DNA of 64,000 bases from Rhodospirillales bacterium CG15_BIG_FIL_POST_REV_8_21_14_020_66_15 (GTDB taxonomy: Bacteria; Pseudomonadota; Alphaproteobacteria; Rhodospirillales; Casp-alpha2): assembly GCA_002781745.1 (NCBI GenBank), contig PFFW01000117.1, positions 1-64,000 on the forward strand, written 5' to 3'. Shown piece by piece: positions 1 to 64,000 of the stretch. The position numbers and the translations under genes were made by a program. The notes under the pieces are model-generated. The model was given only the letters and a program-made list of their open reading frames with translations, was not told the DNA's origin and searched no databases. Numbering within the stretch: position 1 is the first letter of the stretch; each line of letters opens with the position of its first letter.

Positions 1-1
1 C

Positions 2-508
2 GTCATGGGCGTGGTCATCGACGGCGGCCTGGCGCGCGACGCCCACGAGGCGGGCGAGGGGGCGGAGATCACGGCCCACTTCAACCGCGCGCCCCGCACG
101 GCCTTCGAGGATTCCTATGAGGTCGCCGCCAAGGTCCTGAAGCTGACCGACGGCGCCTTCGTCGGGCGCCGCGGCATCCTGCGCGGCCGCGCGCTCAGCG
201 TCGGGCCGGCGGCGCTTGTGCAGATCGGCGGCATCCGCGTCGCCGTCGGGACCCACCGCAAGCAATGCGCCGACCCGGCCATGCTGGAAATGTTCGGCGT
301 CGATATCGCCAAGGCGCGCACCGTGGTCGTCAAGTCGCGCGGGCATTTCCGCGCCGGGTTTGACGAATACTTTCCGCCCGAGAACGTCATCGAGGTCGAT
401 TGTCCCGGCCTGACCTCGCCCGTGTTCTCCAACTTCACCTGGGGCGATCTGTGCCGTCCCGTCTTTCCGTTGGACCGGGACACGACCTGGACGCCGCCCG
501 TCTGGTGA
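2..508 (+). CDS. M81 family metallopeptidase (MlrC-like), C-terminal part; gene truncated by window start
   Basis: Open frame runs off the left edge; translation contains VVVKSRGHFRAGFDEYFPPENVIEVDCPGLTSP, typical of the MlrC C-terminal domain. Confidence 0.8.
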   Translation, partial: VMGVVIDGGLARDAHEAGEGAEITAHFNRAPRTAFEDSYEVAAKVLKLTDGAFVGRRGILRGRALSVGPAALVQIGGIRVAVGTHRKQCADPAMLEMFGVDIAKARTVVVKSRGHFRAGFDEYFPPENVIEVDCPGLTSPVFSNFTWGDLCRPVFPLDRDTTWTPPVW

Positions 509-560
509 CAGGGCGGGCCGTCTGGAGTATCATCGTCCGACGTTCCGCAAGGAGGCCGTC

Positions 561-797
561 ATGTTCCGATCCGCCGCCTGGCTGCTGACGCTGCTGCTTC
601 CGATCTTGCCGTTGACCGCCTCGACCGACGACCGCCTACAGGAGAGCGGCCCGGTCACGCACGGGTCTTCGGCGCAGGAAGTGCAGGACTATATTTCGAC
701 CCTGACCGGGGTTTTCGACGAGAACCCCCATTCCTGCTATGAAGCGGACGAAGGGAGGGAGGAGCGCCCGGATCTGGCCAACCGGCCGCAATCCTGA
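561..797 (+). CDS. small exported hypothetical protein
   Basis: 78 aa ORF with N-terminal hydrophobic signal-like segment (MFRSAAWLLTLLLPILPLTAS); ATG preceded by AAGGAGG. Confidence 0.5.
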   Translation: MFRSAAWLLTLLLPILPLTASTDDRLQESGPVTHGSSAQEVQDYISTLTGVFDENPHSCYEADEGREERPDLANRPQS

Positions 798-862
798 TTC
801 GATTTTGGCCTGACCGTCCCGCCGATTTTCATTCCATCGCCACCATCACACCGGAACCATCC

Positions 863-1732
863 ATGGCCGTTCACCGTACCTATCTGTTCGCGCCCGGCAA
901 CCACCCGCGCCGGGTCGAGAAGGCGTTCATCCTCGATTGCGACGCCGTCATCCTTGACCTGGAGGACGCCGTCGCCGTCGCCGAAAAACCGGCGACCCGC
1001 GCTCTGGTCGTCGAGGCCCTGAAACAGAACCCCGGCAGGCGCGGCTACGTCCGCGTCAACGCCTGGGACACGGATTTCTGCCTCAACGACATCCTGGCCG
1101 TGACGGGGCCGTGGCTGACCGGGATCGTCCTGCCCAAGGTCGAGGAGGCGGCGCAGCTCGTCGCCGTCGACTGGCTCCTTGCCAACATCGAGCGCGACAA
1201 GGGCATGGACGCGGGCGCGATCGACCTTCTGCCGATCATCGAGACGGGGCGCGGCATCGCCAACGCGCGCGCCATCGCGGGCGCCGGGACCCGCGTGCGT
1301 CGGCTCAGCTTCGGCGCCGGCGACTATACCAAGGACATGTCCATGCGCTGGACCCTGGGCGAGACCGAGATCGACCACGCGCGGGCCGAGGTCGTCCTGG
1401 CGTCGCGCGCCGAAGGCCTGGAGCCGCCCATCGATTCCGTCTGGATCCACATCAAGGACACGGACGGCCTCGTGCGCTCGGCCGAGAAGGTCCGCGACAT
1501 GGGCTTCCAGGGCAAGCTGTGCATCCACCCGGACCAGATCGGCCCGGTGAACGACGTGTTCACGCCGACCGAGGAACAGGTCGCCTTCGCCGAGAAGGTC
1601 GTTGCCGCCTTTGACGCGGCCGAGGCCCAGGGCCTCGCTTCGATCCAACTCGACGGCTATTTCATCGACTATCCGATCGTCGACTTGGCGCGCCGCACCC
1701 TGGATCAGTGGCGGAGCATCCGGGACAGATGA
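863..1732 (+). CDS. HpcH/HpaI aldolase / citrate lyase beta-like CoA ester lyase
   Basis: Translation RTYLFAPGNHPRRVEKAF...CDAVILDLEDAVAVAEK...GKLCIHPDQIGPVNDVFTPT matches CitE-like lyases. Confidence 0.9.
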   Translation: MAVHRTYLFAPGNHPRRVEKAFILDCDAVILDLEDAVAVAEKPATRALVVEALKQNPGRRGYVRVNAWDTDFCLNDILAVTGPWLTGIVLPKVEEAAQLVAVDWLLANIERDKGMDAGAIDLLPIIETGRGIANARAIAGAGTRVRRLSFGAGDYTKDMSMRWTLGETEIDHARAEVVLASRAEGLEPPIDSVWIHIKDTDGLVRSAEKVRDMGFQGKLCIHPDQIGPVNDVFTPTEEQVAFAEKVVAAFDAAEAQGLASIQLDGYFIDYPIVDLARRTLDQWRSIRDR

Positions 1733-1748
1733 TGCCCGTCCGGCGCCG

Positions 1749-2504
1749 TCAGGTACCGTAGAACAGGCCGCCGTTGACGTGGATGGTCTGGCCGGTGATG
1801 TAACCGGCCTCGGGCTGGCACAGGAAACGCACGGTCGCCGCCATCTCCTTTACGTCGCCCTGGCGCCCGACGGGAATGTTCATGGCGTTGCGCGGATTGC
1901 CGGCGCCGGCCGAGGCGGGGCGCACCGTCTCCGTCGCTCCCGGCGAGACGCAGTTGGCGGTGATGCCCTGGGTCGCGAACTCGGCGGCGATGCCGTGGGT
2001 GAAGCCGACGATGGCCGACTTGCCCGTCAGGTTGTGGATGCGGTTCGGCATGCCGATGTACCAACTGACGCCGCCGATCGTGATGACGCGGCCCCAGCCG
2101 GCCTCGAGCATGTAGGGGATGGCCGCCTGGCACAGGTGGAAGGCGCTGTCGATGGTGGTGTCGACGACGCGGCGGAAGTCCTCGTGGTCCATTTCCAGGA
2201 ACGCCTTCTGGCCGCGGGTCGAGGCGTTGACGACGACGATGTCGACGCCGCCGAACGCGTCCGCGGCGGCCTGGATCAGGGCGTCGCTGCCCGCCTTGGT
2301 CGAAACGTCGGCCAGCTTGGCGACGGCCGTACCGCCCATGGCCTCGATCTCCTTGACGGCGGCGTCGGCGGCTTCCTGGTCCTGTACACCGTTGACGACG
2401 ATGTTGGCGCCGTCGGCGGCGAGCGCCAGGGCCGTGGCCTTGCCGATGTTGCGCGACGAGCCCGTGATGACGGCGGTCTTGCCCGCCAGAGTTCCATTGG
2501 ACAT
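1749..2504 (-). CDS. SDR family oxidoreductase with atypical catalytic residues
   Basis: N-terminal GSSRNIGKATALALA Rossmann motif and NGG...C-terminus; YxxxK position reads NLTGK. Confidence 0.85.
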   Translation of the reverse strand: MSNGTLAGKTAVITGSSRNIGKATALALAADGANIVVNGVQDQEAADAAVKEIEAMGGTAVAKLADVSTKAGSDALIQAAADAFGGVDIVVVNASTRGQKAFLEMDHEDFRRVVDTTIDSAFHLCQAAIPYMLEAGWGRVITIGGVSWYIGMPNRIHNLTGKSAIVGFTHGIAAEFATQGITANCVSPGATETVRPASAGAGNPRNAMNIPVGRQGDVKEMAATVRFLCQPEAGYITGQTIHVNGGLFYGT

Positions 2505-2540
2505 TCCGGTTGATCTCCCTTGAGGCCGGGTTGCATTTTT

Positions 2541-2745
2541 TTAAGAAGGCGCGCGCCTTCCATTGCCCATTATCTTATTGGCGACGACGGGTTTTGTCTC
2601 GCAACGAAGGGCCGGTCGGGAGGCGCGGGCGACGAATTCGCAGCCCTTGTCGACCTTCTTGGCACGCGCGGCGGCGAGGACCGTCACGGCCTGTTCCTTG
2701 GGCACGCAGAGCACGCCGTCGCAGTCACCCAGGATCAGGCCGCCG
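2541..2745 (-). pseudogene. remnant C-terminus of an RraA/LigK-type (4-carboxy-4-hydroxy-2-oxoadipate) aldolase
   Basis: Frame immediately after the ligJ stop encodes ILGDCDGVLCVPKEQAVTVLAAARAKKVDKG, like the C-terminal GDxDGVxxVP...VLAAA segment of RraA-family proteins; no N-terminal part present. Confidence 0.6.
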
Positions 2746-3748
2746 GCAGCTTGAGCCGCGGGAACACCTTCAAGGCATTCTTGTAGAACACCTTTTCCTT
2801 GTCGTCGGCACTCAGGTACGTGGTTGCCTCGATGTAGCGGCGGGTGTCGTCGAACCATTCGCCGGTGTCGGGGTCCTTGCAGCGCACGGCGCCGTGCAGT
2901 TCGGAGGCGAACAGGATGTTGTCCACCGGCACGACCTCGGCCATCAGATTGATGCCCGGCTGATGATAGACGCAGGTGTCGAAGTATAGGTTCTCGCCCA
3001 TCATCTCCTTCGGCTCGGGCTTGCCCATGCCGATGGCGATCCCGCGATACCGGCCCCAGTGGTAGGGCACGGCGCCGCCGCCGTGGGGGATGATCAGCTT
3101 CAGCTTGGGGAAACGCTCGAACAGGTCCGACTGCAGAAGCTGCATGAAGGCCGCCGTGTCGGCGTTGATGTAATGCGCGCCGGTGAAGTGGAAGTTCGGG
3201 TTGCACGACTGGCTGACGTGGATCATCGCCGGAACCTGCAGTTCCTCCAGCTTCGCGTACAGATCGAACCACCAGGGATCGGTCAGGGGCGGGTCCGTCC
3301 AATGGCCGCCCGAAGGGTCCGGGTTCAGGTTGACGCCGATGAAGCCCAGCTCGTTGACCAGGCGCTCCAGCTCGGGGATGGAGTTGGAGGGCGGACAGCC
3401 CGGCGACTGCGGCAACTGGCCCACGGGGGCGAAGTTGTCGGGGAACATGTCGCAGATGCGCTTGATCTGGTCGTTGCAGATGCGCGTCCACTGCTGGCTC
3501 ATTTCCTCGGTGCCGATGTGGTGACCCATGCCGCCGGCGCGCGGCGAGAAGATCGTCAGGTCCGTGCCGCGCTCCTGCTGCAGGCGAAGCTGCGTGCCTT
3601 CGACGCTCTCGCGGATCTCGTCGTCGGAGATCGCGGGCTCCTTGGCGCTCATCTTCGACAGGTCGCCGTTGGCGTCGATCTGTTCCTTGCGCCAGGCTTC
3701 GTGCTGGGCGGGGGCGGTCGTGTAGTGACCGTGGCAGTCGATAATCAT
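2735..3748 (-). CDS. ligJ: 4-oxalomesaconate hydratase (amidohydrolase family)
   Basis: MIIDCHGHYTTAP...LTIFSPRAGGMGHHIG...GVNLNPDPSGGHWTDPPLTD...GAHYINADTAAFMQ...HGGGAVPYHWGR...FDTCVYHQPGI closely matches remembered LigJ sequence. Confidence 0.85.
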   Translation of the reverse strand: MIIDCHGHYTTAPAQHEAWRKEQIDANGDLSKMSAKEPAISDDEIRESVEGTQLRLQQERGTDLTIFSPRAGGMGHHIGTEEMSQQWTRICNDQIKRICDMFPDNFAPVGQLPQSPGCPPSNSIPELERLVNELGFIGVNLNPDPSGGHWTDPPLTDPWWFDLYAKLEELQVPAMIHVSQSCNPNFHFTGAHYINADTAAFMQLLQSDLFERFPKLKLIIPHGGGAVPYHWGRYRGIAIGMGKPEPKEMMGENLYFDTCVYHQPGINLMAEVVPVDNILFASELHGAVRCKDPDTGEWFDDTRRYIEATTYLSADDKEKVFYKNALKVFPRLKLPAA

Positions 3749-3758
3749 GACGCGAATC

Positions 3759-4574
3759 CTATTCCCCCTTGAAGTCCGGCTTGCGCTTCTCGGTGAATGC
3801 CGTGACGCCTTCGAAGAAATCCGCCGAACGGGTGCAGGCGACGAAGGCCGCCGTTTCCGACGCAAGCTGCTGCTGCAGGTCGCGGGTCAGCGAGCCGTTC
3901 AACAACGCCTTGGTCTCGCGGTAGGACACCGCCGGGCCGCGGGCCAGACGCGCCGCCAGCTTTTCCGTCTCCGCCGCCAGGTCGGCCGACGGCACGACCC
4001 GGTTGACCAAACCCCAGGCCAACGCGTCCTGGGCCGTGAAGCGGTCGCCCAGCAGCGCGATCTCGAACGCCTTCTTCAATCCCACCGTACGCGGCAGGGC
4101 AAAGGTCGAGCCGCCGTCGGGGCTGGTTCCGATGCGGCAATAGGCTAGCGTGAAGAAGGCGTCGTCGGACGCCAGCGCCAGGTCGCAGGCCAGCATCAGG
4201 CTGACGCCCGCCCCGGCCGCCGCACCCCGCACGGAGGCGACGATGGGCTGCGGCAGGGTGCGCATGTTGGTGACGACCTTGTGCACAAGGTCAAGGCGGG
4301 CGTTGAAGTCGGCGGCCGTCTTGTCGCGGTCGGGCTCAGCGTCCAGCATGGCCTTGAAGCTTTTCACGTCGCCGCCGGCCATGAAGTGGTCGCCCTGACC
4401 ACGCATGACCACGGCGCGCACGTCCCTGGCGGTCATAAGCTGCCCGGTGATATCGGCGAGCGCCGCCGTGACCTCGGGCGTGATGGCGTTCAGCGCCTGG
4501 GGCCGGTTGAAGGTGATCCAGCAGATGCCGTCGCGGACCTCGGCGAGGACCGTTTCGTTGGGCGACGTGATCAT
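3759..4574 (-). CDS. enoyl-CoA hydratase/isomerase family protein
   Basis: [35 protein letters not shown]...[13 protein letters not shown]...[20 protein letters not shown]. Confidence 0.9.
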
Positions 4575-4668
4575 GGATGGTTTCCTCTGGTCTTGCTCTG
4601 GGACGGTTGGTGGGCGCAGATTAGAACACGTCCAGCGCCCCACCAACCCATGAAAATCGGAGGAACGC

Positions 4669-5385
4669 ATGCCCGCAGCCGACGTCAAGGTGATCTTCTT
4701 CGATGTGTTCGGCACGGTCGTCGACTGGCGGAGCAGCCTGACGCGCCTGTTGCAGGAGTTCGGCCGCGAGGAGGAGATCAGGGCCGACTGGCCCGCCTTC
4801 CTCGCCGCCTGGAAGGCGGGCTACCGCCCGGCCATGGACGCGGTTATTTCCGGCGCCCGTCCCTATTTCAACCTTGACGAGATGTACCTGGAGCGCATGA
4901 ACCAGGTATTGGACGAATTCGGGCTGGAACGCCTTTCCGAGACCCAGAAACGGAAGATCCTTCACCTGTGGCTGAAGATCGACCCCTGGCCCGACGCGGT
5001 CGAGGGGCTGACCCGGCTGGCGAAGAAGTACGTTCTGGTGACCCTGTCCAACGGCTCGTTTGCCTGGTTGACCGCCATCGCCAAGCACGGGCGGCTGCCG
5101 TTCGACGCCATCCTGACGGCCGAGAATGCGGAAGTGTACAAGCCCCACCCGCGCGCCTACCTGACGGCGATCCGCCTGATGGGTATGGAAAAGACGCCGG
5201 AGCGGTGCATGCTGACGGCCTGCCACAACTACGATCTGGCTGCGGCGCGCAGCCACGGCATGAAGACCGCTTTCCTGCCGCGGAAGGAATACGGCCCCGA
5301 TCAGGAAGCGGACCAGGCGCCGGAAAGCGACTGGGACGTGGTGGCGAACGAACTGATCGGCGTCGCCGAAGCGATGGGGTGTTAG
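4669..5385 (+). CDS. haloacid dehalogenase type II (HAD superfamily)
   Basis: [17 protein letters not shown]...[10 protein letters not shown]...[17 protein letters not shown] motifs. Confidence 0.85.
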
Positions 5386-5460
5386 GCGCCGCAGGCGCCT
5401 CGGGGATGTTAGGCGCCGTAGGCGCCTCGGGGATGTTAGGCGCCGTAGGCGCCCGGGATT
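5381..5460. repeat. three tandem 27-nt repeats each with a GGCGCC-N3-GGCGCC hairpin
   Basis: gttaggcgccg(c/t)aggcgcctcggggat at 5381-5407, 5408-5434 and a variant at 5435-5460. Confidence 0.9.
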
Positions 5461-5461
5461 G

Positions 5462-5725
5462 TTAAAAGCCCCCCATTCCGCCGCCGATATCGCCGCCGCC
5501 ATGGTCTCCGAAGCCGCCGTCCAGGTGGCCGGGCGTGTCGTGGGGGCCGCCATAGCCGCCTTCGTACCCGCCCTCGTACCCGCCTTCCTGCGGTTGTGAC
5601 GGGCCGAGACCGAGCGGGATCAGGAACCAGGCGGGCAGCCAGTTGAGCCACGACCGCAACCGTTCGCGGGACGACGCCGGATCGATGGGGGCCTCCGCCG
5701 TTTTCATCTTGTCGTCTTGGGTCAT
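5462..5725 (-). CDS. small Gly/Tyr-rich protein of unknown function
   Basis: 87 aa with hydrophobic LNWLPAWFLIPLGLG and EGGYEGGYEGGYGG...GGGDIGGGMGGF tail; starts 1 nt after the upstream gene stop. Confidence 0.6.
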   Translation of the reverse strand: MTQDDKMKTAEAPIDPASSRERLRSWLNWLPAWFLIPLGLGPSQPQEGGYEGGYEGGYGGPHDTPGHLDGGFGDHGGGDIGGGMGGF

Positions 5726-5726
5726 G

Positions 5727-6536
5727 TCAGCTTCCCGGTTTGCGATTCCAATAGTCGACGTTCAGGTCCCGCATCAGGTCGCCATGACGATATTCCAGGC
5801 AGGACTTCACCCCGGCCAGCGAATGGTGATGGCCGGGGCGGGCGCAGCGGTCGACCTCGCGCCGCGCCCCCTGGACGGCGGTCGCGCCGGCCCGCTCCAG
5901 AACCGGCGCCATGTCGTCCAGCACGTCGTTCCACAGGCGCTCGACGGCGGCGGGCGACGATGCGGCGCGGTAGTCGGTAATCGCCGAGGCGACGCGGCCG
6001 ACGATGCGGGCCGAGGTCGCCCGGGGTTGGCCGTCGACCAGTTCCTCGCCCACGGCGCGCAGGCTCTTGGTCACGTATTCGGCCTCGGCCGGCGTGATCG
6101 GGTCCGGATCGTCGGGCCGCGGGGCCGGGATCAGCGATGCCTGGCGCGTCACGACAAGGCGAGCTTCCGCACCGCCCAGCGTCGCCAGACGGTCCGCTGG
6201 CAGGCTGACCCGCACGCGGATGAAGCCGCGCCCGCTGGTAAAGGTTGCGTTCGCCGCCGGGATGTCGCGTACGGCGCCGCCCGCGGTGGTCACGCGCAAT
6301 CGGAACTGGGACGGATCCGCCGGCGCATAAAGGGTCCCGGTGCGGGGGGATTCCCGGTCCTGTTGAAGGCAGAACGTCGTGATGTCCGTCTCGCAGGTGG
6401 CGCCGTCGCAGATGAAGGGCATCCCTTCCTGGACTTCGAGCGCCGCCAGGATCTGTGGCGCGGCCTGGGACGGTCGGGTCGTGGTCAAGAGGGCGGCGGC
6501 AACCAGGACAAGGGCCAGGGAAGTGACGCGCGTCAT
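5727..6536 (-). CDS. exported cysteine-containing protein of unknown function (paralogue B)
   Basis: Signal peptide-like N-terminus; PQILAALEVQEGMPFICDGATCETDITTFCLQQD shared with the upstream gene. Confidence 0.75.
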   Translation of the reverse strand: MTRVTSLALVLVAAALLTTTRPSQAAPQILAALEVQEGMPFICDGATCETDITTFCLQQDRESPRTGTLYAPADPSQFRLRVTTAGGAVRDIPAANATFTSGRGFIRVRVSLPADRLATLGGAEARLVVTRQASLIPAPRPDDPDPITPAEAEYVTKSLRAVGEELVDGQPRATSARIVGRVASAITDYRAASSPAAVERLWNDVLDDMAPVLERAGATAVQGARREVDRCARPGHHHSLAGVKSCLEYRHGDLMRDLNVDYWNRKPGS

Positions 6537-6540
6537 GTCC

Positions 6541-7338
6541 TTAACTCCCGGGGTTGTTTTGCCAATGCTCCGCGTTCAGGTGGCGGATCATGCGTGAATG
6601 CTCATAACCGAGGCAGCGGCGGATGCTGCCGAGAGAGTATCCATCGGCCCCCGACGAGCAGAACCCGAGGGTGTCCACGGCGTCCTGCGTCACACGGCCG
6701 CCCGGCGTGTCGCGCAGCGTGGCGTCCCACAGGCGGTCGAGCGTGCGCCGGCCCTCGTCGCCCGACCGGTCGCCGGCGGCGCGAAGGGCGGCGACGAGGC
6801 GGCCCAGCGCCTGGGCCGACAGGGTATCCGGGCGCCCGTGCAAGGCTGCCGCGCGCTCCCGCACCGAGATCGTCACGTAGGTGATCTCCGGTTCCGTCAA
6901 CGGGTTCGGATCGGCGGGGTCCGGATGGGGCACCAGCGCGGCGTCGTCGGCGACGATCAGGCGCGCCGAGACCGCGCCGAGGGCGTCAAGGTCGCCTTTG
7001 GCGATTGAGACCCGAACGGAGACGAAATCCCGCTCTGTCGCGAAACGGACCGCGTCGGTGGCGGGAACGTCGCGGGTATTTCCGGCGGCGTCGGTGAGAC
7101 GCAGGACGAACTGGCCACCCCGGGCCGGGTGATAGAGCTGGCCTGGTAGGGGAATCTGTTTATCCTTCTGCAGGCATAGCGTCGACAGGCTGGTTTCACA
7201 CAGGCCCCCGTCGCAGGCGAGGGCGATGCCGTCGGCGTCGGGCAGGGCGGCAAGAATCTGCGGGGCGGCGAGGGTGCCGCCGGCCGGGAATGCGGCTAGA
7301 AGGAAAGCAATACAGGCGTAGCGAAGACCCATGTGCAT
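6541..7338 (-). CDS. exported cysteine-containing protein of unknown function (paralogue A)
   Basis: MHMGLRYACIAFLLAAFPAGGTLAAPQILAALPDADGIALACDGGLCETSLSTLCLQKD; AGGAG just upstream of ATG. Confidence 0.75.
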   Translation of the reverse strand: MHMGLRYACIAFLLAAFPAGGTLAAPQILAALPDADGIALACDGGLCETSLSTLCLQKDKQIPLPGQLYHPARGGQFVLRLTDAAGNTRDVPATDAVRFATERDFVSVRVSIAKGDLDALGAVSARLIVADDAALVPHPDPADPNPLTEPEITYVTISVRERAAALHGRPDTLSAQALGRLVAALRAAGDRSGDEGRRTLDRLWDATLRDTPGGRVTQDAVDTLGFCSSGADGYSLGSIRRCLGYEHSRMIRHLNAEHWQNNPGS

Positions 7339-7541
7339 GAACTCCTCATCACATAAGCTTCGGGCCCGGCTCGTCACGCGGTCGTTTCGGCGGCGATACC
7401 GTCGGCGGAGAAGCGCGCCGCAGCAGCGCGCCCGGACAACCTGGGCCGGGCTTCTCCAGAATTTCCTAATGTAATTCTGCGCCGGGGCGCGCTCGGACGC
7501 AAGGCCGGCCTGCGCGCGCCCGGTCCGGACCGTGCCGGTGC

Positions 7542-8453
7542 CTACTTGCCGTATTCGGGGACCACGCTGCGGGCGACCGAGGCGTCCAGGGCTTCGTAGT
7601 CGTAGTAGGCCAGCGTGTCGTACTGGTCGGCCCGGCTCATGACCCGGTCCATGAAACCCTCGGTGCCGTCGTGCTCGCGGATGTGGGCGTAGAGATCCTG
7701 GAACAGCCTGGCTGCGGCCCGCATGGAGGTTGCCGGCCAGATCACGATGTTGAAGCCCATGTCCTGGAACTGCCGGCCGGTGAAAAACGGCGTGCGGCCG
7801 AATTCGGTCATGTTGGCCATCTTGATGCCCGGTACCTTCTGGGCGAATTCGATATGCGCCTCGGCCGATGGCAGGCCGTCGGGGAAGGTCACGTCGGCGC
7901 CGGCCTCGCGGTACAGGTTGGCGCGCTTGATGGCGCCCTCCAGGCCCTCGACCCCAGCCGCGTCCGTGCGCGCGATGATGATCAGGTGCGAAGACGCCGC
8001 CTTGGCGGCGGCGATCTTGGCCGCCGCCTCCTCGGGTTCGACAAGGCGTTTGTCGTTCAGATGGCCGCACTTCTTGGGCAGAAGCTGGTCCTCGATATGG
8101 ACGGCGCCGGCGCCGGCCGTCTCCAGTTCCTTGACCACGCGCATGGCGTTCAGCACGCCGCCGTAGCCGGTGTCGCCGTCGACGATCAGCGGCAGGTCCG
8201 TGGTGCGGCTGACGCTGCGCACGACGCCGCAAAGCTCCTCCAGGGTCATGATGCCCAGGTCCGGCAGGCCGAGCGACGCCGTCACCGCGCCGCCCGAGAT
8301 GTACAGCGTCTCGAACCCGGCCTGTTTGGCGATCATGCCGGCAAAGGCGTTGTGGGCGCCCGGCACGCGCAGGATTTCGCCGCGGTCCAGGAGGTCGCGC
8401 AGCCGTTCGCCCGTGGGGCGTTTCTCGCGTCCGTTGCCTTCAAGCCAAGTCAT
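7542..8453 (-). CDS. isocitrate lyase / PEP mutase family lyase
   Basis: AHNAFAGMIAKQAGFETLYISGGAV...VDGDTGYGG...HIEDQLLPKKCGH (active-site KKCGH). Confidence 0.92.
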   Translation of the reverse strand: MTWLEGNGREKRPTGERLRDLLDRGEILRVPGAHNAFAGMIAKQAGFETLYISGGAVTASLGLPDLGIMTLEELCGVVRSVSRTTDLPLIVDGDTGYGGVLNAMRVVKELETAGAGAVHIEDQLLPKKCGHLNDKRLVEPEEAAAKIAAAKAASSHLIIIARTDAAGVEGLEGAIKRANLYREAGADVTFPDGLPSAEAHIEFAQKVPGIKMANMTEFGRTPFFTGRQFQDMGFNIVIWPATSMRAAARLFQDLYAHIREHDGTEGFMDRVMSRADQYDTLAYYDYEALDASVARSVVPEYGK

Positions 8454-8490
8454 GGTGGGTGTCCTCCGTCCAAGGTAATGCGTTGGTCAA

Positions 8491-8505
8491 ACTGTATACA
8501 ATCCA
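8491..8505. promoter_or_regulatory. candidate GntR-family operator ACTGTATACAATCCA
   Basis: Same 15-mer found at 12866-12880; TTGTATACAATC at 33056-33067; sits in the divergent 7542-8453 / 8637-9668 intergenic region. Confidence 0.6.
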
Positions 8506-8636
8506 GTTTGTTCCGGGGCTAGACCTAACGGCGTTTCCGCCCTCGGCGCAACGGTTTCGACCGCGGACGGCAAGGGGCGACGCCTGCCCATTTAAAGCGC
8601 TTGACCCCACGGCCGGTCGGGACGATGTAACGACTC

Positions 8637-9668
8637 ATGAAAAACACGCCGCTGACCCCCGTCACCGAAAAATCCGCATGGACCGCCGCCGAACTGGCCG
8701 ACGACCCGGGCTGGACCCGGATCCTCGGCAGCAAGGAGATCGCGGCGCTGGAGCGCGCGACCGCCGAGCGGGATTTCCGCGGCAAGGGCGCCTTGCAGTT
8801 CGAGCGCGAGGATTTCGACGAGCCCGCCCTGGCGGCGCTGGCAGACTGGGCGGTAGAGGAATTGGAGAACGGGCGCGGCTGCGTCCTCATCAAGGGGTTG
8901 GAGGTCGACCGCTACGACCGACCCCGGATCGAGGCCATGTACTGGGCGCTTGCGGTCCTGCTGGGCATTCCCATGCACCACAACCCAGACGGCGACATCA
9001 TCGGCGAGGTCACGGACCAGGGCCTCGACTACAACGATCCTCTGATCCGCGGCTACAAGACGCGGCAGAAGCTGTTCTTCCATTGCGACGGCCTGGACAT
9101 CGTCAGCCTGCTCTGCCTGCAGCCCTCCATGTCGGGCGGCGAGAGCCAGATCGCTTCAAGCACCGCTGTCTACAACGAGATCCTGGCGACCCATCCGGAA
9201 TACCTGCAGCCGCTGTTCGAAGGCTTCCGCTTCAACCTGCGCGGCGAGGGTGAGGCGGGGGAAACCCATCCCGTGACCCGCCACAAGGTGCCGGTCTACA
9301 GTTGGTGCGACGGACGCTTGAGCTGCCGCTATCTGCGCAAGGCCATCATCGAGGGCCAGAATTTCATCGGCGAGCCCATTTCGGACCTGGCCAGGGCGGC
9401 GCTCGACTACATGCAGGACCTCTGCGCCAGCGACAAGTTCCGCTACGACATGCCGTTCGAGCCGGGCGACATCCAGATTCTCAACAACTACGTGACCCTG
9501 CATTCCCGGGCCGCGTTCGAGGACTGGCCTGACGGCACGCGCAAGCGCAACCTTCTGCGCATCTGGATGAACTTGCGGAACGGGCGCAAGCTGGAGCCCC
9601 GCTTCGCCGACCGCTACAACACGGGGCCGCGCACGCCCATGCGTTTGAAGGGCGATCGAGCGGCCTGA
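8637..9668 (+). CDS. TauD/TfdA family Fe(II)/2-oxoglutarate-dependent oxygenase
   Basis: HCD (HxD) in KLFFHCDGLDIVSLLCLQP, distal His and Arg in NNYVTLHSRAAFEDW...RKRNLLRIW. Confidence 0.85.
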   Translation: MKNTPLTPVTEKSAWTAAELADDPGWTRILGSKEIAALERATAERDFRGKGALQFEREDFDEPALAALADWAVEELENGRGCVLIKGLEVDRYDRPRIEAMYWALAVLLGIPMHHNPDGDIIGEVTDQGLDYNDPLIRGYKTRQKLFFHCDGLDIVSLLCLQPSMSGGESQIASSTAVYNEILATHPEYLQPLFEGFRFNLRGEGEAGETHPVTRHKVPVYSWCDGRLSCRYLRKAIIEGQNFIGEPISDLARAALDYMQDLCASDKFRYDMPFEPGDIQILNNYVTLHSRAAFEDWPDGTRKRNLLRIWMNLRNGRKLEPRFADRYNTGPRTPMRLKGDRAA

Positions 9669-9696
9669 CGTGACGGTTTCCGGAAGGCGGGAAGCG

Positions 9697-10644
9697 TCAG
9701 CGTTTCTTGCAGCCCCCGGCGGCGCGGTTGGCGGCGGGGATCGGCGACGCCTTGGTCGTCCGGTTGCGGCCGGCGCGTTTGGACTGGTAGAGCGCCGCAT
9801 CGGCGCGGCCGAGCGTGCCCTCGATGCTCTGATCCCCGTCCTCCGCTTCCGCGACGCCGATCGACACAGTCACCGCGATGGGGCCGGCGACGGTATCGAA
9901 GGGCTGGTCGGCGATGACGGCGCGCAGGCGTTCGGCGACCGTCATGGCGGCCCCGGCATCGGCCCCCGGCAGCAGGATGGCGAACTCCTCGCCGCCCAGG
10001 CGGCCCAGGGTGTCGAACGGGCGGCGGCCCTTCTGCCAGCGCTGCACGGCCTCCTTCAGAACCTCGTCACCGGCCTGATGGCCGTAGGTATCGTTGACGT
10101 TCTTGAAGTGGTCCAGGTCCAAAAGCGCCACGGAGAACGGCACCCGGTGACGGCGCAGGCGGTGGACCTCAAGCTCCGCCCGCTCCATGAAATGACGGCG
10201 GTTCTTGGCGCCGGTCAGGTCGTCCGTGGTGGCAAGGGACAGAAGTTCCTCCTCGCGCTTTACGTCCTCGGTTACGTCGCGCTGGATGGCGGCGAAATGG
10301 GTGATCTCCCCGTTGGGGCCGAACAGCGGCATGATGTTCACGTCGACCCAATGGGATGTGCCGTCCTTGGCATATTGCAACAGGCGCGTGCGCGTATGCC
10401 GTCCGTTCTTTACGGCACCGTCGATCTTGGCTCGGGTTTCCGCGTCCGTGTCGGGACCGTCCAGGAAGTCCGGCGCCCTGCCGACCGCTTCCGTCTCGGA
10501 ATAGCCCGACAGGCGGCAGAACGCCTCGTTCACGTATGCGATCTTCGCCTTGGCCGAGCCTTTCTTGGCAACCGTGGCAACGACGACCGCATCGTTCGCG
10601 CGGGCGACGATGTCGGAAAAGGAGAACCCAGCTTCAATTTTCAT
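9697..10644 (-). CDS. PAS (LOV-like) - GGDEF diguanylate cyclase
   Basis: PAS: AYVNEAFCRLSGYSETEAVGRAPDFLDGPDTD; GGDEF: TTDDLTGAKNRRHF...RLGGEEFAILLPG. Start uncertain (ATG 10644 or TTG 10668). Confidence 0.9.
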   Translation of the reverse strand: MKIEAGFSFSDIVARANDAVVVATVAKKGSAKAKIAYVNEAFCRLSGYSETEAVGRAPDFLDGPDTDAETRAKIDGAVKNGRHTRTRLLQYAKDGTSHWVDVNIMPLFGPNGEITHFAAIQRDVTEDVKREEELLSLATTDDLTGAKNRRHFMERAELEVHRLRRHRVPFSVALLDLDHFKNVNDTYGHQAGDEVLKEAVQRWQKGRRPFDTLGRLGGEEFAILLPGADAGAAMTVAERLRAVIADQPFDTVAGPIAVTVSIGVAEAEDGDQSIEGTLGRADAALYQSKRAGRNRTTKASPIPAANRAAGGCKKR

Positions 10645-10764
10645 CGGTAAACTCGGGTTTTGCCCCAACGCCTTGCTAGTCGGACTTTTGGCGCCTCTGC
10701 CGGGCGCAATACGTGCAACAAACTTAACATAAAATCCAGACCTTATGTGAACCTGACGATTGGT

Positions 10765-10827
10765 GTCCCGATTCCGACGTTCGCCCTATTCCCGGACCAG
10801 ACGGCGAGCGAATTTCGGAATCGGGAC
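10765..10827. repeat. 63-nt intergenic stem-loop, perfect 13-bp outer arms
   Basis: GTCCCGATTCCGA (10765-10777) and TCGGAATCGGGAC (10815-10827) are exact reverse complements; an imperfect inner pairing cgttcgcc/ggcgagcg extends it. Confidence 0.8.
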
Positions 10828-11031
10828 GATGCCAGCAATATATTGATTCCAATGTGATATTGGTTTTGAAATTCGTTGCGGAGCATGCTCCGGGCAAGGT
10901 AACCAACTTCAAAACCACTACACTGGCCGCTGAATTTTAATCACTTGCCGGTGGGCGGCCTGTCGGGCCATATCCTGGCCGTAACGAATCCGGCCTGCCG
11001 ATTATCCATACGAACAAGAGGAAACGTAACC

Positions 11032-11994
11032 ATGACCCGCATCGCCATCCTGGACGACTACCAGAACGTGGCCTTGGACCTTACCGATTGGAAGAGCCTG
11101 GGCGCGGACGTGGAGGTCACCGCCTTCAACGACTTCCTGCAGACCGACGAGGACCGCGTCGCCAAGGCGCTGGCGGGCTATGACGTAGTGGTCGGCATGC
11201 GCGAGCGCACGCGGTTTCCGGCATCGCAACTCGAAAAGCTGCCGGACCTCAAGATGATGGTCACCACGGGCATGCGCAACCTGGCCTGGGACATGACGAA
11301 GGCTCGGGAGATGGGCATCACCGTATGCGGTACGGCGATCCTGCCCTATCCCGCGTTCGAGCAGACCTGGGCCCTGATTTTCGCGGTGACCAAGGAAATC
11401 CCCAAGGAGGACCGCTGCATGAAGGCGGGCGGATGGCAGGAAAGCTTCCCCGTCGGCCTGCGCGAAAAGACCCTGGGCGTCATCGGCCTGGGCAAGCTGG
11501 GCGCGCAGTCGGCGGCGCTCGGCAACGCGCTCGGCATGAAAGTCATCGCCTGGTCGGAGAACCTGGCCGAGGATCGGGCCGCCGAATGCGGCGCGACCCT
11601 GGTGTCCAAAGAGGCCCTGTTCCGCGAGTCGGACGTGGTGACAATCCACGTCCTGCTGTCGGACCGCACCCGTGGGCTGGTGGGGGCGGGGGAACTCGCG
11701 CTGATGAAGTCCTCGGCCTATCTGGTCAATACCTCGCGCGGGCCCATCGTCGACGAGGCGGCGCTGATCGAGGCGCTGAAGTCCAACAGGATCAAGGGAG
11801 CCGGCCTCGACGTCTATGACGTGGAACCGCTGCCGGCCGACCACGAATTGCGCAGGCTCGACAATGCCGTGCTGACGGGCCATACGGGATACGTTATTCG
11901 CGAGAACTACGAATTGATGTATCCGCAGGCCGTGGAATGCATCAAGGCTTGGATGGCCGGTTCGCCCATCCGGGTCCTCAACGCCGACGCTTGA
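11032..11994 (+). CDS. D-2-hydroxyacid dehydrogenase family protein
   Basis: RIAILDDYQNVAL...GVIGLGKLGAQSAALGNALGMKVIAWSENL...VNTSRGPIVDEAALIEAL...LDVYDVEPL. Confidence 0.92.
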   Translation: MTRIAILDDYQNVALDLTDWKSLGADVEVTAFNDFLQTDEDRVAKALAGYDVVVGMRERTRFPASQLEKLPDLKMMVTTGMRNLAWDMTKAREMGITVCGTAILPYPAFEQTWALIFAVTKEIPKEDRCMKAGGWQESFPVGLREKTLGVIGLGKLGAQSAALGNALGMKVIAWSENLAEDRAAECGATLVSKEALFRESDVVTIHVLLSDRTRGLVGAGELALMKSSAYLVNTSRGPIVDEAALIEALKSNRIKGAGLDVYDVEPLPADHELRRLDNAVLTGHTGYVIRENYELMYPQAVECIKAWMAGSPIRVLNADA

Positions 11995-12016
11995 CAGGAA
12001 GATTACGACCGAACCC

Positions 12017-12796
12017 ATGAACGACGACATCATCCGCCTGGAGCGCAATGGGGCGATTGCCACCCTGACCATCAACAACCCGGAAAAGCGCAACGCCATG
12101 AACCTGGACGCCTGGCGGCGCCTGGGCGAGGTGGCGGCGGACCTGGAGGCCGACGACGACCTGCGATGCGTGCTGCTCACGGGGGCCGGCGAGCATTTCG
12201 CCGCCGGGGCCGATATCTCCGAGTTCCCGGAGAAACGCAAGAACGCCGCCCAAGCCGAGGAATTCGGCGCCGTTGTCGCGGATGCGCTGAAGCGTTTGGC
12301 CGACCTGAAACACCCGACCATCGCAGTGATCCGGGGGGCCTGCACCGGCGGCGGGCTGGAAATCGCCTGCTGCTGCGACATGCGCCTGGCCGCCGAGGGT
12401 TCGCGCTTCGGCATCCCCATCAACCGCCTGGGCCACGCCTTCGCCTATCCCGAAATGGCGGCGGCGCTGACGGTGATTCCGGCGGCGGTCATCATGGAAC
12501 TGTTGCTGGAAGGCCGCATCCTGGATACCGACGAAGCCTATGCCAAGGGCCTGCTGACCCGGGTCGTGCCGGCGGACCAACTCGACGACGAGGCCGAGAC
12601 CGTCGCCTGGCGCGTCTCCCAGGGCGCGCCGCTGGCCGCGCGGGGATCGAAGAAGATCCTGCGCCGCCTGCGACGGCCCGAGCCGATCACTCCGGAAGAG
12701 CTGAAGTCCGGCTATGCGCTCTGCGATTCCGAGGACTACCAGGAAGGCGTGCGCGCCTTCCTGGCCAAGGAAAAGCCGGCCTTCAAGGGGCGTTGA
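12017..12796 (+). CDS. enoyl-CoA hydratase/isomerase family protein
   Basis: IATLTINNPEKRNAMNLDAWRRL...AGEHFAAGADISEF...GACTGGGLEIACCCDMRLA. Confidence 0.92.
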   Translation: MNDDIIRLERNGAIATLTINNPEKRNAMNLDAWRRLGEVAADLEADDDLRCVLLTGAGEHFAAGADISEFPEKRKNAAQAEEFGAVVADALKRLADLKHPTIAVIRGACTGGGLEIACCCDMRLAAEGSRFGIPINRLGHAFAYPEMAAALTVIPAAVIMELLLEGRILDTDEAYAKGLLTRVVPADQLDDEAETVAWRVSQGAPLAARGSKKILRRLRRPEPITPEELKSGYALCDSEDYQEGVRAFLAKEKPAFKGR

Positions 12797-12865
12797 TCCG
12801 ATCCGCCCCTATCAGCCGGATCCCGTTGGCATCGCCGTTCGCCTGGCGTAATCTGCCCGGCCACG

Positions 12866-12880
12866 ACTGTATACAATCCA
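12866..12880. promoter_or_regulatory. candidate GntR-family operator ACTGTATACAATCCA
   Basis: Identical 15-mer to 8491-8505, 12 nt upstream of the next CDS. Confidence 0.6.
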
Positions 12881-12892
12881 TTGGAGGCTTCC

Positions 12893-13750
12893 ATGTCACC
12901 CGCCGATAAGCTTCGCGACCTTCTCGACCGTCCCGGCTGCCGTACGCTGCCCGGCGTCTACGACACGATGTCGGCCATGCTGGTGGAGCGCGCCGGTTTC
13001 GAGGTCGCGTTCATGACCGGCTTCGGCGTGTCGGCGGCGCGCATCGGCATGCCGGACACGGGCCTGATCAGCTATGCGGAAATGGTCGACCAGGGGCGCA
13101 ACATGGCGGCCGTCACGTCGATCCCCATCATCGGGGACGGCGACACCGGGTTCGGCAACGCCATCAACGTGAAGCGCACGGTTGCGGGTTATGCCCAGGC
13201 CGGGCTGGCCTGCGTGATGATCGAGGACCAGGTGTCGCCCAAGCGCTGCGGCCATACCCGCGGCAAGACCATCGTCAGGCGCGAGGAGGCGTTCCAGCGC
13301 ATCCAGGCCGCCTGCGACGCCCGCGACGCCGGGGCCGACATCCTGATCATGGCGCGCACGGACGCCAACGCCACGGACGGGATCGAGGAGGCCATCGACC
13401 GCTGCAACGCGTTCCGTGAGATCGGTGTCGACATCACCTTCCTGGAAGCCCCTCGCGACAAGGACGAGATGCGCCGCTATTGCAAGGAAGTGAGCGGGCC
13501 CAAGATGGCCAACATGGTGGAGCAGGGGGACACCCCCTATCTGATGGCCGACGAACTGGGCGAGATGGGCTACAAGATCGCGATCTATCCCATCGCCATG
13601 ATGCTGGCCTCCATCAAGGCCATGCAGGCGGCACTCGCCAGCCTGAAGGCCGGCAAGGCGCCGGAAGGCCAGATCACCTTCCCGGAACTGCGCGACATCG
13701 TCGGATTTCCCGAATACTACGAGGCGGAAAAGAAGTACGCCGCGGAATAG
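12893..13750 (+). CDS. isocitrate lyase / PEP mutase family lyase (second copy)
   Basis: YDTMSAMLVERAGFEVAFMTGFGVSAARIGMPDTG...IEDQVSPKRCGH. Confidence 0.92.
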   Translation: MSPADKLRDLLDRPGCRTLPGVYDTMSAMLVERAGFEVAFMTGFGVSAARIGMPDTGLISYAEMVDQGRNMAAVTSIPIIGDGDTGFGNAINVKRTVAGYAQAGLACVMIEDQVSPKRCGHTRGKTIVRREEAFQRIQAACDARDAGADILIMARTDANATDGIEEAIDRCNAFREIGVDITFLEAPRDKDEMRRYCKEVSGPKMANMVEQGDTPYLMADELGEMGYKIAIYPIAMMLASIKAMQAALASLKAGKAPEGQITFPELRDIVGFPEYYEAEKKYAAE

Positions 13751-13963
13751 CCTGAATGCCCGGGCGGCCGGCGATGCGGGAAATAACGCTTGCATCCCCC
13801 AGACCGTTGGGCATTATCTGCACCAACTTGACTACTCCACGAGAGGCCGAGGGCGCGGTCGAGAGGCGGGAATAACCTGCCCCGCAGCGCCCGCCAGATC
13901 GGTCCGGTTAGGCGCGTAAAAATTTGCAACGAAGCAAACCCTAACCCAACGACGGGGAGTATC

Positions 13964-15286
13964 ATGTTCGATTTCCATCGCCGGCTGGCCGCGCCGGGCT
14001 TCGCGCTTGCGGCTGTTTTCCTCACAATCCTGACACCCGACGCCGCCTTCGCCGCGGATACGCTCAATTCCGGCGATACGGCCTGGATCATCACGGCGAC
14101 CGCCCTGGTCCTGTTCATGACCCTGCCGGGTCTGGCCCTGTTCTACGGCGGCCTGGTGCAAAGCCGAAACGTGCTCAGCGTGCTCATGCACTGCATCGCC
14201 ATCGCCTGTTTGATGAGCGTGGTGTGGCTGGTCATCGGCTACACCCTGGCGTTCACGGACGGTGCCGCGGCCAACAAGGTGATCGGCGGGCTGTCCCGCA
14301 TGTTCCTGGCGGGCGTCGGCACCGGCACCCTTTCGGGCACGATCCCCGAGAACGTGTTCTTCGCGTTCCAGATGACCTTCGCCGTCATTACACCGGCCCT
14401 GATGGTCGGCGCCTATGTGGAGCGCATGAAGTTCTCCGCCGTGCTGATCCTCTCGGCGCTGTGGCTGATCGTCGTCTATGCCCCGGTCACGCACTGGGTG
14501 TGGGGCGGCGGCTGGCTGATGCAGATGGGCGTTATGGACTTCGCCGGTGGCCTGGTGGTGCATGCCACGGCGGGCATTTCGTCGCTGGTTATCGTCAAGG
14601 CGCTGGGCGCGCGGAACGGCTTCCCCGGCGAGGTTTCGCCGCCGCATAACCCGGGCATGGTCGCCATGGGAGCCTGCATGCTGTGGGTCGGCTGGTTCGG
14701 CTTCAACGGCGGTTCGGCCCTGGCTGCCAACGGAAGCGCCGGCATGGCGCTGACCGTCACCCATATCGCCGCCGCCACGGCGTCGCTGGTATGGATGCTC
14801 ATCGAGTGGAAGAAGTACGGCAAGCCGTCCCTGGTCGGCCTCGTCACCGGCACCATCGCGGGCCTTGCCACCATCACCCCTGCATCGGGCTTCGTCGGCC
14901 CCATCGGCGCGCTGATCATCGGCGTCGCCGCCGGCTTCATCTGCTTCAAGATGGTGCAGGTGGTGAAACAGGCCTGGAAGCTCGACGATTCCCTCGACGT
15001 GTTCGCCGTTCACGGCGTCGGGGGCTCCCTGGGAACCATTCTGGTCGCGTTCCTCTGCGCGCCGGCTTTCGGCGGCCTGGGCCTGCCCGAGGGCAAGACC
15101 ATGATCGATGCGCTTGGCGTGCAGGCCACGGGGCTGGTCGCCACCGTGGTGTGGTCGGCGGTCGCCACTTTCGTCCTGGTCAAGGTCACGGCCGGGCTTA
15201 CCGGCGGCATCCGCGTGCGCGAGGACGACGAGCTGGAAGGCCTGGACATCACCGTCCATGGTGAGACCGCGTACAGGCTCGACTGA
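13964..15286 (+). CDS. amtB: ammonium transporter
   Basis: TLNSGDTAWIITATALVLFMTLPGLALFYGGLVQSRNVLSVLMH...multi-TM Amt signature; C-terminal LEGLDITVHGETAYRLD. Confidence 0.95.
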   Translation: MFDFHRRLAAPGFALAAVFLTILTPDAAFAADTLNSGDTAWIITATALVLFMTLPGLALFYGGLVQSRNVLSVLMHCIAIACLMSVVWLVIGYTLAFTDGAAANKVIGGLSRMFLAGVGTGTLSGTIPENVFFAFQMTFAVITPALMVGAYVERMKFSAVLILSALWLIVVYAPVTHWVWGGGWLMQMGVMDFAGGLVVHATAGISSLVIVKALGARNGFPGEVSPPHNPGMVAMGACMLWVGWFGFNGGSALAANGSAGMALTVTHIAAATASLVWMLIEWKKYGKPSLVGLVTGTIAGLATITPASGFVGPIGALIIGVAAGFICFKMVQVVKQAWKLDDSLDVFAVHGVGGSLGTILVAFLCAPAFGGLGLPEGKTMIDALGVQATGLVATVVWSAVATFVLVKVTAGLTGGIRVREDDELEGLDITVHGETAYRLD

Positions 15287-15297
15287 CGTGCTATAAA

Positions 15298-15321
15298 GGG
15301 CGGAGCAGGGGTGCTCCGCCC
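15298..15321. terminator. intercistronic hairpin between amtB and glnK (GGGCGGAGCA-GGGG-TGCTCCGCCC)
   Basis: Perfect 10-bp stem with 4-nt loop, no following T tract; attenuator or stability element. Confidence 0.5.
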
Positions 15322-15366
15322 GCAGGCCCCCGACAGACAGAATGCAGAGACATTAGGAGAGGCAAC

Positions 15367-15705
15367 ATGAAGTTCGTCATGGCGGTGATCAAACCGCACA
15401 AGCTGGACGCCGTCCGCGAGGCGCTGGGCGCCGCCGGCGTCGAGGGCATGACCGTCTCGGAAGTCAAAGGCTACGGCCGCCAGCGCGGGCAGACGGAAAT
15501 CTACCGTGGCGCCGAATACCAGGTCCATTTCCTGCCCAAGGTGAAGATCGAGATCGCCGTGGCCGACGACAAGGCGGCCGAGGTGGTCGAGGCCATCAAG
15601 GCGGCTGCCAACACCGGCAAGATCGGCGACGGCAAGGTCTTCGTCTACGACCTGGAAAGCGCCGTGCGCATCCGCACCGGCGAACAGGACAACGACGCGC
15701 TGTAA
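15367..15705 (+). CDS. glnK: P-II family nitrogen regulatory protein
   Basis: MKFVMAVIKPHKLDAVREAL...GYGRQRGQTEIYRGAEYQVHFLPKVKIEIAV with T-loop Tyr. Confidence 0.95.
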   Translation: MKFVMAVIKPHKLDAVREALGAAGVEGMTVSEVKGYGRQRGQTEIYRGAEYQVHFLPKVKIEIAVADDKAAEVVEAIKAAANTGKIGDGKVFVYDLESAVRIRTGEQDNDAL

Positions 15706-15718
15706 CCGTAAACCCGGA

Positions 15719-15735
15719 GCGGGCCCCGGGCCCGC
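15719..15735. terminator. GC-rich hairpin downstream of glnK
   Basis: GCGGGCCC-C-GGGCCCGC immediately after the glnK stop; no T tract. Confidence 0.3.
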
Positions 15736-15806
15736 GACGACGCGTTTGCGTGACCAGGAAGCCCGCTGCGCCCCGCGCGCGCCCGGGCCGGGGAGGATAC
15801 GACCAG

Positions 15807-16610
15807 ATGCCCCGTTTCGCCGCCAATATCGGCTGGTTGGCCCAGGAAGTGCCCATGCTGGAACGGTTCCGGCTGGTCCGCGACCTGGGCTTCACCGCCG
15901 TGGAATGCCCTCTGCTCTATGGGCACGACGCGGACGCGCTGGCCGAAGCCTGCAAGGAGGCGGCGCTCGAGTTCCTGATGTTCAACTCGCCCCCCGGCAA
16001 GCACGAGGGTGAATACGGCATCGCCGGCCTGAAGGGCCGCAAGGGCGAATTCCAGGACACCATCGCCAGAGCGATCCGCTACGCCAAGGCCCTGGACACA
16101 ACTTACCTGCACGTGTTGGCCGGATGGCAACTGGGCGACTGGGACCGCAAGGCCGCCTTCGGCGTCTTCATCGACAACCTGAAATGGGCCTGCCCGGTGC
16201 TGGCCGAGGCCGGGTTGACCGCCCTGATCGAGCCCATCAACACCCATGCCCGGCCGGGCTATCTGGTGCAGACGACCTGGGAGGCCCAGCGCGTCGTCGA
16301 CACCGTGAAGGCGGCCGGGCACAAGAACATCGGCATACAGTACGACTTCCACAACGCGCAGATCATGGAGGGTGACCTGGCGCGCACCTTCGAGGCGCAC
16401 CTGCCGTCCATCCTGCACGTGCAGATCGCCGGCAATCCCGGCCGCACCCCGCCGGATGAGGGCGAGATCGCCTATCCGTTCGTCTTCGACCTCGTCGATC
16501 GCCTGGGCTACACGGGCTGGATCGGCTGCGAATACACACCCCACGACAAGTCCAAGCCCGGCGCCACCAAGGCGTCCCTGAAATGGGCCGAGGCCTACGG
16601 GCTGGGTTGA
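15807..16610 (+). CDS. hydroxypyruvate isomerase family protein (Hyi/OtnI-like TIM barrel)
   Basis: MPRFAANIGWLAQEVPMLERF...FNSPPGKHEGEYGIAGLKGR...LIEPINTHARPGYLVQT...QYDFHNAQIMEGDL. Confidence 0.88.
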   Translation: MPRFAANIGWLAQEVPMLERFRLVRDLGFTAVECPLLYGHDADALAEACKEAALEFLMFNSPPGKHEGEYGIAGLKGRKGEFQDTIARAIRYAKALDTTYLHVLAGWQLGDWDRKAAFGVFIDNLKWACPVLAEAGLTALIEPINTHARPGYLVQTTWEAQRVVDTVKAAGHKNIGIQYDFHNAQIMEGDLARTFEAHLPSILHVQIAGNPGRTPPDEGEIAYPFVFDLVDRLGYTGWIGCEYTPHDKSKPGATKASLKWAEAYGLG

Positions 16611-16620
16611 CCGGCCCGGC

Positions 16621-17517
16621 CTAGGCCTTTGCGTCATTCCCCGCGATCAGGTTGGCGAGTTCCCGGGCCCCCGGCGCCAGGGTCTGGCCGCGCAGGGTAA
16701 TGATGCCGACGCGCCGGGTCAGGCCCGGGTGCTTGATGCGTGCCGCCCAGTAGGCCCCGTCGCGCGACGGCGGCACGGCGGTTTCCGGCAGGATCGCCGC
16801 GCCCAGGCCCTGTTCCGCCATGGAGATCAGCGTCTGGTGGTGCAGCATCTCGTAGTGCGGCACCAGGGTCATGCCGAGGGACTGGAAGGCGCTTTCCAAC
16901 TGGATGCGCGTGCGCGACGGCAGGGGCAGGGCCAGGATCGTCTCCTCCGCCAGTTCTCCCAGGGGGATATCCTTTCTGCCCGCCAGCCGGTGGCCCGCGG
17001 CGACGACGGCCGAATAGCCGTCGGCCAGGAACTGGCGGAACTCGAACTCGCGCGGCACCTTCTCGACCGGCCCGACGCCGAAGTCGGCGTCACCCCGGCG
17101 CAGGATGTCCAGGATATTCGCGGCGTAGGCCTCGCGCACGTGGACGGTGATGTTGGGGTTCTTGTCGCGGAAGCGGGCAAGGATCGTGGGCAGGCGCGTC
17201 GCCGCGAAGCTGGGGGCCGAGGTCAGCAGCACGCGTCCGCGGCTCATCGAGGCCTCGTCGTGGAAAGTGCGGACGATGTCCTCCAATCCGTCCAGGATGC
17301 GGCCCGTGCGACGGTACAGGTTCTCTCCGGCTTCGGTCAGGCGGATCGAGCGCGTGGTACGGTGGAACAGCGGCACGCCCAGGTGCGCCTCCAGCAGCTT
17401 GATGTGCGCCGTCACCGCGGACTGGCTCAGGTTCAGGCTTTCCGATGCGCGGCGAAAGCCGTTGTGCTCCGCCACGGCGACGAAAATCTCCAGTTGTTTG
17501 AGGGTCATGGGGAGCAT
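16621..17517 (-). CDS. LysR family transcriptional regulator
   Basis: MTLKQLEIFVAVAEHNGFRRASESLNLSQSAVTAHIKLLEAHLGVPLFHRTTRSIRLTEAG. Confidence 0.93.
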   Translation of the reverse strand: MLPMTLKQLEIFVAVAEHNGFRRASESLNLSQSAVTAHIKLLEAHLGVPLFHRTTRSIRLTEAGENLYRRTGRILDGLEDIVRTFHDEASMSRGRVLLTSAPSFAATRLPTILARFRDKNPNITVHVREAYAANILDILRRGDADFGVGPVEKVPREFEFRQFLADGYSAVVAAGHRLAGRKDIPLGELAEETILALPLPSRTRIQLESAFQSLGMTLVPHYEMLHHQTLISMAEQGLGAAILPETAVPPSRDGAYWAARIKHPGLTRRVGIITLRGQTLAPGARELANLIAGNDAKA

Positions 17518-17568
17518 TTTTATTGATCTCTTTTAAAGATTAATCGCACAGATATTTCTATTGGTTCT

Positions 17569-17585
17569 ATCACAAATCTTATGAT
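17569..17585. promoter_or_regulatory. candidate LysR-type operator in divergent promoter
   Basis: ATCA-N9-TGAT dyad (ATCACAAATCTTATGAT) between the lysR and PrpD-family genes. Confidence 0.35.
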
Positions 17586-17657
17586 GTAGTCGCCCATCGA
17601 ATTGGATATCCGCGCCGCCCCTCGCGCGCGGCGGAAACGCATGGAGGAAACCAGACG

Positions 17658-19043
17658 ATGACGGGCATCACCCGACGGCTTGCCGAATTCGCGGCTGGCC
17701 TGACCTACGACAAACTTCCGGCCGAAGTCGCGGCCCGCACCAAGCTGCTGATTCTCGACACCGCGGGTATCATGGTGCGCGCGCGCCACGACGCGGAAAG
17801 CACGGACAGCCTCGTTCGCGCCGTGGAACGCCTGGGCCTGGTGTCGGGCAACTGTTCGGTGCTCGGCGACGGGCGCGGCTACGTGCCCTCGGCGGCGGCC
17901 CTGGTCAACGGCTCGCTGGCGCACTCGCTGGACTTCGACGACACCCATGCCGAGGCCTCGCTGCATTCCTCGGCGCCCATCGTGCCGGCGGTCCTGGCGG
18001 CGGCGGAAATGACCGACGCCTCGGGCAAGGACGTCATTACCGCCTGCGTCGTCGGCTACGAGATTCAGATCCGCCTCGCCAAGTCGCTGGTGCCCAAGGA
18101 TCATTACGACCGCGGCTACCACCCGACGGCGACCTGCGGCGTCATGGCGGCGTCGGCGGCGGCGGGCAAGATCCTGGGACTCGACGCCGACGGCATTGAA
18201 AGCGCCCTCGGCATCGCGCTCTCACAGGCCGCCGGCTCCATGCAGTTCCTCGCCGACGGGGCCTGGACCAAGCGCTCCCACGTCGGGCAGGCGGCGCAGA
18301 ACGGGCTGACTTGTGCGACCCTGGCGGCCGAGGGCTTCAAAGGCCCGAAACAGGCCATCGAGGGCAAATGGGGCTTCCTCCATTCCCTGTCGCCCAACGC
18401 CCAGCCGGACAAGGCCACGGCGGGTCTGGGCTCTTATTGGGAGACCATGGCCCTCGGCGTGAAGCCTTATCCCAGCTGTCGCTACTCCCATGCGGCGCTG
18501 GACGCCATCCGCCAGCTGATGACCGAGCACGACATCGCGGCGGACAGTGTCGAGAGCGCCACCGTGGGCCTGCCGGAGACCGGCTGGAAGATCATCGGCG
18601 ACAGCGACGCCGTGAAGCAGAACCCCAAGTCCATCGTCGACGGGCAGTTCTCCATGCCGTTCTGCGCCGCGGTGGCGCTGCGCACGGGCAACATGGTGTG
18701 GGACGACTACCGCGCCCATTTGAAGGACGCCGAAACCCTGAACCTGGCGCGGCGCATCAACACGGTGGTCGATCCGGACGCCGAGGCCGCCTTCCCCGAC
18801 AACATGGCGGGCAAGGCGACGGTGCGCCTGAAGTCGGGCGAGGTTTACGAGCGCTTCGTCGAGATACCCAAGGGCGAGCCCAAGAACTTCATGGACCAGG
18901 CCGAGTTCCGCGCCAAGTTCGACGGCCTCTGCGCGCCCTACATGTCCCAGGCCGGGATGGAGAAGTTCGCCGGCGCCCTGCTGTCGCTTGAGGAAGCGAA
19001 CAGCCTGCGTTCGGTCCTCGCGCTCAGCCACGGAGATGCCTGA
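17658..19043 (+). CDS. MmgE/PrpD family protein
   Basis: MTGITRRLAEFAAGLTYDKLPAEVAARTKLLILDTAG...NGSLAHSLDFDDTHAEASLHSSAPIVPAVLAAAE. Confidence 0.92.
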   Translation: MTGITRRLAEFAAGLTYDKLPAEVAARTKLLILDTAGIMVRARHDAESTDSLVRAVERLGLVSGNCSVLGDGRGYVPSAAALVNGSLAHSLDFDDTHAEASLHSSAPIVPAVLAAAEMTDASGKDVITACVVGYEIQIRLAKSLVPKDHYDRGYHPTATCGVMAASAAAGKILGLDADGIESALGIALSQAAGSMQFLADGAWTKRSHVGQAAQNGLTCATLAAEGFKGPKQAIEGKWGFLHSLSPNAQPDKATAGLGSYWETMALGVKPYPSCRYSHAALDAIRQLMTEHDIAADSVESATVGLPETGWKIIGDSDAVKQNPKSIVDGQFSMPFCAAVALRTGNMVWDDYRAHLKDAETLNLARRINTVVDPDAEAAFPDNMAGKATVRLKSGEVYERFVEIPKGEPKNFMDQAEFRAKFDGLCAPYMSQAGMEKFAGALLSLEEANSLRSVLALSHGDA

Positions 19044-19046
19044 TCG

Positions 19047-19565
19047 ATGGTTGCCGAAGCAAAACAGGTCGGGCCCAACCGCTATCGCGAGTCCTATGGC
19101 CGCTACCTCGAGGACTTCAAGGTCGGCGACGTCTACGAGCACCGCCCCGGGCGCACCATCACGGAAAGCGACAACACCTGGTTCACGCTCTTGACCATGA
19201 ACCAGCACCCGCTGCACTTCGACAAGGAATACGCCAAGGCGAGCGAGTTCGGCCGGCCGCTGGTCAATTCATGCCTGACGCTGTCCATCGTCGCCGGCAT
19301 GAGCGTCTCCGACGTCAGCCAGAAGACCATCGCCAACCTGGGCTGGAACGACATCAAGATGCCGTCGCCGGTGTTCGTCGGCGACACGCTTTATGCCGAA
19401 AGCGAGGTGCTGTCGATCCGCGAAAGCAAGTCGCGCCCGACCCAGGGCATCGTCACCATCCGCACCACGGCGATCAAGCAGGACGGCTCGGTGGTCATGA
19501 CCTACGAGCGCACCATGCTGATCCCCAAGCGCGGCCATGCGGTCGACGACAAAGCGAACTACTAG
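19047..19565 (+). CDS. MaoC family dehydratase
   Basis: YLEDFKVGDVYEHRPGRTITESDNTWFTLLTMNQHPLHFDKEYA hot-dog fold signature. Confidence 0.92.
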   Translation: MVAEAKQVGPNRYRESYGRYLEDFKVGDVYEHRPGRTITESDNTWFTLLTMNQHPLHFDKEYAKASEFGRPLVNSCLTLSIVAGMSVSDVSQKTIANLGWNDIKMPSPVFVGDTLYAESEVLSIRESKSRPTQGIVTIRTTAIKQDGSVVMTYERTMLIPKRGHAVDDKANY

Positions 19566-19634
19566 TAGCAAATCCTGAGCGGTCGACGACCGCGACGGTG
19601 ATTTGCGGCAACAATAGGAACGGAAGTTACGAAT

Positions 19635-20804
19635 ATGGCCCCCGACGCGGCATCCGCCCAGGACCTGAGCGAGGAAGAACGCATCATCCTCGCTTCCGTC
19701 GACAAGTTCATCGAACAGGACGTGCGGCCGCATGCCCACAAGCTGGAGGCGGCGGACGAATACCCCCGGGACATCGCCGACAAGCTGGCGGAGATGGGGC
19801 TGATGGGGGCGACCATCGGCGAGGAGTACGGCGGCCTGGGCCTGTCGGCCTCGACCTACACCAAGATCGTCGAGAAGGTCTCGTCGTGTTGGATGTCCGT
19901 GTCGGGCATCTTCAACTCGCACCTGATCGCGGCCGCGGCGGTCGAGCGTTTCGGCACCGAGGAGCAGAAGCGCCATTGGCTGCCCAAGATGGCGTCGGGC
20001 GAAATGCGCGGCGGCATCGCCCTGACCGAACCCGATTGCGGTACCGACCTGCAGGCAGTGCGCACGACCGCCAAAAAGGACGGCAACGAATACGTCCTCA
20101 ACGGCAACAAGATGTGGATCACCAACTGCATCCAGGGAAATTTTCTGGCCGTGCTGGCCAAGACGGACCCGGAGGCCGAGCCGCGCCACAAGGGCATGAG
20201 CCTGATCCTGGTCGAGAAGGGCGCGGGCTACAGGACGTCCAAGCTGCACAAGCTCGGCTACAAGGGCATCGACACGGGCGAGGTGGTGTTCGACAACACC
20301 CGGGTGCCGCTGACCAACCTGGTCGGGCCGGACGAGGGCAGGGGATTGCAGCAGATTCTCGGCGGCCTGGAACTGGGCCGCATCAACGTCGCCGCGCGCG
20401 GCGTCGGGGTCGCCCGGGCGGCGCTCGATGACGCCGTGGCCTATGCCCTCGACCGCAAGACATTCGGCAGGCCCATCGCCGAGCACCAGGCGATCCAGAT
20501 CAAGCTGGCCGACATGGCGACGCGGGTAGAGGCCGCGCGCCTGTTGGTGGAAAGCGCGGCCCGCGCCTACGACTCAGGCGCTCGCTGCGACATGGAGGCC
20601 GGCATGGCCAAGCTGTTCGCCACCGAGGCGGCGCTTGAGAACGCCATCGAGGCCATGCGCATCCACGGCGCATACGGCTATTCCAAGGAGTACAACGTGG
20701 AGCGTTATTTCCGCGACGCCCCGCTGCTTTGCATCGGCGAGGGCACCAACGAACTGCAGCGTATCATCATCGCCCGGCAATTGGCCGAACGGTACAAGGG
20801 ATGA
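19635..20804 (+). CDS. acyl-CoA dehydrogenase
   Basis: FGTEEQKRHWLPKMASGEMRGGIALTEPDCGTDL...IHGAYGYSKEYNVERYFRDAPLLCIGEGTNELQ. Confidence 0.95.
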   Translation: MAPDAASAQDLSEEERIILASVDKFIEQDVRPHAHKLEAADEYPRDIADKLAEMGLMGATIGEEYGGLGLSASTYTKIVEKVSSCWMSVSGIFNSHLIAAAAVERFGTEEQKRHWLPKMASGEMRGGIALTEPDCGTDLQAVRTTAKKDGNEYVLNGNKMWITNCIQGNFLAVLAKTDPEAEPRHKGMSLILVEKGAGYRTSKLHKLGYKGIDTGEVVFDNTRVPLTNLVGPDEGRGLQQILGGLELGRINVAARGVGVARAALDDAVAYALDRKTFGRPIAEHQAIQIKLADMATRVEAARLLVESAARAYDSGARCDMEAGMAKLFATEAALENAIEAMRIHGAYGYSKEYNVERYFRDAPLLCIGEGTNELQRIIIARQLAERYKG

Positions 20805-21988
20805 GCATGCTGGCTCTTGAAGGCGTGCGCGTCCTTGCCGTCGAGCAGTACGGCGCCGGACCCTTCGGTACCCAGTTCCTGGCCGACGCCGGGGCCGAGG
20901 TCATCAAGATCGAGGCGCCCGGGGAGGGGGATTATGCCCGCGCTCTGGGGCCTCATTTCTTCGACAACGGCGACAGCCAGTTCTGGCATTCCTTCAACCG
21001 CAACAAGAAAAGCCTGACGCTCGATCTGAAAAAGCCCGAGGGCCAGGCCGTGTTCCGCGATCTGGTCGCGACGGCCGATGCGGTCGCCAGCAACTCGCGC
21101 GGGGACGTCGCGGAACGCCTGGGCCTGACCTATGCGCAGCTTGCGGACGTGAACCCGACGATCGTCTGCGCGCACCTCTCGGCCTATGGGCGGACGGGCT
21201 CGCGGGCGTCCTGGCCGGGCTTCGACTTCCTGATGCAGGCGGAGGCCGGGCATTTCTCGGTGACTGGGGAACCGGGCAGCCCGCCGACGCGATTGGGATT
21301 GTCCGTGGTCGATCTCGCCACCGGCCTGGGCCTTGCGTTCGCGGTCGCATCCGGCATCGTCGGCGCGCGGGCGACTGGCAAGGGGCAGGACCTGGATACC
21401 TCGCTGTTTCACATGGCGCACATGCTGAACGTCTACACGGCCACCTGGTACCTGAACGCGGGCCATGTGCAGGGCCGCACGGCGCGCTCGGGCCATGCGT
21501 CGCTGGTGCCCTGCCAGCTCTATCGGACTAAGGACGGCTGGGTCTACATCATGTGCAACAAGGAGAAGTTCTGGCCGGCGCTATGCGACGCCATCGGCGA
21601 GCCCGGCTGGGCCACGGACGAACGCTTCCGCACCTTCCGGGAGCGCCTGGCCAACCGGGAGCTAGTGCAGGAACTGTTGGACGAACGCCTGAGCGAGCGC
21701 ACGACCGCCGAGTGGCTGAAGATATTTTCCGGAGTCGTCCCGTCGGCGCCGGTCTACGACCTGGCGCAGGCGCTGGACAATCCCGTTGTTGCCGAACAGG
21801 GCATCGTCCAGGACCTGGAACTCGCGGGCCACGGCCCGATCCGCATGGTCGACACGCCCGTGCGCTCGGCCACGCCGACGCCCGCCCATCCGGCCTCGTC
21901 CTTGGGGGCGGACACGGAAAAGATCCTCTCCGGCCTGGGCTACGACAAGAATCGTCTCGCCCAACTGCGCAAAGCGGGGGTAATCTAG
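20801..21988 (+). CDS. CaiB/BaiF family (class III) CoA transferase
   Basis: MSMLALEGVRVLAVEQYGAGPFGTQFLADAGAEVIKIEAPGEGDYAR; ATGA overlap with preceding gene. Confidence 0.93.
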   Translation: MSMLALEGVRVLAVEQYGAGPFGTQFLADAGAEVIKIEAPGEGDYARALGPHFFDNGDSQFWHSFNRNKKSLTLDLKKPEGQAVFRDLVATADAVASNSRGDVAERLGLTYAQLADVNPTIVCAHLSAYGRTGSRASWPGFDFLMQAEAGHFSVTGEPGSPPTRLGLSVVDLATGLGLAFAVASGIVGARATGKGQDLDTSLFHMAHMLNVYTATWYLNAGHVQGRTARSGHASLVPCQLYRTKDGWVYIMCNKEKFWPALCDAIGEPGWATDERFRTFRERLANRELVQELLDERLSERTTAEWLKIFSGVVPSAPVYDLAQALDNPVVAEQGIVQDLELAGHGPIRMVDTPVRSATPTPAHPASSLGADTEKILSGLGYDKNRLAQLRKAGVI

Positions 21989-22043
21989 GCGGCAGAAGAA
22001 GGGGGGCATTGTCTGATAAGAAGACCACCGGGAGGATGCCACC

Positions 22044-23306
22044 TTGGGCCAAACAATCAGTGAAAAGATCCTCGCCCGCGCCTCGGGCAAGGAGAGGGTC
22101 AAACCTGGCGATATCGTAACGTGCAAGGTCGACATGGCGATGATGCACGACTCGTCGGGGCCGCGCGTCGCCGGCAGGCGCCTGGACGAGATCGGCGTGC
22201 CGGTGTGGGACATGGACAGGCTGGTGGTCATCACCGACCACTACGTGGGATATGACACCGACGAGAGCCGAGCCATCCAGGAGCTGTGCGACGACTGGTG
22301 CAAATCCCATGGCGTGAAGCACTACATCCGCCAGGAAGGCATCTGCCACATCGTGCTGCCGCAGCACGGCCATGTGAAGCCGGGCACCTTCTGCGTCGGC
22401 GCGGACAGCCATTCGACCACGGCGGGAGCCTTCGGCGCCTTCATGGTCGGCATCGGGGCGACGGAAATGACCGGAGTTCTGGCGACGGGCGAGATCTGGG
22501 TCCGCGTGCCCGAGAACGTGCGCATGGAGGTCACGGGCGCCCTCAAGCCCGGTGTCGCCGCCAAGGACGTGATCCTGAAGATCTGCGGCGACCACGGCAT
22601 CATGGGTTTCGGCTACCAGGTGGTGGAGTTCAGCGGCGACGGCGTTGCCGCCATGTCGGCCCAGGACCGCATGACCCTGACCAACATGGCGGCCGAAATC
22701 GGCGCCAAGACGGGCATCATCGCGCCCGACGCCAAGACGGCCGCCCTGCTGGCCGAGTGGGGCGTGCCGGGGGTCAACCCGGACGACTGGCAGTCCGATC
22801 CGGACGCCGGGTACGTGAAGCGTCTGACTGTGGACGGCGACGCCCTGGCGCCGCAGGTCGCGGCGCCGCACAGTCCGGAGAACGCCGACGACGTCACGGC
22901 CTACAGGAACGTCAAGCTGGGCCAGGCCTACCTGGGAGCTTGCACGGGGGCCAAGCTCGAGGACCTGCGCATGGCGGCCGAAGTCGTCAAGGGCAGGAAA
23001 GTCGCATCCGGCACGCGCTTCCTGGTGGCCCCCTCGTCCGTGCGGATGCGCGAACAGGCGGCCAAGGAAGGCACCCTGAAGATCCTGGAGGACGCCGGGG
23101 CGCAGATCCTGCAATCGGGCTGCGGCGGTTGCATCGGCCTGGGGGCCGCGCGCCTGGACGACGGCATGACGGGTATCTCCTCGACCAACCGCAACTTCGT
23201 CGGTCGCGCCGGCCCGGCGGGAACCAAGCTCTACCTCGCCTCGCCCTACACGGTGGCGGCCTCCGCCATCGCTGGCGAGATCGCCGACCCGCGCGACATG
23301 CTCTGA
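22044..23306 (+). CDS. aconitase/3-isopropylmalate dehydratase family, large subunit
   Basis: GQTISEKILARASGKERVKPGDIV...GADSHSTTAGAFGAFMVGIGATEM...GACTGAKLEDL...SGCGGCIGLG (Fe-S cysteines present). Confidence 0.92.
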   Translation: MGQTISEKILARASGKERVKPGDIVTCKVDMAMMHDSSGPRVAGRRLDEIGVPVWDMDRLVVITDHYVGYDTDESRAIQELCDDWCKSHGVKHYIRQEGICHIVLPQHGHVKPGTFCVGADSHSTTAGAFGAFMVGIGATEMTGVLATGEIWVRVPENVRMEVTGALKPGVAAKDVILKICGDHGIMGFGYQVVEFSGDGVAAMSAQDRMTLTNMAAEIGAKTGIIAPDAKTAALLAEWGVPGVNPDDWQSDPDAGYVKRLTVDGDALAPQVAAPHSPENADDVTAYRNVKLGQAYLGACTGAKLEDLRMAAEVVKGRKVASGTRFLVAPSSVRMREQAAKEGTLKILEDAGAQILQSGCGGCIGLGAARLDDGMTGISSTNRNFVGRAGPAGTKLYLASPYTVAASAIAGEIADPRDML

Positions 23307-23323
23307 TCCAGGAGGACCAATCA

Positions 23324-23821
23324 ATGATCCAGAAAGGCAAGGCCTGGAAGTTCGGGGCCAACATCGACACCGATCTGATCGCGCCGATCCAGGCGCTGAA
23401 ACGGGAAAAGCCCGAGGAGGGCTACGTCCACTGCCTGCAGGATGTGGACCCCGATTTCGCGAAGAACTGCCGGACCGGCGACATCTTCGTCGCCGAGGAG
23501 AACCTGGGAATCGGATCAAGCCGTGAATGGGCGCCGCACTACCTGCGGCTTTGCGGTATCCGCCTTCTGCTGGCCAAGTCCTATGCCCGCATCTTCTACC
23601 GCAACTGCTTCAACCTGGCCCTGCCGGCGCTGGTGTGCGCCGAGACGCACCGTATTTCCGCCGGCGACGAGCTTGAGGTCGACCCGCTGAAGGGCGAGGT
23701 CCGCAACCTGACCAAGGGCGAGAGCTATACCTGCGACACGGTGCCCGAGCACCTGATGCGGATCGTCGCCGACGGCGGGCTGCTGGAGCACCTGAAGAAG
23801 AAATTCAAGAAGGCAAGTTGA
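23324..23821 (+). CDS. aconitase/3-isopropylmalate dehydratase family, small subunit
   Basis: KAWKFGANIDTDLIAPIQAL...ENLGIGSSREWAPHYLRLCGIRLLLAKSYARIFYRNCFN; GGAGG upstream. Confidence 0.92.
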   Translation: MIQKGKAWKFGANIDTDLIAPIQALKREKPEEGYVHCLQDVDPDFAKNCRTGDIFVAEENLGIGSSREWAPHYLRLCGIRLLLAKSYARIFYRNCFNLALPALVCAETHRISAGDELEVDPLKGEVRNLTKGESYTCDTVPEHLMRIVADGGLLEHLKKKFKKAS

Positions 23822-23824
23822 TCC

Positions 23825-25411
23825 ATGACCGAAGCGACCTACCTGGAAGCGGAGGACGTCCGCGACCGCATTCTGTCCGGCGAGGAAGTCGCCATCCTGG
23901 ATATCCGCGAATGGGGGGTGTTCGGTGACGGCCATATGCTGTTCGCCGTCAGCTGCCCGCTCAGCCACCTGGAAACCCGCATCGACGACTTCGTGCCGCG
24001 CAAGGACACGCCCGTCGTCCTGTGCTCCGAGGGCAAGGCCGACCGGCATCTGGTCGACCTGGGGGCCGAGCGCCTGATCGCCTGGGGCTACACGGACGTG
24101 AACATCCTGGCCGGCGGGCTCGACGCCTGGAACCAGGCGGGGTTCGAGGTGTTTTCGGGCGTCAACGTACCGTCCAAGGCGTTCGGCGAGTTCGTCGAGC
24201 ATGCCTACGACACGCCGCGCATCCCGCCCGAGGAACTGAAGGCCATGATGGACCGGGGCGAGAAGATGATCGTCCTCGATTCCCGGCCCATGTCGGAATA
24301 CCGCAAGATGAACATCCCGACGGGCATCGACTGCCCGGGGGCGGAACTGGCCTATCGCGTCCACGACCTGGCGCCGGACCCGGACACCACCGTCGTGGTC
24401 AACTGCGCCGGGCGCACGCGCTCCATCATCGGCGCGCAGTCGCTGATCAACGCGGGCATCCCCAACCGTGTGGTGGCGCTGGAAAACGGCACCATGGGCT
24501 GGCACCTGGCGGGCTATCAGCTTGAATACGGCAACGAGCGCCGATTTCCGGACCTCTCGGAAGGGGGGCGGGCCAAGGCCGAGGCCGTGCGGGAGCGGGT
24601 CGCGAAACGCTTCGGCGTGCCGTCCTGCGACCACGACCAGTTGGCCGCCTGGCGGGCCGAGGAAGGCCGCACGACCTATCTGTTGGACGTGCGCAATCTC
24701 GAGGAGTTCACGGCCGGCCATCTGAAGGGCAGCCGCCACGCGCCCGGCGGGCAACTGGTCCAGGCCTGGGACCGCTACGTCGCCGTGCTGGGATCGCGCA
24801 TCGTGCTGGTGGACGACGACGGTGTGCGCGCGACCATGACGGCGAGCTGGCTGATCCAGATGGGCTGGCCAGAGGTCTACGTGCTGGAGAACGCCCTGGA
24901 GGGGCAGGCCCTGGTACGCGGCCCGCACCGGCCGCACATTCACGGCCTGGACGGCGTTCAGGCCGCGACCGTTACCGACATTCCCGAGGCCGCGGTGGTC
25001 ATCGACCTGGCCGACAGCCTGACCTATCGCGACGGACATATTCCGGGCGCCTGGTTCGCCGTGCGGGCGCGCCTGAAGGATTCGATCGGGAAGATCCCCG
25101 ACGCGGAGGTGACGGTCCTGACTTCGCCCGACGGCGTTCTGGCGCAACTCGCCGCGCCCGAGGTCGGCGCGCTGGGCCGGAACGTGGTCGTGCTGGAAGG
25201 CGGCACCGCCGCCTGGACGGCCGCGGGCAGGCACCTGGAAACGGGGTTCACCCATATGGCGGACGAAACCAGCGACGTGTGGTACCGGCCCTACGACATG
25301 GACGACGCGCAGGAAGGGGCCATGAAGCAGTACCTGAGCTGGGAGATCAACCTGGTCAACCAGCTTGAGCGCGACGGCACGACCCGCTTCCGCAAGTTCC
25401 CCCAGGCGTGA
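23825..25411 (+). CDS. multi-domain rhodanese-like protein (four rhodanese repeats)
   Basis: Four repeats; active-site loops read LCSEGKAD, NCAGRTRS, VDDDGVRA, TSPDGVLA. Confidence 0.85.
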   Translation: MTEATYLEAEDVRDRILSGEEVAILDIREWGVFGDGHMLFAVSCPLSHLETRIDDFVPRKDTPVVLCSEGKADRHLVDLGAERLIAWGYTDVNILAGGLDAWNQAGFEVFSGVNVPSKAFGEFVEHAYDTPRIPPEELKAMMDRGEKMIVLDSRPMSEYRKMNIPTGIDCPGAELAYRVHDLAPDPDTTVVVNCAGRTRSIIGAQSLINAGIPNRVVALENGTMGWHLAGYQLEYGNERRFPDLSEGGRAKAEAVRERVAKRFGVPSCDHDQLAAWRAEEGRTTYLLDVRNLEEFTAGHLKGSRHAPGGQLVQAWDRYVAVLGSRIVLVDDDGVRATMTASWLIQMGWPEVYVLENALEGQALVRGPHRPHIHGLDGVQAATVTDIPEAAVVIDLADSLTYRDGHIPGAWFAVRARLKDSIGKIPDAEVTVLTSPDGVLAQLAAPEVGALGRNVVVLEGGTAAWTAAGRHLETGFTHMADETSDVWYRPYDMDDAQEGAMKQYLSWEINLVNQLERDGTTRFRKFPQA

Positions 25412-25451
25412 ACCGCCCTGTATTCCCAAACACACGAAGGAACCGCCACGC

Positions 25452-26516
25452 ATGAAGTTCATCGTCCTGGACAACGACGGCATCGGGCCGGAGATCACGG
25501 CCGCCACGCTGCCGGTCCTGCGGAAGCTCGACGAACGCTACGGCCTGAACATCGAACTGGTGCCCATGGTCACCGGCATGCGGGCGCTGAAGGCCGAGGG
25601 GCGGACCATCCCCCAGGCCGTCTATGACGCCTGCGACGCCGCCGACGGCGTGATCCTGGGCCCCGTGTCGTCCTACGAATACCCGTCCGAGGCCGAAGGG
25701 GGCGTCAATCCCTCCAAGTCCTTCCGCAAGGTGTTCGATCTGTTCGCCAATATCCGCCCGGCCCGCACCCGGCCCGGCGTGCCCTCGGTGATCAAGCAGA
25801 TGGATCTGGTGATCGTGCGCGAGAACACGGAAGGCCTCTACGCCGACCGCAACATGTTCATGGGCGGCGGCGAGTTCATGCCGACCGAGGACGTCGCCCT
25901 CAGCATCCGCAAGATCACCCGCCAGGGCTCGGAGCGCATCGCCAAACAGGCCTTCGAGATGGCCATGGAGCGGCGCAAGAAGGTGACCGCCGTGCACAAG
26001 GCCAACGTGCTGCGCATGACCGACGGCCTGTTCCTGAAGACCGTCATGGACGTGGCCAAGGACTATCCGGGGGTCGAGGTCGAGGAACTGATCATCGACG
26101 CCGCCACGGCGCACCTGGTCAAGCGGCCGCAGGACTTCGACGTCATCGTCACCACCAATGCCTTCGGCGACATCCTGTCGGACCTGTGTTCCGAACTCTC
26201 GGGCAGCCTGGGCCTCGCCGGGTCCATCAACGCCGGGGCCAAGCACGTATTCGCCCAGGCGCAGCACGGCTCGGCCCCCGACATCGCGGGCAAGGGCGTC
26301 GCCAATCCGACGGCGCTGATGCTGTCGACGGCCATGCTGCTGGAGGAACTGGGGCGGCGGACCAGCCGCAACGACCTGGCGCAGGCCTCGGCCTCCATGT
26401 TCAAGGCCGTGGAACTGGCGCTCGACGATCCGGCCAACCACACGCCGGACCTGGGCGGCAAGAACACGACCGACGGCTTCGGCAAGGCCGTCCTCGCCGC
26501 CCTCGACAAGGGATAG
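25452..26516 (+). CDS. isocitrate/isopropylmalate dehydrogenase family protein
   Basis: LDNDGIGPEITAATLPVLRKL...VRENTEGLYADR...TNAFGDILSDLCSELSGSLGLAGSINAG. Confidence 0.92.
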   Translation: MKFIVLDNDGIGPEITAATLPVLRKLDERYGLNIELVPMVTGMRALKAEGRTIPQAVYDACDAADGVILGPVSSYEYPSEAEGGVNPSKSFRKVFDLFANIRPARTRPGVPSVIKQMDLVIVRENTEGLYADRNMFMGGGEFMPTEDVALSIRKITRQGSERIAKQAFEMAMERRKKVTAVHKANVLRMTDGLFLKTVMDVAKDYPGVEVEELIIDAATAHLVKRPQDFDVIVTTNAFGDILSDLCSELSGSLGLAGSINAGAKHVFAQAQHGSAPDIAGKGVANPTALMLSTAMLLEELGRRTSRNDLAQASASMFKAVELALDDPANHTPDLGGKNTTDGFGKAVLAALDKG

Positions 26517-26525
26517 GGGCCGGCC

Positions 26526-27584
26526 ATGGCGGGGACGGAACGCATCGCCGTCTACGGGGCCGGGGCCGTGGGCGCCTATGTGGGCGGCTACATGACCCGC
26601 GACGGGCGGGACGTGACCCTGATCGACCCCTGGGAAGAGCATGTGACGCTCATGCGCGACCCGGGGCTGAAGCTGTCGGGCCTGACCGAGCCGGAGAACT
26701 TCACCGTCACCTGCAACGCCGTGCTCGACCGCGACCTACCGCCGCCGGGCAAGATCGGCCCGTTCGACGTGATCTTCATCTGCGTGAAGTCCTTCGACAC
26801 GGACGCCGCCGCCAAACGCATGTTGCCCTATCTGGGGGACGGCGGCTTCATGGTGTCCTTACAGAACGGCATCAACGAAGGCACCATCGCCGGGGTGGTC
26901 GGCGCGGATCGCACCGTCGGCTGCATCGCGTCCTCGATCTCCGTTTCCATGTGGGAGCCGGGGGCCGTGCGCCGCAACGTCAAGCTGGGCGGCAAGGAGC
27001 ATACCGTGTTCCGCGCGGGCGAGCTGGACGGCAGCGTCACCCCCCGCGTCGAAAAGGTCGCCGACATGCTGTCCAGCGTCGACAGTTCCAAGGTCACGAC
27101 GACCCTGATGGGCGAGCGCTGGTCCAAGCTGATCGTCAACTGCATGCGCAATCCGGTCTCTGCCGCATCGGGCATGGCATCCAACGCCTGCGACACGGAC
27201 GACCACATCCGCCGGCTGGGCATCCGTATCGGCGCGGAGGCCGTGGAGGTCGCCATGGCCGAAGGCCATCCGCTCGAAAAGCTCCTGGGCATGCCGCCGG
27301 AGCAGGTCCTGGCCGCCGGCAAGGGCGACGCCGCGGCCATGGCGGCCTGCGACAAGTCGTTGCTCGACGGCCGGGCCAAGCGCTCCGACGCCCAGCGTCC
27401 CTCCATGGCCCAGGACATGGTCAAGGGCCGCCCGACCGAAATCGATTTCCTCAACGGCTTCGTCGTGGCTCGGGCGAAGGTTCACGGCATCGCCGTGCCC
27501 GCCAACGAAGGCATCGTTAAGGCCATCAAGCGGATCGAGGCTGGGGAGATCGAGCCCGGCCCCGAGGCCCTGGCCGGGATTTGA
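26526..27584 (+). CDS. 2-dehydropantoate 2-reductase family (ketopantoate reductase-like) protein
   Basis: IAVYGAGAVGAYVGGYMTRDGRDVTLIDPWEEHV...LQNGINE...GERWSKLIVNCMRNPVSA. Confidence 0.9.
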   Translation: MAGTERIAVYGAGAVGAYVGGYMTRDGRDVTLIDPWEEHVTLMRDPGLKLSGLTEPENFTVTCNAVLDRDLPPPGKIGPFDVIFICVKSFDTDAAAKRMLPYLGDGGFMVSLQNGINEGTIAGVVGADRTVGCIASSISVSMWEPGAVRRNVKLGGKEHTVFRAGELDGSVTPRVEKVADMLSSVDSSKVTTTLMGERWSKLIVNCMRNPVSAASGMASNACDTDDHIRRLGIRIGAEAVEVAMAEGHPLEKLLGMPPEQVLAAGKGDAAAMAACDKSLLDGRAKRSDAQRPSMAQDMVKGRPTEIDFLNGFVVARAKVHGIAVPANEGIVKAIKRIEAGEIEPGPEALAGI

Positions 27585-27588
27585 TTCC

Positions 27589-28644
27589 GTGACGGAACGT
27601 TATGCCGCGCGGGATCTGACCGCAGCCGCCAAGATGCTGTTCGAAAAGGCCGGAGCCGCGCCGCCGGTCGCTCAGGCCATGGCCGAGATCCTGGTCGAGG
27701 CGGATCTGCTTGGCTACGGCACTCACGGCCTGCAATTCGTGCCCGCCTATCTGGCGGCGCTCGAAGGCGGCAAATGCGCGACCGAGGGCGAGCCGGAGGT
27801 AGTCGTCGACCACGGCGGGACCCTGGTGCTCGACGGCGGCAACCTGCCGGGGCAATGGGTCATGATCCGCGCCCTCGATCTCGCTCTGGCGCGGGCCAAG
27901 GACCATGCCATGGTCGGCATCGCGGTCCGCAACACGGCGAACATTTCCTGCCTCGCGACCTATGCCCGGCGGGCGGCGCTCAAGGGTTATTTCGCCATCG
28001 TCGCGGCCTCGGCGCCGACGACCAAGGCCGTGGCCCCCTTCGGCGGTGCCTCGCCGGTCTATTCCACCAACCCCTTCGCCGTCGCCCTGCCGGGCAGGGA
28101 CCATCCCATCCTGATCGACACCAGCGCTTCCGCCGTCACCAACCGCGCGATCGAACGCGCGCAACGCCTGGGCGAACGTCTGCCGTTCCCGGCCCTGGTC
28201 GCGGCCGCCGGCACGGCGAGCGACGATCCGGCCTGCCTCAAGACCGACCCTCCGGGCGCGATCCGCCCGGCCGGCGGTGACGAGGCGGGACACAAGGGTT
28301 TCGCCCTGGGCCTGCTGGTCGAGGCGCTGACCTCGGGCCTGTCGGGCCTCGGCCGTTCGGCGGACGAACCGCCCGCCGGCAACACGGTCTACCTGCAACT
28401 GATCGACCCGGCGGGCTTCGCGGGCCGGGACGCCTTCACCCGCGAGACGGGCGTGCTGGCCGACCTCTGCCGCGCCGCGACGCCGCGCGATCCGGCCAGT
28501 CCGGTGCGCATGCCCGGCGACCGGGCGGCGGCGCTCTACGCCGAGCAGAACGAGAAGGGCGTGGCACTGCATCCCGAGATCATCGGGCTGATGACGCCCT
28601 GCCTGGAGAAGTACGGAATTCCCGTGCCGCGGCCAATTGCCTAG
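27589..28644 (+). CDS. Ldh family (malate/L-sulfolactate type) oxidoreductase
   Basis: AMAEILVEADLLGYGTHGLQFVPAYLAALEGG...GAPPVYSTNPFAVALP-like segment; GTG start. Confidence 0.88.
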   Translation: MTERYAARDLTAAAKMLFEKAGAAPPVAQAMAEILVEADLLGYGTHGLQFVPAYLAALEGGKCATEGEPEVVVDHGGTLVLDGGNLPGQWVMIRALDLALARAKDHAMVGIAVRNTANISCLATYARRAALKGYFAIVAASAPTTKAVAPFGGASPVYSTNPFAVALPGRDHPILIDTSASAVTNRAIERAQRLGERLPFPALVAAAGTASDDPACLKTDPPGAIRPAGGDEAGHKGFALGLLVEALTSGLSGLGRSADEPPAGNTVYLQLIDPAGFAGRDAFTRETGVLADLCRAATPRDPASPVRMPGDRAAALYAEQNEKGVALHPEIIGLMTPCLEKYGIPVPRPIA

Positions 28645-28889
28645 GGTGCCGGGGTCGGGTGGCGCAGGAACAGGGCGGCGACCGCGCCGGCGAAGGCGCT
28701 GAGGATCATCCCGACCGCCTGAAATTCGGGGATCAGCGCGGCGGCCAGCCAACTAGCGGCAATCGCCCCCGTTGAACAGAGCACGACGTTCTTCAGAAGG
28801 GCATGGACGCCGTTCCGGGTGTAGATCGCAACCACCCAGGCGACCACATTGCCGATGCTGATGACGACCATCAGGCTGAGAGCATCCAT
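28641..28889 (-). CDS. small integral membrane protein
   Basis: MDALSLMVVISIGNVVAWVVAIYT...multiple hydrophobic segments, 82 aa. Confidence 0.6.
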   Translation of the reverse strand: MDALSLMVVISIGNVVAWVVAIYTRNGVHALLKNVVLCSTGAIAASWLAAALIPEFQAVGMILSAFAGAVAALFLRHPTPAP

Positions 28890-28905
28890 GGCCGCCAGGC
28901 CTCCG

Positions 28906-29778
28906 TCAGGTCTTCCGCCGCTTCTGCAGTTCGGCGAAGACCTCTCGGTAGTCCTCGGGGGCGTCGTCGCCGTACTTTTCCTTGAAGCCGAACTGTGACA
29001 GCCAGGCCAGCCGCTTGGCCCCCGCGTCGCACATGAAGGGCTCGTAGCCCAGCGCGCGCAGGGTGTCGGCCACTTCCTCAAGTTCGTGCCCCCGCCGCGC
29101 GCCATGGATCGCCGTGCGGCCGATCAGGAAATGGGCGAGTTCGTCGAAGTTCTTGCCCGCGTAGCTTCGGTTCATGGACTGGAAAACCTCGTCGGCCACA
29201 CCGTAGGTCTCGGCCCCCAGCACGCATTCCTGCAGCAAGGCTTCCAGTCCCTTGACCAGGACCGAGCGGAACATCTTGGTCGCCGCCGCCCGGCCGTATT
29301 CCGTGCCGAACTCGCGCATGTTGACACCGTAGGGAGTAAGGACCTCGATGACCTCCTTGGCCGCCTGGCCGACCAGCAGCATGGGAACCTTCTCGTTGCG
29401 TCCCGGCACGCCGTCCATGATGGCGATCTCGACGAAACGGGCGCCGGTCGGGTTGATGACCTCGGCGATCTTCTGTTTCACCATGGGCGAGGTCGAGTTG
29501 AGGTCCATGTATATCTGACCGGGTTTGAGCGTTTGCGCCGCCTCCTCGGCGACCTCGAGGGCTTCCGTCGCCGTCACCGTGGACAGCACGATATCCGAGC
29601 GGCCCACCAGTTCGGCGATGCCGCCGGTCATCTCCACGCCCTCGACCGCCGGGCGTTCGCGGATGTCGCGGGCGGCGATGGGGCCGGGCAGGCCCGCCGC
29701 CAGCAGCCCCTTGGCGATCAGCGGCCCGGCCTCGCCGAAGCCGATGAAGCCCAGGCGCGGCGTGTTGGACGCGGCCAT
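28906..29778 (-). CDS. NAD(P)-dependent oxidoreductase, 3-hydroxyisobutyrate dehydrogenase-like with DUF1932-like C-terminus
   Basis: PRLGFIGFGEAGPLIAKGLLAAG...VLSTVTATEALEVAEEAAQ...YMDLNSTSPMVKQ. Confidence 0.88.
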   Translation of the reverse strand: MAASNTPRLGFIGFGEAGPLIAKGLLAAGLPGPIAARDIRERPAVEGVEMTGGIAELVGRSDIVLSTVTATEALEVAEEAAQTLKPGQIYMDLNSTSPMVKQKIAEVINPTGARFVEIAIMDGVPGRNEKVPMLLVGQAAKEVIEVLTPYGVNMREFGTEYGRAAATKMFRSVLVKGLEALLQECVLGAETYGVADEVFQSMNRSYAGKNFDELAHFLIGRTAIHGARRGHELEEVADTLRALGYEPFMCDAGAKRLAWLSQFGFKEKYGDDAPEDYREVFAELQKRRKT

Positions 29779-29779
29779 C

Positions 29780-31186
29780 CTATTGCGCCGCCTGGGCCGG
29801 GGCGGCGACCAGGTCGCGGGAATTGCCCATGGCGTCGATGGACCAGATGGCGGCCAACAGGCTCTCGGCGCCGGCCTGTCCCAGCACGTCCGAGGCCAGT
29901 TCGCGGAACTTGTCCTCCAGCTCCGCATCCGACAGTGGTGCATCCGGGTCGCCCTTGCGGGTCGGCGCGAAGTGCGTCAGCACGCGGCCGTCGATGGTTT
30001 CGATCTCCACGTTGGCAGAGCGCAAGGCCGGGAAGGCGGCCTGGCGTTCCGGATCGGTCTTGAGGCCGATCAGCGGCATCAGGGCGCGGACCTGGGGATC
30101 GTTGAGGCGCTCCGGCGTGAAGGCGGCCATGCGCACACTGCCCCATACCAGGGCGGCGGCGCAGCAGTAGGGCAGGGAGAACTTGGCCTCATACGGCGTC
30201 TGCGGGTTCCAGTTGCCGCAAATCTCTTCGGCCTTCTGGTAGCTGCCGACGCGGATCTGCCTGACGTCGGCGGGCGTCAGATCGTGGGCCTTGGCGAGTT
30301 CGAGAACCCCGTCGATGGCGGCATGGGAATGGCCGCAGGCGGCGTGGTTCTTGGTCGTCGTCTGCTTGATCAGGTAGTCGGTGCCGAGCGTCGATGCTGC
30401 CTTGGCCCAGTCGGGTTGCGCGTCCGCCATGCCGTTCAGGCACATGGCGGCGCCGAAGCCGCGCGGGCCCTCCAGGATGTCCGGCGCGCCCGTCACGCCC
30501 TGTTCGGCTGCGAGGGCGACCGTGACCCCACGCTCCGCCGCGTGGGAGCCGTGCAGCGGCTTGGCCATGGCGTCGGCGCGGAAGGCCTGCTGCAGGCCCG
30601 CCGCCAGGGTTCCGGCGTTGGCCAGCGCGTGCAGGGTCTGCTCCGCCGTCAGACCGAGGATATTGGCGGCAGCCGCCGCCGCGCCGAAGGTGCCGATGGT
30701 GCCGGTGGTGTGCCAGAACTCGTAATGGGCCGGGTTGACGGCGGCCCCCAGGCGGTCCGAGACCTCGTAGCCCGCGACGATGCCGGTCAGCAGGTGTGCG
30801 CCGCTGACGCCGCGCGCCTGGGCGACGGCCAGGGCGGCGGAGATCACCGGCACGCCTGGGTGGTAGATGGCGTTGCGATAGATGTCGTCGAATTCCACCG
30901 TATGCGAGGCCGCGCCGTGGATGAAGGCCGCCGTGCGCGCGTCGGTCGTCTCGCCCGAGGGATAAAGGCGCGCGCCGCCGCGCCCGCCCGGTTCATGAAT
31001 GCAGTCCTGGAAGGCCGCCGTCAGCAGGGTCGCGGGCGCGATCACCGTGCCGGGCAGGGTGGCCGCGAACCAGTCGAGCAGGCAGCGCTTGGCGGCGTGC
31101 AGGACGTCGGACGGCAGGCCTTCCGGGTGCAGCCCGGCGGCGTATTCGGCGAACGGCCAGAGGGCCGATTTCTCAAGGGCGGACAT
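29780..31186 (-). CDS. MmgE/PrpD family protein (second copy)
   Basis: FAEYAAGLHPEGLPSDVLHAAKRCLLDWFAATLPGT...FIHGAASHTVEFDDIYRNAIYHPGVPVISAALA. Confidence 0.92.
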   Translation of the reverse strand: MSALEKSALWPFAEYAAGLHPEGLPSDVLHAAKRCLLDWFAATLPGTVIAPATLLTAAFQDCIHEPGGRGGARLYPSGETTDARTAAFIHGAASHTVEFDDIYRNAIYHPGVPVISAALAVAQARGVSGAHLLTGIVAGYEVSDRLGAAVNPAHYEFWHTTGTIGTFGAAAAAANILGLTAEQTLHALANAGTLAAGLQQAFRADAMAKPLHGSHAAERGVTVALAAEQGVTGAPDILEGPRGFGAAMCLNGMADAQPDWAKAASTLGTDYLIKQTTTKNHAACGHSHAAIDGVLELAKAHDLTPADVRQIRVGSYQKAEEICGNWNPQTPYEAKFSLPYCCAAALVWGSVRMAAFTPERLNDPQVRALMPLIGLKTDPERQAAFPALRSANVEIETIDGRVLTHFAPTRKGDPDAPLSDAELEDKFRELASDVLGQAGAESLLAAIWSIDAMGNSRDLVAAPAQAAQ

Positions 31187-31203
31187 GGCGGGTCTCCTCT
31201 TGA

Positions 31204-32121
31204 TCAGGCCCCGTCGGCGTAGAACGTCAGGGCGCCCAGGACGGCGGCATGAACCGGCGTCGGAATGCCGTGCTTGCGGCCCAGGCGCACGACTTCGCCG
31301 CTGAGCCACGGAAGTTCCAGCCTGCGGCCGGCCTCCAGGTCGTGCAGCATGGAGGCCTTCATGACCGGTGGCAGGCCGTCGAGGAAGTTGATCGTCTTGG
31401 CTTCGGTATGGTCCGGCAGGTTCACGCCTTCGGCGCGGCCGACGGCGGCGGTCTCGTGGATCGCGGCCTCGAACAGGGCGCGCGAGTCCGGATTTTCGCG
31501 GATCGGGCCGACCGGCTGGCGGCACAGCGACGTCAAGCCGCTCAGCGACGACAGGAAGATGAACTTCTCCCAGATCGCGCGGGTGATGTCGGTCGAAACG
31601 GCATGGTCGAAGCCGCCGTCCTCGAACGCCTTCTTCAGGGTCTCCATGCGCGGCGTGACGCTGCCGTCTCGCTCGCCGACGGTCAGGCGCGCCATGGTGC
31701 CGGTATGGACGATCAGGCCAGGCTCGCCGATCACCGCGGCGATATGGGCGACGCCGCCGGCGATGTGTTCCGCCCCTAGACGCTGGGACAACGCGTCCAT
31801 GCTGCCCACCCCGTTCTGGAACGGCACGACCACCGTATCGGGCCCGACCATCGGCTTGCACAGGTCGGCGGCGCTTTCCGTGTCCCACAGCTTGACCGCG
31901 AACAGGATCGTCTCCACCGGGCCGATCCCGGCCGGGTCGTCGGTGACGGAGACGTCCTTCAGGTGCAGGTCACCGTTGGCGCTTTTGACCCGCAGGCCGC
32001 CCTCGCGGATGGCCTTCAGGTGGGCGCCCCGTGCCAGGAAGTGGACGTCGTGGCCGGCGGCGGCCAGGCGGGCGCCGAAGTATCCGCCGACACCGCCGGC
32101 GGCCATGATGGCGATGCGCAT
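31204..32121 (-). CDS. 2-dehydropantoate 2-reductase family protein (second copy)
   Basis: MRIAIMAAGGVGGYFGARLAAAGHDVHFLARGAHLKAIREGGLRV...VPFQNGVGS. Confidence 0.92.
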   Translation of the reverse strand: MRIAIMAAGGVGGYFGARLAAAGHDVHFLARGAHLKAIREGGLRVKSANGDLHLKDVSVTDDPAGIGPVETILFAVKLWDTESAADLCKPMVGPDTVVVPFQNGVGSMDALSQRLGAEHIAGGVAHIAAVIGEPGLIVHTGTMARLTVGERDGSVTPRMETLKKAFEDGGFDHAVSTDITRAIWEKFIFLSSLSGLTSLCRQPVGPIRENPDSRALFEAAIHETAAVGRAEGVNLPDHTEAKTINFLDGLPPVMKASMLHDLEAGRRLELPWLSGEVVRLGRKHGIPTPVHAAVLGALTFYADGA

Positions 32122-32137
32122 GGTCCGTCTGCCTCGC

Positions 32138-32947
32138 CTACTTACCCTTGAATTGCGGCTTGCGCTTTTCCATGAAGGCCGTACGGCCTTCCTTGTAATC
32201 CTCGGAATCGAAGCAGTCCTTGACCACCTTGGCGCACAGGTCCATGTCCCGCGCGCTGTCGTCCTTCAGGCTTTCGGCGACGACCACCTTCACGGCCTTG
32301 ATGGTCAGGGGCGCGTTCTCGACGATGCGGCGGGTGTAGTCGGCGACGTAGCCGTCCAGTTCCGCCTTCGGCACGATGCGGTTGACGAAACCCAGTTCCT
32401 TCATTTCGGCGGCGGTGAACTTGCGCGCCGTGTAGAAGATTTCCTTGGCGTAGGACGGGCCGATCAGGTCGACGAAGGGCTTCAGCCCGTCGACGCGGTA
32501 GCCCAGGCCCAGCTTGGCCGCCGGAATGGCGAAGATTGCGCCTTCCTCGGCGATGCGGATGTCGCAGCAGGTAGCCAGGCCGACGCCGCCGCCGACGCAG
32601 GGGCCCTCGATCTTGGCGATGGTCGGCTTGGGGAACTCGCGCAGGCGTTCCGACGCCTTTTCCGTGGCGGCGTTGTAGATCTTCACGCCCTCCTCGGACG
32701 ATCGGTTCTTCTCGAACTGCGAGATGTCGGCCCCGGCGCAGAAGGCGGCGCCGCCCTCGCCCGAAACGACCACCACGCGCACGTCATCGTCGGCCAGGAA
32801 GTCGTCCAGCACCGTGGGCAGGTCGCGCCACATCTCGAAGGTCATGGCGTTCTTCCTGGCCTGGTTGTCGAATCGGATGTAGCCGATACCGTCCTTCTTT
32901 TCGACGACGAGCTGTTCCGTAACGCCGTCCATCGTAAATCCGTCCAT
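32138..32947 (-). CDS. enoyl-CoA hydratase/isomerase family protein
   Basis: DGIGYIRFDNQARKNAMTFEMW...GAAFCAGADISQF...GPCVGGGVGLATCCDIRIAEE. Confidence 0.9.
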   Translation of the reverse strand: MDGFTMDGVTEQLVVEKKDGIGYIRFDNQARKNAMTFEMWRDLPTVLDDFLADDDVRVVVVSGEGGAAFCAGADISQFEKNRSSEEGVKIYNAATEKASERLREFPKPTIAKIEGPCVGGGVGLATCCDIRIAEEGAIFAIPAAKLGLGYRVDGLKPFVDLIGPSYAKEIFYTARKFTAAEMKELGFVNRIVPKAELDGYVADYTRRIVENAPLTIKAVKVVVAESLKDDSARDMDLCAKVVKDCFDSEDYKEGRTAFMEKRKPQFKGK

Positions 32948-33055
32948 GGGTGGTTCCTCTGAGTCCTCTTGATGCTTCGGCGGACCGGGACCGGTCTCTG
33001 CGGGCCATGGTCCTGCTTGTTAAACGGGAAGGCGACAGGGTAAATTGACCGGCCT

Positions 33056-33067
33056 TTGTATACAATC
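33056..33067. promoter_or_regulatory. candidate GntR-family operator TTGTATACAATC (TTGTATACAA palindrome)
   Basis: 10-bp perfect palindrome in divergent intergenic region between 32138-32947 (-) and the MFS gene (+); shared with 8491 and 12866. Confidence 0.6.
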
Positions 33068-33121
33068 ACTAACCGCCGCCAGCCAACGGTTTGCGAGCGG
33101 AATCTCCGCGGAGGACGAGCC

Positions 33122-34345
33122 TTGGGCGCAGCCATCGAACGACTGACCGGAATCCCCCTGCGCCAGCAATGGCCCGCCTGGATGGTCGGCCTGGGCCACG
33201 GCGGCACCCACTGGGTGATCGCCGTCTACTACCTGATGGTTCCCTGGCTGCGCCAGGACCTGGGCATCAGCTATACCGAGGCCGGCCTGATCCTGACCTC
33301 GTTCCACCTGTTCAGTTTCATCGCCAATTTCGGTTCGGGCGCCGCGGTCGACCTGGTGGGGCGGCGCGTGTTCCTGCAGGTCATTTCGCTGGTGATCGGC
33401 GCCGCCGCCCTGGCCGCCATGAAGTGGGCCGGCGGGTTCTGGTCCGTGTTCGTGCTGCTGGCCTTCATCGGCGCGACCAACAACCTGTGGCATCCGCCGG
33501 CGATTTCCTATCTGTCCTCGGCCTATCCGGAAAAGAAGGGCTATGCGCTGTCGCTCCATGCATTGGGCGCCAGCGTGGGCGACGCCATCGCGCCGCTCGC
33601 CGCCGGGTTCCTGCTGGTCTGGCTCGGCTGGCGCGATGCGTCGACCGTGGCGTCGATCCCCGTATTCATCATCGCGCTGCTGCTGCTGCTCACCCTCAAC
33701 GCGCGCGAGAAGGCCGCCAACGCCGCCGCCAACAAGGAAAAATTGACCAGAACGGACTACCTCGGCGGGATCAGGGATCTCTTCAGGAACAAAGCAGTGG
33801 TGACGCTCTGCGCAATGTCCGGATTCCGTACGGTGACCCTCATGGGGCTTCTCATGTTCCTGCCACTCTATTTGGCCGACGAGATGCGCATGGCGCCGAC
33901 CGCGGTGGGCGCCACGCTGATGGCCATGCAGATCGGTGGTCTGATCGCCACGCCCATGGCGGGCATCTGGTCCGACCGCTCGGGCCGGCGGCCCGTGGTC
34001 ATGGCCGGGTTCACGGGCACGACGCTGGTGCTCGCGGTGATCACGCTGCTCGACAACCAGATGCTGCTGGTCGCGGGGGTGTCGCTCCTCGGCTTCTCGC
34101 TCTATGCCGCCCGGCCGGTCATGCACAGCTGGATGATGGACATCACCCCGCCGCACCTTTCCGGCAGTTCCATGAGCCTTCTGTTCGGCACCCAGTCGGC
34201 CTTCAACTTCGCGCTGCCGCCGCTGTGCGGCCTGATCGCCGACACCTGGGGCCTGACGGCCGTGTTCTACCTGCTGGCCGGCACCATCCTGGTCGCCAAC
34301 CTGATGGTGTTCCTGGTCCCCGAGGAGTCCAAATCCGCCGCCTGA
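33122..34345 (+). CDS. MFS transporter
   Basis: 12-TM-like protein; GHGGTHWVIAVYYLMVPWLRQDLGISYTEAGLI...GIWSDRSGRRPVV. Start (TTG 33122) uncertain. Confidence 0.85.
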   Translation: MGAAIERLTGIPLRQQWPAWMVGLGHGGTHWVIAVYYLMVPWLRQDLGISYTEAGLILTSFHLFSFIANFGSGAAVDLVGRRVFLQVISLVIGAAALAAMKWAGGFWSVFVLLAFIGATNNLWHPPAISYLSSAYPEKKGYALSLHALGASVGDAIAPLAAGFLLVWLGWRDASTVASIPVFIIALLLLLTLNAREKAANAAANKEKLTRTDYLGGIRDLFRNKAVVTLCAMSGFRTVTLMGLLMFLPLYLADEMRMAPTAVGATLMAMQIGGLIATPMAGIWSDRSGRRPVVMAGFTGTTLVLAVITLLDNQMLLVAGVSLLGFSLYAARPVMHSWMMDITPPHLSGSSMSLLFGTQSAFNFALPPLCGLIADTWGLTAVFYLLAGTILVANLMVFLVPEESKSAA

Positions 34346-34358
34346 CGGTCGCGGCCCG

Positions 34359-35132
34359 TCACGCCAGCCGGTAGAGGATCGGCATGGGGGCGGTCCGGTT
34401 GAGCCGGAAGGTTTCGGCCACGTAGCTGTGGAAGCCCAGATCGAAGACCATCGGCCGCAGGACGTCGCGGAGGTGGTCCCAGCGGCAGTGGTTGATGACC
34501 GTATAGGCGCTGTCCTGGCCGGGGTCGGGCTGCAGCAGCGTGGCGTTGTCGAGTTCGGCCTGATCCTGGAACCAGCCGGCGGTGTGCTCCCAAACCGCCA
34601 AGCCCCGCTCCAACTGATCGGCGTAGACGTAATCGAACATGAAGACGCCGTCCTGGCTGTGGTCGACCGGGCCGATGCGTCGGACGTTGGTGGCGGTAAG
34701 CGTCATCGTCTGCTCCGCGAAGCGGTCGGCCGTTTCTTCCAGGTTATGGCCTTCGTCGTCGCCCCGGAAATCGCGGGCGTCGTCCGGACGCTCGAACTCG
34801 GCGAGCAGGACGGCGTCATAGCGTGCGACAGGAATATCCGGCCGGTCGCGCAGCAGTTCGCCCCGGCCGGGCGGCGTCAGGATGGCCTTGAAAGCGGCGG
34901 CGTCGACCACGTCGCCGCGGTCGGCGAGCGTCTCGGCCGTTTCCTTGAGGAAGGCCATGGCCTCCTTCTTTCGGTCGCTTTCGACGAAATGGCCGAGGGG
35001 CGGCCGATGGTCGATTTCCAGCGCCATCAGGAAATAGCCGGACGGTGCGGGCTCGGTCAGCGTGGCGGGGGGAAAGCGCGAGGGGGGACCGGTGACTTCG
35101 AGGTCGGGATGGGCGTTGTTCTCCGTGCTCAT
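34359..35132 (-). CDS. hypothetical protein
   Basis: 257 aa ORF with coding-like composition; no family recognised. Confidence 0.6.
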   Translation of the reverse strand: MSTENNAHPDLEVTGPPSRFPPATLTEPAPSGYFLMALEIDHRPPLGHFVESDRKKEAMAFLKETAETLADRGDVVDAAAFKAILTPPGRGELLRDRPDIPVARYDAVLLAEFERPDDARDFRGDDEGHNLEETADRFAEQTMTLTATNVRRIGPVDHSQDGVFMFDYVYADQLERGLAVWEHTAGWFQDQAELDNATLLQPDPGQDSAYTVINHCRWDHLRDVLRPMVFDLGFHSYVAETFRLNRTAPMPILYRLA

Positions 35133-35306
35133 GGATGCATCTCCATTTGCGCGAACGACGGAACGACATCCCGCGGCGGGGGTGGCCGCCGCCGGGATTT
35201 TGCAAAGGATATGGTCGTTCGCTGGGTTTTACGCTGCGACCATTAAACTCCTTCCGCCCCCCCGAGGTCAAATCGGGGCCCGCATTTTTCCGCGACGCGC
35301 CGTTTT

Positions 35307-35873
35307 CTAGCCCTGGAGGCCGGCGTCGCGGAGCAGCACCTCGGCGGCGGCCTTCGCCGTTCGTGCCGCGTCCCTGTGGCCGGCCACGTGGGCCATGGCC
35401 ACGGCACCCTCGGCCAGCAGGTTCAGGCCGTCGGCCAGGCCGGCCGGGTTCTTGGCGCCGGCCTTGGCGCAGAGATCGCGCAGGTAGGCGAGCATAAGGT
35501 CCTTGTGTTCGCCGGCGGCACGGTGGATGGGGTCGTCGCCGCCGTATTCCGCCGCGGCCGCGACGAACATGCAGCCCGTGAAGTCGTCTCCCCGAACCCA
35601 TTCGTCGAGGGCGTCGAACACGGCCAGCGGGCGGCCCCTGGGATCAGGCGCGGCGCGTTCGACCCGGCGCATGAACCAGTTGCGAAACCGTTCGTCGCGC
35701 CGACGCAGCACGGCCAGGATCAGTTCGTCCTTGGATTTGAAGTGGTTGTAGAGGGTCATGCGGGCGACGCCGGCCTCTTCGATCACCCGGTCCACGCCGA
35801 CGGCATGGAAGCCGTGCCGCCCGAACAGGCGCAGCGCAGTGTCGATCAGCAGGTCGCGTTTGGGCGATGTCAT
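35307..35873 (-). CDS. TetR/AcrR family transcriptional regulator
   Basis: LLIDTALRLFGRHGFHAVGVDRVIEEAGVARMTLYNHFKSKDELILAVL. Confidence 0.92.
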   Translation of the reverse strand: MTSPKRDLLIDTALRLFGRHGFHAVGVDRVIEEAGVARMTLYNHFKSKDELILAVLRRRDERFRNWFMRRVERAAPDPRGRPLAVFDALDEWVRGDDFTGCMFVAAAAEYGGDDPIHRAAGEHKDLMLAYLRDLCAKAGAKNPAGLADGLNLLAEGAVAMAHVAGHRDAARTAKAAAEVLLRDAGLQG

Positions 35874-35883
35874 CGGCGAGGTC

Positions 35884-35896
35884 CAAGATAGAACGA
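35884..35896. promoter_or_regulatory. candidate TetR operator half (CAAGATAGAACGA), copy 1
   Basis: 13-bp exact direct repeat with 36064-36076, both in the divergent tetR/hydrolase intergenic region. Confidence 0.5.
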
Positions 35897-36063
35897 TTTG
35901 TATAATAATGTTAGCTGACTGATCCCTCGATTTCAAGGAAAAGGGACGGTGCACCGTTGGTGGGGACACCGTTGGCGAGGTCATTATCCTGCTGAATATA
36001 CACAAAACAACGGAATAGTGGCCGGATAGCTGGATCTGAGCGCTAGGCCAATAGGACGCTTGA

Positions 36064-36076
36064 CAAGATAGAACGA
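36064..36076. promoter_or_regulatory. candidate TetR operator half (CAAGATAGAACGA), copy 2
   Basis: Exact repeat of 35884-35896; followed by dyad ATAGA-N8-TCTAT. Confidence 0.5.
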
Positions 36077-36132
36077 CATATCTATTAATTTGCGCGAACA
36101 TCACCCTTATCCAAGGCACGCAGGAGGTTTCC

Positions 36133-37122
36133 ATGCCCTTGATCGACAGAAATCTGTTTCTCGCCACCGTCGGCCTGATCGCCGGCGTGATCCTGGCTCT
36201 CGGTTTCGCCACCGCATCCGCGGCGGGCACGCCCGCGTCCGGCGTCGGCCGTGCGTCGGCGCCTACGGTCCACCACCGCTCGGTCGAAGTCGACGGCCTT
36301 AGCATATTCTACCGCGAGGCGGGCGATCCGACGGCGCCGACCCTGCTTCTGCTGCACGGGTTTCCGTCATCGTCGTCCATGTTCCGCAATCTCATTCCGG
36401 CCCTTGCCGACCGTTATCATGTGGTGGCGCCGGACTATCCGGGATTCGGTCGTTCGGCCATGCCGCTGGTGACCGAGTTCGAGTATACCTTCGACAACCT
36501 CTCGCGCGTGGTCGAGGCGTTTACGGAAAAGCTCGGGCTCAACGCCTACAGCCTGTACGTCATGGACTATGGCGCGCCCGTCGGATACCGCCTGGCGGTC
36601 AAGCATCCGGAGCGCGTCCAGGGCCTGATCATTCAGAACGGCAATGCGTATGAGGAAGGGCTCGAAGGGTTTTGGGATCCGTTCCGCGCATATTGGAAAG
36701 ACCGCACCGCGGAAACGGCCAAACCGTTGGCAGGATTTCTGAACATCGGCGCGACCAAATGGCAGTACACCCACGGCACCCGGGATCCGCACGTTATCAG
36801 CCCCGACGCCTGGACCGTCGATCAGTACTTCCTCGACCGGCCGGGCAACAAGGAGATCCAGTTGCAGTTGTTCTATGACTATGGCTCCAACCCTCCCAAG
36901 TATGCGGAATGGCAGGCTTATTTCCGCCGCCATCAGCCGCCGGCCCTGATCGTTTGGGGCAAGAACGATCCGATCTTTCCGGCCTCGGGCGCCTATCCCT
37001 ACAAGCGCGACCTGAAGAACGTGGATTTCCACCTGCTGGAGACGGGCCACTTCGCACTTGAAGAGGACGGCGATAAGATCGCTCGCCTGATTCGGCGGTT
37101 CCTCGACACCAACGTCAACTGA
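36133..37122 (+). CDS. exported alpha/beta hydrolase (epoxide hydrolase/haloalkane dehalogenase-like)
   Basis: N-terminal hydrophobic leader; [41 protein letters not shown]...[15 protein letters not shown]. Confidence 0.88.
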
Positions 37123-37128
37123 GGGTGC

Positions 37129-37159
37129 GGGCCGGCGGAGCGGATGTTTCCGCCGGCCC
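37129..37159. terminator. hairpin after alpha/beta hydrolase gene (GGGCCGGCGGA / TCCGCCGGCCC)
   Basis: Perfect 11-bp stem, 9-nt loop, in the 58-nt gap before the next CDS; no clear T tract. Confidence 0.45.
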
Positions 37160-37180
37160 GGCCTCGTTTCGGAGGCCAAG

Positions 37181-37804
37181 ATGACCAAGCCCACCAGCGA
37201 TGTCGCCTTTACTGAAGCCGTGAAGGCGATCCAGGAACGCAAAGGCTCACGCCGGGGCTACGCCCGGATGGAGGAGAACGGCGGCTGGAACGACCGCGTG
37301 ACGGACGATCTGGCGGCCTTCATCGCCGCCCGCGATTCCTTCTATCTGGCGACGGCCAACGCGGATGGACAGCCCTATATCCAGCATCGCGGCGGTCGGC
37401 CCGGGTTCTTAAAGGTGCTGGACGACCGCAGGCTCGCGTTCGCCGATTTCACCGGCAACCGGCAGTACATTTCCCAGGGAAACCTGGAAGAGAACGCCAA
37501 GGCCTTCATCTTCCTGATGGACTATGCGAGTCGTCGGCGTGTCAAAATCTGGGGCACCGCGCGGGTGGAGGAGGACGATCCTGATCTGGTCGCTCGCCTG
37601 ACCGACACCGGATACACCGAAGGCACGCCCGAACAGGCCGTGGTGTTCGAGGTCGCGACCTGGGACGTGAATTGTCCGCAGCACATCACGCCGCGCTTCA
37701 CCGAGGCCGACATCGCCCGCGCCGTGCAGCCGCTGCACGACCGCATCAAGGAACTGGAATCGAGGCTGGTCAGCGCCGGCCTTCCCCTTACGCAAACGCC
37801 CTGA
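37181..37804 (+). CDS. pyridoxamine 5'-phosphate oxidase family (FMN-binding split barrel) protein
   Basis: [52 protein letters not shown]. Confidence 0.9.
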
Positions 37805-37821
37805 TTGAAGGAGCCTTTTTC

Positions 37822-38292
37822 ATGTCCGCAAGACCCCCGCTGCCGCCGTTCACCCGCGAGGCCGCCGCCCAGAAGGTGCGCATGGCCGAGAACGCCTGGA
37901 ACACCCGCGATCCCGAACGTGTCGCCGCCGCCTATACGGAAGACAGCCGCTGGCGCAACCGAGCCGAGTTCTTCCAAGGCCGAAAGGCGATCGTCGAATT
38001 TCTGACCCGCAAATGGAACAGCGAACTGGACTATCGACTGGTCAAGGAGTTGTGGGCCTTCGATGGCAACCGGATCGCCGTGCGTTTCCAGTACGAATAC
38101 CGGGACGAGGCGGACAACTGGTTCCGCGCCTATGGCAACGAGAACTGGGAGTTTGACGACAATGGCCTGATGTCCTGGCGCCAGGCATCGATCAACGACT
38201 TCCGCATCGACAGGGCGGACCGCAAGTTTACCTGGCCCGTGGACGGGCCGCGGCCGGACGATTTCCCTGGCCTGAGCGAACTGGGATTGTAG
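37822..38292 (+). CDS. nuclear transport factor 2-like (DUF1348-type) protein
   Basis: [44 protein letters not shown]...[25 protein letters not shown]. Confidence 0.88.
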
Positions 38293-38400
38293 GTCGCGCC
38301 CGACACCCGGCGTCACGAAACCGGTGGTTCGGCAGGGAGTCCGGCTGATGCACTCTCCGGCGGCGATAACGACCGCATCGCCGGGCCGGCGCAGCGGGCA

Positions 38401-39063
38401 TCAAGACCGCACCGCCAGTCCCTTCTGCTTCATCCGCCACAACAGGACGTCCATCCGGTCCTGGCCGTAGAAGGTTTCTCCGTCGAACACCATGCAAGGT
38501 ACGCCCCAGTGGTCGGCGGCGTCGAAGGCGCGCTGGTTTTCGTCAATCAGGTCCTCCAGCATCTCCGGCTGGTTGTCGACCTCGTCCAACACCTCGTCGG
38601 CGTCGAGCCCCGCCTTGGTCAGGGCCGCGCGGAAGTGTTCATCCGTGTTCCAGTCGTCGGTCAGCCCGTCCCACAGGGTGCGCATGAGGGAGTCGGTAAA
38701 GGCGAAGGACCTGCCGCGCGCCTGTGCCGCCACGCCCATGCGCGTGATGCGGCGGATGTGGGGCTGGACCTCGGCTATCGTGTAGGTCTCGTTGTCCATG
38801 ACGATGGGGTCGGGCACGGGCCGGCGGATAGGCATGCCCAGATACTCGGCGACACGGTGGTAGTCCTGGGTGTGGTAAGTCCGGTACTTGCGGTTCACGG
38901 TGGCGAAGAAGTCCGGGTTGCGCACGGCCATGGGATAGACCGGGCGGACCTGCACTGTCAGGTCATAGGTTTCCAGCCAGTCGCGGAAGCGGTCCAGGGT
39001 CAGGTAGCAGTAGGGACTGCGGTAGGACCAGAAGACGTCAACTGAATGTCCCATGGCGCTCAT
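38401..39063 (-). CDS. 2-hydroxychromene-2-carboxylate isomerase / DsbA (GST-kappa) family protein
   Basis: SVDVFWSYRSPYCYLTLDRFRDWL...DHWGVPCMVFDGETFYGQDRMDVLLWRM; ATGA overlap with upstream gene. Confidence 0.85.
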   Translation of the reverse strand: MSAMGHSVDVFWSYRSPYCYLTLDRFRDWLETYDLTVQVRPVYPMAVRNPDFFATVNRKYRTYHTQDYHRVAEYLGMPIRRPVPDPIVMDNETYTIAEVQPHIRRITRMGVAAQARGRSFAFTDSLMRTLWDGLTDDWNTDEHFRAALTKAGLDADEVLDEVDNQPEMLEDLIDENQRAFDAADHWGVPCMVFDGETFYGQDRMDVLLWRMKQKGLAVRS

Positions 39064-39929
39064 CCCAACCCCATCTGGCGCACCATGGCGCGGCACAGGT
39101 CGCTGTCGGGCCCCGCATAGTGGTCCAGGATCGTGAAATGGTTGGCGCCCGGCACCTCCATCAGCTCGACCTTGCCGGCCTTGCCCGTCCAGGCTTCGCT
39201 CAGGGCCTGCGACTGGCGCAGGAACTCCTCGGTCTCCGCGCCGCCGACGGCGATCAGGGTCGAGCCGCCGCCCAACGGGGACAGGAACTCCGGCGAATAC
39301 GCACCCACGTCGTCTTCCGTCAGGTGCAGGGTGTCGTCGATGTAGCAATGGCGCATGGGCGCCAGGTCGAAGATGCCGGACAGCGCCGCGGCGCCCTTTA
39401 CCGCGTCCGCCGGAAGGCCCCATGCGCTCCAGTCGGTCGCCTGCAGCATCGCGGCGATGTGCCCGCCCGCCGAATGGCCCGACACGAACAGGCGATCGCG
39501 GTCGCCGTTATAGCTGTCCGCGTTGTTCCACGCCCAGGCCACGGCAGCGCGGCATTGGCGCATCAGTTCCGTCATGTCGACCGACGGGATCAGGGCGTAT
39601 TCGACGGAGATGACGACCGCCCCGGCTTCGACCTGGCCCTGCACGACGAAACGGGAATCCTCCTTGTCGCGGCTCATCCAGAACCCGCCGTGGAAGAACA
39701 GGCGGACGGGGAAGGGACCGTCGCCCTCCGGCTTGAAGATGTCGAGCCGTTCGCGCGGATGGTCGCCGTAGACGACGTCGAGCCTGCAGTCGAAATCCTC
39801 GGTCACCTTGGTGCAGGCGGGGGCCCAGCCTGCGTAGATTTCGGCGTGGTTGGGCACGCGTGCGCGGTTGTTGTACTGGAAATCCAGGTCGGACCGGGTC
39901 ATGCCCCGGTAGAGGGTCTGCTCAGTCAT
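39060..39929 (-). CDS. alpha/beta hydrolase, arylformamidase (KynB)-like
   Basis: RLFFHGGFWMSRDKED...FVSGHSAGGHIAAMLQATDW...GANHFTILDHY. Confidence 0.82.
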   Translation of the reverse strand: MTEQTLYRGMTRSDLDFQYNNRARVPNHAEIYAGWAPACTKVTEDFDCRLDVVYGDHPRERLDIFKPEGDGPFPVRLFFHGGFWMSRDKEDSRFVVQGQVEAGAVVISVEYALIPSVDMTELMRQCRAAVAWAWNNADSYNGDRDRLFVSGHSAGGHIAAMLQATDWSAWGLPADAVKGAAALSGIFDLAPMRHCYIDDTLHLTEDDVGAYSPEFLSPLGGGSTLIAVGGAETEEFLRQSQALSEAWTGKAGKVELMEVPGANHFTILDHYAGPDSDLCRAMVRQMGLG

Positions 39930-39949
39930 TGTCGTGAAAAGGCCTTTGG

Positions 39950-40570
39950 TTATTCGAAGGGAAGCATCACGTTTTTCTTGTAGGCCGGGCGCACGTTGAG
40001 GCGGTCCCACCAGGCCTTCAGGTTGGGCAGGTCGGGGCCGTCCGGCACCAGCGTGTGCCAGCGGTAGGCGGAACAACCGCAAGGGATGTCGCCCATGTTC
40101 AAGGTGTTGCCGGTGAGAAAGGGCTTGTCGGCCAGGTGCGTGTCGAGCACGGACCAAAGCTGTCCGGCCTTTTCCTTGGCCTCGGCGAGCGCCTTTTCGT
40201 TGCGGTTCGCGTCCGTCGCCCTGATCATCTGGAAATAGATCACGGTCATCGGCGGGTGCAGTGTCGTCAGGTACCAGTCCATCCACTGATGGGCCTGACC
40301 GCGCGCCTTGACGTCGGCCGGCAGCCAGGGATCGCCGCCGTAGGCCTCCAGGATGTAGCGCACGATGGCCTGGCTTTCCCACACCACGTAGTCGCCGTCC
40401 TCCAATACCGGGATCAGCCCCATGGGGTTCTTGGCCAGGTACGCCGGATCCTGGTTGCCGCCGTACTTGCCCCCCACGTCGACACGTTCGGCCTCAAGGC
40501 CAAGTTCGTCTATCAGCCACATGACTTTTTGTACGTTGACGGATGTGGCACGTCCCAGCACTCTGAGCAT
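39950..40570 (-). CDS. glutathione S-transferase family protein
   Basis: MLRVLGRATSVNVQKVMWLIDELGLEAERVDVGGKYGG...VLEDGDYVVWESQAIVRYILEAY. Confidence 0.92.
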   Translation of the reverse strand: MLRVLGRATSVNVQKVMWLIDELGLEAERVDVGGKYGGNQDPAYLAKNPMGLIPVLEDGDYVVWESQAIVRYILEAYGGDPWLPADVKARGQAHQWMDWYLTTLHPPMTVIYFQMIRATDANRNEKALAEAKEKAGQLWSVLDTHLADKPFLTGNTLNMGDIPCGCSAYRWHTLVPDGPDLPNLKAWWDRLNVRPAYKKNVMLPFE

Positions 40571-40613
40571 TCAGGTCTCCTCCCAAGATTGCAGCCCGAA
40601 AGCAAGTTAACAC

Positions 40614-41837
40614 ATGAGCGAAAATCCTGTCGCGGGCGAAAGCATGGCGCCTGGTAAACGTCTCGTGTGGGGGCTGGCGTCGACCTGGGCGGTACAGGTC
40701 GTCGGCACGGCGGCGGTGTTCGGCGTGCCCGTGCTGGCTCCCGTTATCGCGCCGGAGATGGGCGTCGATCCCACGCTGGTGGGTGTCTACGTAGCCGTCG
40801 CCTACCTGACGGGACAGGTCACGGGACTGATGTCGGGCGGCTTCATGGACCGCTACGGCGCGCTTCGCATCTCGCAGGTCTCGTGCGTGTTCGCGGCGCT
40901 GGGGATCGTCATGCTGTTTCCCGCCTTGGTCTGGCTGGCCCCGGTGGCGGCGCTCCTGATGGGGACCTGTTACGGGCCTCTCAATCCGACCAGTTCCAAG
41001 ATCCTGCGCGGGCTCGGCGCCGACCGCCGCCAGCCGCTGATCTTTTCCGTAAAGCAGACGGGCGTGCCCGTGGCCGGGGTGCTGGTCGGCATGACGCTGC
41101 CGGTGTTGACGGTCAGTTTCGGCTGGCGCTGGGCGTTCGGCGTATTCGCCGTGGCCGCGGTCCTGGTCGCTTTGGCGATCCAGCCTGTGCGCGAAACCTT
41201 CGATCACGACCGGCGGCGCAACGGCGGCCGGCCCCAGATCAAGGTCTGGGGGCCCCTGAAGATCGTGCTCGGCGATCCCGCCTTGCGCTCTCTCTCTCTC
41301 GTCGGTTTCGCCCTGGCCGGCGCGCAGATCAGCCTGGGCTCGTTCTACGTGCTCTACCTGATCCACACCTTGAACTGGTCCCTGGTCGACGCAGGCCTTC
41401 TTTACGCCGCGGTTCAAGCCGGGGGTATCGGCGGGCGCCTGGCCTGGGGCTATGTCGCAAAGCAGATTTTCACGCCGACGGCGGTTCTGGTCGGCATCAG
41501 CGTCCTGGTCTGCGGATTGTTCGGCGCGACCACGCTGATTTCGCCCGCTTGGCCCACATGGACCGTCGGCGCCCTGTCCCTGGCGCTCGGCCTGTGCAGC
41601 TACGGCTGGAACGGTGTCTGGCTGTCCGAGGTCGCCGACATCGCCCCCCAGGCCCATATCGGCGACGCCACAGGCGGCGCCCAGTTCATCATGTTCGGCG
41701 GGGTGACCGTGATGCCGCCCGTGTTCGGCGTTCTGGTCGACTGGACCGGAAGCTACGTCGCCCCCTTCGTGGCCGCGGGCCTGTTCGTGGTTGCGGTCGC
41801 CCTCCACATGGCATTGATGCTGCGCGCCAAGTCGTAA
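40614..41837 (+). CDS. MFS transporter
   Basis: Multi-TM protein; MDRYGALRISQVSCVFAALGIVMLFPALVWLAPVAALLMGTCYG. Confidence 0.88.
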   Translation: MSENPVAGESMAPGKRLVWGLASTWAVQVVGTAAVFGVPVLAPVIAPEMGVDPTLVGVYVAVAYLTGQVTGLMSGGFMDRYGALRISQVSCVFAALGIVMLFPALVWLAPVAALLMGTCYGPLNPTSSKILRGLGADRRQPLIFSVKQTGVPVAGVLVGMTLPVLTVSFGWRWAFGVFAVAAVLVALAIQPVRETFDHDRRRNGGRPQIKVWGPLKIVLGDPALRSLSLVGFALAGAQISLGSFYVLYLIHTLNWSLVDAGLLYAAVQAGGIGGRLAWGYVAKQIFTPTAVLVGISVLVCGLFGATTLISPAWPTWTVGALSLALGLCSYGWNGVWLSEVADIAPQAHIGDATGGAQFIMFGGVTVMPPVFGVLVDWTGSYVAPFVAAGLFVVAVALHMALMLRAKS

Positions 41838-41923
41838 ACGAATTGAATGTCTATTGCATAGCAAGGGGTTGTCTCCCTCTGCCTATGGTGTCGGTACACC
41901 CTTTGACCCTATAATCCGAACCC

Positions 41924-43411
41924 ATGTCGTACCGTCGCCGCGAGATTTCCGATCCCATGTCCGCCCCGACTGTGCGGCGCCTGCTGTTGGTCGAGGACGA
42001 CCCGCCGCTGGCGCGGGTCTATCAGGAATACCTGAAGTCGGAACCCTACGACGTCGTCCATGCCGAGACGGGCAAGCAGGCCCTCACGGCGCTAGCCGGC
42101 GGTCCGTTCGACATGGTGGTGCTCGACGTGCAGCTTCCGGACATGAGCGGCCTGGACATTCTGAAGAAGGTGGCCCAGGAGAATTCCCGCACGGCCGTGG
42201 TCATGATCACGGCGCACGGTTCGGTCAACATGGCCGTCGACGCCATGCGCGAGGGCGCCGCCGACTTCCTGATGAAGCCGTTCAATGCGGAACGCCTGAT
42301 CTTCACGCTGCGCAACGCCCTTGAACGCCAGGAACTGAAGGGCATTGTCCAGACGCTGAAGCGGACTTTCGATCGTGAGACCTATTGCGGTTTCATCGGC
42401 AAGTCGCTGGCCATGCAGACGGTCTACCGCATCATCGATTCCGCGGCGCCGTCGAAGGCGACCGTATTCATCACCGGGGAGTCGGGTACCGGCAAGGAAG
42501 TCTGCGCCGAGGCCGTGCACGGCCAAAGCCCGCGCAAGGACAAACCGTTCATTGCGCTGAACTGCGGAGCCATTCCCAAGGAATTGATGGAGAGCGAAAT
42601 CTTCGGTCACGTAATGGGGGCCTTCACCGGGGCGCATGCCAACCGGGACGGGGCGGCGACACTCGCCGACGGCGGGACTCTTTTCCTGGACGAGGTCTGC
42701 GAGATGGACCAGTCGCTGCAGGTCAAGCTTCTGCGCTTCATCCAGACCGGCGGATTTCAGAAGGTCGGCAACTCGAACGTGGAAAAGGTCGATGTCCGCT
42801 TCGTCTGCGCCACCAACAAGGACCCCTGGGAGGCGGTCGAGAAAGGCGGCTTCCGCGAGGACCTGTACTTCCGCCTGCACGTCATTCCCATCCACCTGCC
42901 TCCGCTTCGCGAACGAGGCGACGACATCCTGGATATCGCCGGAAGGTTTCTCACCGAATTCGCGGCCGAGGAAGGCAAGGGGTTCCAGGCCTTCGACGAG
43001 GAAACCGCCGCCATCCTGGCCGCCTATCCCTGGCCCGGAAACGTGCGCCAGTTGCAGAACGTGATACGCAACGTCGTCGTCCTGCACGATGGTGAGGTGG
43101 TCGCGGCCGACATGTTGCCGTCGCCGCTGGCGGACGCAGGGGGCGCGCGGCGGACGCCCGCTCCCCCGTCCGGGCCGGCTGAACCGAAACCGTCCGTGCG
43201 GGTCTCCCAACCCGTCGCGGGCGGGGAAGACGGCCTTGTCATCCGCCCCCTGTGGCAGGTCGAACAGGAGCTGATCAACGCGGCGATCCGCCAATGCGAC
43301 GGCAACGTCTCCCGGGCGGCGGCGTTGCTGGAACTGAGTCCGTCTACGGTCTACAGGCGCCTGCGCGAGGCGGAGGAGAAAGCCGAGGGCGGATCCGATG
43401 CCGCCGAGTAG
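41924..43411 (+). CDS. sigma-54-dependent response regulator (LuxO-like: REC-AAA-Fis)
   Basis: LLLVEDDPPLARVYQEYLK...VVLDVQLPDMSG; GESGTGKE; GAFTGA; C-terminal CDGNVSRAAALLELSPSTVYRRL. Start could be 41957. Confidence 0.93.
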   Translation: MSYRRREISDPMSAPTVRRLLLVEDDPPLARVYQEYLKSEPYDVVHAETGKQALTALAGGPFDMVVLDVQLPDMSGLDILKKVAQENSRTAVVMITAHGSVNMAVDAMREGAADFLMKPFNAERLIFTLRNALERQELKGIVQTLKRTFDRETYCGFIGKSLAMQTVYRIIDSAAPSKATVFITGESGTGKEVCAEAVHGQSPRKDKPFIALNCGAIPKELMESEIFGHVMGAFTGAHANRDGAATLADGGTLFLDEVCEMDQSLQVKLLRFIQTGGFQKVGNSNVEKVDVRFVCATNKDPWEAVEKGGFREDLYFRLHVIPIHLPPLRERGDDILDIAGRFLTEFAAEEGKGFQAFDEETAAILAAYPWPGNVRQLQNVIRNVVVLHDGEVVAADMLPSPLADAGGARRTPAPPSGPAEPKPSVRVSQPVAGGEDGLVIRPLWQVEQELINAAIRQCDGNVSRAAALLELSPSTVYRRLREAEEKAEGGSDAAE

Positions 43412-43420
43412 GGCCAGGCG

Positions 43421-43783
43421 CTATTCCGAAATTTCCTGTACGTAGGCGTCCAGCACGCGTTTCGCCGCGTCGAGTGCCTGGATAAGATTGGCTGTCAGAC
43501 GTTCGGCCGCGGGCCGATCGCCGATCTTGCCGGCGGCTTCCAGTTCGGCGCTGATCCGTCGGACTTCTCCCGCGCCGAAGGTGGCGGCGCTGCTCTTCAG
43601 GGCGTGCGCCTCGGCGGCGATGCCGTCGAGCCTGCCCGCCGCCATATGCTCGGTGATCTTCAAGGCCCGGGCGTCGGCGGACCTGATGAACACCGCGATG
43701 AGTTCCGGCATCAACTCGCGGCTGGTATCCGCCTCCAGCCCGGTAAGAATCCGACGATGGATGGGGGAGGTATCTTCCGGCAT
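43421..43783 (-). CDS. Hpt (histidine phosphotransfer) domain protein
   Basis: AAEAHALKSSAATFGAGEVRRISAELEAAGK contains the HALKSSA phospho-histidine motif. Confidence 0.88.
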   Translation of the reverse strand: MPEDTSPIHRRILTGLEADTSRELMPELIAVFIRSADARALKITEHMAAGRLDGIAAEAHALKSSAATFGAGEVRRISAELEAAGKIGDRPAAERLTANLIQALDAAKRVLDAYVQEISE

Positions 43784-43793
43784 CGCCGCCGGC

Positions 43794-44327
43794 CTAGACT
43801 GCCGCGCGGCGCGATAGACTGCCCAGGATGACCCGGAACAGGTTGTCGCGGCGAACGGGCTTTGCCATGCAGATGTCGAAACCGGCTTCCCGCATGGCCG
43901 CGATGCGGACAGGCGAGACATCGCTGGTGATGGCGATCAAGGTCAGGTCGGCGTTGACGTCGGGCCGGGCACGGATCGTTCGCGCGGCCTCCAGTCCGTC
44001 CATCACCGGCATGTTGATGTCGAGAAGGAACAGGTCGACCTGCTTGCCGTCGTTCAGCACGTCGATTGCCTGGCTGCCGTTCTCCACGGCGGTCACGGTA
44101 AGGCCTGACTTTTCCAGCAGGCTGCCGATCACCAGCCGATTGGAGGTGTCGTCGTCGGCCAGAATGACATGCCATTCCAACGTCCCGCCGCCGTTGCCGG
44201 CCAGCCGGCTGTCGATCCAGCGGCTCAGATTCTCGAAATCGGCGTCATTTTGCGCCCGCGTGCTCAAAGGCAACGCGTCGAGATCCTCAAAATAGGCCGC
44301 AAGTTGCTGGCTTTCCGGAATTTCCAC
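43794..44327 (-). CDS. response regulator (single REC domain with N-terminal extension)
   Basis: HVILADDDTSNRLVIGSLLEKSG...LFLLDINMPVMDGLEAARTIRA...ITSDVSP...CMAKPVRR; GTG start. Confidence 0.9.
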   Translation of the reverse strand: MEIPESQQLAAYFEDLDALPLSTRAQNDADFENLSRWIDSRLAGNGGGTLEWHVILADDDTSNRLVIGSLLEKSGLTVTAVENGSQAIDVLNDGKQVDLFLLDINMPVMDGLEAARTIRARPDVNADLTLIAITSDVSPVRIAAMREAGFDICMAKPVRRDNLFRVILGSLSRRAAV

Positions 44328-44365
44328 TCACGCACAGCCATCCGAATGATATGTCGACGTCTATA

Positions 44366-44382
44366 TGCAACATCTATGCCAA
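44366..44382 (-). promoter_or_regulatory. sigma-54 promoter, TTGGCAtagatgTTGCA
   Basis: Minus strand has GG-N10-GC with TGGCA and TTGCA elements, upstream of the 43794-44327 start. Confidence 0.7.
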
Positions 44383-44418
44383 AAGGCATAGTCTGGCCCG
44401 GCCCACGCGGGCCGGGAG

Positions 44419-46239
44419 TCAGCGACCGATCGCATACCCCTGCATGAACCGCGGGTTGGCGGCGGCCTTCAGCAGTCCGTCCTCCTTGCAGGCGGCGGTC
44501 ATGCGGCCGATGCACCAGTCGTCGTCGACCTCCAGCTTGTGGCCGCGGCGCACCAGTTCCTTCTGGGTTTCCTCGGGGAACCGGCCTTCTATCACAAGGT
44601 GTCCGGGCACCCAATGACGCGGGTAGAACGACGACGGGAAATGTTTGGTGTGGAACGCGGGGGCGTCGATGGCTTCCTGCATGTTCAGGCCGTAATGGAC
44701 CTTGCGCACGAAGTAGCCCAGCGCCCATTGGTCCTGGGAATCGCCGCCCGGCGTGCCGAAGGGCATCCAGGCCTTGCCGTCGCGCAGCGCGAAGCCGGGG
44801 CTGAGCGTGGTCCGCGGACGGGATTTCGGGCGCAGGCGATCCTGCTTCTTCTCATCCAGCCAGTACATCTGCCCCCGGTTGGTCAAGCAGAAGCCCAGAC
44901 CGGGGACCGCCGGGTTGCTCTGCAGCCAGCCGCCGGACGGCGTGGCCGAAATCATGTTGCCATCCTTGTCGATGATGTCGAAGTGGCAGGTGTCGCCGGC
45001 GGAATGTCCGTCATGGGCGACTTCCATGTCGTCGAAGCGGGCCACCGTCGGCTCGCCGATGCCAAGCGCGCTGGGTTGGGCGATCTCGTCCGCCGAGGGC
45101 GTGCGAATGATCGGCTCCGCGCCGAAGCCGGGCACGTCGCCAGGGCGTAATTCGAGGGACGCCTGGTCGCCGACCAGCTTGCGCCGCGCGTCGTTGTAGG
45201 CATCGGACAGCAGGACGTCCATGGGGATGTCGATGAAGTTCGGGTCGCCGTAGAAGCGTTCGCGGTCGGCGAAGGCCAGCTTGGCGCACTCCGTGACCAC
45301 ATGTACGAAGTCGGGCCCCGTAAAGGGCATGGAGGACAGATCGAAGCCCTTGAGCAGCGCCAATTGCTGCAGTAGCGCCGGGCCCTGGCCCCACGGGCCG
45401 GTCTTGCATACGGTGTAGTTCAGATAGTCATAGGTCAGCGCATCCTCGATGGTCGCCTTCCAGTCCGCCAGATCGTCGCCGGTCAGGAGCCCGGCGTGGC
45501 GTTCGCCCGAGGTGTCCATCACGGGGACGCGCATGAACGTGTCGATGGCCTCGGCGACGAAGCCCTTGTACCACACGTCGTGGGCGGCATTGATTTCCGC
45601 TTCGCGGCCGCCGCCGGCGGCTTCGGCTTCCTTCAGGACCCGGCGGTACATGTCGGCCATGACCTCGTTCCTGAACAGGGTGCCGGGTTTCGGCACGTCG
45701 CCGTTCTTCAGCCAGATGTCGCGCGAGGTATGCCATTCGTCCTCGAACATGGGTTTGATGGTGGCGATGGTGTTGCAGATGTTGGGCACCAGGGCATAGC
45801 CGTTGGCGGCGAAATTGATCGCCGGTTCAAGCACCTCGCGCAGCCGCATGGTGCCGAAATCGCGCAGCAGGGTGGTCCAGGCGCTGAACGCCCCCGGCAC
45901 CACCGCCGACAGGTGGCCGGTGCCGGGCATGATCTTGTGGCCCAGAGCCTTCATCTTGTCGATCGTCGCGCCCGCCGCCGACACGCCCTGGCCGCAGATC
46001 ACCTTCGTCTTCGCGTCGCTCGCGGTGTGGACGATAATCGGCACGTCGCCGCCTGGGCCGTTCAGGTGTGGCTCGACCACCTGCAGGGCGAAACCGGTCG
46101 CCACGCCCGCGTCGAAGGCATTGCCGCCTTTTTCCAAAATCGCCATGCCCACGGCGGTCGCCAGCCAATGGGTCGAGGTGACCACGCCGAAGGTGCCGAG
46201 GATTTCGGGCCGGGTGGTGAAAGGTTGGGTCGCGGGCAT
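44419..46239 (-). CDS. gamma-glutamyltransferase family protein
   Basis: GVVTSTHWLATAVGMAILEKGGNAFDAGVATGFALQVVEPHLNGPGGD...GDTCHFDIIDKDGNMISATPSGGWLQSNPAVPGLGF. Confidence 0.9.
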   Translation of the reverse strand: MPATQPFTTRPEILGTFGVVTSTHWLATAVGMAILEKGGNAFDAGVATGFALQVVEPHLNGPGGDVPIIVHTASDAKTKVICGQGVSAAGATIDKMKALGHKIMPGTGHLSAVVPGAFSAWTTLLRDFGTMRLREVLEPAINFAANGYALVPNICNTIATIKPMFEDEWHTSRDIWLKNGDVPKPGTLFRNEVMADMYRRVLKEAEAAGGGREAEINAAHDVWYKGFVAEAIDTFMRVPVMDTSGERHAGLLTGDDLADWKATIEDALTYDYLNYTVCKTGPWGQGPALLQQLALLKGFDLSSMPFTGPDFVHVVTECAKLAFADRERFYGDPNFIDIPMDVLLSDAYNDARRKLVGDQASLELRPGDVPGFGAEPIIRTPSADEIAQPSALGIGEPTVARFDDMEVAHDGHSAGDTCHFDIIDKDGNMISATPSGGWLQSNPAVPGLGFCLTNRGQMYWLDEKKQDRLRPKSRPRTTLSPGFALRDGKAWMPFGTPGGDSQDQWALGYFVRKVHYGLNMQEAIDAPAFHTKHFPSSFYPRHWVPGHLVIEGRFPEETQKELVRRGHKLEVDDDWCIGRMTAACKEDGLLKAAANPRFMQGYAIGR

Positions 46240-46505
46240 GTTCGATGGACCTTTGCGGATAGACGTTGGAAAGGATGGTGCGGCCGATACGAACGCGGCC
46301 GGCGGGTTCCATTTCCTATCCCCTTCCGCAGGACGCCGCAACCACAAGCCCGAACTACCGGGCCCACGTGGGTAAAAAAAATCAACCGAAATCGTGCCGG
46401 GTGCGGGTTGCCTATGGCGTCGGGAAAATCCATCCGCTAGGCTTCCCGCTTTGCGGCGCAGCAGTGAGGGTGCGCGCATGTCAATACATCAGGGAGTATA
46501 GAAAC

Positions 46506-47483
46506 ATGAGGAAGACATTCATCGGGGCCGGTGCGGTTGCCGCCGCTTTCGGCTTTGGACTGATCGCGAGCGGACCGGCGCAAGCCGCGCCGAAATTCGA
46601 ATGCGACACCGCGAAGCTGATCGTGCCGTGGAAACCCGGCGGCGGGACCGCCATCATCTTCAACATTTTCGAAAAGACCGTGAACGAACAAGGCGCCAAG
46701 CCGCGCATCCAGGTCGTTACGGTTCCCGGCCAGGGCGGCAACAAGGGCGCCAAGGAAGCGGCCAAGGCCCGTCCCGACGGCTGTACGCTGTTCGCCATCC
46801 ATCAGAGCGCCATCACCAGCTTTCTGAACGGCCGCATCCCGTTCCATTACGACAACTTCGAAACCGTGGCGCTGCTGACCTCGACGCCGGACATCGTCGG
46901 CGCCTCCGGCAAGGTGCCGTGGAAGGACTTCGCCGAATTCAAGAAAGCCGCCCTGGCCGCGCCGGAAACGATTCCGACCGGTGCGACCTTCGGCTCGACC
47001 AGCCAGTTCATGTGGTTGCTGCTTGAGGACCTGACGGGCATGAAGTTCAAGTACGTGCCCTTCGACGGCACCCGCGAGCGCATGACCGCGCTGTTGTCGG
47101 GCGCGATCCAGCTTGGCACCATCAACGTGGCCTCCGGGCGCAAGTACATCGAGGGAGGCGACCTCAAGGCCTTCGCCATCGCCGACGACAAGCGGTCCAA
47201 GTTCCTGCCCAATCTGCCGACACTGAAGGAACTGGGCGTCGACATGGAATTCGCGCTCAAACGCGGCATCGTCGCCCCCAAGGGCACGCCCAAGGCCGTG
47301 GTCGATCATTGGGCCTCGGTCTTCAAGAAGGCTGCCGAGAATCCGGAATTGCTGAAGCAAATGGACGCCAAGGGCACGGATGTCGCCTGGGTCGGTCCGG
47401 CAGACTACCGCAAATGGGCGGAAAAGACCTTTGCGGACTACAAGAAGGTCGCCATCAAGATCGGCATGTACAAGGGCAAGTAG
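46506..47483 (+). CDS. tripartite tricarboxylate transporter substrate-binding protein (TctC family)
   Basis: Signal peptide; KLIVPWKPGGGTAIIFNIF...TVPGQGGNKGAKEAAKARPDGCTLF. Confidence 0.9.
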   Translation: MRKTFIGAGAVAAAFGFGLIASGPAQAAPKFECDTAKLIVPWKPGGGTAIIFNIFEKTVNEQGAKPRIQVVTVPGQGGNKGAKEAAKARPDGCTLFAIHQSAITSFLNGRIPFHYDNFETVALLTSTPDIVGASGKVPWKDFAEFKKAALAAPETIPTGATFGSTSQFMWLLLEDLTGMKFKYVPFDGTRERMTALLSGAIQLGTINVASGRKYIEGGDLKAFAIADDKRSKFLPNLPTLKELGVDMEFALKRGIVAPKGTPKAVVDHWASVFKKAAENPELLKQMDAKGTDVAWVGPADYRKWAEKTFADYKKVAIKIGMYKGK

Positions 47484-47569
47484 ACCCGCCTGAGTTCGCG
47501 GGGCGGCGCGTTCATCGGGCCGCCCCGTACACTTGCGACCAAACAACCAGTTCGATATTGGGGGCTTCC

Positions 47570-48064
47570 ATGGATCGCCTGAACCGCGACGTATACGTCG
47601 CCGTCGTTTTGTTGTTGTTCTGCGGCGTCATGTTGTGGGCAAGTTTCGACATCCGCGAACCTGACTACGGCGTTCTGCCGCCCAGCATCTGGCCGCGGGT
47701 CATCCTGACCGTCTTCGGGTTGTTGAGCGTGATCTACCTGGTTCAGTCGCTGAAGCGCGGCCCCGACGATCCCCAAGCCTTTCCCGGCGAGCCGACGACC
47801 GTCATGGGCTGGGTCCGTTATTGGTGGAACCCCGTCATCTGTTTCGTTTCGTTCTGCGGGTATCTGCTTCTCCTGCCGTGGCTCGGCATGCTGATCTCGG
47901 GCATGCTGTTCGTGTTCGTCCTGCTGTCGGCGTTGGGCGGCTGGTCACCGCGCCGGCTCGGCATTCATGCCGTGGTGGCGGCGGCGTCCGTCGGCGGCAT
48001 GTGGCTGTTGTTCACACAAGGCTTGAACGTGCTGCTTCCGACCGGCGAACTGACGGGTATCTAA
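47570..48064 (+). CDS. tripartite tricarboxylate transporter TctB family small membrane subunit
   Basis: Four hydrophobic segments; position between TctC- and TctA-like genes. Confidence 0.85.
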   Translation: MDRLNRDVYVAVVLLLFCGVMLWASFDIREPDYGVLPPSIWPRVILTVFGLLSVIYLVQSLKRGPDDPQAFPGEPTTVMGWVRYWWNPVICFVSFCGYLLLLPWLGMLISGMLFVFVLLSALGGWSPRRLGIHAVVAAASVGGMWLLFTQGLNVLLPTGELTGI

Positions 48065-48079
48065 GGGGCGGGCCGAGAG

Positions 48080-49759
48080 ATGATTTTGGAAAACGTCGCG
48101 GCGGCCTTCGGCCACATCCTGCACATCAAGACCTTGATCCTGATGTTCGTCGGCGTCGCCGGCGGCCTGATCGCGGGGGCGATTCCGGGCTTTACCATCG
48201 CCATGGCGGTCGTCCTGACCCTGCCGTTCACCTTTTCCATGCCGCCGGAACAGGGGCTGGCGACCATGGTCAGCGTTCTGGTCGGCGGCCTGTCGGGCGG
48301 GCTCATGGCCGGCATCTTGACCGGTATTCCGGGCACGCCGTCGTCCGTCGCCACCACTTTCGACGGCTTTCCCATGGCTCGCGGCGGCAAGCCGGGCCTG
48401 GCGCTCGGCCTGGGTGTCTGGTCGTCGTTCTTCGGCGGCATGATCTCCGCCGTGTTGCTGGTCACCTTGGCGCCGCAGCTTGCCCGCGTTGGCCTGGAAT
48501 TCCAGCCCTGGGACTATTTCATGCTGGTCATGTTCGCCCTGACCATCACCGCCAGCCTGGCCGGCAAGGACATCGTCAAGGGCCTGATCGCGGGCGCCCT
48601 CGGTCTTTTGGTCCGAACGGTCGGCGAAGACGAGGCTGTCGGCATGGCGCGCTTCGATTTCGGATCGGAAGCCCTGCTTCAGGGGTTCGACTTCATCGCC
48701 GTGCTGATCGGGCTGTTCGCGTTCTCGCAGCTCTTGAACGACGTCCGCGATCCCGCCAGCGCCCGCACGTCGTTGTCGGACAAGGGCACGATCCGGGCCC
48801 GTATCGAGCACCTGGCGGCCATCAAGGTGATCGCCAAGCATTGGGTCGTCATCGTGCGGTCGTCGTTGATCGGCGTGTTCACCGGCATTTTGCCGGGTGC
48901 CGGCGGCTCCGTCGCCAACATCCTGGCCTACGATCAGGCCAAGAAGGCATCGAAAAACCCGGAAAGGTTCGGCACGGGCACGCCCGAGGGCATCATGGCG
49001 CCGGAAAGTTCCAACAACGCGGTCGAGGGCGGGGCGCTCATCACCTTGATGGCATTGGGGATTCCCGGCGACGTCACCGCGGCGGTGATGCTGGGCGCGC
49101 TTTTGATCCACGATGTGGTGCCGAGCCCCACCTTCATCGCCGAACGGCCCGTTCTGGCCTATTCCATCTTCATCGCCTTCTTCCTGGCGACCTTCATCAT
49201 GATCCTGTTGCAGTCGGGGATGCTGCGCGTCTTCGTTCTGGTCACCCGGGTGCGAATGTACATCCTGGCGGGCGTGATCCTGGGCTTCTGCGGCATCGGC
49301 GTGTTCGCCATCAACAACGTGGCGCTGGACCTGTGGACGCTGTTGTGGTTCGGCATCCTGGGCTTCGTGATGCGCCATTTCGGGTTCCCGCTGGCGCCCA
49401 TGATCCTGGGCGTCGTGCTGGGCAACATCGCCGAACTGAACCTGGCCCGGGCGATGGCTATCGACACGGACCTGACCCATTTCGTGACCCGGCCGTGGTC
49501 GCTGTTCTTCCTGATCATCGCCCTGTTCTCGGCGGCCTTCCCCTGGTTCCAGTCGGCACGCGGAAAGAAGAAATGGACCCTGTTCTATATGCCCGCCGCC
49601 TGCTTCGCGGTTTCCGTGCCGCTGTTCATGATGGGCGGCATTCCGAGGCCGCTCCTCGCCGGCGCCGTCCTCGTGGTCGGCGCCTGGGTGCTCTACCAGC
49701 GCTGGAAAGGCGGTTGGACGCTCGCGGCCTACAACGGCCACGAACTCAAGGAAGACTGA
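48080..49759 (+). CDS. tripartite tricarboxylate transporter TctA family permease
   Basis: GGLIAGAIPGFTIAMAVVLTLPFTFSMPPEQGLATMVSVLVGGLSGGLMAGILTGIPGTPSS. Confidence 0.93.
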   Translation: MILENVAAAFGHILHIKTLILMFVGVAGGLIAGAIPGFTIAMAVVLTLPFTFSMPPEQGLATMVSVLVGGLSGGLMAGILTGIPGTPSSVATTFDGFPMARGGKPGLALGLGVWSSFFGGMISAVLLVTLAPQLARVGLEFQPWDYFMLVMFALTITASLAGKDIVKGLIAGALGLLVRTVGEDEAVGMARFDFGSEALLQGFDFIAVLIGLFAFSQLLNDVRDPASARTSLSDKGTIRARIEHLAAIKVIAKHWVVIVRSSLIGVFTGILPGAGGSVANILAYDQAKKASKNPERFGTGTPEGIMAPESSNNAVEGGALITLMALGIPGDVTAAVMLGALLIHDVVPSPTFIAERPVLAYSIFIAFFLATFIMILLQSGMLRVFVLVTRVRMYILAGVILGFCGIGVFAINNVALDLWTLLWFGILGFVMRHFGFPLAPMILGVVLGNIAELNLARAMAIDTDLTHFVTRPWSLFFLIIALFSAAFPWFQSARGKKKWTLFYMPAACFAVSVPLFMMGGIPRPLLAGAVLVVGAWVLYQRWKGGWTLAAYNGHELKED

Positions 49760-49867
49760 CGTTCGCGATAGGATTTCTCAACGCGCCGGCCAGATAATTT
49801 CATTTGGCGGGCCGGGGCATCGTTTCTAAAGTCGTTGCAACCGCAACGGACGAAACAGCCGAGAACC

Positions 49868-50389
49868 ATGACCGAGAATTACGCCTGGGCGCGGGATATC
49901 TACGACGTCCTCAAGGACCTGGATGTGCGTCAGGTCGCCTATGTGCCCGACGCCGGCCACGCCAATCTTCTGAAGATGTGCGAGGCCGACAACGTCATGC
50001 GCTGCATTCCGCTGACGACCGAGGAGGAGGGCGTGTCCCTCGCTGCCGGCGCGTGGCTGGGCGGCGAGCGGGCGGTGATGCTGATCCAGTCCTCGGGCGT
50101 CGGCAACTGCATCAACATGATTTCCCTCGCCAACACCTGCCGCTTTCCGCTTTTGATGGTCGTCTCGATGCGGGCCCAGTGGCGCGAGTTCAACCCCTGG
50201 CAGAAGCCCATGGGCGAGGGCACGCGTCCAACCCTGGAGGCCATGGGCGTGAAGGTCACGGAAGTTGACGATCCGGACCTGGTGGGCGAGACCGTGCGCT
50301 CGGCCGGCGAACAGGCCTACGGCTGGCCCGACATGGCGGCGGTGCTGCTGCACCAGAAGCTCATGCCCGTGAAGACCTTCGGCAAGTAG
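49868..50389 (+). CDS. ThDP-dependent decarboxylase alpha (PYR) subunit, sulfopyruvate/phosphonopyruvate decarboxylase-like
   Basis: VAYVPDAGHANLLKMCEADNVMRCIPLTTEEEGVSLAAGAWLGGERAVMLIQSSGVGNCIN. Confidence 0.82.
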   Translation: MTENYAWARDIYDVLKDLDVRQVAYVPDAGHANLLKMCEADNVMRCIPLTTEEEGVSLAAGAWLGGERAVMLIQSSGVGNCINMISLANTCRFPLLMVVSMRAQWREFNPWQKPMGEGTRPTLEAMGVKVTEVDDPDLVGETVRSAGEQAYGWPDMAAVLLHQKLMPVKTFGK

Positions 50390-50406
50390 GGGGAGGGAGA
50401 GCAGAG

Positions 50407-51015
50407 ATGGACAAGCAACGCGCAGATTCCTACGAACTCCACCGCCGCGAGGTCGCCAGGACCTTGCTGGCCGACCGCACCGACGACTTCCTGGTCGTCA
50501 CCGGTCTGGGGTCGCCCAACTGGGACGCCACGGCGGCGGGCGACCATCCCCTGACCTTCCCGCTGTGGGGCGCCATGGGCGGGGCGGCCACCATGGGCCT
50601 GGGCCTCGCCATCGCGCAACCGACCAAACGCGTCATGGTAATGACCGGAGACGGCGAGATGCTGATGGCCATGGGCTCCTTCGCGACCATCGCCGCCCAG
50701 GCGCCCGAGAACCTGGCCATCGTCGTGTTCGACAACGAACGCTACGGCGAGACGGGAATGCAGGCGACCCATACGGCCGGCCCGGTGGACCTGGTCGCCG
50801 TGGCCAAGGCCTGCGGCTGGCCGGCGGCGGTCCAGGTGACGACCGAGGCCGAGCTTTCCGACGTTCTCCCCGTCATCAAGGGAACAAAGGGTCCCGTGTT
50901 CGTCGACATCAAGGTCAAGGCCGAGCCGCTGCCCTTCGTGCTGCCGACCAAGGACGGCGTGCACCTGAAGAACCGGTTCCGGGAAAAGTTGTTGGGGCCG
51001 GACAGCCTGCTTTAG
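50407..51015 (+). CDS. ThDP-dependent decarboxylase beta (PP) subunit
   Basis: ThDP motif MTGDGEMLMAMGSFATIAAQAPENLAIVVFDNERYGE. Confidence 0.85.
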   Translation: MDKQRADSYELHRREVARTLLADRTDDFLVVTGLGSPNWDATAAGDHPLTFPLWGAMGGAATMGLGLAIAQPTKRVMVMTGDGEMLMAMGSFATIAAQAPENLAIVVFDNERYGETGMQATHTAGPVDLVAVAKACGWPAAVQVTTEAELSDVLPVIKGTKGPVFVDIKVKAEPLPFVLPTKDGVHLKNRFREKLLGPDSLL

Positions 51016-51032
51016 GATGACGGCATCCTAGC

Positions 51033-51099
51033 CGTCATTCCCGCGAAGGCGGGAATCCAGCAAGATACCTTCTGGACCCCCGCATTCGCGGGTGTGACG
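51033..51099. repeat. dispersed inverted-repeat element family 1, copy A
   Basis: CGTCATTCCCGCGAAGGCGGGAATCCA...CTGGACCCCCGCATTCGCGGGTGTGACG; second copy at 61295-61353. Confidence 0.85.
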
Positions 51100-51123
51100 C
51101 ATGAACGGAAGGGAGGACTACCC

Positions 51124-51543
51124 ATGAGCGGCGACGATCTGGCGGGCGTACAAGCCTGCATCCAGGCTTATCTCGACGGGCTCTACAAAGGCGATACGGG
51201 CCTGTTGTTCAAGACTGCCTTCCACCCCGACGCGCACATGAACGCGGCCGAGCTGGCGGGTGAACGGGTCCATTGGAACATGGAAGAGTTCCAGAAGGTC
51301 GTCGAAGGACGCGGCGCGCCCGAGGCGGCGGGCTATCCCAGGAAGGAGCGCATCGTCTCCATCGACTTCGCCGGGCCGGACACGGCCAACGTGAAGGTCG
51401 AGGTCCTGGTCGGCAAGCGCGACTTCACGGACCTTTTGGCCTGCATTCGCGTTAATGGCGAATGGAAGATCATCGCCAAGACCTATTGCCTGACCCGCGA
51501 GTACGACACCAAGGAGGACGTGCTCGCAGCGGTCGGCGCCTGA
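51124..51543 (+). CDS. NTF2-like / putative lumazine-binding family protein
   Basis: VQACIQAYLDGLYKGDTGLLFKTAFHPDAHMNAA...WKIIAKTY. Confidence 0.82.
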   Translation: MSGDDLAGVQACIQAYLDGLYKGDTGLLFKTAFHPDAHMNAAELAGERVHWNMEEFQKVVEGRGAPEAAGYPRKERIVSIDFAGPDTANVKVEVLVGKRDFTDLLACIRVNGEWKIIAKTYCLTREYDTKEDVLAAVGA

Positions 51544-51569
51544 CCAATATCCAGAGGGAGAGAGAAACC

Positions 51570-53051
51570 GTGAGCAACCTGAAACGCTATCAGATGACCA
51601 TCGGCGGCGCGAAGGTCGACCCGGCTTCGGGCGAATGGTTCGAGACCGCCAACCCCTACACGGGCGAGGCCTGGGCTGAAATCCCGCGTGGCGGGGCGGA
51701 GGATATCGACCGCGCCGTGACGGCGGCCAAGGCGGCCTTCGACGTGTGGCGCAAGGTCACACCGACCCAGCGCGGCCACTTGATGAGGAAGCTGGGCGAC
51801 CTGGTGGCGGAGCGGGCCGACGACCTGGCCGCCACCGAGGTCCGCGACAACGGCAAGCTGATCGCCGAAATGGGCCTGCAGCTGAAGTACGTGCCGCAGT
51901 GGTACTATTACTTCGGCGGCCTGGCCGACAAGATCGAGGGCCGCGTCATCCCCATCGACAAGCCGGACACCTTCAACTTCACGCGCAAGGAGCCCTTGGG
52001 CGTTATCGGCATGATCACGCCGTGGAACTCGCCGCTCCTGCTGACGGCATGGAAGCTGGCGCCCGCCCTGGCCGCAGGCAACACGGTGATCCTGAAACCG
52101 TCGGAGTTCACCTCGGCCTCGGCCTGCGAGTTCGTGGAACTGTTCAAGCAGGCGGGCTTCCCCGACGGCGTGGTCAACGTCGTCACCGGCTACGGGAAGG
52201 AGGCGGGAGAAGCCCTGATCAGCCATCCGGGCGTGGCCAAGATCGCCTTCACCGGCGGTTCGTCCACGGGCCGCCACGTCTATTCCACGGCGGCACAGAC
52301 CTTCAAGAAGGTGTCCCTCGAACTGGGCGGCAAGTCGCCCAACATCGTGTTCGACGACTGCAACATGGAGAACGCGGTCAAGGGCGTGATCTCGGGCATC
52401 TTCGCCGCCACGGGGCAGACCTGCATCGCGGGCTCGCGCCTGCTGGTCCAGAAGTCCATCCACAACGAGTTCGTGGACAAGGTGGTGGCGCTCGCCAAGA
52501 CCGCCAGGATGGGCAACCCCATGGACCCGGACACCCAGGTCGGCCCCGTGACCACGCCGCCCCAGTACGAGAAGATCCTGGGCTACATGGACATCGCGAA
52601 AGACGAAGGCGCCGAGGCCGTGCTGGGCGGCGGCAGGGCCGAACGGCCCGAATGCGGCAACGGCTGGTTCGTCGAGCCGACCATCTTCACCGGCGTGAAC
52701 AACCGGATGCGCATCGCCCAGGAAGAGGTCTTCGGCCCCGTGCTGTCGGTCATCCCGTTCGAGGACGAGGAGGAGGCATTGGCGATCGGCAACGACGTCG
52801 TCTACGGCCTGGCCGCCGGCGTGTGGACGGAAAGCATCCGCCGCGCCTTCATCATGTCCCAGGAACTGCAGGCGGGGACCGTATGGGTCAACACCTACCG
52901 CGCGGTTTCCTACATGTCGCCGTTCGGCGGCTACAAGCAGTCCGGCCTGGGCCGGGAAAGCGGCCAGGATTCCATCGAGGAATACCTGCAGACCAAGTCC
53001 GTGTGGATTTCCATGGCGACGGAAGTCCCCAACCCGTTTGTCATGCGGTAG
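51570..53051 (+). CDS. aldehyde dehydrogenase family protein
   Basis: GVIGMITPWNSPLLLTAWKLAPALAAGNTVILKPSEFTS...LELGGKSPNIVFDDC...GQTCIAGSRLLV; GTG start. Confidence 0.95.
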   Translation: MSNLKRYQMTIGGAKVDPASGEWFETANPYTGEAWAEIPRGGAEDIDRAVTAAKAAFDVWRKVTPTQRGHLMRKLGDLVAERADDLAATEVRDNGKLIAEMGLQLKYVPQWYYYFGGLADKIEGRVIPIDKPDTFNFTRKEPLGVIGMITPWNSPLLLTAWKLAPALAAGNTVILKPSEFTSASACEFVELFKQAGFPDGVVNVVTGYGKEAGEALISHPGVAKIAFTGGSSTGRHVYSTAAQTFKKVSLELGGKSPNIVFDDCNMENAVKGVISGIFAATGQTCIAGSRLLVQKSIHNEFVDKVVALAKTARMGNPMDPDTQVGPVTTPPQYEKILGYMDIAKDEGAEAVLGGGRAERPECGNGWFVEPTIFTGVNNRMRIAQEEVFGPVLSVIPFEDEEEALAIGNDVVYGLAAGVWTESIRRAFIMSQELQAGTVWVNTYRAVSYMSPFGGYKQSGLGRESGQDSIEEYLQTKSVWISMATEVPNPFVMR

Positions 53052-53075
53052 TCGCAAAATCAAAAAGGAAACCCC

Positions 53076-53810
53076 ATGACAAAGACCGTTCTCATAACCG
53101 GCGGCAGCCGCGGCATCGGCGAGGCCATGGTGCGGCTGTTCGCCGAACGCGGATGGACCGTGGTGTTCACCTTCGTCTCCAATCCGGAGGCCGCCTTCAA
53201 GGTGGCGAAGGAGGCCAAGGCCCATGCCGTGCGCTGTGATTCCGGCAGCGAGGAGGACATTCTTTCCCTGTTCGAATCCCTGGACGGGGAGGGCACGGTT
53301 CTTGACGCCCTGATCAACAATGCGGGCGTGTCGGGCCCGCGCCGCCGCGCGGTCGAGGTGACGCGCGAGATTCTGGAGGAGGTCACGCGGGTCAACTTCA
53401 TCGGCCCCGTGCTGTTCTGCCGCGAGGCGGTCAAGCGCATGTCGACGGCCAGCGGGGGGCGAGGCGGGGCGATCGTCAACCTGTCCTCGACCGCGACCAA
53501 GAAGGGCGGGGCCGGACAGTGGGCCGACTACGCGGCGCTCAAGGGCGCCATCGACGTGTTCACCAACGGACTCGCCCGCGAGGTCGGCACCGAGGGCATC
53601 CGCGTCAACGCCGTCGCGCCGGGTTACGTGCTCACGGACATGGCGGTCGAGGGCGGGATCGCCCAGCGCTTCGAGGAGGCTCTGAAATCGGACATCCCCA
53701 TGGGCCGCATCGGCGACGTGCGTGAGATCGCCGAAGCCGCCTACTGGCTGTGCTCCGATGCGGCCGGCTACGTCACCGGCACGGTGCTGAACGTGGCCGG
53801 CGGACGGTAG
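53076..53810 (+). CDS. SDR family oxidoreductase
   Basis: TVLITGGSRGIGEAMVRLFAERG...NNAGVSG...YAALK catalytic YxxxK intact. Confidence 0.93.
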   Translation: MTKTVLITGGSRGIGEAMVRLFAERGWTVVFTFVSNPEAAFKVAKEAKAHAVRCDSGSEEDILSLFESLDGEGTVLDALINNAGVSGPRRRAVEVTREILEEVTRVNFIGPVLFCREAVKRMSTASGGRGGAIVNLSSTATKKGGAGQWADYAALKGAIDVFTNGLAREVGTEGIRVNAVAPGYVLTDMAVEGGIAQRFEEALKSDIPMGRIGDVREIAEAAYWLCSDAAGYVTGTVLNVAGGR

Positions 53811-53818
53811 GCCGGACT

Positions 53819-54400
53819 TCAGCTCGGGGCGAAGTCCGTCACGTCCTGCGGCTTGCCCCACTTCAGGATTTCGCGGTGCAGGCGGTCGTACCGTTCCTGG
53901 TCCTCGCCGTCGCCGAACAGGGGGTCGTCCGGCATGGTAATGGTGTTCTGGATCACCCGCCAATCGTCCTCGGTCAGGGCACGAAGTGCGGCCGGAAAGA
54001 ACACGACCTCCTCCATCTGCATGTGGCGGCGCTGGAAAGTCAGGTAGTCGCCGGCGATGTCGACGAACCAGTCTCGGGGCAGGGTTTCGTCCTGCACGAC
54101 ATTGTGCAGGGCGGCGGCGAAGCGGCGGGTCAGGGCGCCCAGCTTTTCGTGCTCCTGCACCAGGTCGCCGACGTTGGCGGCCGCTTCCGGATCGCGCAGG
54201 CGCAGTTTGGCCAGCACATGATCTTCGACCGGATGGTGGTACAGATCGGGGTAGTTCTGGGTGTAGTCCAGGATGTTGGCGACAAGCTCATAATCAGGCG
54301 TTTCGCCGGCGTCGAACACGCGGACCTCGCGCGCGATCAGGTCCATCAAACGGGCGAGCTTCTTATGGTCGTCCCGAAGTTTCCACATCACGTCGGACAT
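53819..54400 (-). CDS. hemerythrin domain-containing protein
   Basis: MWKLRDDHKKLARLMDLIARE...YHHPVEDHVLAKL...QEHEKLGALTRRFA...FQRRHMQMEEVVFFP. Confidence 0.9.
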   Translation of the reverse strand: MSDVMWKLRDDHKKLARLMDLIAREVRVFDAGETPDYELVANILDYTQNYPDLYHHPVEDHVLAKLRLRDPEAAANVGDLVQEHEKLGALTRRFAAALHNVVQDETLPRDWFVDIAGDYLTFQRRHMQMEEVVFFPAALRALTEDDWRVIQNTITMPDDPLFGDGEDQERYDRLHREILKWGKPQDVTDFAPS

Positions 54401-55191
54401 GGACGTTCCTCCATCATATTTAGACCGAGAGTAGCCCGAGGGGCGGCGGCCTGTACTTGATATGCCTCAATTTGTCGGCTGTGGATAACCTTGGGGATTG
54501 TTCGGTCCGCCGCCGCCGATGCCGCCGATCGGGCGTGGGCGTGTCCGCGGCACCCGGTTTGCCGGCATTTCGGCGGCCGCGCGCCCGTCCGCCGTAAAAC
54601 AGGCGCCCGACAGAGGAGAATGTGCGGGTGACCTGCGGCGCCTACCGGCGGGCCGCCCTCCGGCGAACGAACTGGGGAAATCGCCCGGCGGGCGCCCACG
54701 GCCCACCGGCGCCCGCGGTCTGCCTGTCGGAATCCTTGCAATCCGCCCGTTTCGCGGGCGCACAATCCGGGCGCGCGGCAATGGACCACCGCGGTCCTAA
54801 GCGGCGTTCGATCGCGCGAACCCTGTCCCGAAGACCGAAAGCGGGGAGCGCCGGACGGCGTAGCGGAATTTCCTGGTATTCACAGATCGGACACCGTCGT
54901 TCGGCGGGGCAGGGGCCGTGTGAGGCGTGGGTTCACGGTGAGGCTCCGTTCGTCCGCGAAAGGGTATCGGACTCCCGATGTGGATATCTTGCGCGCCGGA
55001 CACGGCGAATTTTCCGTCTGCCGGGGAAAGTACGCACATGGTGCGAGTCGATAATCCGTGGATTTGCGCCTTTCCGATACGGCTCAGGACGTCGATGGCG
55101 CTTGCCCCCGGCTGGACCGGAATGGTAGCTGGAATGTACACCGTGTCGGGGCATGATCAGTCCCGGCGATCCTGTTCCGGGAGCCTGCCTC

Positions 55192-55287
55192 ATGTTCGAC
55201 AATGACCGTTTCACCCAGGACTGCCTGGACGCCATCAGGGAGATCGGCCTGCGCGCGCCGGCCAAGGTGGGGCGGGCCTCGCGATGA
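55192..55287 (+). CDS. 31-codon upstream ORF coupled to the HIT gene (possible gene remnant or leader)
   Basis: ATG...MFDNDRFTQDCLDAIREIGLRAPAKVGRASR* overlapping the HIT start by ATGA. Confidence 0.35.
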   Translation: MFDNDRFTQDCLDAIREIGLRAPAKVGRASR

Positions 55288-55718
55288 CGGCGACGTTCGA
55301 AGAGTTCAGGGGGAAATTCCAGGTCGAACGCCTGAGCATCTGGCGCTCCGACCACTGGACCTGGTCGGTCCGGCCGGTCCATTGCACGCTCGGCGCATCG
55401 GTGCTGTCCCTCAACCGGTGGTGCCCGCAACTGGGCGAGATGACGGCGGACGAGGGCGCGGCCTTCGCCAAGGTCTGCCGTCACGTGGAGGAACGCTACG
55501 CCGCGACCTTCAAACCGGCGAAGGTCAATTACCTGAAGCTCGGCATGGTCGACGCCCATCTGCATTTCCACGTGATCCCGCGCTACGATGCGGCACAGCA
55601 GTTCGCGGGCCAGCACTGGTCCGACACGGGCTGGCCGGGCCAGCCCGACATCGCTCACGGCGACGACATGGTCTACGACCCGCACCTTGATGACATCCGC
55701 GACGCATTGAAGGGCTGA
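55284..55718 (+). CDS. HIT (histidine triad) family protein
   Basis: HLHFHVIPRYD histidine triad. Confidence 0.85.
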   Translation: MTATFEEFRGKFQVERLSIWRSDHWTWSVRPVHCTLGASVLSLNRWCPQLGEMTADEGAAFAKVCRHVEERYAATFKPAKVNYLKLGMVDAHLHFHVIPRYDAAQQFAGQHWSDTGWPGQPDIAHGDDMVYDPHLDDIRDALKG

Positions 55719-55724
55719 GCGTCC

Positions 55725-56051
55725 ATGGCGGTCTGGGCCACCTATGTCGCCGCCGCCGTCGCCGAGATCGCCGGCTGCTTCGCTTTCTGGGCGGTGCTGC
55801 GCCTGGGCAAGCCGTCGTGGTGGTTGGTCCCCGGCGTGCTGTCCCTGATCGTCTTCGCCTACGCCCTGAGCCGCATCGACGCCCCCTTCGCGGGCCGCGC
55901 CTATGCGGCCTACGGCGGGGTCTACATCGCAGCCTCGCTGGGCTGGCTGTGGCTGGTGGAAGGGGCCCGGCCCGACCGCTGGGACGCCCTCGGCGCCGCC
56001 ATCTGCCTGATCGGCGCGGCGGTCATCCTGTTTGGCCCCCGGGCGGCCTAA
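55725..56051 (+). CDS. YnfA family (UPF0060) membrane protein
   Basis: [68 protein letters not shown]. Confidence 0.92.
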
Positions 56052-56782
56052 ACCAGGTCGCTGAAATAGGCGAGGTGCGTGGTGTCGCAGCGCGACACGC
56101 GCAGTTCCACCGGCGTGCCGTCGAGCGTCTGCGCAACGCGTTCGATGCGCAGTAGGGGGGCGCCGCGGTCGAGCCCCAGGTAGGTCACGTCCTCGGGCCC
56201 CGCGGTCTCGGCGGTGATCTTTTCCACCGCGCGGTGGACGATGACGCCGAAACGGTCCTGGTAGAGTTCGTAGAGCGTGTTGGGCACCTGCGCCTTGTTC
56301 AGGTTGCCGAGGTCCGGGAACAGGGCGTCGGGCACCGCGATGGTCTCCAGGATCGCGCGCCGGGCCATCAGGTCGCGCACGCGCTTGATCTCCACCACCC
56401 GCGCCTGGGGGGCGAGGTTGAGCGCCAGGGCGTCCGCCTGCGAGCCGCGCCGGCGGGTGAGGGAGAGCACGCGCGACGTCGGCAGGCGCCGCTCGCCGTC
56501 CGCCGCCACCAGGTGGAAGAAGTGGAAGCGGTCACGCTCCGGCCCGTGGGCATGCACGAAAGTGCCCCGGCCCTGGTGGCGGATCACCAGGTTCTCGCGC
56601 GCCAGTTCGTCGAGCGCCCGGCGCACGGTGCCCTGGGCCACGCCGAAGCGGGCGGCCAGCTTCTGTTCCGAAGGCAGCGGGTCGGTCACGGGATAGCGGC
56701 CCTGGGCGATCTCGCGCAGAAGCTGCTCGCGCACCTGGCGGTAGAGCGGCCCGCCGCCCGATTGCGGACCCAGGCGTTCCAT
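56048..56782 (-). CDS. GntR family transcriptional regulator (HutC subfamily, UTRA domain)
   Basis: [65 protein letters not shown]. Confidence 0.93.
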
Positions 56783-56813
56783 GAGGCGGTCCTTTCGGAA
56801 AAAACTGCCAAAA

Positions 56814-56825
56814 TCTTATATAAGA
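56814..56825. promoter_or_regulatory. candidate operator, perfect palindrome TCTTATATAAGA
   Basis: 12-bp palindrome in the divergent gntR/comD intergenic region. Confidence 0.6.
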
Positions 56826-57055
56826 GTTAGAGGACTTTCTTGACGTGGGCAAGAGCCTCGGACTATTGCGGGTGAGGGCCGACCGACAAAGGGAATCCAA
56901 TCCCGGCCCGAATGCGACGTTTGAGGAAACCCAGGGCGCACCCTGAACCCATACCGTTCGGCGCAAGGCCGTTCCTCCGACCCCGCCGCAGTCTCGTAGG
57001 TGCGGCGGCGGCAGGGCGAGGTTTTTGCGCGGAACCCGGACCCGGAGGACAAGTC

Positions 57056-57553
57056 TTGTCGATTAACAAACAGATCGTCACGGACATGGTGAACAACGGT
57101 ATCTCGTTCATCACCACAGTGCCGTGCAAGCAGCTGGGCGGCGTGATCGAGGAAGCCGAAAACCACCCCGAGATCATGCATGTCCCGTGCAACAAGGAAG
57201 ACGAGGGCATGGGCCTCTGCGCCGGTGCCTTCATGGGCGGCAAGCGGTCGGCCATCATCATGCAGAACACGGCGCTGGGCGTGACCGCCAACGCGCTGGC
57301 CACCCTGATCCAGTTCTACCACATTCCGCTGCCCATGCTGATCAGCTACCGTGGAGAACTGGGCGAGCCGGTCGCCTGCCAGGTCGAAATGGCGCTGCAC
57401 ACCAAGGCGCTGCTGGCGCAGATGCTGATCCCGACCTACCACTTCCACAAGCGGGAAGACGCCAAGGAACTCGACAAGATCCTGAAATACACCTTCATGT
57501 GCAACAAGCCGGTGGCCATCCTCACCGACGCCACCTTCTGGAAGGGAGAATGA
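57056..57553 (+). CDS. comD: sulfopyruvate decarboxylase subunit alpha
   Basis: SINKQIVTDMVNNGISFITTVPCKQLGGVIEEAENHPEIMHVPCNKEDEGMGLCAGAFMGGKRSAIIMQN; TTG start after GGAGGAC. Confidence 0.8.
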   Translation: MSINKQIVTDMVNNGISFITTVPCKQLGGVIEEAENHPEIMHVPCNKEDEGMGLCAGAFMGGKRSAIIMQNTALGVTANALATLIQFYHIPLPMLISYRGELGEPVACQVEMALHTKALLAQMLIPTYHFHKREDAKELDKILKYTFMCNKPVAILTDATFWKGE

Positions 57554-57555
57554 CC

Positions 57556-58119
57556 ATGATCCGCTCCGAAGTCCTGAAAAGCCTGATCCCGGTCATTTCC
57601 GACCAGTTCGTGGTCTGCAACATCGGCCTGCCCAGCCAGGAACTGCACATGCTCGATGACCAGCCGACCAACTTCTACATGCTCGGCACCATGGGCCTGT
57701 CGTCCTCCATCGGCCTGGGCCTGGCGCTGGCGCAGAAGCAGAAGATCATCGCCATCGACGGCGACGGCTCGGTCCTCACCAACCTGGGCACCCTGCCGAC
57801 CATCGCCAACAACGTGGCCGACAACTACATCCTCTTGATCATCGACAACGGCAGCTACGGTTCGACCGGCGACCAGCCGACCTATGCCGGCAAGAAGACC
57901 TCGCTGGCCAAGGTCGCCGAGGCCTGCGGCTGCGACAACGTGATCGAGTGCAAGGCCGAGGACACGGCCCAGGTGATGAAGGACGCGCTGGCCTCCGACA
58001 GGATGACGGTCATCGTCTGCAAGTGCCGGTCGGGCAACATCCCGGTGCCGAACATCACCATGGACCAGGTCGTCATCCGCGACCGCTTCATGAAGACGCT
58101 CGCGGCGGCCAACGGTTGA
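57556..58119 (+). CDS. comE: sulfopyruvate decarboxylase subunit beta
   Basis: MGLSSSIGLGLALAQKQKIIAIDGDGSVLTNLGTLPTIANNVADNYILLIIDNGSYGSTGDQPT (GDG...DN ThDP motif). Alternative start 57550. Confidence 0.8.
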   Translation: MIRSEVLKSLIPVISDQFVVCNIGLPSQELHMLDDQPTNFYMLGTMGLSSSIGLGLALAQKQKIIAIDGDGSVLTNLGTLPTIANNVADNYILLIIDNGSYGSTGDQPTYAGKKTSLAKVAEACGCDNVIECKAEDTAQVMKDALASDRMTVIVCKCRSGNIPVPNITMDQVVIRDRFMKTLAAANG

Positions 58120-58129
58120 TTTGAACCTT

Positions 58130-58187
58130 CTCATTGCCTCGCCGTCTCTGTGGTTTGTTTACACCACGGAGGCGGTGAGACAATGAG
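58130..58187. repeat. REP-like inverted repeat family 2, copy 1
   Basis: CTCATTGCCTCGCCGTCTCTGTGGTTT...CACCACGGAGGCGGTGAGACAATGAG. Confidence 0.85.
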
Positions 58188-58306
58188 ACTGATTTTCTCC
58201 CTGCGCGGCGCATCCGCGCCTTGCCAACGCATCGCGAACCTTTAAGGTTCGCTGGCTTCCACGGGCCGCCTTCCGGCGGCCTCTGCCATCGGAGTTTGCG
58301 CCCGTC

Positions 58307-59239
58307 ATGCCCGACATCCTCATCACCGAGTTCATGGACGAATCCCAGGTCGCGCGTCTGGCCAAGGAGTACGACGTGTCCTATCAGCCGGACCTGGTGT
58401 CCCGGCAGGCGGACATCCCGGCCCTGATGGCGGGCGTGCGCGGCCTCATCGTGCGCAACGCGACCCAGGTGCGCGGCCCGGTACTCGACGCCGCCGACAG
58501 GCTGGAATGCGTCGGCCGCCTCGGCGTCGGCCTCGACAACATCGACATGGCGGCCTGCAAGGCCCGCGGCATCAAGGTGTTCCCGGCGCTCGGCGCCAAT
58601 GCGGATTCCGTCGCCGAACTGGCGCTCGGCGCCATCTTCGTGATGTTCCGCCGCTCGTTCCTGGCGACGCCGGACGTGGTCGCCGGCAAGTGGCCGCGGC
58701 TCGAGCTGATGGGCCGCGAGGTTCAGGGCAAGCGGCTCGGCATCATCGGCTTCGGCGCGACCGGCCAGGCGCTGGCCTGGCGCGCGCGCGGCTGCGGCAT
58801 GTCGCGCATCGTCTACGACCCCTGGGTCGTCAAGGACGATCCGCGCTGGGCCGAGTTCAAGGCCGACCGGGCGGAAACGCTCGACGACCTGCTGCCCCAA
58901 TGCGACGCGATCTCGATCCACGTGCCGCTGACCGACGACACGCGCAACCTGTTCAACGCCGAAACCATCGCGAAAATGAAGGACCGGGCGCTGCTCCTGA
59001 ACCTGTCGCGCGGCGGCATCGTGGATGAGCAGGCCCTGGTCGACGCGCTGAAATCCGGCAAGCTGTGGGGGGCCTTCACCGACGTGTTCGTGGAGGAGCC
59101 CCTGACCGCGCCCAACATCTTCGACGGCGTGCCCAATTTCTATTGCACGCCCCATGTCGGACCGCGCACGGAAGAGGGGGAGGGCAAGGTGTCCTCCGTC
59201 ACCGCCGACGCGGTCCTCAACTGCCTGAACGGGAACTGA
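58307..59239 (+). CDS. slcC: D-2-hydroxyacid dehydrogenase; (S)-sulfolactate dehydrogenase (SlcC)-like
   Basis: Family motifs GRLGVGLDNIDMAACKARGIKVF, GIIGFGATGQALAWRARG, LNLSRGGIVDEQALVDAL; substrate inferred from neighbours. Confidence 0.65.
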   Translation: MPDILITEFMDESQVARLAKEYDVSYQPDLVSRQADIPALMAGVRGLIVRNATQVRGPVLDAADRLECVGRLGVGLDNIDMAACKARGIKVFPALGANADSVAELALGAIFVMFRRSFLATPDVVAGKWPRLELMGREVQGKRLGIIGFGATGQALAWRARGCGMSRIVYDPWVVKDDPRWAEFKADRAETLDDLLPQCDAISIHVPLTDDTRNLFNAETIAKMKDRALLLNLSRGGIVDEQALVDALKSGKLWGAFTDVFVEEPLTAPNIFDGVPNFYCTPHVGPRTEEGEGKVSSVTADAVLNCLNGN

Positions 59240-59244
59240 GCACG

Positions 59245-60288
59245 ATGGCGAAAAAGACCCTGGATGAACTCGAAGCGCTGGCCCTCAAGGTCTTCCTGAA
59301 TTCCAACGTTTCCGAGAACAACGCCGCCTTCGTCGCCCGCGCCCTGGTGCAGGCCGAGGCCGACGGCGTGCCGTCCCACGGGCTGTCCCGCGTGCCGAGC
59401 TACGCCGACCAGGCGAAAAGCGGCAAGGTCGACGGCCATGCCATCGCGCGGCTGGAGCAGACGGCGACGGCCAGCCTGCGGGTCGACGCCGCCGGCGGCT
59501 TCGCCTATCCGGCGATCGCCCTCGGCATGGGGCGGGCCCGCCAACTTGCCAAGGAAACGGGGATCGTCGGCCTCGCCATCGGCAATTCCCACCACGGCGG
59601 CGTCGGCGGCCATCCGGTCGAGGCGGCGGCGCGCGACGGCCTGGTGGCGCTCGGCTTCCTCAACGCCCCCGCCGCCATCGCCCCCTGGGGCGGGACCCGC
59701 GCCCTCTACGGTACCAATCCCATCGCCTTCGCCAGCCCCAAGCCGCTGCCCGACGGCTCCGGCTGGGACGATCCCGTGCTGGTCGACCTGGCGCTCAGCA
59801 AGGTCGCGCGCGGCAAGATCATGATGGCCGCCAACCGTGGCGAGCCAATCCCCGAGGGCTGGTGCACGGACAAGCACGGCAATCCCACGACCGACGCCAA
59901 GGAAGCGCTCGACGGCGGCCTGATGCTGCCCATGGGCGATGCCCGGGGCGCGGCCCTGGTGCTCGCGGTGGAGATCCTGGCGGCGACCGTCACCGGCTCC
60001 AACCACGGCTTCGAAGCGTCAAGTTTCTTTACGGCCGAGGGCGCGCCGCCCCTGGTCGGCCAGTTCTTCATCCTGATCGATCCGTCGGCCTTCGCCCACG
60101 AGGACGAGGAGACGGCCGACAGCCGCTTCATCGAGCGCATCGGCACCCTGATCGGCGCCATCCGCGACCAGGAAGGCGCGCAGCTTCCCGGCAACGACCG
60201 CTGGGCCAACCGCGCCAAGGCGAACGCCGAGGGCGTGGACGTGCCGGACAACCTGCTGGCGGATTTGGAAGCCCGCGCGGCGGGGTAA
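59245..60288 (+). CDS. comC: Ldh family oxidoreductase; (R)-sulfolactate dehydrogenase (ComC)-like
   Basis: AEADGVPSHGLSRVPSYADQAKSGKVDG...GNSHHGGVGGHPVE...YGTNPIAFASP; substrate inferred from neighbours. Confidence 0.65.
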   Translation: MAKKTLDELEALALKVFLNSNVSENNAAFVARALVQAEADGVPSHGLSRVPSYADQAKSGKVDGHAIARLEQTATASLRVDAAGGFAYPAIALGMGRARQLAKETGIVGLAIGNSHHGGVGGHPVEAAARDGLVALGFLNAPAAIAPWGGTRALYGTNPIAFASPKPLPDGSGWDDPVLVDLALSKVARGKIMMAANRGEPIPEGWCTDKHGNPTTDAKEALDGGLMLPMGDARGAALVLAVEILAATVTGSNHGFEASSFFTAEGAPPLVGQFFILIDPSAFAHEDEETADSRFIERIGTLIGAIRDQEGAQLPGNDRWANRAKANAEGVDVPDNLLADLEARAAG

Positions 60289-60362
60289 CCGCCAAGGCAT
60301 CCTCGAAATCGTCATGCCCGTGCTCGACACGGGCATCCGCGACTTTCTTCTCATCCCGCCCT

Positions 60363-60424
60363 CTCACTGCCTCACCGCCTCTGTGGTTCCTTCAAGAAAA
60401 CCACCGGGGCAGTGAGACGGTGAG
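60363..60424. repeat. REP-like inverted repeat family 2, copy 2
   Basis: CTCACTGCCTCACCGCCTCTGTGGTT...AACCACCGGGGCAGTGAGACGGTGAG. Confidence 0.85.
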
Positions 60425-60550
60425 GGGGGAAGTCGTCATCGCGGCCCCGCCCTTCCGGCCTGCCGAATTTCCCGGATCAAAAGAGTTCTGTCTCGATGCC
60501 GCGCCGAGCGTGTATCCTGAGGCTGCAACTTTTAGGATGGGGAGGAGATC

Positions 60551-61132
60551 ATGCGACGCCGTGCCCTGACGATACTTTTCCTGTCAATTCTGGCGATTGC
60601 CTGGACGGGCCCGGGCATCGGGGTGCCGGCGCTGGCCGACGGGAACGCCCCGGAACCCCCGCCGGCAGGGACCGCCAAGATGACGGTCGCGCGGCTGGCC
60701 GAGTTGATCGGCGCCGTCGGCGACGACGTCCAGAGCGCCCGCCCCGGCGTCTGGAGCTTCAAGGTCGAGAATACCGGCGTGACCGTGATCGTCGACGAGA
60801 AGGCCGACCGCATGCGAATCCTGACCGCCATCGCCAAGACCGAGCAGATCTCCGCCGAGCTCTATTACCGGATGATGCAGGCCAATTTCGACAGCGCCCT
60901 CGACGCGCGCTACGCGGTGGCGAAGGGCATTCTCTGGAGCGCCTTCATTCATCCCCTGGGCCGGCTGAGCGACGCGCAGTTTCTCGCCGGCATCGGGCAG
61001 ACGGTGAACCTGGCGAAAACCTTCGGCACGTCCTTCACCTCGGGCGGCCTGGTCTTCGGCGGCGGCGACAGCGCCGGCCTCCAGGCGCGGAAGCTGATCG
61101 ACAAGCTGCTCAAGAAGGGACTCGACATCTGA
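60551..61132 (+). CDS. exported protein, YbjN/type III chaperone-fold-like
   Basis: Signal peptide; MRILTAIAKTEQISAELYYRMMQANFDSALDARYAVAKGILWSAFIHPL. Confidence 0.6.
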   Translation: MRRRALTILFLSILAIAWTGPGIGVPALADGNAPEPPPAGTAKMTVARLAELIGAVGDDVQSARPGVWSFKVENTGVTVIVDEKADRMRILTAIAKTEQISAELYYRMMQANFDSALDARYAVAKGILWSAFIHPLGRLSDAQFLAGIGQTVNLAKTFGTSFTSGGLVFGGGDSAGLQARKLIDKLLKKGLDI

Positions 61133-61224
61133 TACCGGGCCTCGCGCCGGGGCGGGGCCGTGAGCGTCCGTGAGCGGCGGGGGGGGGGCGTCAACATGGG
61201 CGACAAGCCGCTTACCCCTTCCTT

Positions 61225-61287
61225 CTCACCGCCTCGCCACCTCTGTGGTTCAACAAAAGAAAACCACCGAGGCCGTGAGACGGTGAG
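61225..61287. repeat. REP-like inverted repeat family 2, copy 3
   Basis: CTCACCGCCTCGCCACCTCTGTGGTT...AACCACCGAGGCCGTGAGACGGTGAG. Confidence 0.85.
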
Positions 61288-61294
61288 TCTACGG

Positions 61295-61353
61295 CGTCAT
61301 TCCCGCGAAAGCGGGAATCCATGGTCCTGGACCCCGTTTTCGTGGGGGTGACG
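61295..61353. repeat. dispersed inverted-repeat element family 1, copy B
   Basis: CGTCATTCCCGCGAAAGCGGGAATCCA...CTGGACCCCGTTTTCGTGGGGGTGACG; cf. 51033-51099. Confidence 0.85.
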
Positions 61354-61418
61354 GGATGGGAAGTGTATAGTAGGATAAAATCCGACCAGCGAGGAATTTT
61401 CGCGAGAGGCCGCCCGCC

Positions 61419-61667
61419 ATGTCCATGGTCAAGAAAAGCATCACGGTCACCGACCAACAGGAGGCCTGGATTCAGGGCCAGCTTGCCAGCGGCCATTACG
61501 CGACCGACAGCGAACTGATCCGCGAGGCCATCCGCGAGAAGCAGTTGCGCATGGACGAGGTCGAGCGCATCCGCGCCGCCCTTATCGCGGGGGAAGAAAG
61601 CGGCATTAGCGACCTGACGCCGGAAGATATCCGCAAGGCCGTCCGCGCCGAGTTTGAGCGGACCTAG
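61419..61667 (+). CDS. parD: ParD family type II antitoxin
   Basis: KKSITVTDQQEAWIQGQLASGHYATDSELIREAIREKQLR ribbon-helix-helix. Confidence 0.88.
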   Translation: MSMVKKSITVTDQQEAWIQGQLASGHYATDSELIREAIREKQLRMDEVERIRAALIAGEESGISDLTPEDIRKAVRAEFERT

Positions 61668-61672
61668 GCGCG

Positions 61673-61963
61673 GTGGCGGCCTTTCGCCTCAGCCGGGCCG
61701 CCGAGGATGACCTCGCGCGGCTCTATCGCCGGGGCATCATTGAATTCGGAATGCAGCAGGCCGACCGATACTATGATGGCCTGATTGCCAGACTCGAACG
61801 CATCGCCGCGGAGCCAAGCCTCTACCCCGCCGTCGATCATCTCCGCACCGGCTACCGGCGCAGCGTATACGGCGCGCATTCCATCTACTACCGGACGGAC
61901 GATGATGGCGTGGAGATTGTGCGCGTGTTAGGGCGCGAGGATGCGGCGGGGCAGTTGGACTAA
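61673..61963 (+). CDS. parE: ParE family type II toxin
   Basis: FRLSRAAEDDLARLYRRGIIEFGMQQADRYYDGLIARLERIAAEPSLYP...YRRSVYGAHSIYYRTDDDGVEIVRVLGRED. Confidence 0.9.
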   Translation: MAAFRLSRAAEDDLARLYRRGIIEFGMQQADRYYDGLIARLERIAAEPSLYPAVDHLRTGYRRSVYGAHSIYYRTDDDGVEIVRVLGREDAAGQLD

Positions 61964-61964
61964 C

Positions 61965-62306
61965 TTACTTTTTGGGTTTTGGCGCTCTGAAAAAATCCGC
62001 CAACTTTTGCAACTCTTCGGGGCTTGCATCCGCTTTGATTCGGTTCGCCCTTCGGCTTACCAAAATGACGTTGCCGGGTACATATCCTTTTGAATTATCG
62101 ACGCGATCCAACGATGGCACAAAGTCTTTGTTTGGCGAACTCAAGGACAAAGGAATCCCGAGTACCGGGCATGTCGTGGGGATTTCTGGCACGTCTTCAA
62201 GAGATATCGTGAACTCCCGACCTTTGCGCTTTGCGTTCCATTTTGCGGTCCGGAACCAAGCCTTTATCGGATCCTTTCGCTCGCTGTTTCGTGGGTGACG
62301 GGGCAT
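61965..62306 (-). CDS. HNH/recombination-endonuclease-VII-like protein (phage-type)
   Basis: TCPVLGIPLSLSS...PSLDRVDNSKGYVPGNVILVSRRANRIKADASPEELQKLADF; lower GC than surroundings. Confidence 0.65.
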   Translation of the reverse strand: MPRHPRNSERKDPIKAWFRTAKWNAKRKGREFTISLEDVPEIPTTCPVLGIPLSLSSPNKDFVPSLDRVDNSKGYVPGNVILVSRRANRIKADASPEELQKLADFFRAPKPKK

Positions 62307-62374
62307 TTGGGAGTCCTGATTCTATCTGTGCAAAACAACTTTCGGTGGCTGATAGCTGCCTACGGTTCTGCGAC

Positions 62375-63802
62375 TTAAGGCACCACCTTCCCCGGATTCA
62401 TGATGCCCTGGGGGTCGAGCGCGCCCTTGATCGCGCGCAGCATGTCCTTCTCCACGTCCGACTTGTAGCGCGCCATCTCGTGCACCTTGAGGAGCCCGAT
62501 GCCGTGTTCGGCGGAGAAGCTGCCGCCGAGGGAGTCGGCGATGTCGTGCACGCCGGGGGGCACTTCCTCGCGCAGGCGCGCCGCGTCCTCGGGCGCCGTG
62601 TCCTGCGGCATCACCAGGTTGAAGTGCAGGTTGCCGTCGCCCATGTGGCCGAAGGCCATGACCGTGCAGCCGGGAATGACACGCTCGGCGTGGGCGCTGC
62701 CTTTTTCCAGGAACTCCGGCACCTTGGAGACCGGCACGGAGATGTCGTGCTTGGCCGAGGGGCCGCAGTGCTTGAGCGCCTCGGGGATGCTTTCGCGGAT
62801 GTTCCACAGCCGCGCCGCCTGTTCGCCGCTTTCGGCCAGCACGGCGTCGACGATCTCGCCCGCCTCGAAGGCTTCGCCCAGCGCCGCCTCGGCGAGATCG
62901 CGGATCACCCCCTTCTGGCCCGAAGCCATCTCGACCAGGGCGTAGTGCTCATACTTTTCCTGCATGGGGTCCTGGGTGCCGGGGATATGGGTGAACACGG
63001 CGTCCAGCGGCGCCCGGCAGATGTATTCGAAGCTGTTCACCTGCCCGCCCGTCGCCTGTTTGAGGCGGGTCAGCAGCGCCGAGAGGTGTTGCGGCGTCTC
63101 GGCCGCGACCATGGCCGTCGTCGTTTCGGCCGGTTTGGGAAACAGCTTCAGCACGGCGGCGGTGATGATGCCGAGGGTGCCCTCGGCGCCCATGAACAGG
63201 TGCTTCAGGTCATAGCCCGTGTTGTTCTTGCGCAGGCCCCGCAGGCCATGCCACACGCGGCCGTCGGCGGTCACGACCTCGAGCCCCAACACGAGGTCGC
63301 GGGCGTTGCCGTAGCGCAAAACCTGGATGCCGCCCGCGTTGGTCGAGAGGTTGCCGCCGATCTGGCAGGTCCCCTCGGCCGCCAGCGACAGCGGGAACAG
63401 CAGCCCGGCCGCGTCGGCCCTGTCCTGGATGTCCTTGAGGATGCAGCCGGCCTCCACCGTCATGGTCGCGTTGACGGGGTCGATCTCGCGCACCCGGTTC
63501 ATGCGCCCGAGGTTGATCAGCACGCCGCCCCGCGCCACGGCGCCGCCGCACAGGCCCGTGTTGCCGCCCTGGGGCGTGACCGGGATGGCGTGCCCGGCGC
63601 AGATGGTGACGATTTTCGAGACTTCCTCGGTCGAGGCGGGCCGCAGGACGAGGGCGCTCTCGCCGTGGTAGTAGCCGCGCTCCTCGGCCAGGTAGGGCGC
63701 CTTGTCGGCTTCGCTTTCCAGCCAGCCCTTGTCGCCCACGGCGGCCTTCAGCGCCGCGCGCGCGGTTTCGGGAAGGGGAAGCGTGTGGGCGCCGTCGGCC
63801 AT
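62375..63802 (-). CDS. FAD-binding oxidase (GlcD/D-2-hydroxyglutarate dehydrogenase-like)
   Basis: PVTPQGGNTGLCGGAVARGGVLINLGRMNRVREID...GGNLSTNAGGIQVLRYGNARDLVLGLEVV...GHMGDGNLHFN. Confidence 0.92.
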   Translation of the reverse strand: MADGAHTLPLPETARAALKAAVGDKGWLESEADKAPYLAEERGYYHGESALVLRPASTEEVSKIVTICAGHAIPVTPQGGNTGLCGGAVARGGVLINLGRMNRVREIDPVNATMTVEAGCILKDIQDRADAAGLLFPLSLAAEGTCQIGGNLSTNAGGIQVLRYGNARDLVLGLEVVTADGRVWHGLRGLRKNNTGYDLKHLFMGAEGTLGIITAAVLKLFPKPAETTTAMVAAETPQHLSALLTRLKQATGGQVNSFEYICRAPLDAVFTHIPGTQDPMQEKYEHYALVEMASGQKGVIRDLAEAALGEAFEAGEIVDAVLAESGEQAARLWNIRESIPEALKHCGPSAKHDISVPVSKVPEFLEKGSAHAERVIPGCTVMAFGHMGDGNLHFNLVMPQDTAPEDAARLREEVPPGVHDIADSLGGSFSAEHGIGLLKVHEMARYKSDVEKDMLRAIKGALDPQGIMNPGKVVP

Positions 63803-63893
63803 GGTCGGGTTCCTTGAAGGCGATGGTCAGGGGATGGGTTTCCGGTCATATTTGGCACGAAGGCCGCCCCACGACAAGCCGGAGCCCGCGTCC

Positions 63894-64000
63894 ATGCCCC
63901 TGACGAATTCCCGAGCCCAGCCCGCGCCATCCCCCGCCGATACGACCGTTTGCGTCATCGGCGCCGGCATCGTCGGCGTCAACTGCGCGCTCGCCCTGGT
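63894..64000 (+). CDS. FAD-dependent oxidoreductase (DadA-like), 5' part; truncated by window end
   Basis: TTVCVIGAGIVGVNCALALV dinucleotide-binding N-terminus. Confidence 0.7.
   Translation, partial: MPLTNSRAQPAPSPADTTVCVIGAGIVGVNCALAL

Follow-up and report, generated by a model that had tools for sequence, protein, structure and literature searches.

The window (the whole 64,000-nucleotide stretch of DNA that was analysed) carries on its minus strand three closely packed genes, designated A, B and C. A and B encode two predicted exported proteins of a single family, and C encodes a small Gly/Tyr-rich protein. The features of this locus are the following.

7338-6541, minus strand: gene A (P0001), 265 aa, predicted exported, family member (open reading frame and translation)
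7267..7338, minus strand: predicted Sec signal peptide of A, aa 1-24, MHMGLRYACIAFLLAAFPAGGTLA (from sequence; the APQ that follows is family-wide)
6536-5727, minus strand: gene B (P0002), 269 aa, predicted exported, family member, orthologous across the genus (open reading frame)
6462..6536, minus strand: predicted Sec signal peptide of B, aa 1-25, ending RPSQA (from sequence)
5725-5462, minus strand: gene C (P0003), 87 aa, Gly/Tyr-rich, genus-specific companion of B (open reading frame)
5600..5650, minus strand: hydrophobic Trp/Pro stretch of C, aa 26-42, WLNWLPAWFLIPLGLGP (from sequence)
5546..5587, minus strand: EGGYEGGYEGGYGG repeat of C (from sequence), with a 12-nt tandem repeat at 5556-5584
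5376..5464, plus strand: 3.4 copies of a 27-bp direct repeat, lying where the HAD gene and C converge (Tandem Repeats Finder)

A and B are separated by 4 nt (6537-6540) and B and C by 1 nt (5726), which agrees exactly with the coordinates and gaps given in an earlier note on this DNA. The same note had described A and B as tandem paralogues, and this is borne out by 40% identity over 249 aa (E = 1e-48) and by the presence of every motif it quoted for the pair, including the C-terminal LNAEHWQNNPGS and LNVDYWNRKPGS. A search of the window's genome returned A and B and no third copy of the family. Because the reading frame of A is open upstream to 8232, its start at 7338 (alternative ATG at 7332) is placed by means of the signal peptide at MHMGLRY. 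Predicted cleavage would give mature chains that begin with APQIL in both proteins, and the export of A and B that the note had proposed, together with their cysteine signature, is well supported by the translated sequences.

All three appear to be genuine genes. B has orthologues (L032-L035) that are 66-77% identical, and its dN/dS between genus members is 0.07-0.30; the corresponding value for C, 0.12-0.53, indicates purifying selection. No close orthologue of A was found. It is regarded as a real gene because its GC and GC3 agree with those of the neighbouring genes, all five family cysteines are kept, and its dN/dS against the B genes is 0.45-0.66. A lies on a long branch of uncertain placement in a quick tree, and could thus be an old duplicate that has evolved rapidly or have arrived later.

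Relatives of A and B were recovered by whole-genome search in 30 of the 48 genomes of the window's bacterial family, in 50 of 297 from the order and in 41 of 385 from the class. A phylum-wide sample of 299 genomes gave one match besides the window's own genome, also from an alphaproteobacterium, and in the samples searched the family is confined to Alphaproteobacteria. No relatives were found in viral contigs or plasmids. Each genome carries one to five copies and tandem duplication is recurrent, with tandem pairs occurring, for example, in genus g14 and family f20. Within the window's genus, A is restricted to one genome, while four other genomes carry B alone and three carry neither gene.

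The family has a strict cysteine signature. Five cysteines are invariant in all 96 distinct aligned members, and the mature chain contains exactly five in 91 of them. The three N-terminal cysteines follow a nearly fixed C-x4-C-x7-C spacing and the C-terminal pair is usually C-x14-C. Conservation extends to the APQ at the start of the mature chain, to a nearly invariant histidine (H247 of A) and to a tryptophan near the C-terminus that is invariant in a 44-member alignment and usually lies within LN-x-x-YW; this motif stands at a constant distance from the last cysteine in 58 of 96 members, and the chain terminates 22-25 residues past that cysteine. Both A and B possess the full signature, namely signal peptide, mature APQ, five invariant cysteines and C-terminal tryptophan. 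Two AlphaFold models of moderate confidence, each built from only six sequences (pLDDT 74.7 for B and 79.6 for the second model), agree on a beta-stranded region of ~115 residues at the start of the mature chain and a helical part thereafter. The predicted architecture is therefore an N-terminal beta domain with three cysteines followed by C-terminal helices with two. Apparent domain fusions in two genomes (G605 and G458) were read as assembly chimeras or decayed frames and set aside. In one of these, the L169 open reading frame (G605:C7) combines the C-terminal half of a family member with an EPSP-synthase-like stretch and is probably an assembly chimera.

The earlier note did not recognise the family, and neither did the libraries: by sequence, A and B have no match in Pfam, NCBIfam, PHROGs or the PDB. 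A, B and C have no match in Pfam (2025) or NCBIfam 20.0, and when the window proteins and/or 44 members were scanned against these two libraries, PHROGs 4 and PADLOC, no family was common to more than two members. The best stray matches, to LmuA (0.00036), ABATE (0.0024) and PRK05928 (0.0033), each occurred in one of the 44 members and were for that reason read as chance. The family profile found nothing convincing among PDB sequences (best E 0.11). In Foldseek, a check suggested in the note, neither AlphaFold model reached E <= 0.001 against the PDB, nor did the one model searched against viral structures. Cupin-like PDB matches were rejected at a TM of about 0.1, and a viral match, A0A2I7QSA5, was left unused since its probability of 0.99 was accompanied by a TM of 0.20 and an E of 3e-3. 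No enzyme family was matched by sequence, no catalytic motif was recognised, and a literature search found nothing on the five-cysteine family. The observation is sound: A and B belong to a real, unnamed orphan family, for which any assignment of function is a proposal.

Gene context provides a hint of function in one lineage. Two settings recur within the window's bacterial family. In one, PrpB/PEP-mutase-like or other upstream genes precede the family gene or genes, which are followed by an enoyl-CoA hydratase and an SDR. In the other, trmFO, a pentapeptide-repeat protein and the family gene are followed 17-180 nt downstream by two CoA-transferase subunits, and such operon-like spacing between family gene and transferase subunits is seen at seven loci in four genera. 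The order of pentapeptide-repeat gene, five-cysteine gene and two CoA-transferase subunit genes, mostly adjoining trmFO, was noted at L041, L043, L044, L048, L051, L058 and L024. One transferase subunit has a weak match to the 3-oxoacid CoA-transferase subunit A model; the pair may resemble IpdAB of steroid catabolism, and the neighbour named TrmFO is a putative assignment read from its sequence. A single enoyl-CoA hydratase subfamily adjoins the family gene in the window's genome and in 12 others of the bacterial family. Given the 12 enoyl-CoA hydratase homologues in the 3.85 Mb of the window's genome, chance adjacency within 3.5 kb is estimated at roughly 2-3%. Positions 1749-9668 of the window resemble a catabolic island, with an SDR, an amidohydrolase, an enoyl-CoA hydratase, a type II haloacid dehalogenase and a TauD-type dioxygenase, as well as a methylisocitrate-lyase-like PrpB that scores above its cut-off. 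In other alphaproteobacterial families the gene usually stands alone, often adjoining trmFO and uvrA, and the context there is diverse, including transporter-like and regulator-like genes and others. From its absence in those families, the acyl-CoA catabolic link is taken as a feature of the lineage and not one that defines the family.

Taken together, the five invariant cysteines, the paralogy, the beta-then-helix models, the lack of an enzyme match and the adjacency to CoA genes lead us to favour, tentatively, the view that A and B represent an undescribed family of alphaproteobacterial proteins that are exported by Sec to the periplasm, are stabilised there by disulfides and act as non-catalytic binding or adaptor modules. 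A cleavable signal peptide would direct both proteins to the periplasm, where oxidation would form two intramolecular disulfides, one within the beta domain (C42-C47 or C47-C55) and the other, C227-C242, joining the final pair of helices. One cysteine of the five would be left unpaired and available to link two chains, as either a homodimer or an A-B heterodimer, and the protein could then serve as a binding or adaptor module. The disulfides, the dimerisation and any partners are inferred. Within the window's bacterial family, A and B would probably be co-transcribed with acyl-CoA catabolic genes and their ligand or partner may relate to the same nutrient; C could be a genus-specific accessory, possibly touching the membrane. 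Counted against the binding or adaptor reading are the prospect that these proteins may have a catalytic function on an unrecognised fold and the moderate confidence of the six-sequence models.

Several other explanations deserve consideration. The conserved company of enoyl-CoA hydratase, SDR, CoA-transferase and PrpB-like genes within the bacterial family, with dipeptide-type ABC permease genes close by at some of these loci, could mean that the proteins capture a substrate in the periplasm and deliver it to the adjacent acyl-CoA catabolic cluster. Such a dedicated role is unlikely: the diverse context outside the bacterial family argues against it, the family being common in other bacterial families without catabolic surroundings, while Foldseek against the PDB revealed no likeness to known solute-binding folds and the family is missing altogether from three genomes of the genus to which the window belongs. 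The odd number of strictly invariant cysteines and the nearly invariant H247 might instead point to a thiol- or metal-active periplasmic protein in which free or clustered cysteines (C-x4-C-x7-C) form the functional site, yet there is neither a CxxC thioredoxin-type nor a CxxCH haem motif, and no redox or metal family in Pfam or NCBIfam is matched, leaving this quite improbable. The earlier note had suggested that the three proteins could form an envelope or surface assembly. In its favour are the tight operon, the selection acting on C and the conserved linkage that the note anticipated, which holds inside the genus: C lies directly downstream of B in L032-L035, and the two are linked in five of five genus genomes carrying B. 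Outside the genus the linkage fails. C is absent beside all other family members examined there, and among 120 genomes of the order it turned up in no other genus, bar three weak matches broken by stop codons. With C limited to one genus, A to one genome within it and most family members lacking both, and with C, for want of a signal peptide, probably on the cytoplasmic side, apart from A and B, an assembly of this kind is very unlikely here and does not apply as a general rule. The A-B-C set is a genus-level feature, and C is a real gene, yet no family-wide partner of the five-cysteine proteins.

A final alternative is suggested by the C-terminal hairpin (C-x14-C-L-x10-L-N-x-x-Y), which could represent a divergent, truncated LprI domain (PF07007), making A and B periplasmic regulators of cell-wall hydrolases, as proposed for ScwA. 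In hhalign the best local alignment to LprI falls exactly on the hairpin register, aligning the second LprI cysteine and LN-x-x-Y (C-L-x10-L-N-x-x-Y), with a score of 15.0 compared with 9.7 +/- 2.0 for 150 column-shuffled LprI alignments, one of which scored higher. However, only the last 24 columns are aligned, at a probability of about 4% and a P of about 0.01 that leaves no margin for multiple testing, as LprI was a hand-picked candidate. The second LprI half (Q-x-x-W-x-x-x-R-D-x-x-C) is absent from the family, the chain stopping too soon past the last cysteine, and neither A, B nor the 44 members matched PF07007 at E <= 1 or reached its gathering score. Salmonella ScwA, of ~275 aa, is also periplasmic and disulfide-bonded and carries an LprI domain at its C-terminus; it is disulfide-dependent and tied to a murein hydrolase and not to lysozyme (PMC7933661). 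Like LprI proteins such as ScwA, A and B are about 270 aa, predicted to be exported and disulfide-bonded, and would end in a helical cysteine hairpin; unlike them, they carry three further cysteines in an additional N-terminal beta domain and lack the second LprI half. A and B are accordingly not filed as LprI proteins, a role of this type seems improbable, and the weak C-terminal resemblance is treated as a lead and not as membership. ScwA is still useful as a functional analogue.

Being multi-copy, spread across many alphaproteobacterial families, absent from the libraries searched and marked by a strict five-cysteine signature, the family lends itself well to a first structure determination and a knockout, and its lineage-specific place in CoA-dependent catabolic operons offers a functional hint. 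A more far-reaching idea, a long shot at present, is that it constitutes a periplasmic family with a new fold, in which a beta domain adjoins a helical domain clasped by cysteines, and that in marine Rhodospirillales-type bacteria it couples acyl-CoA catabolism with envelope function through a disulfide-linked hetero-oligomer of paralogues.

Gene C has features of its own. Its EGGYEGGYEGGYGG repeats are present as the earlier note had reported, and a WxxWxPxWxLxPxGL pattern is conserved (alignment A3). The membrane-anchored appearance described in that note is only suggestive, because the hydrophobic stretch is short (~15 residues) and contains prolines, and C has no signal peptide. Next to the gene, every copy of the 27-bp repeat at 5376-5464 contains the inverted repeat GGCGCC..AGGCGCC; the motif has no second site in the genome, and the array is a possible stem-loop spacer.
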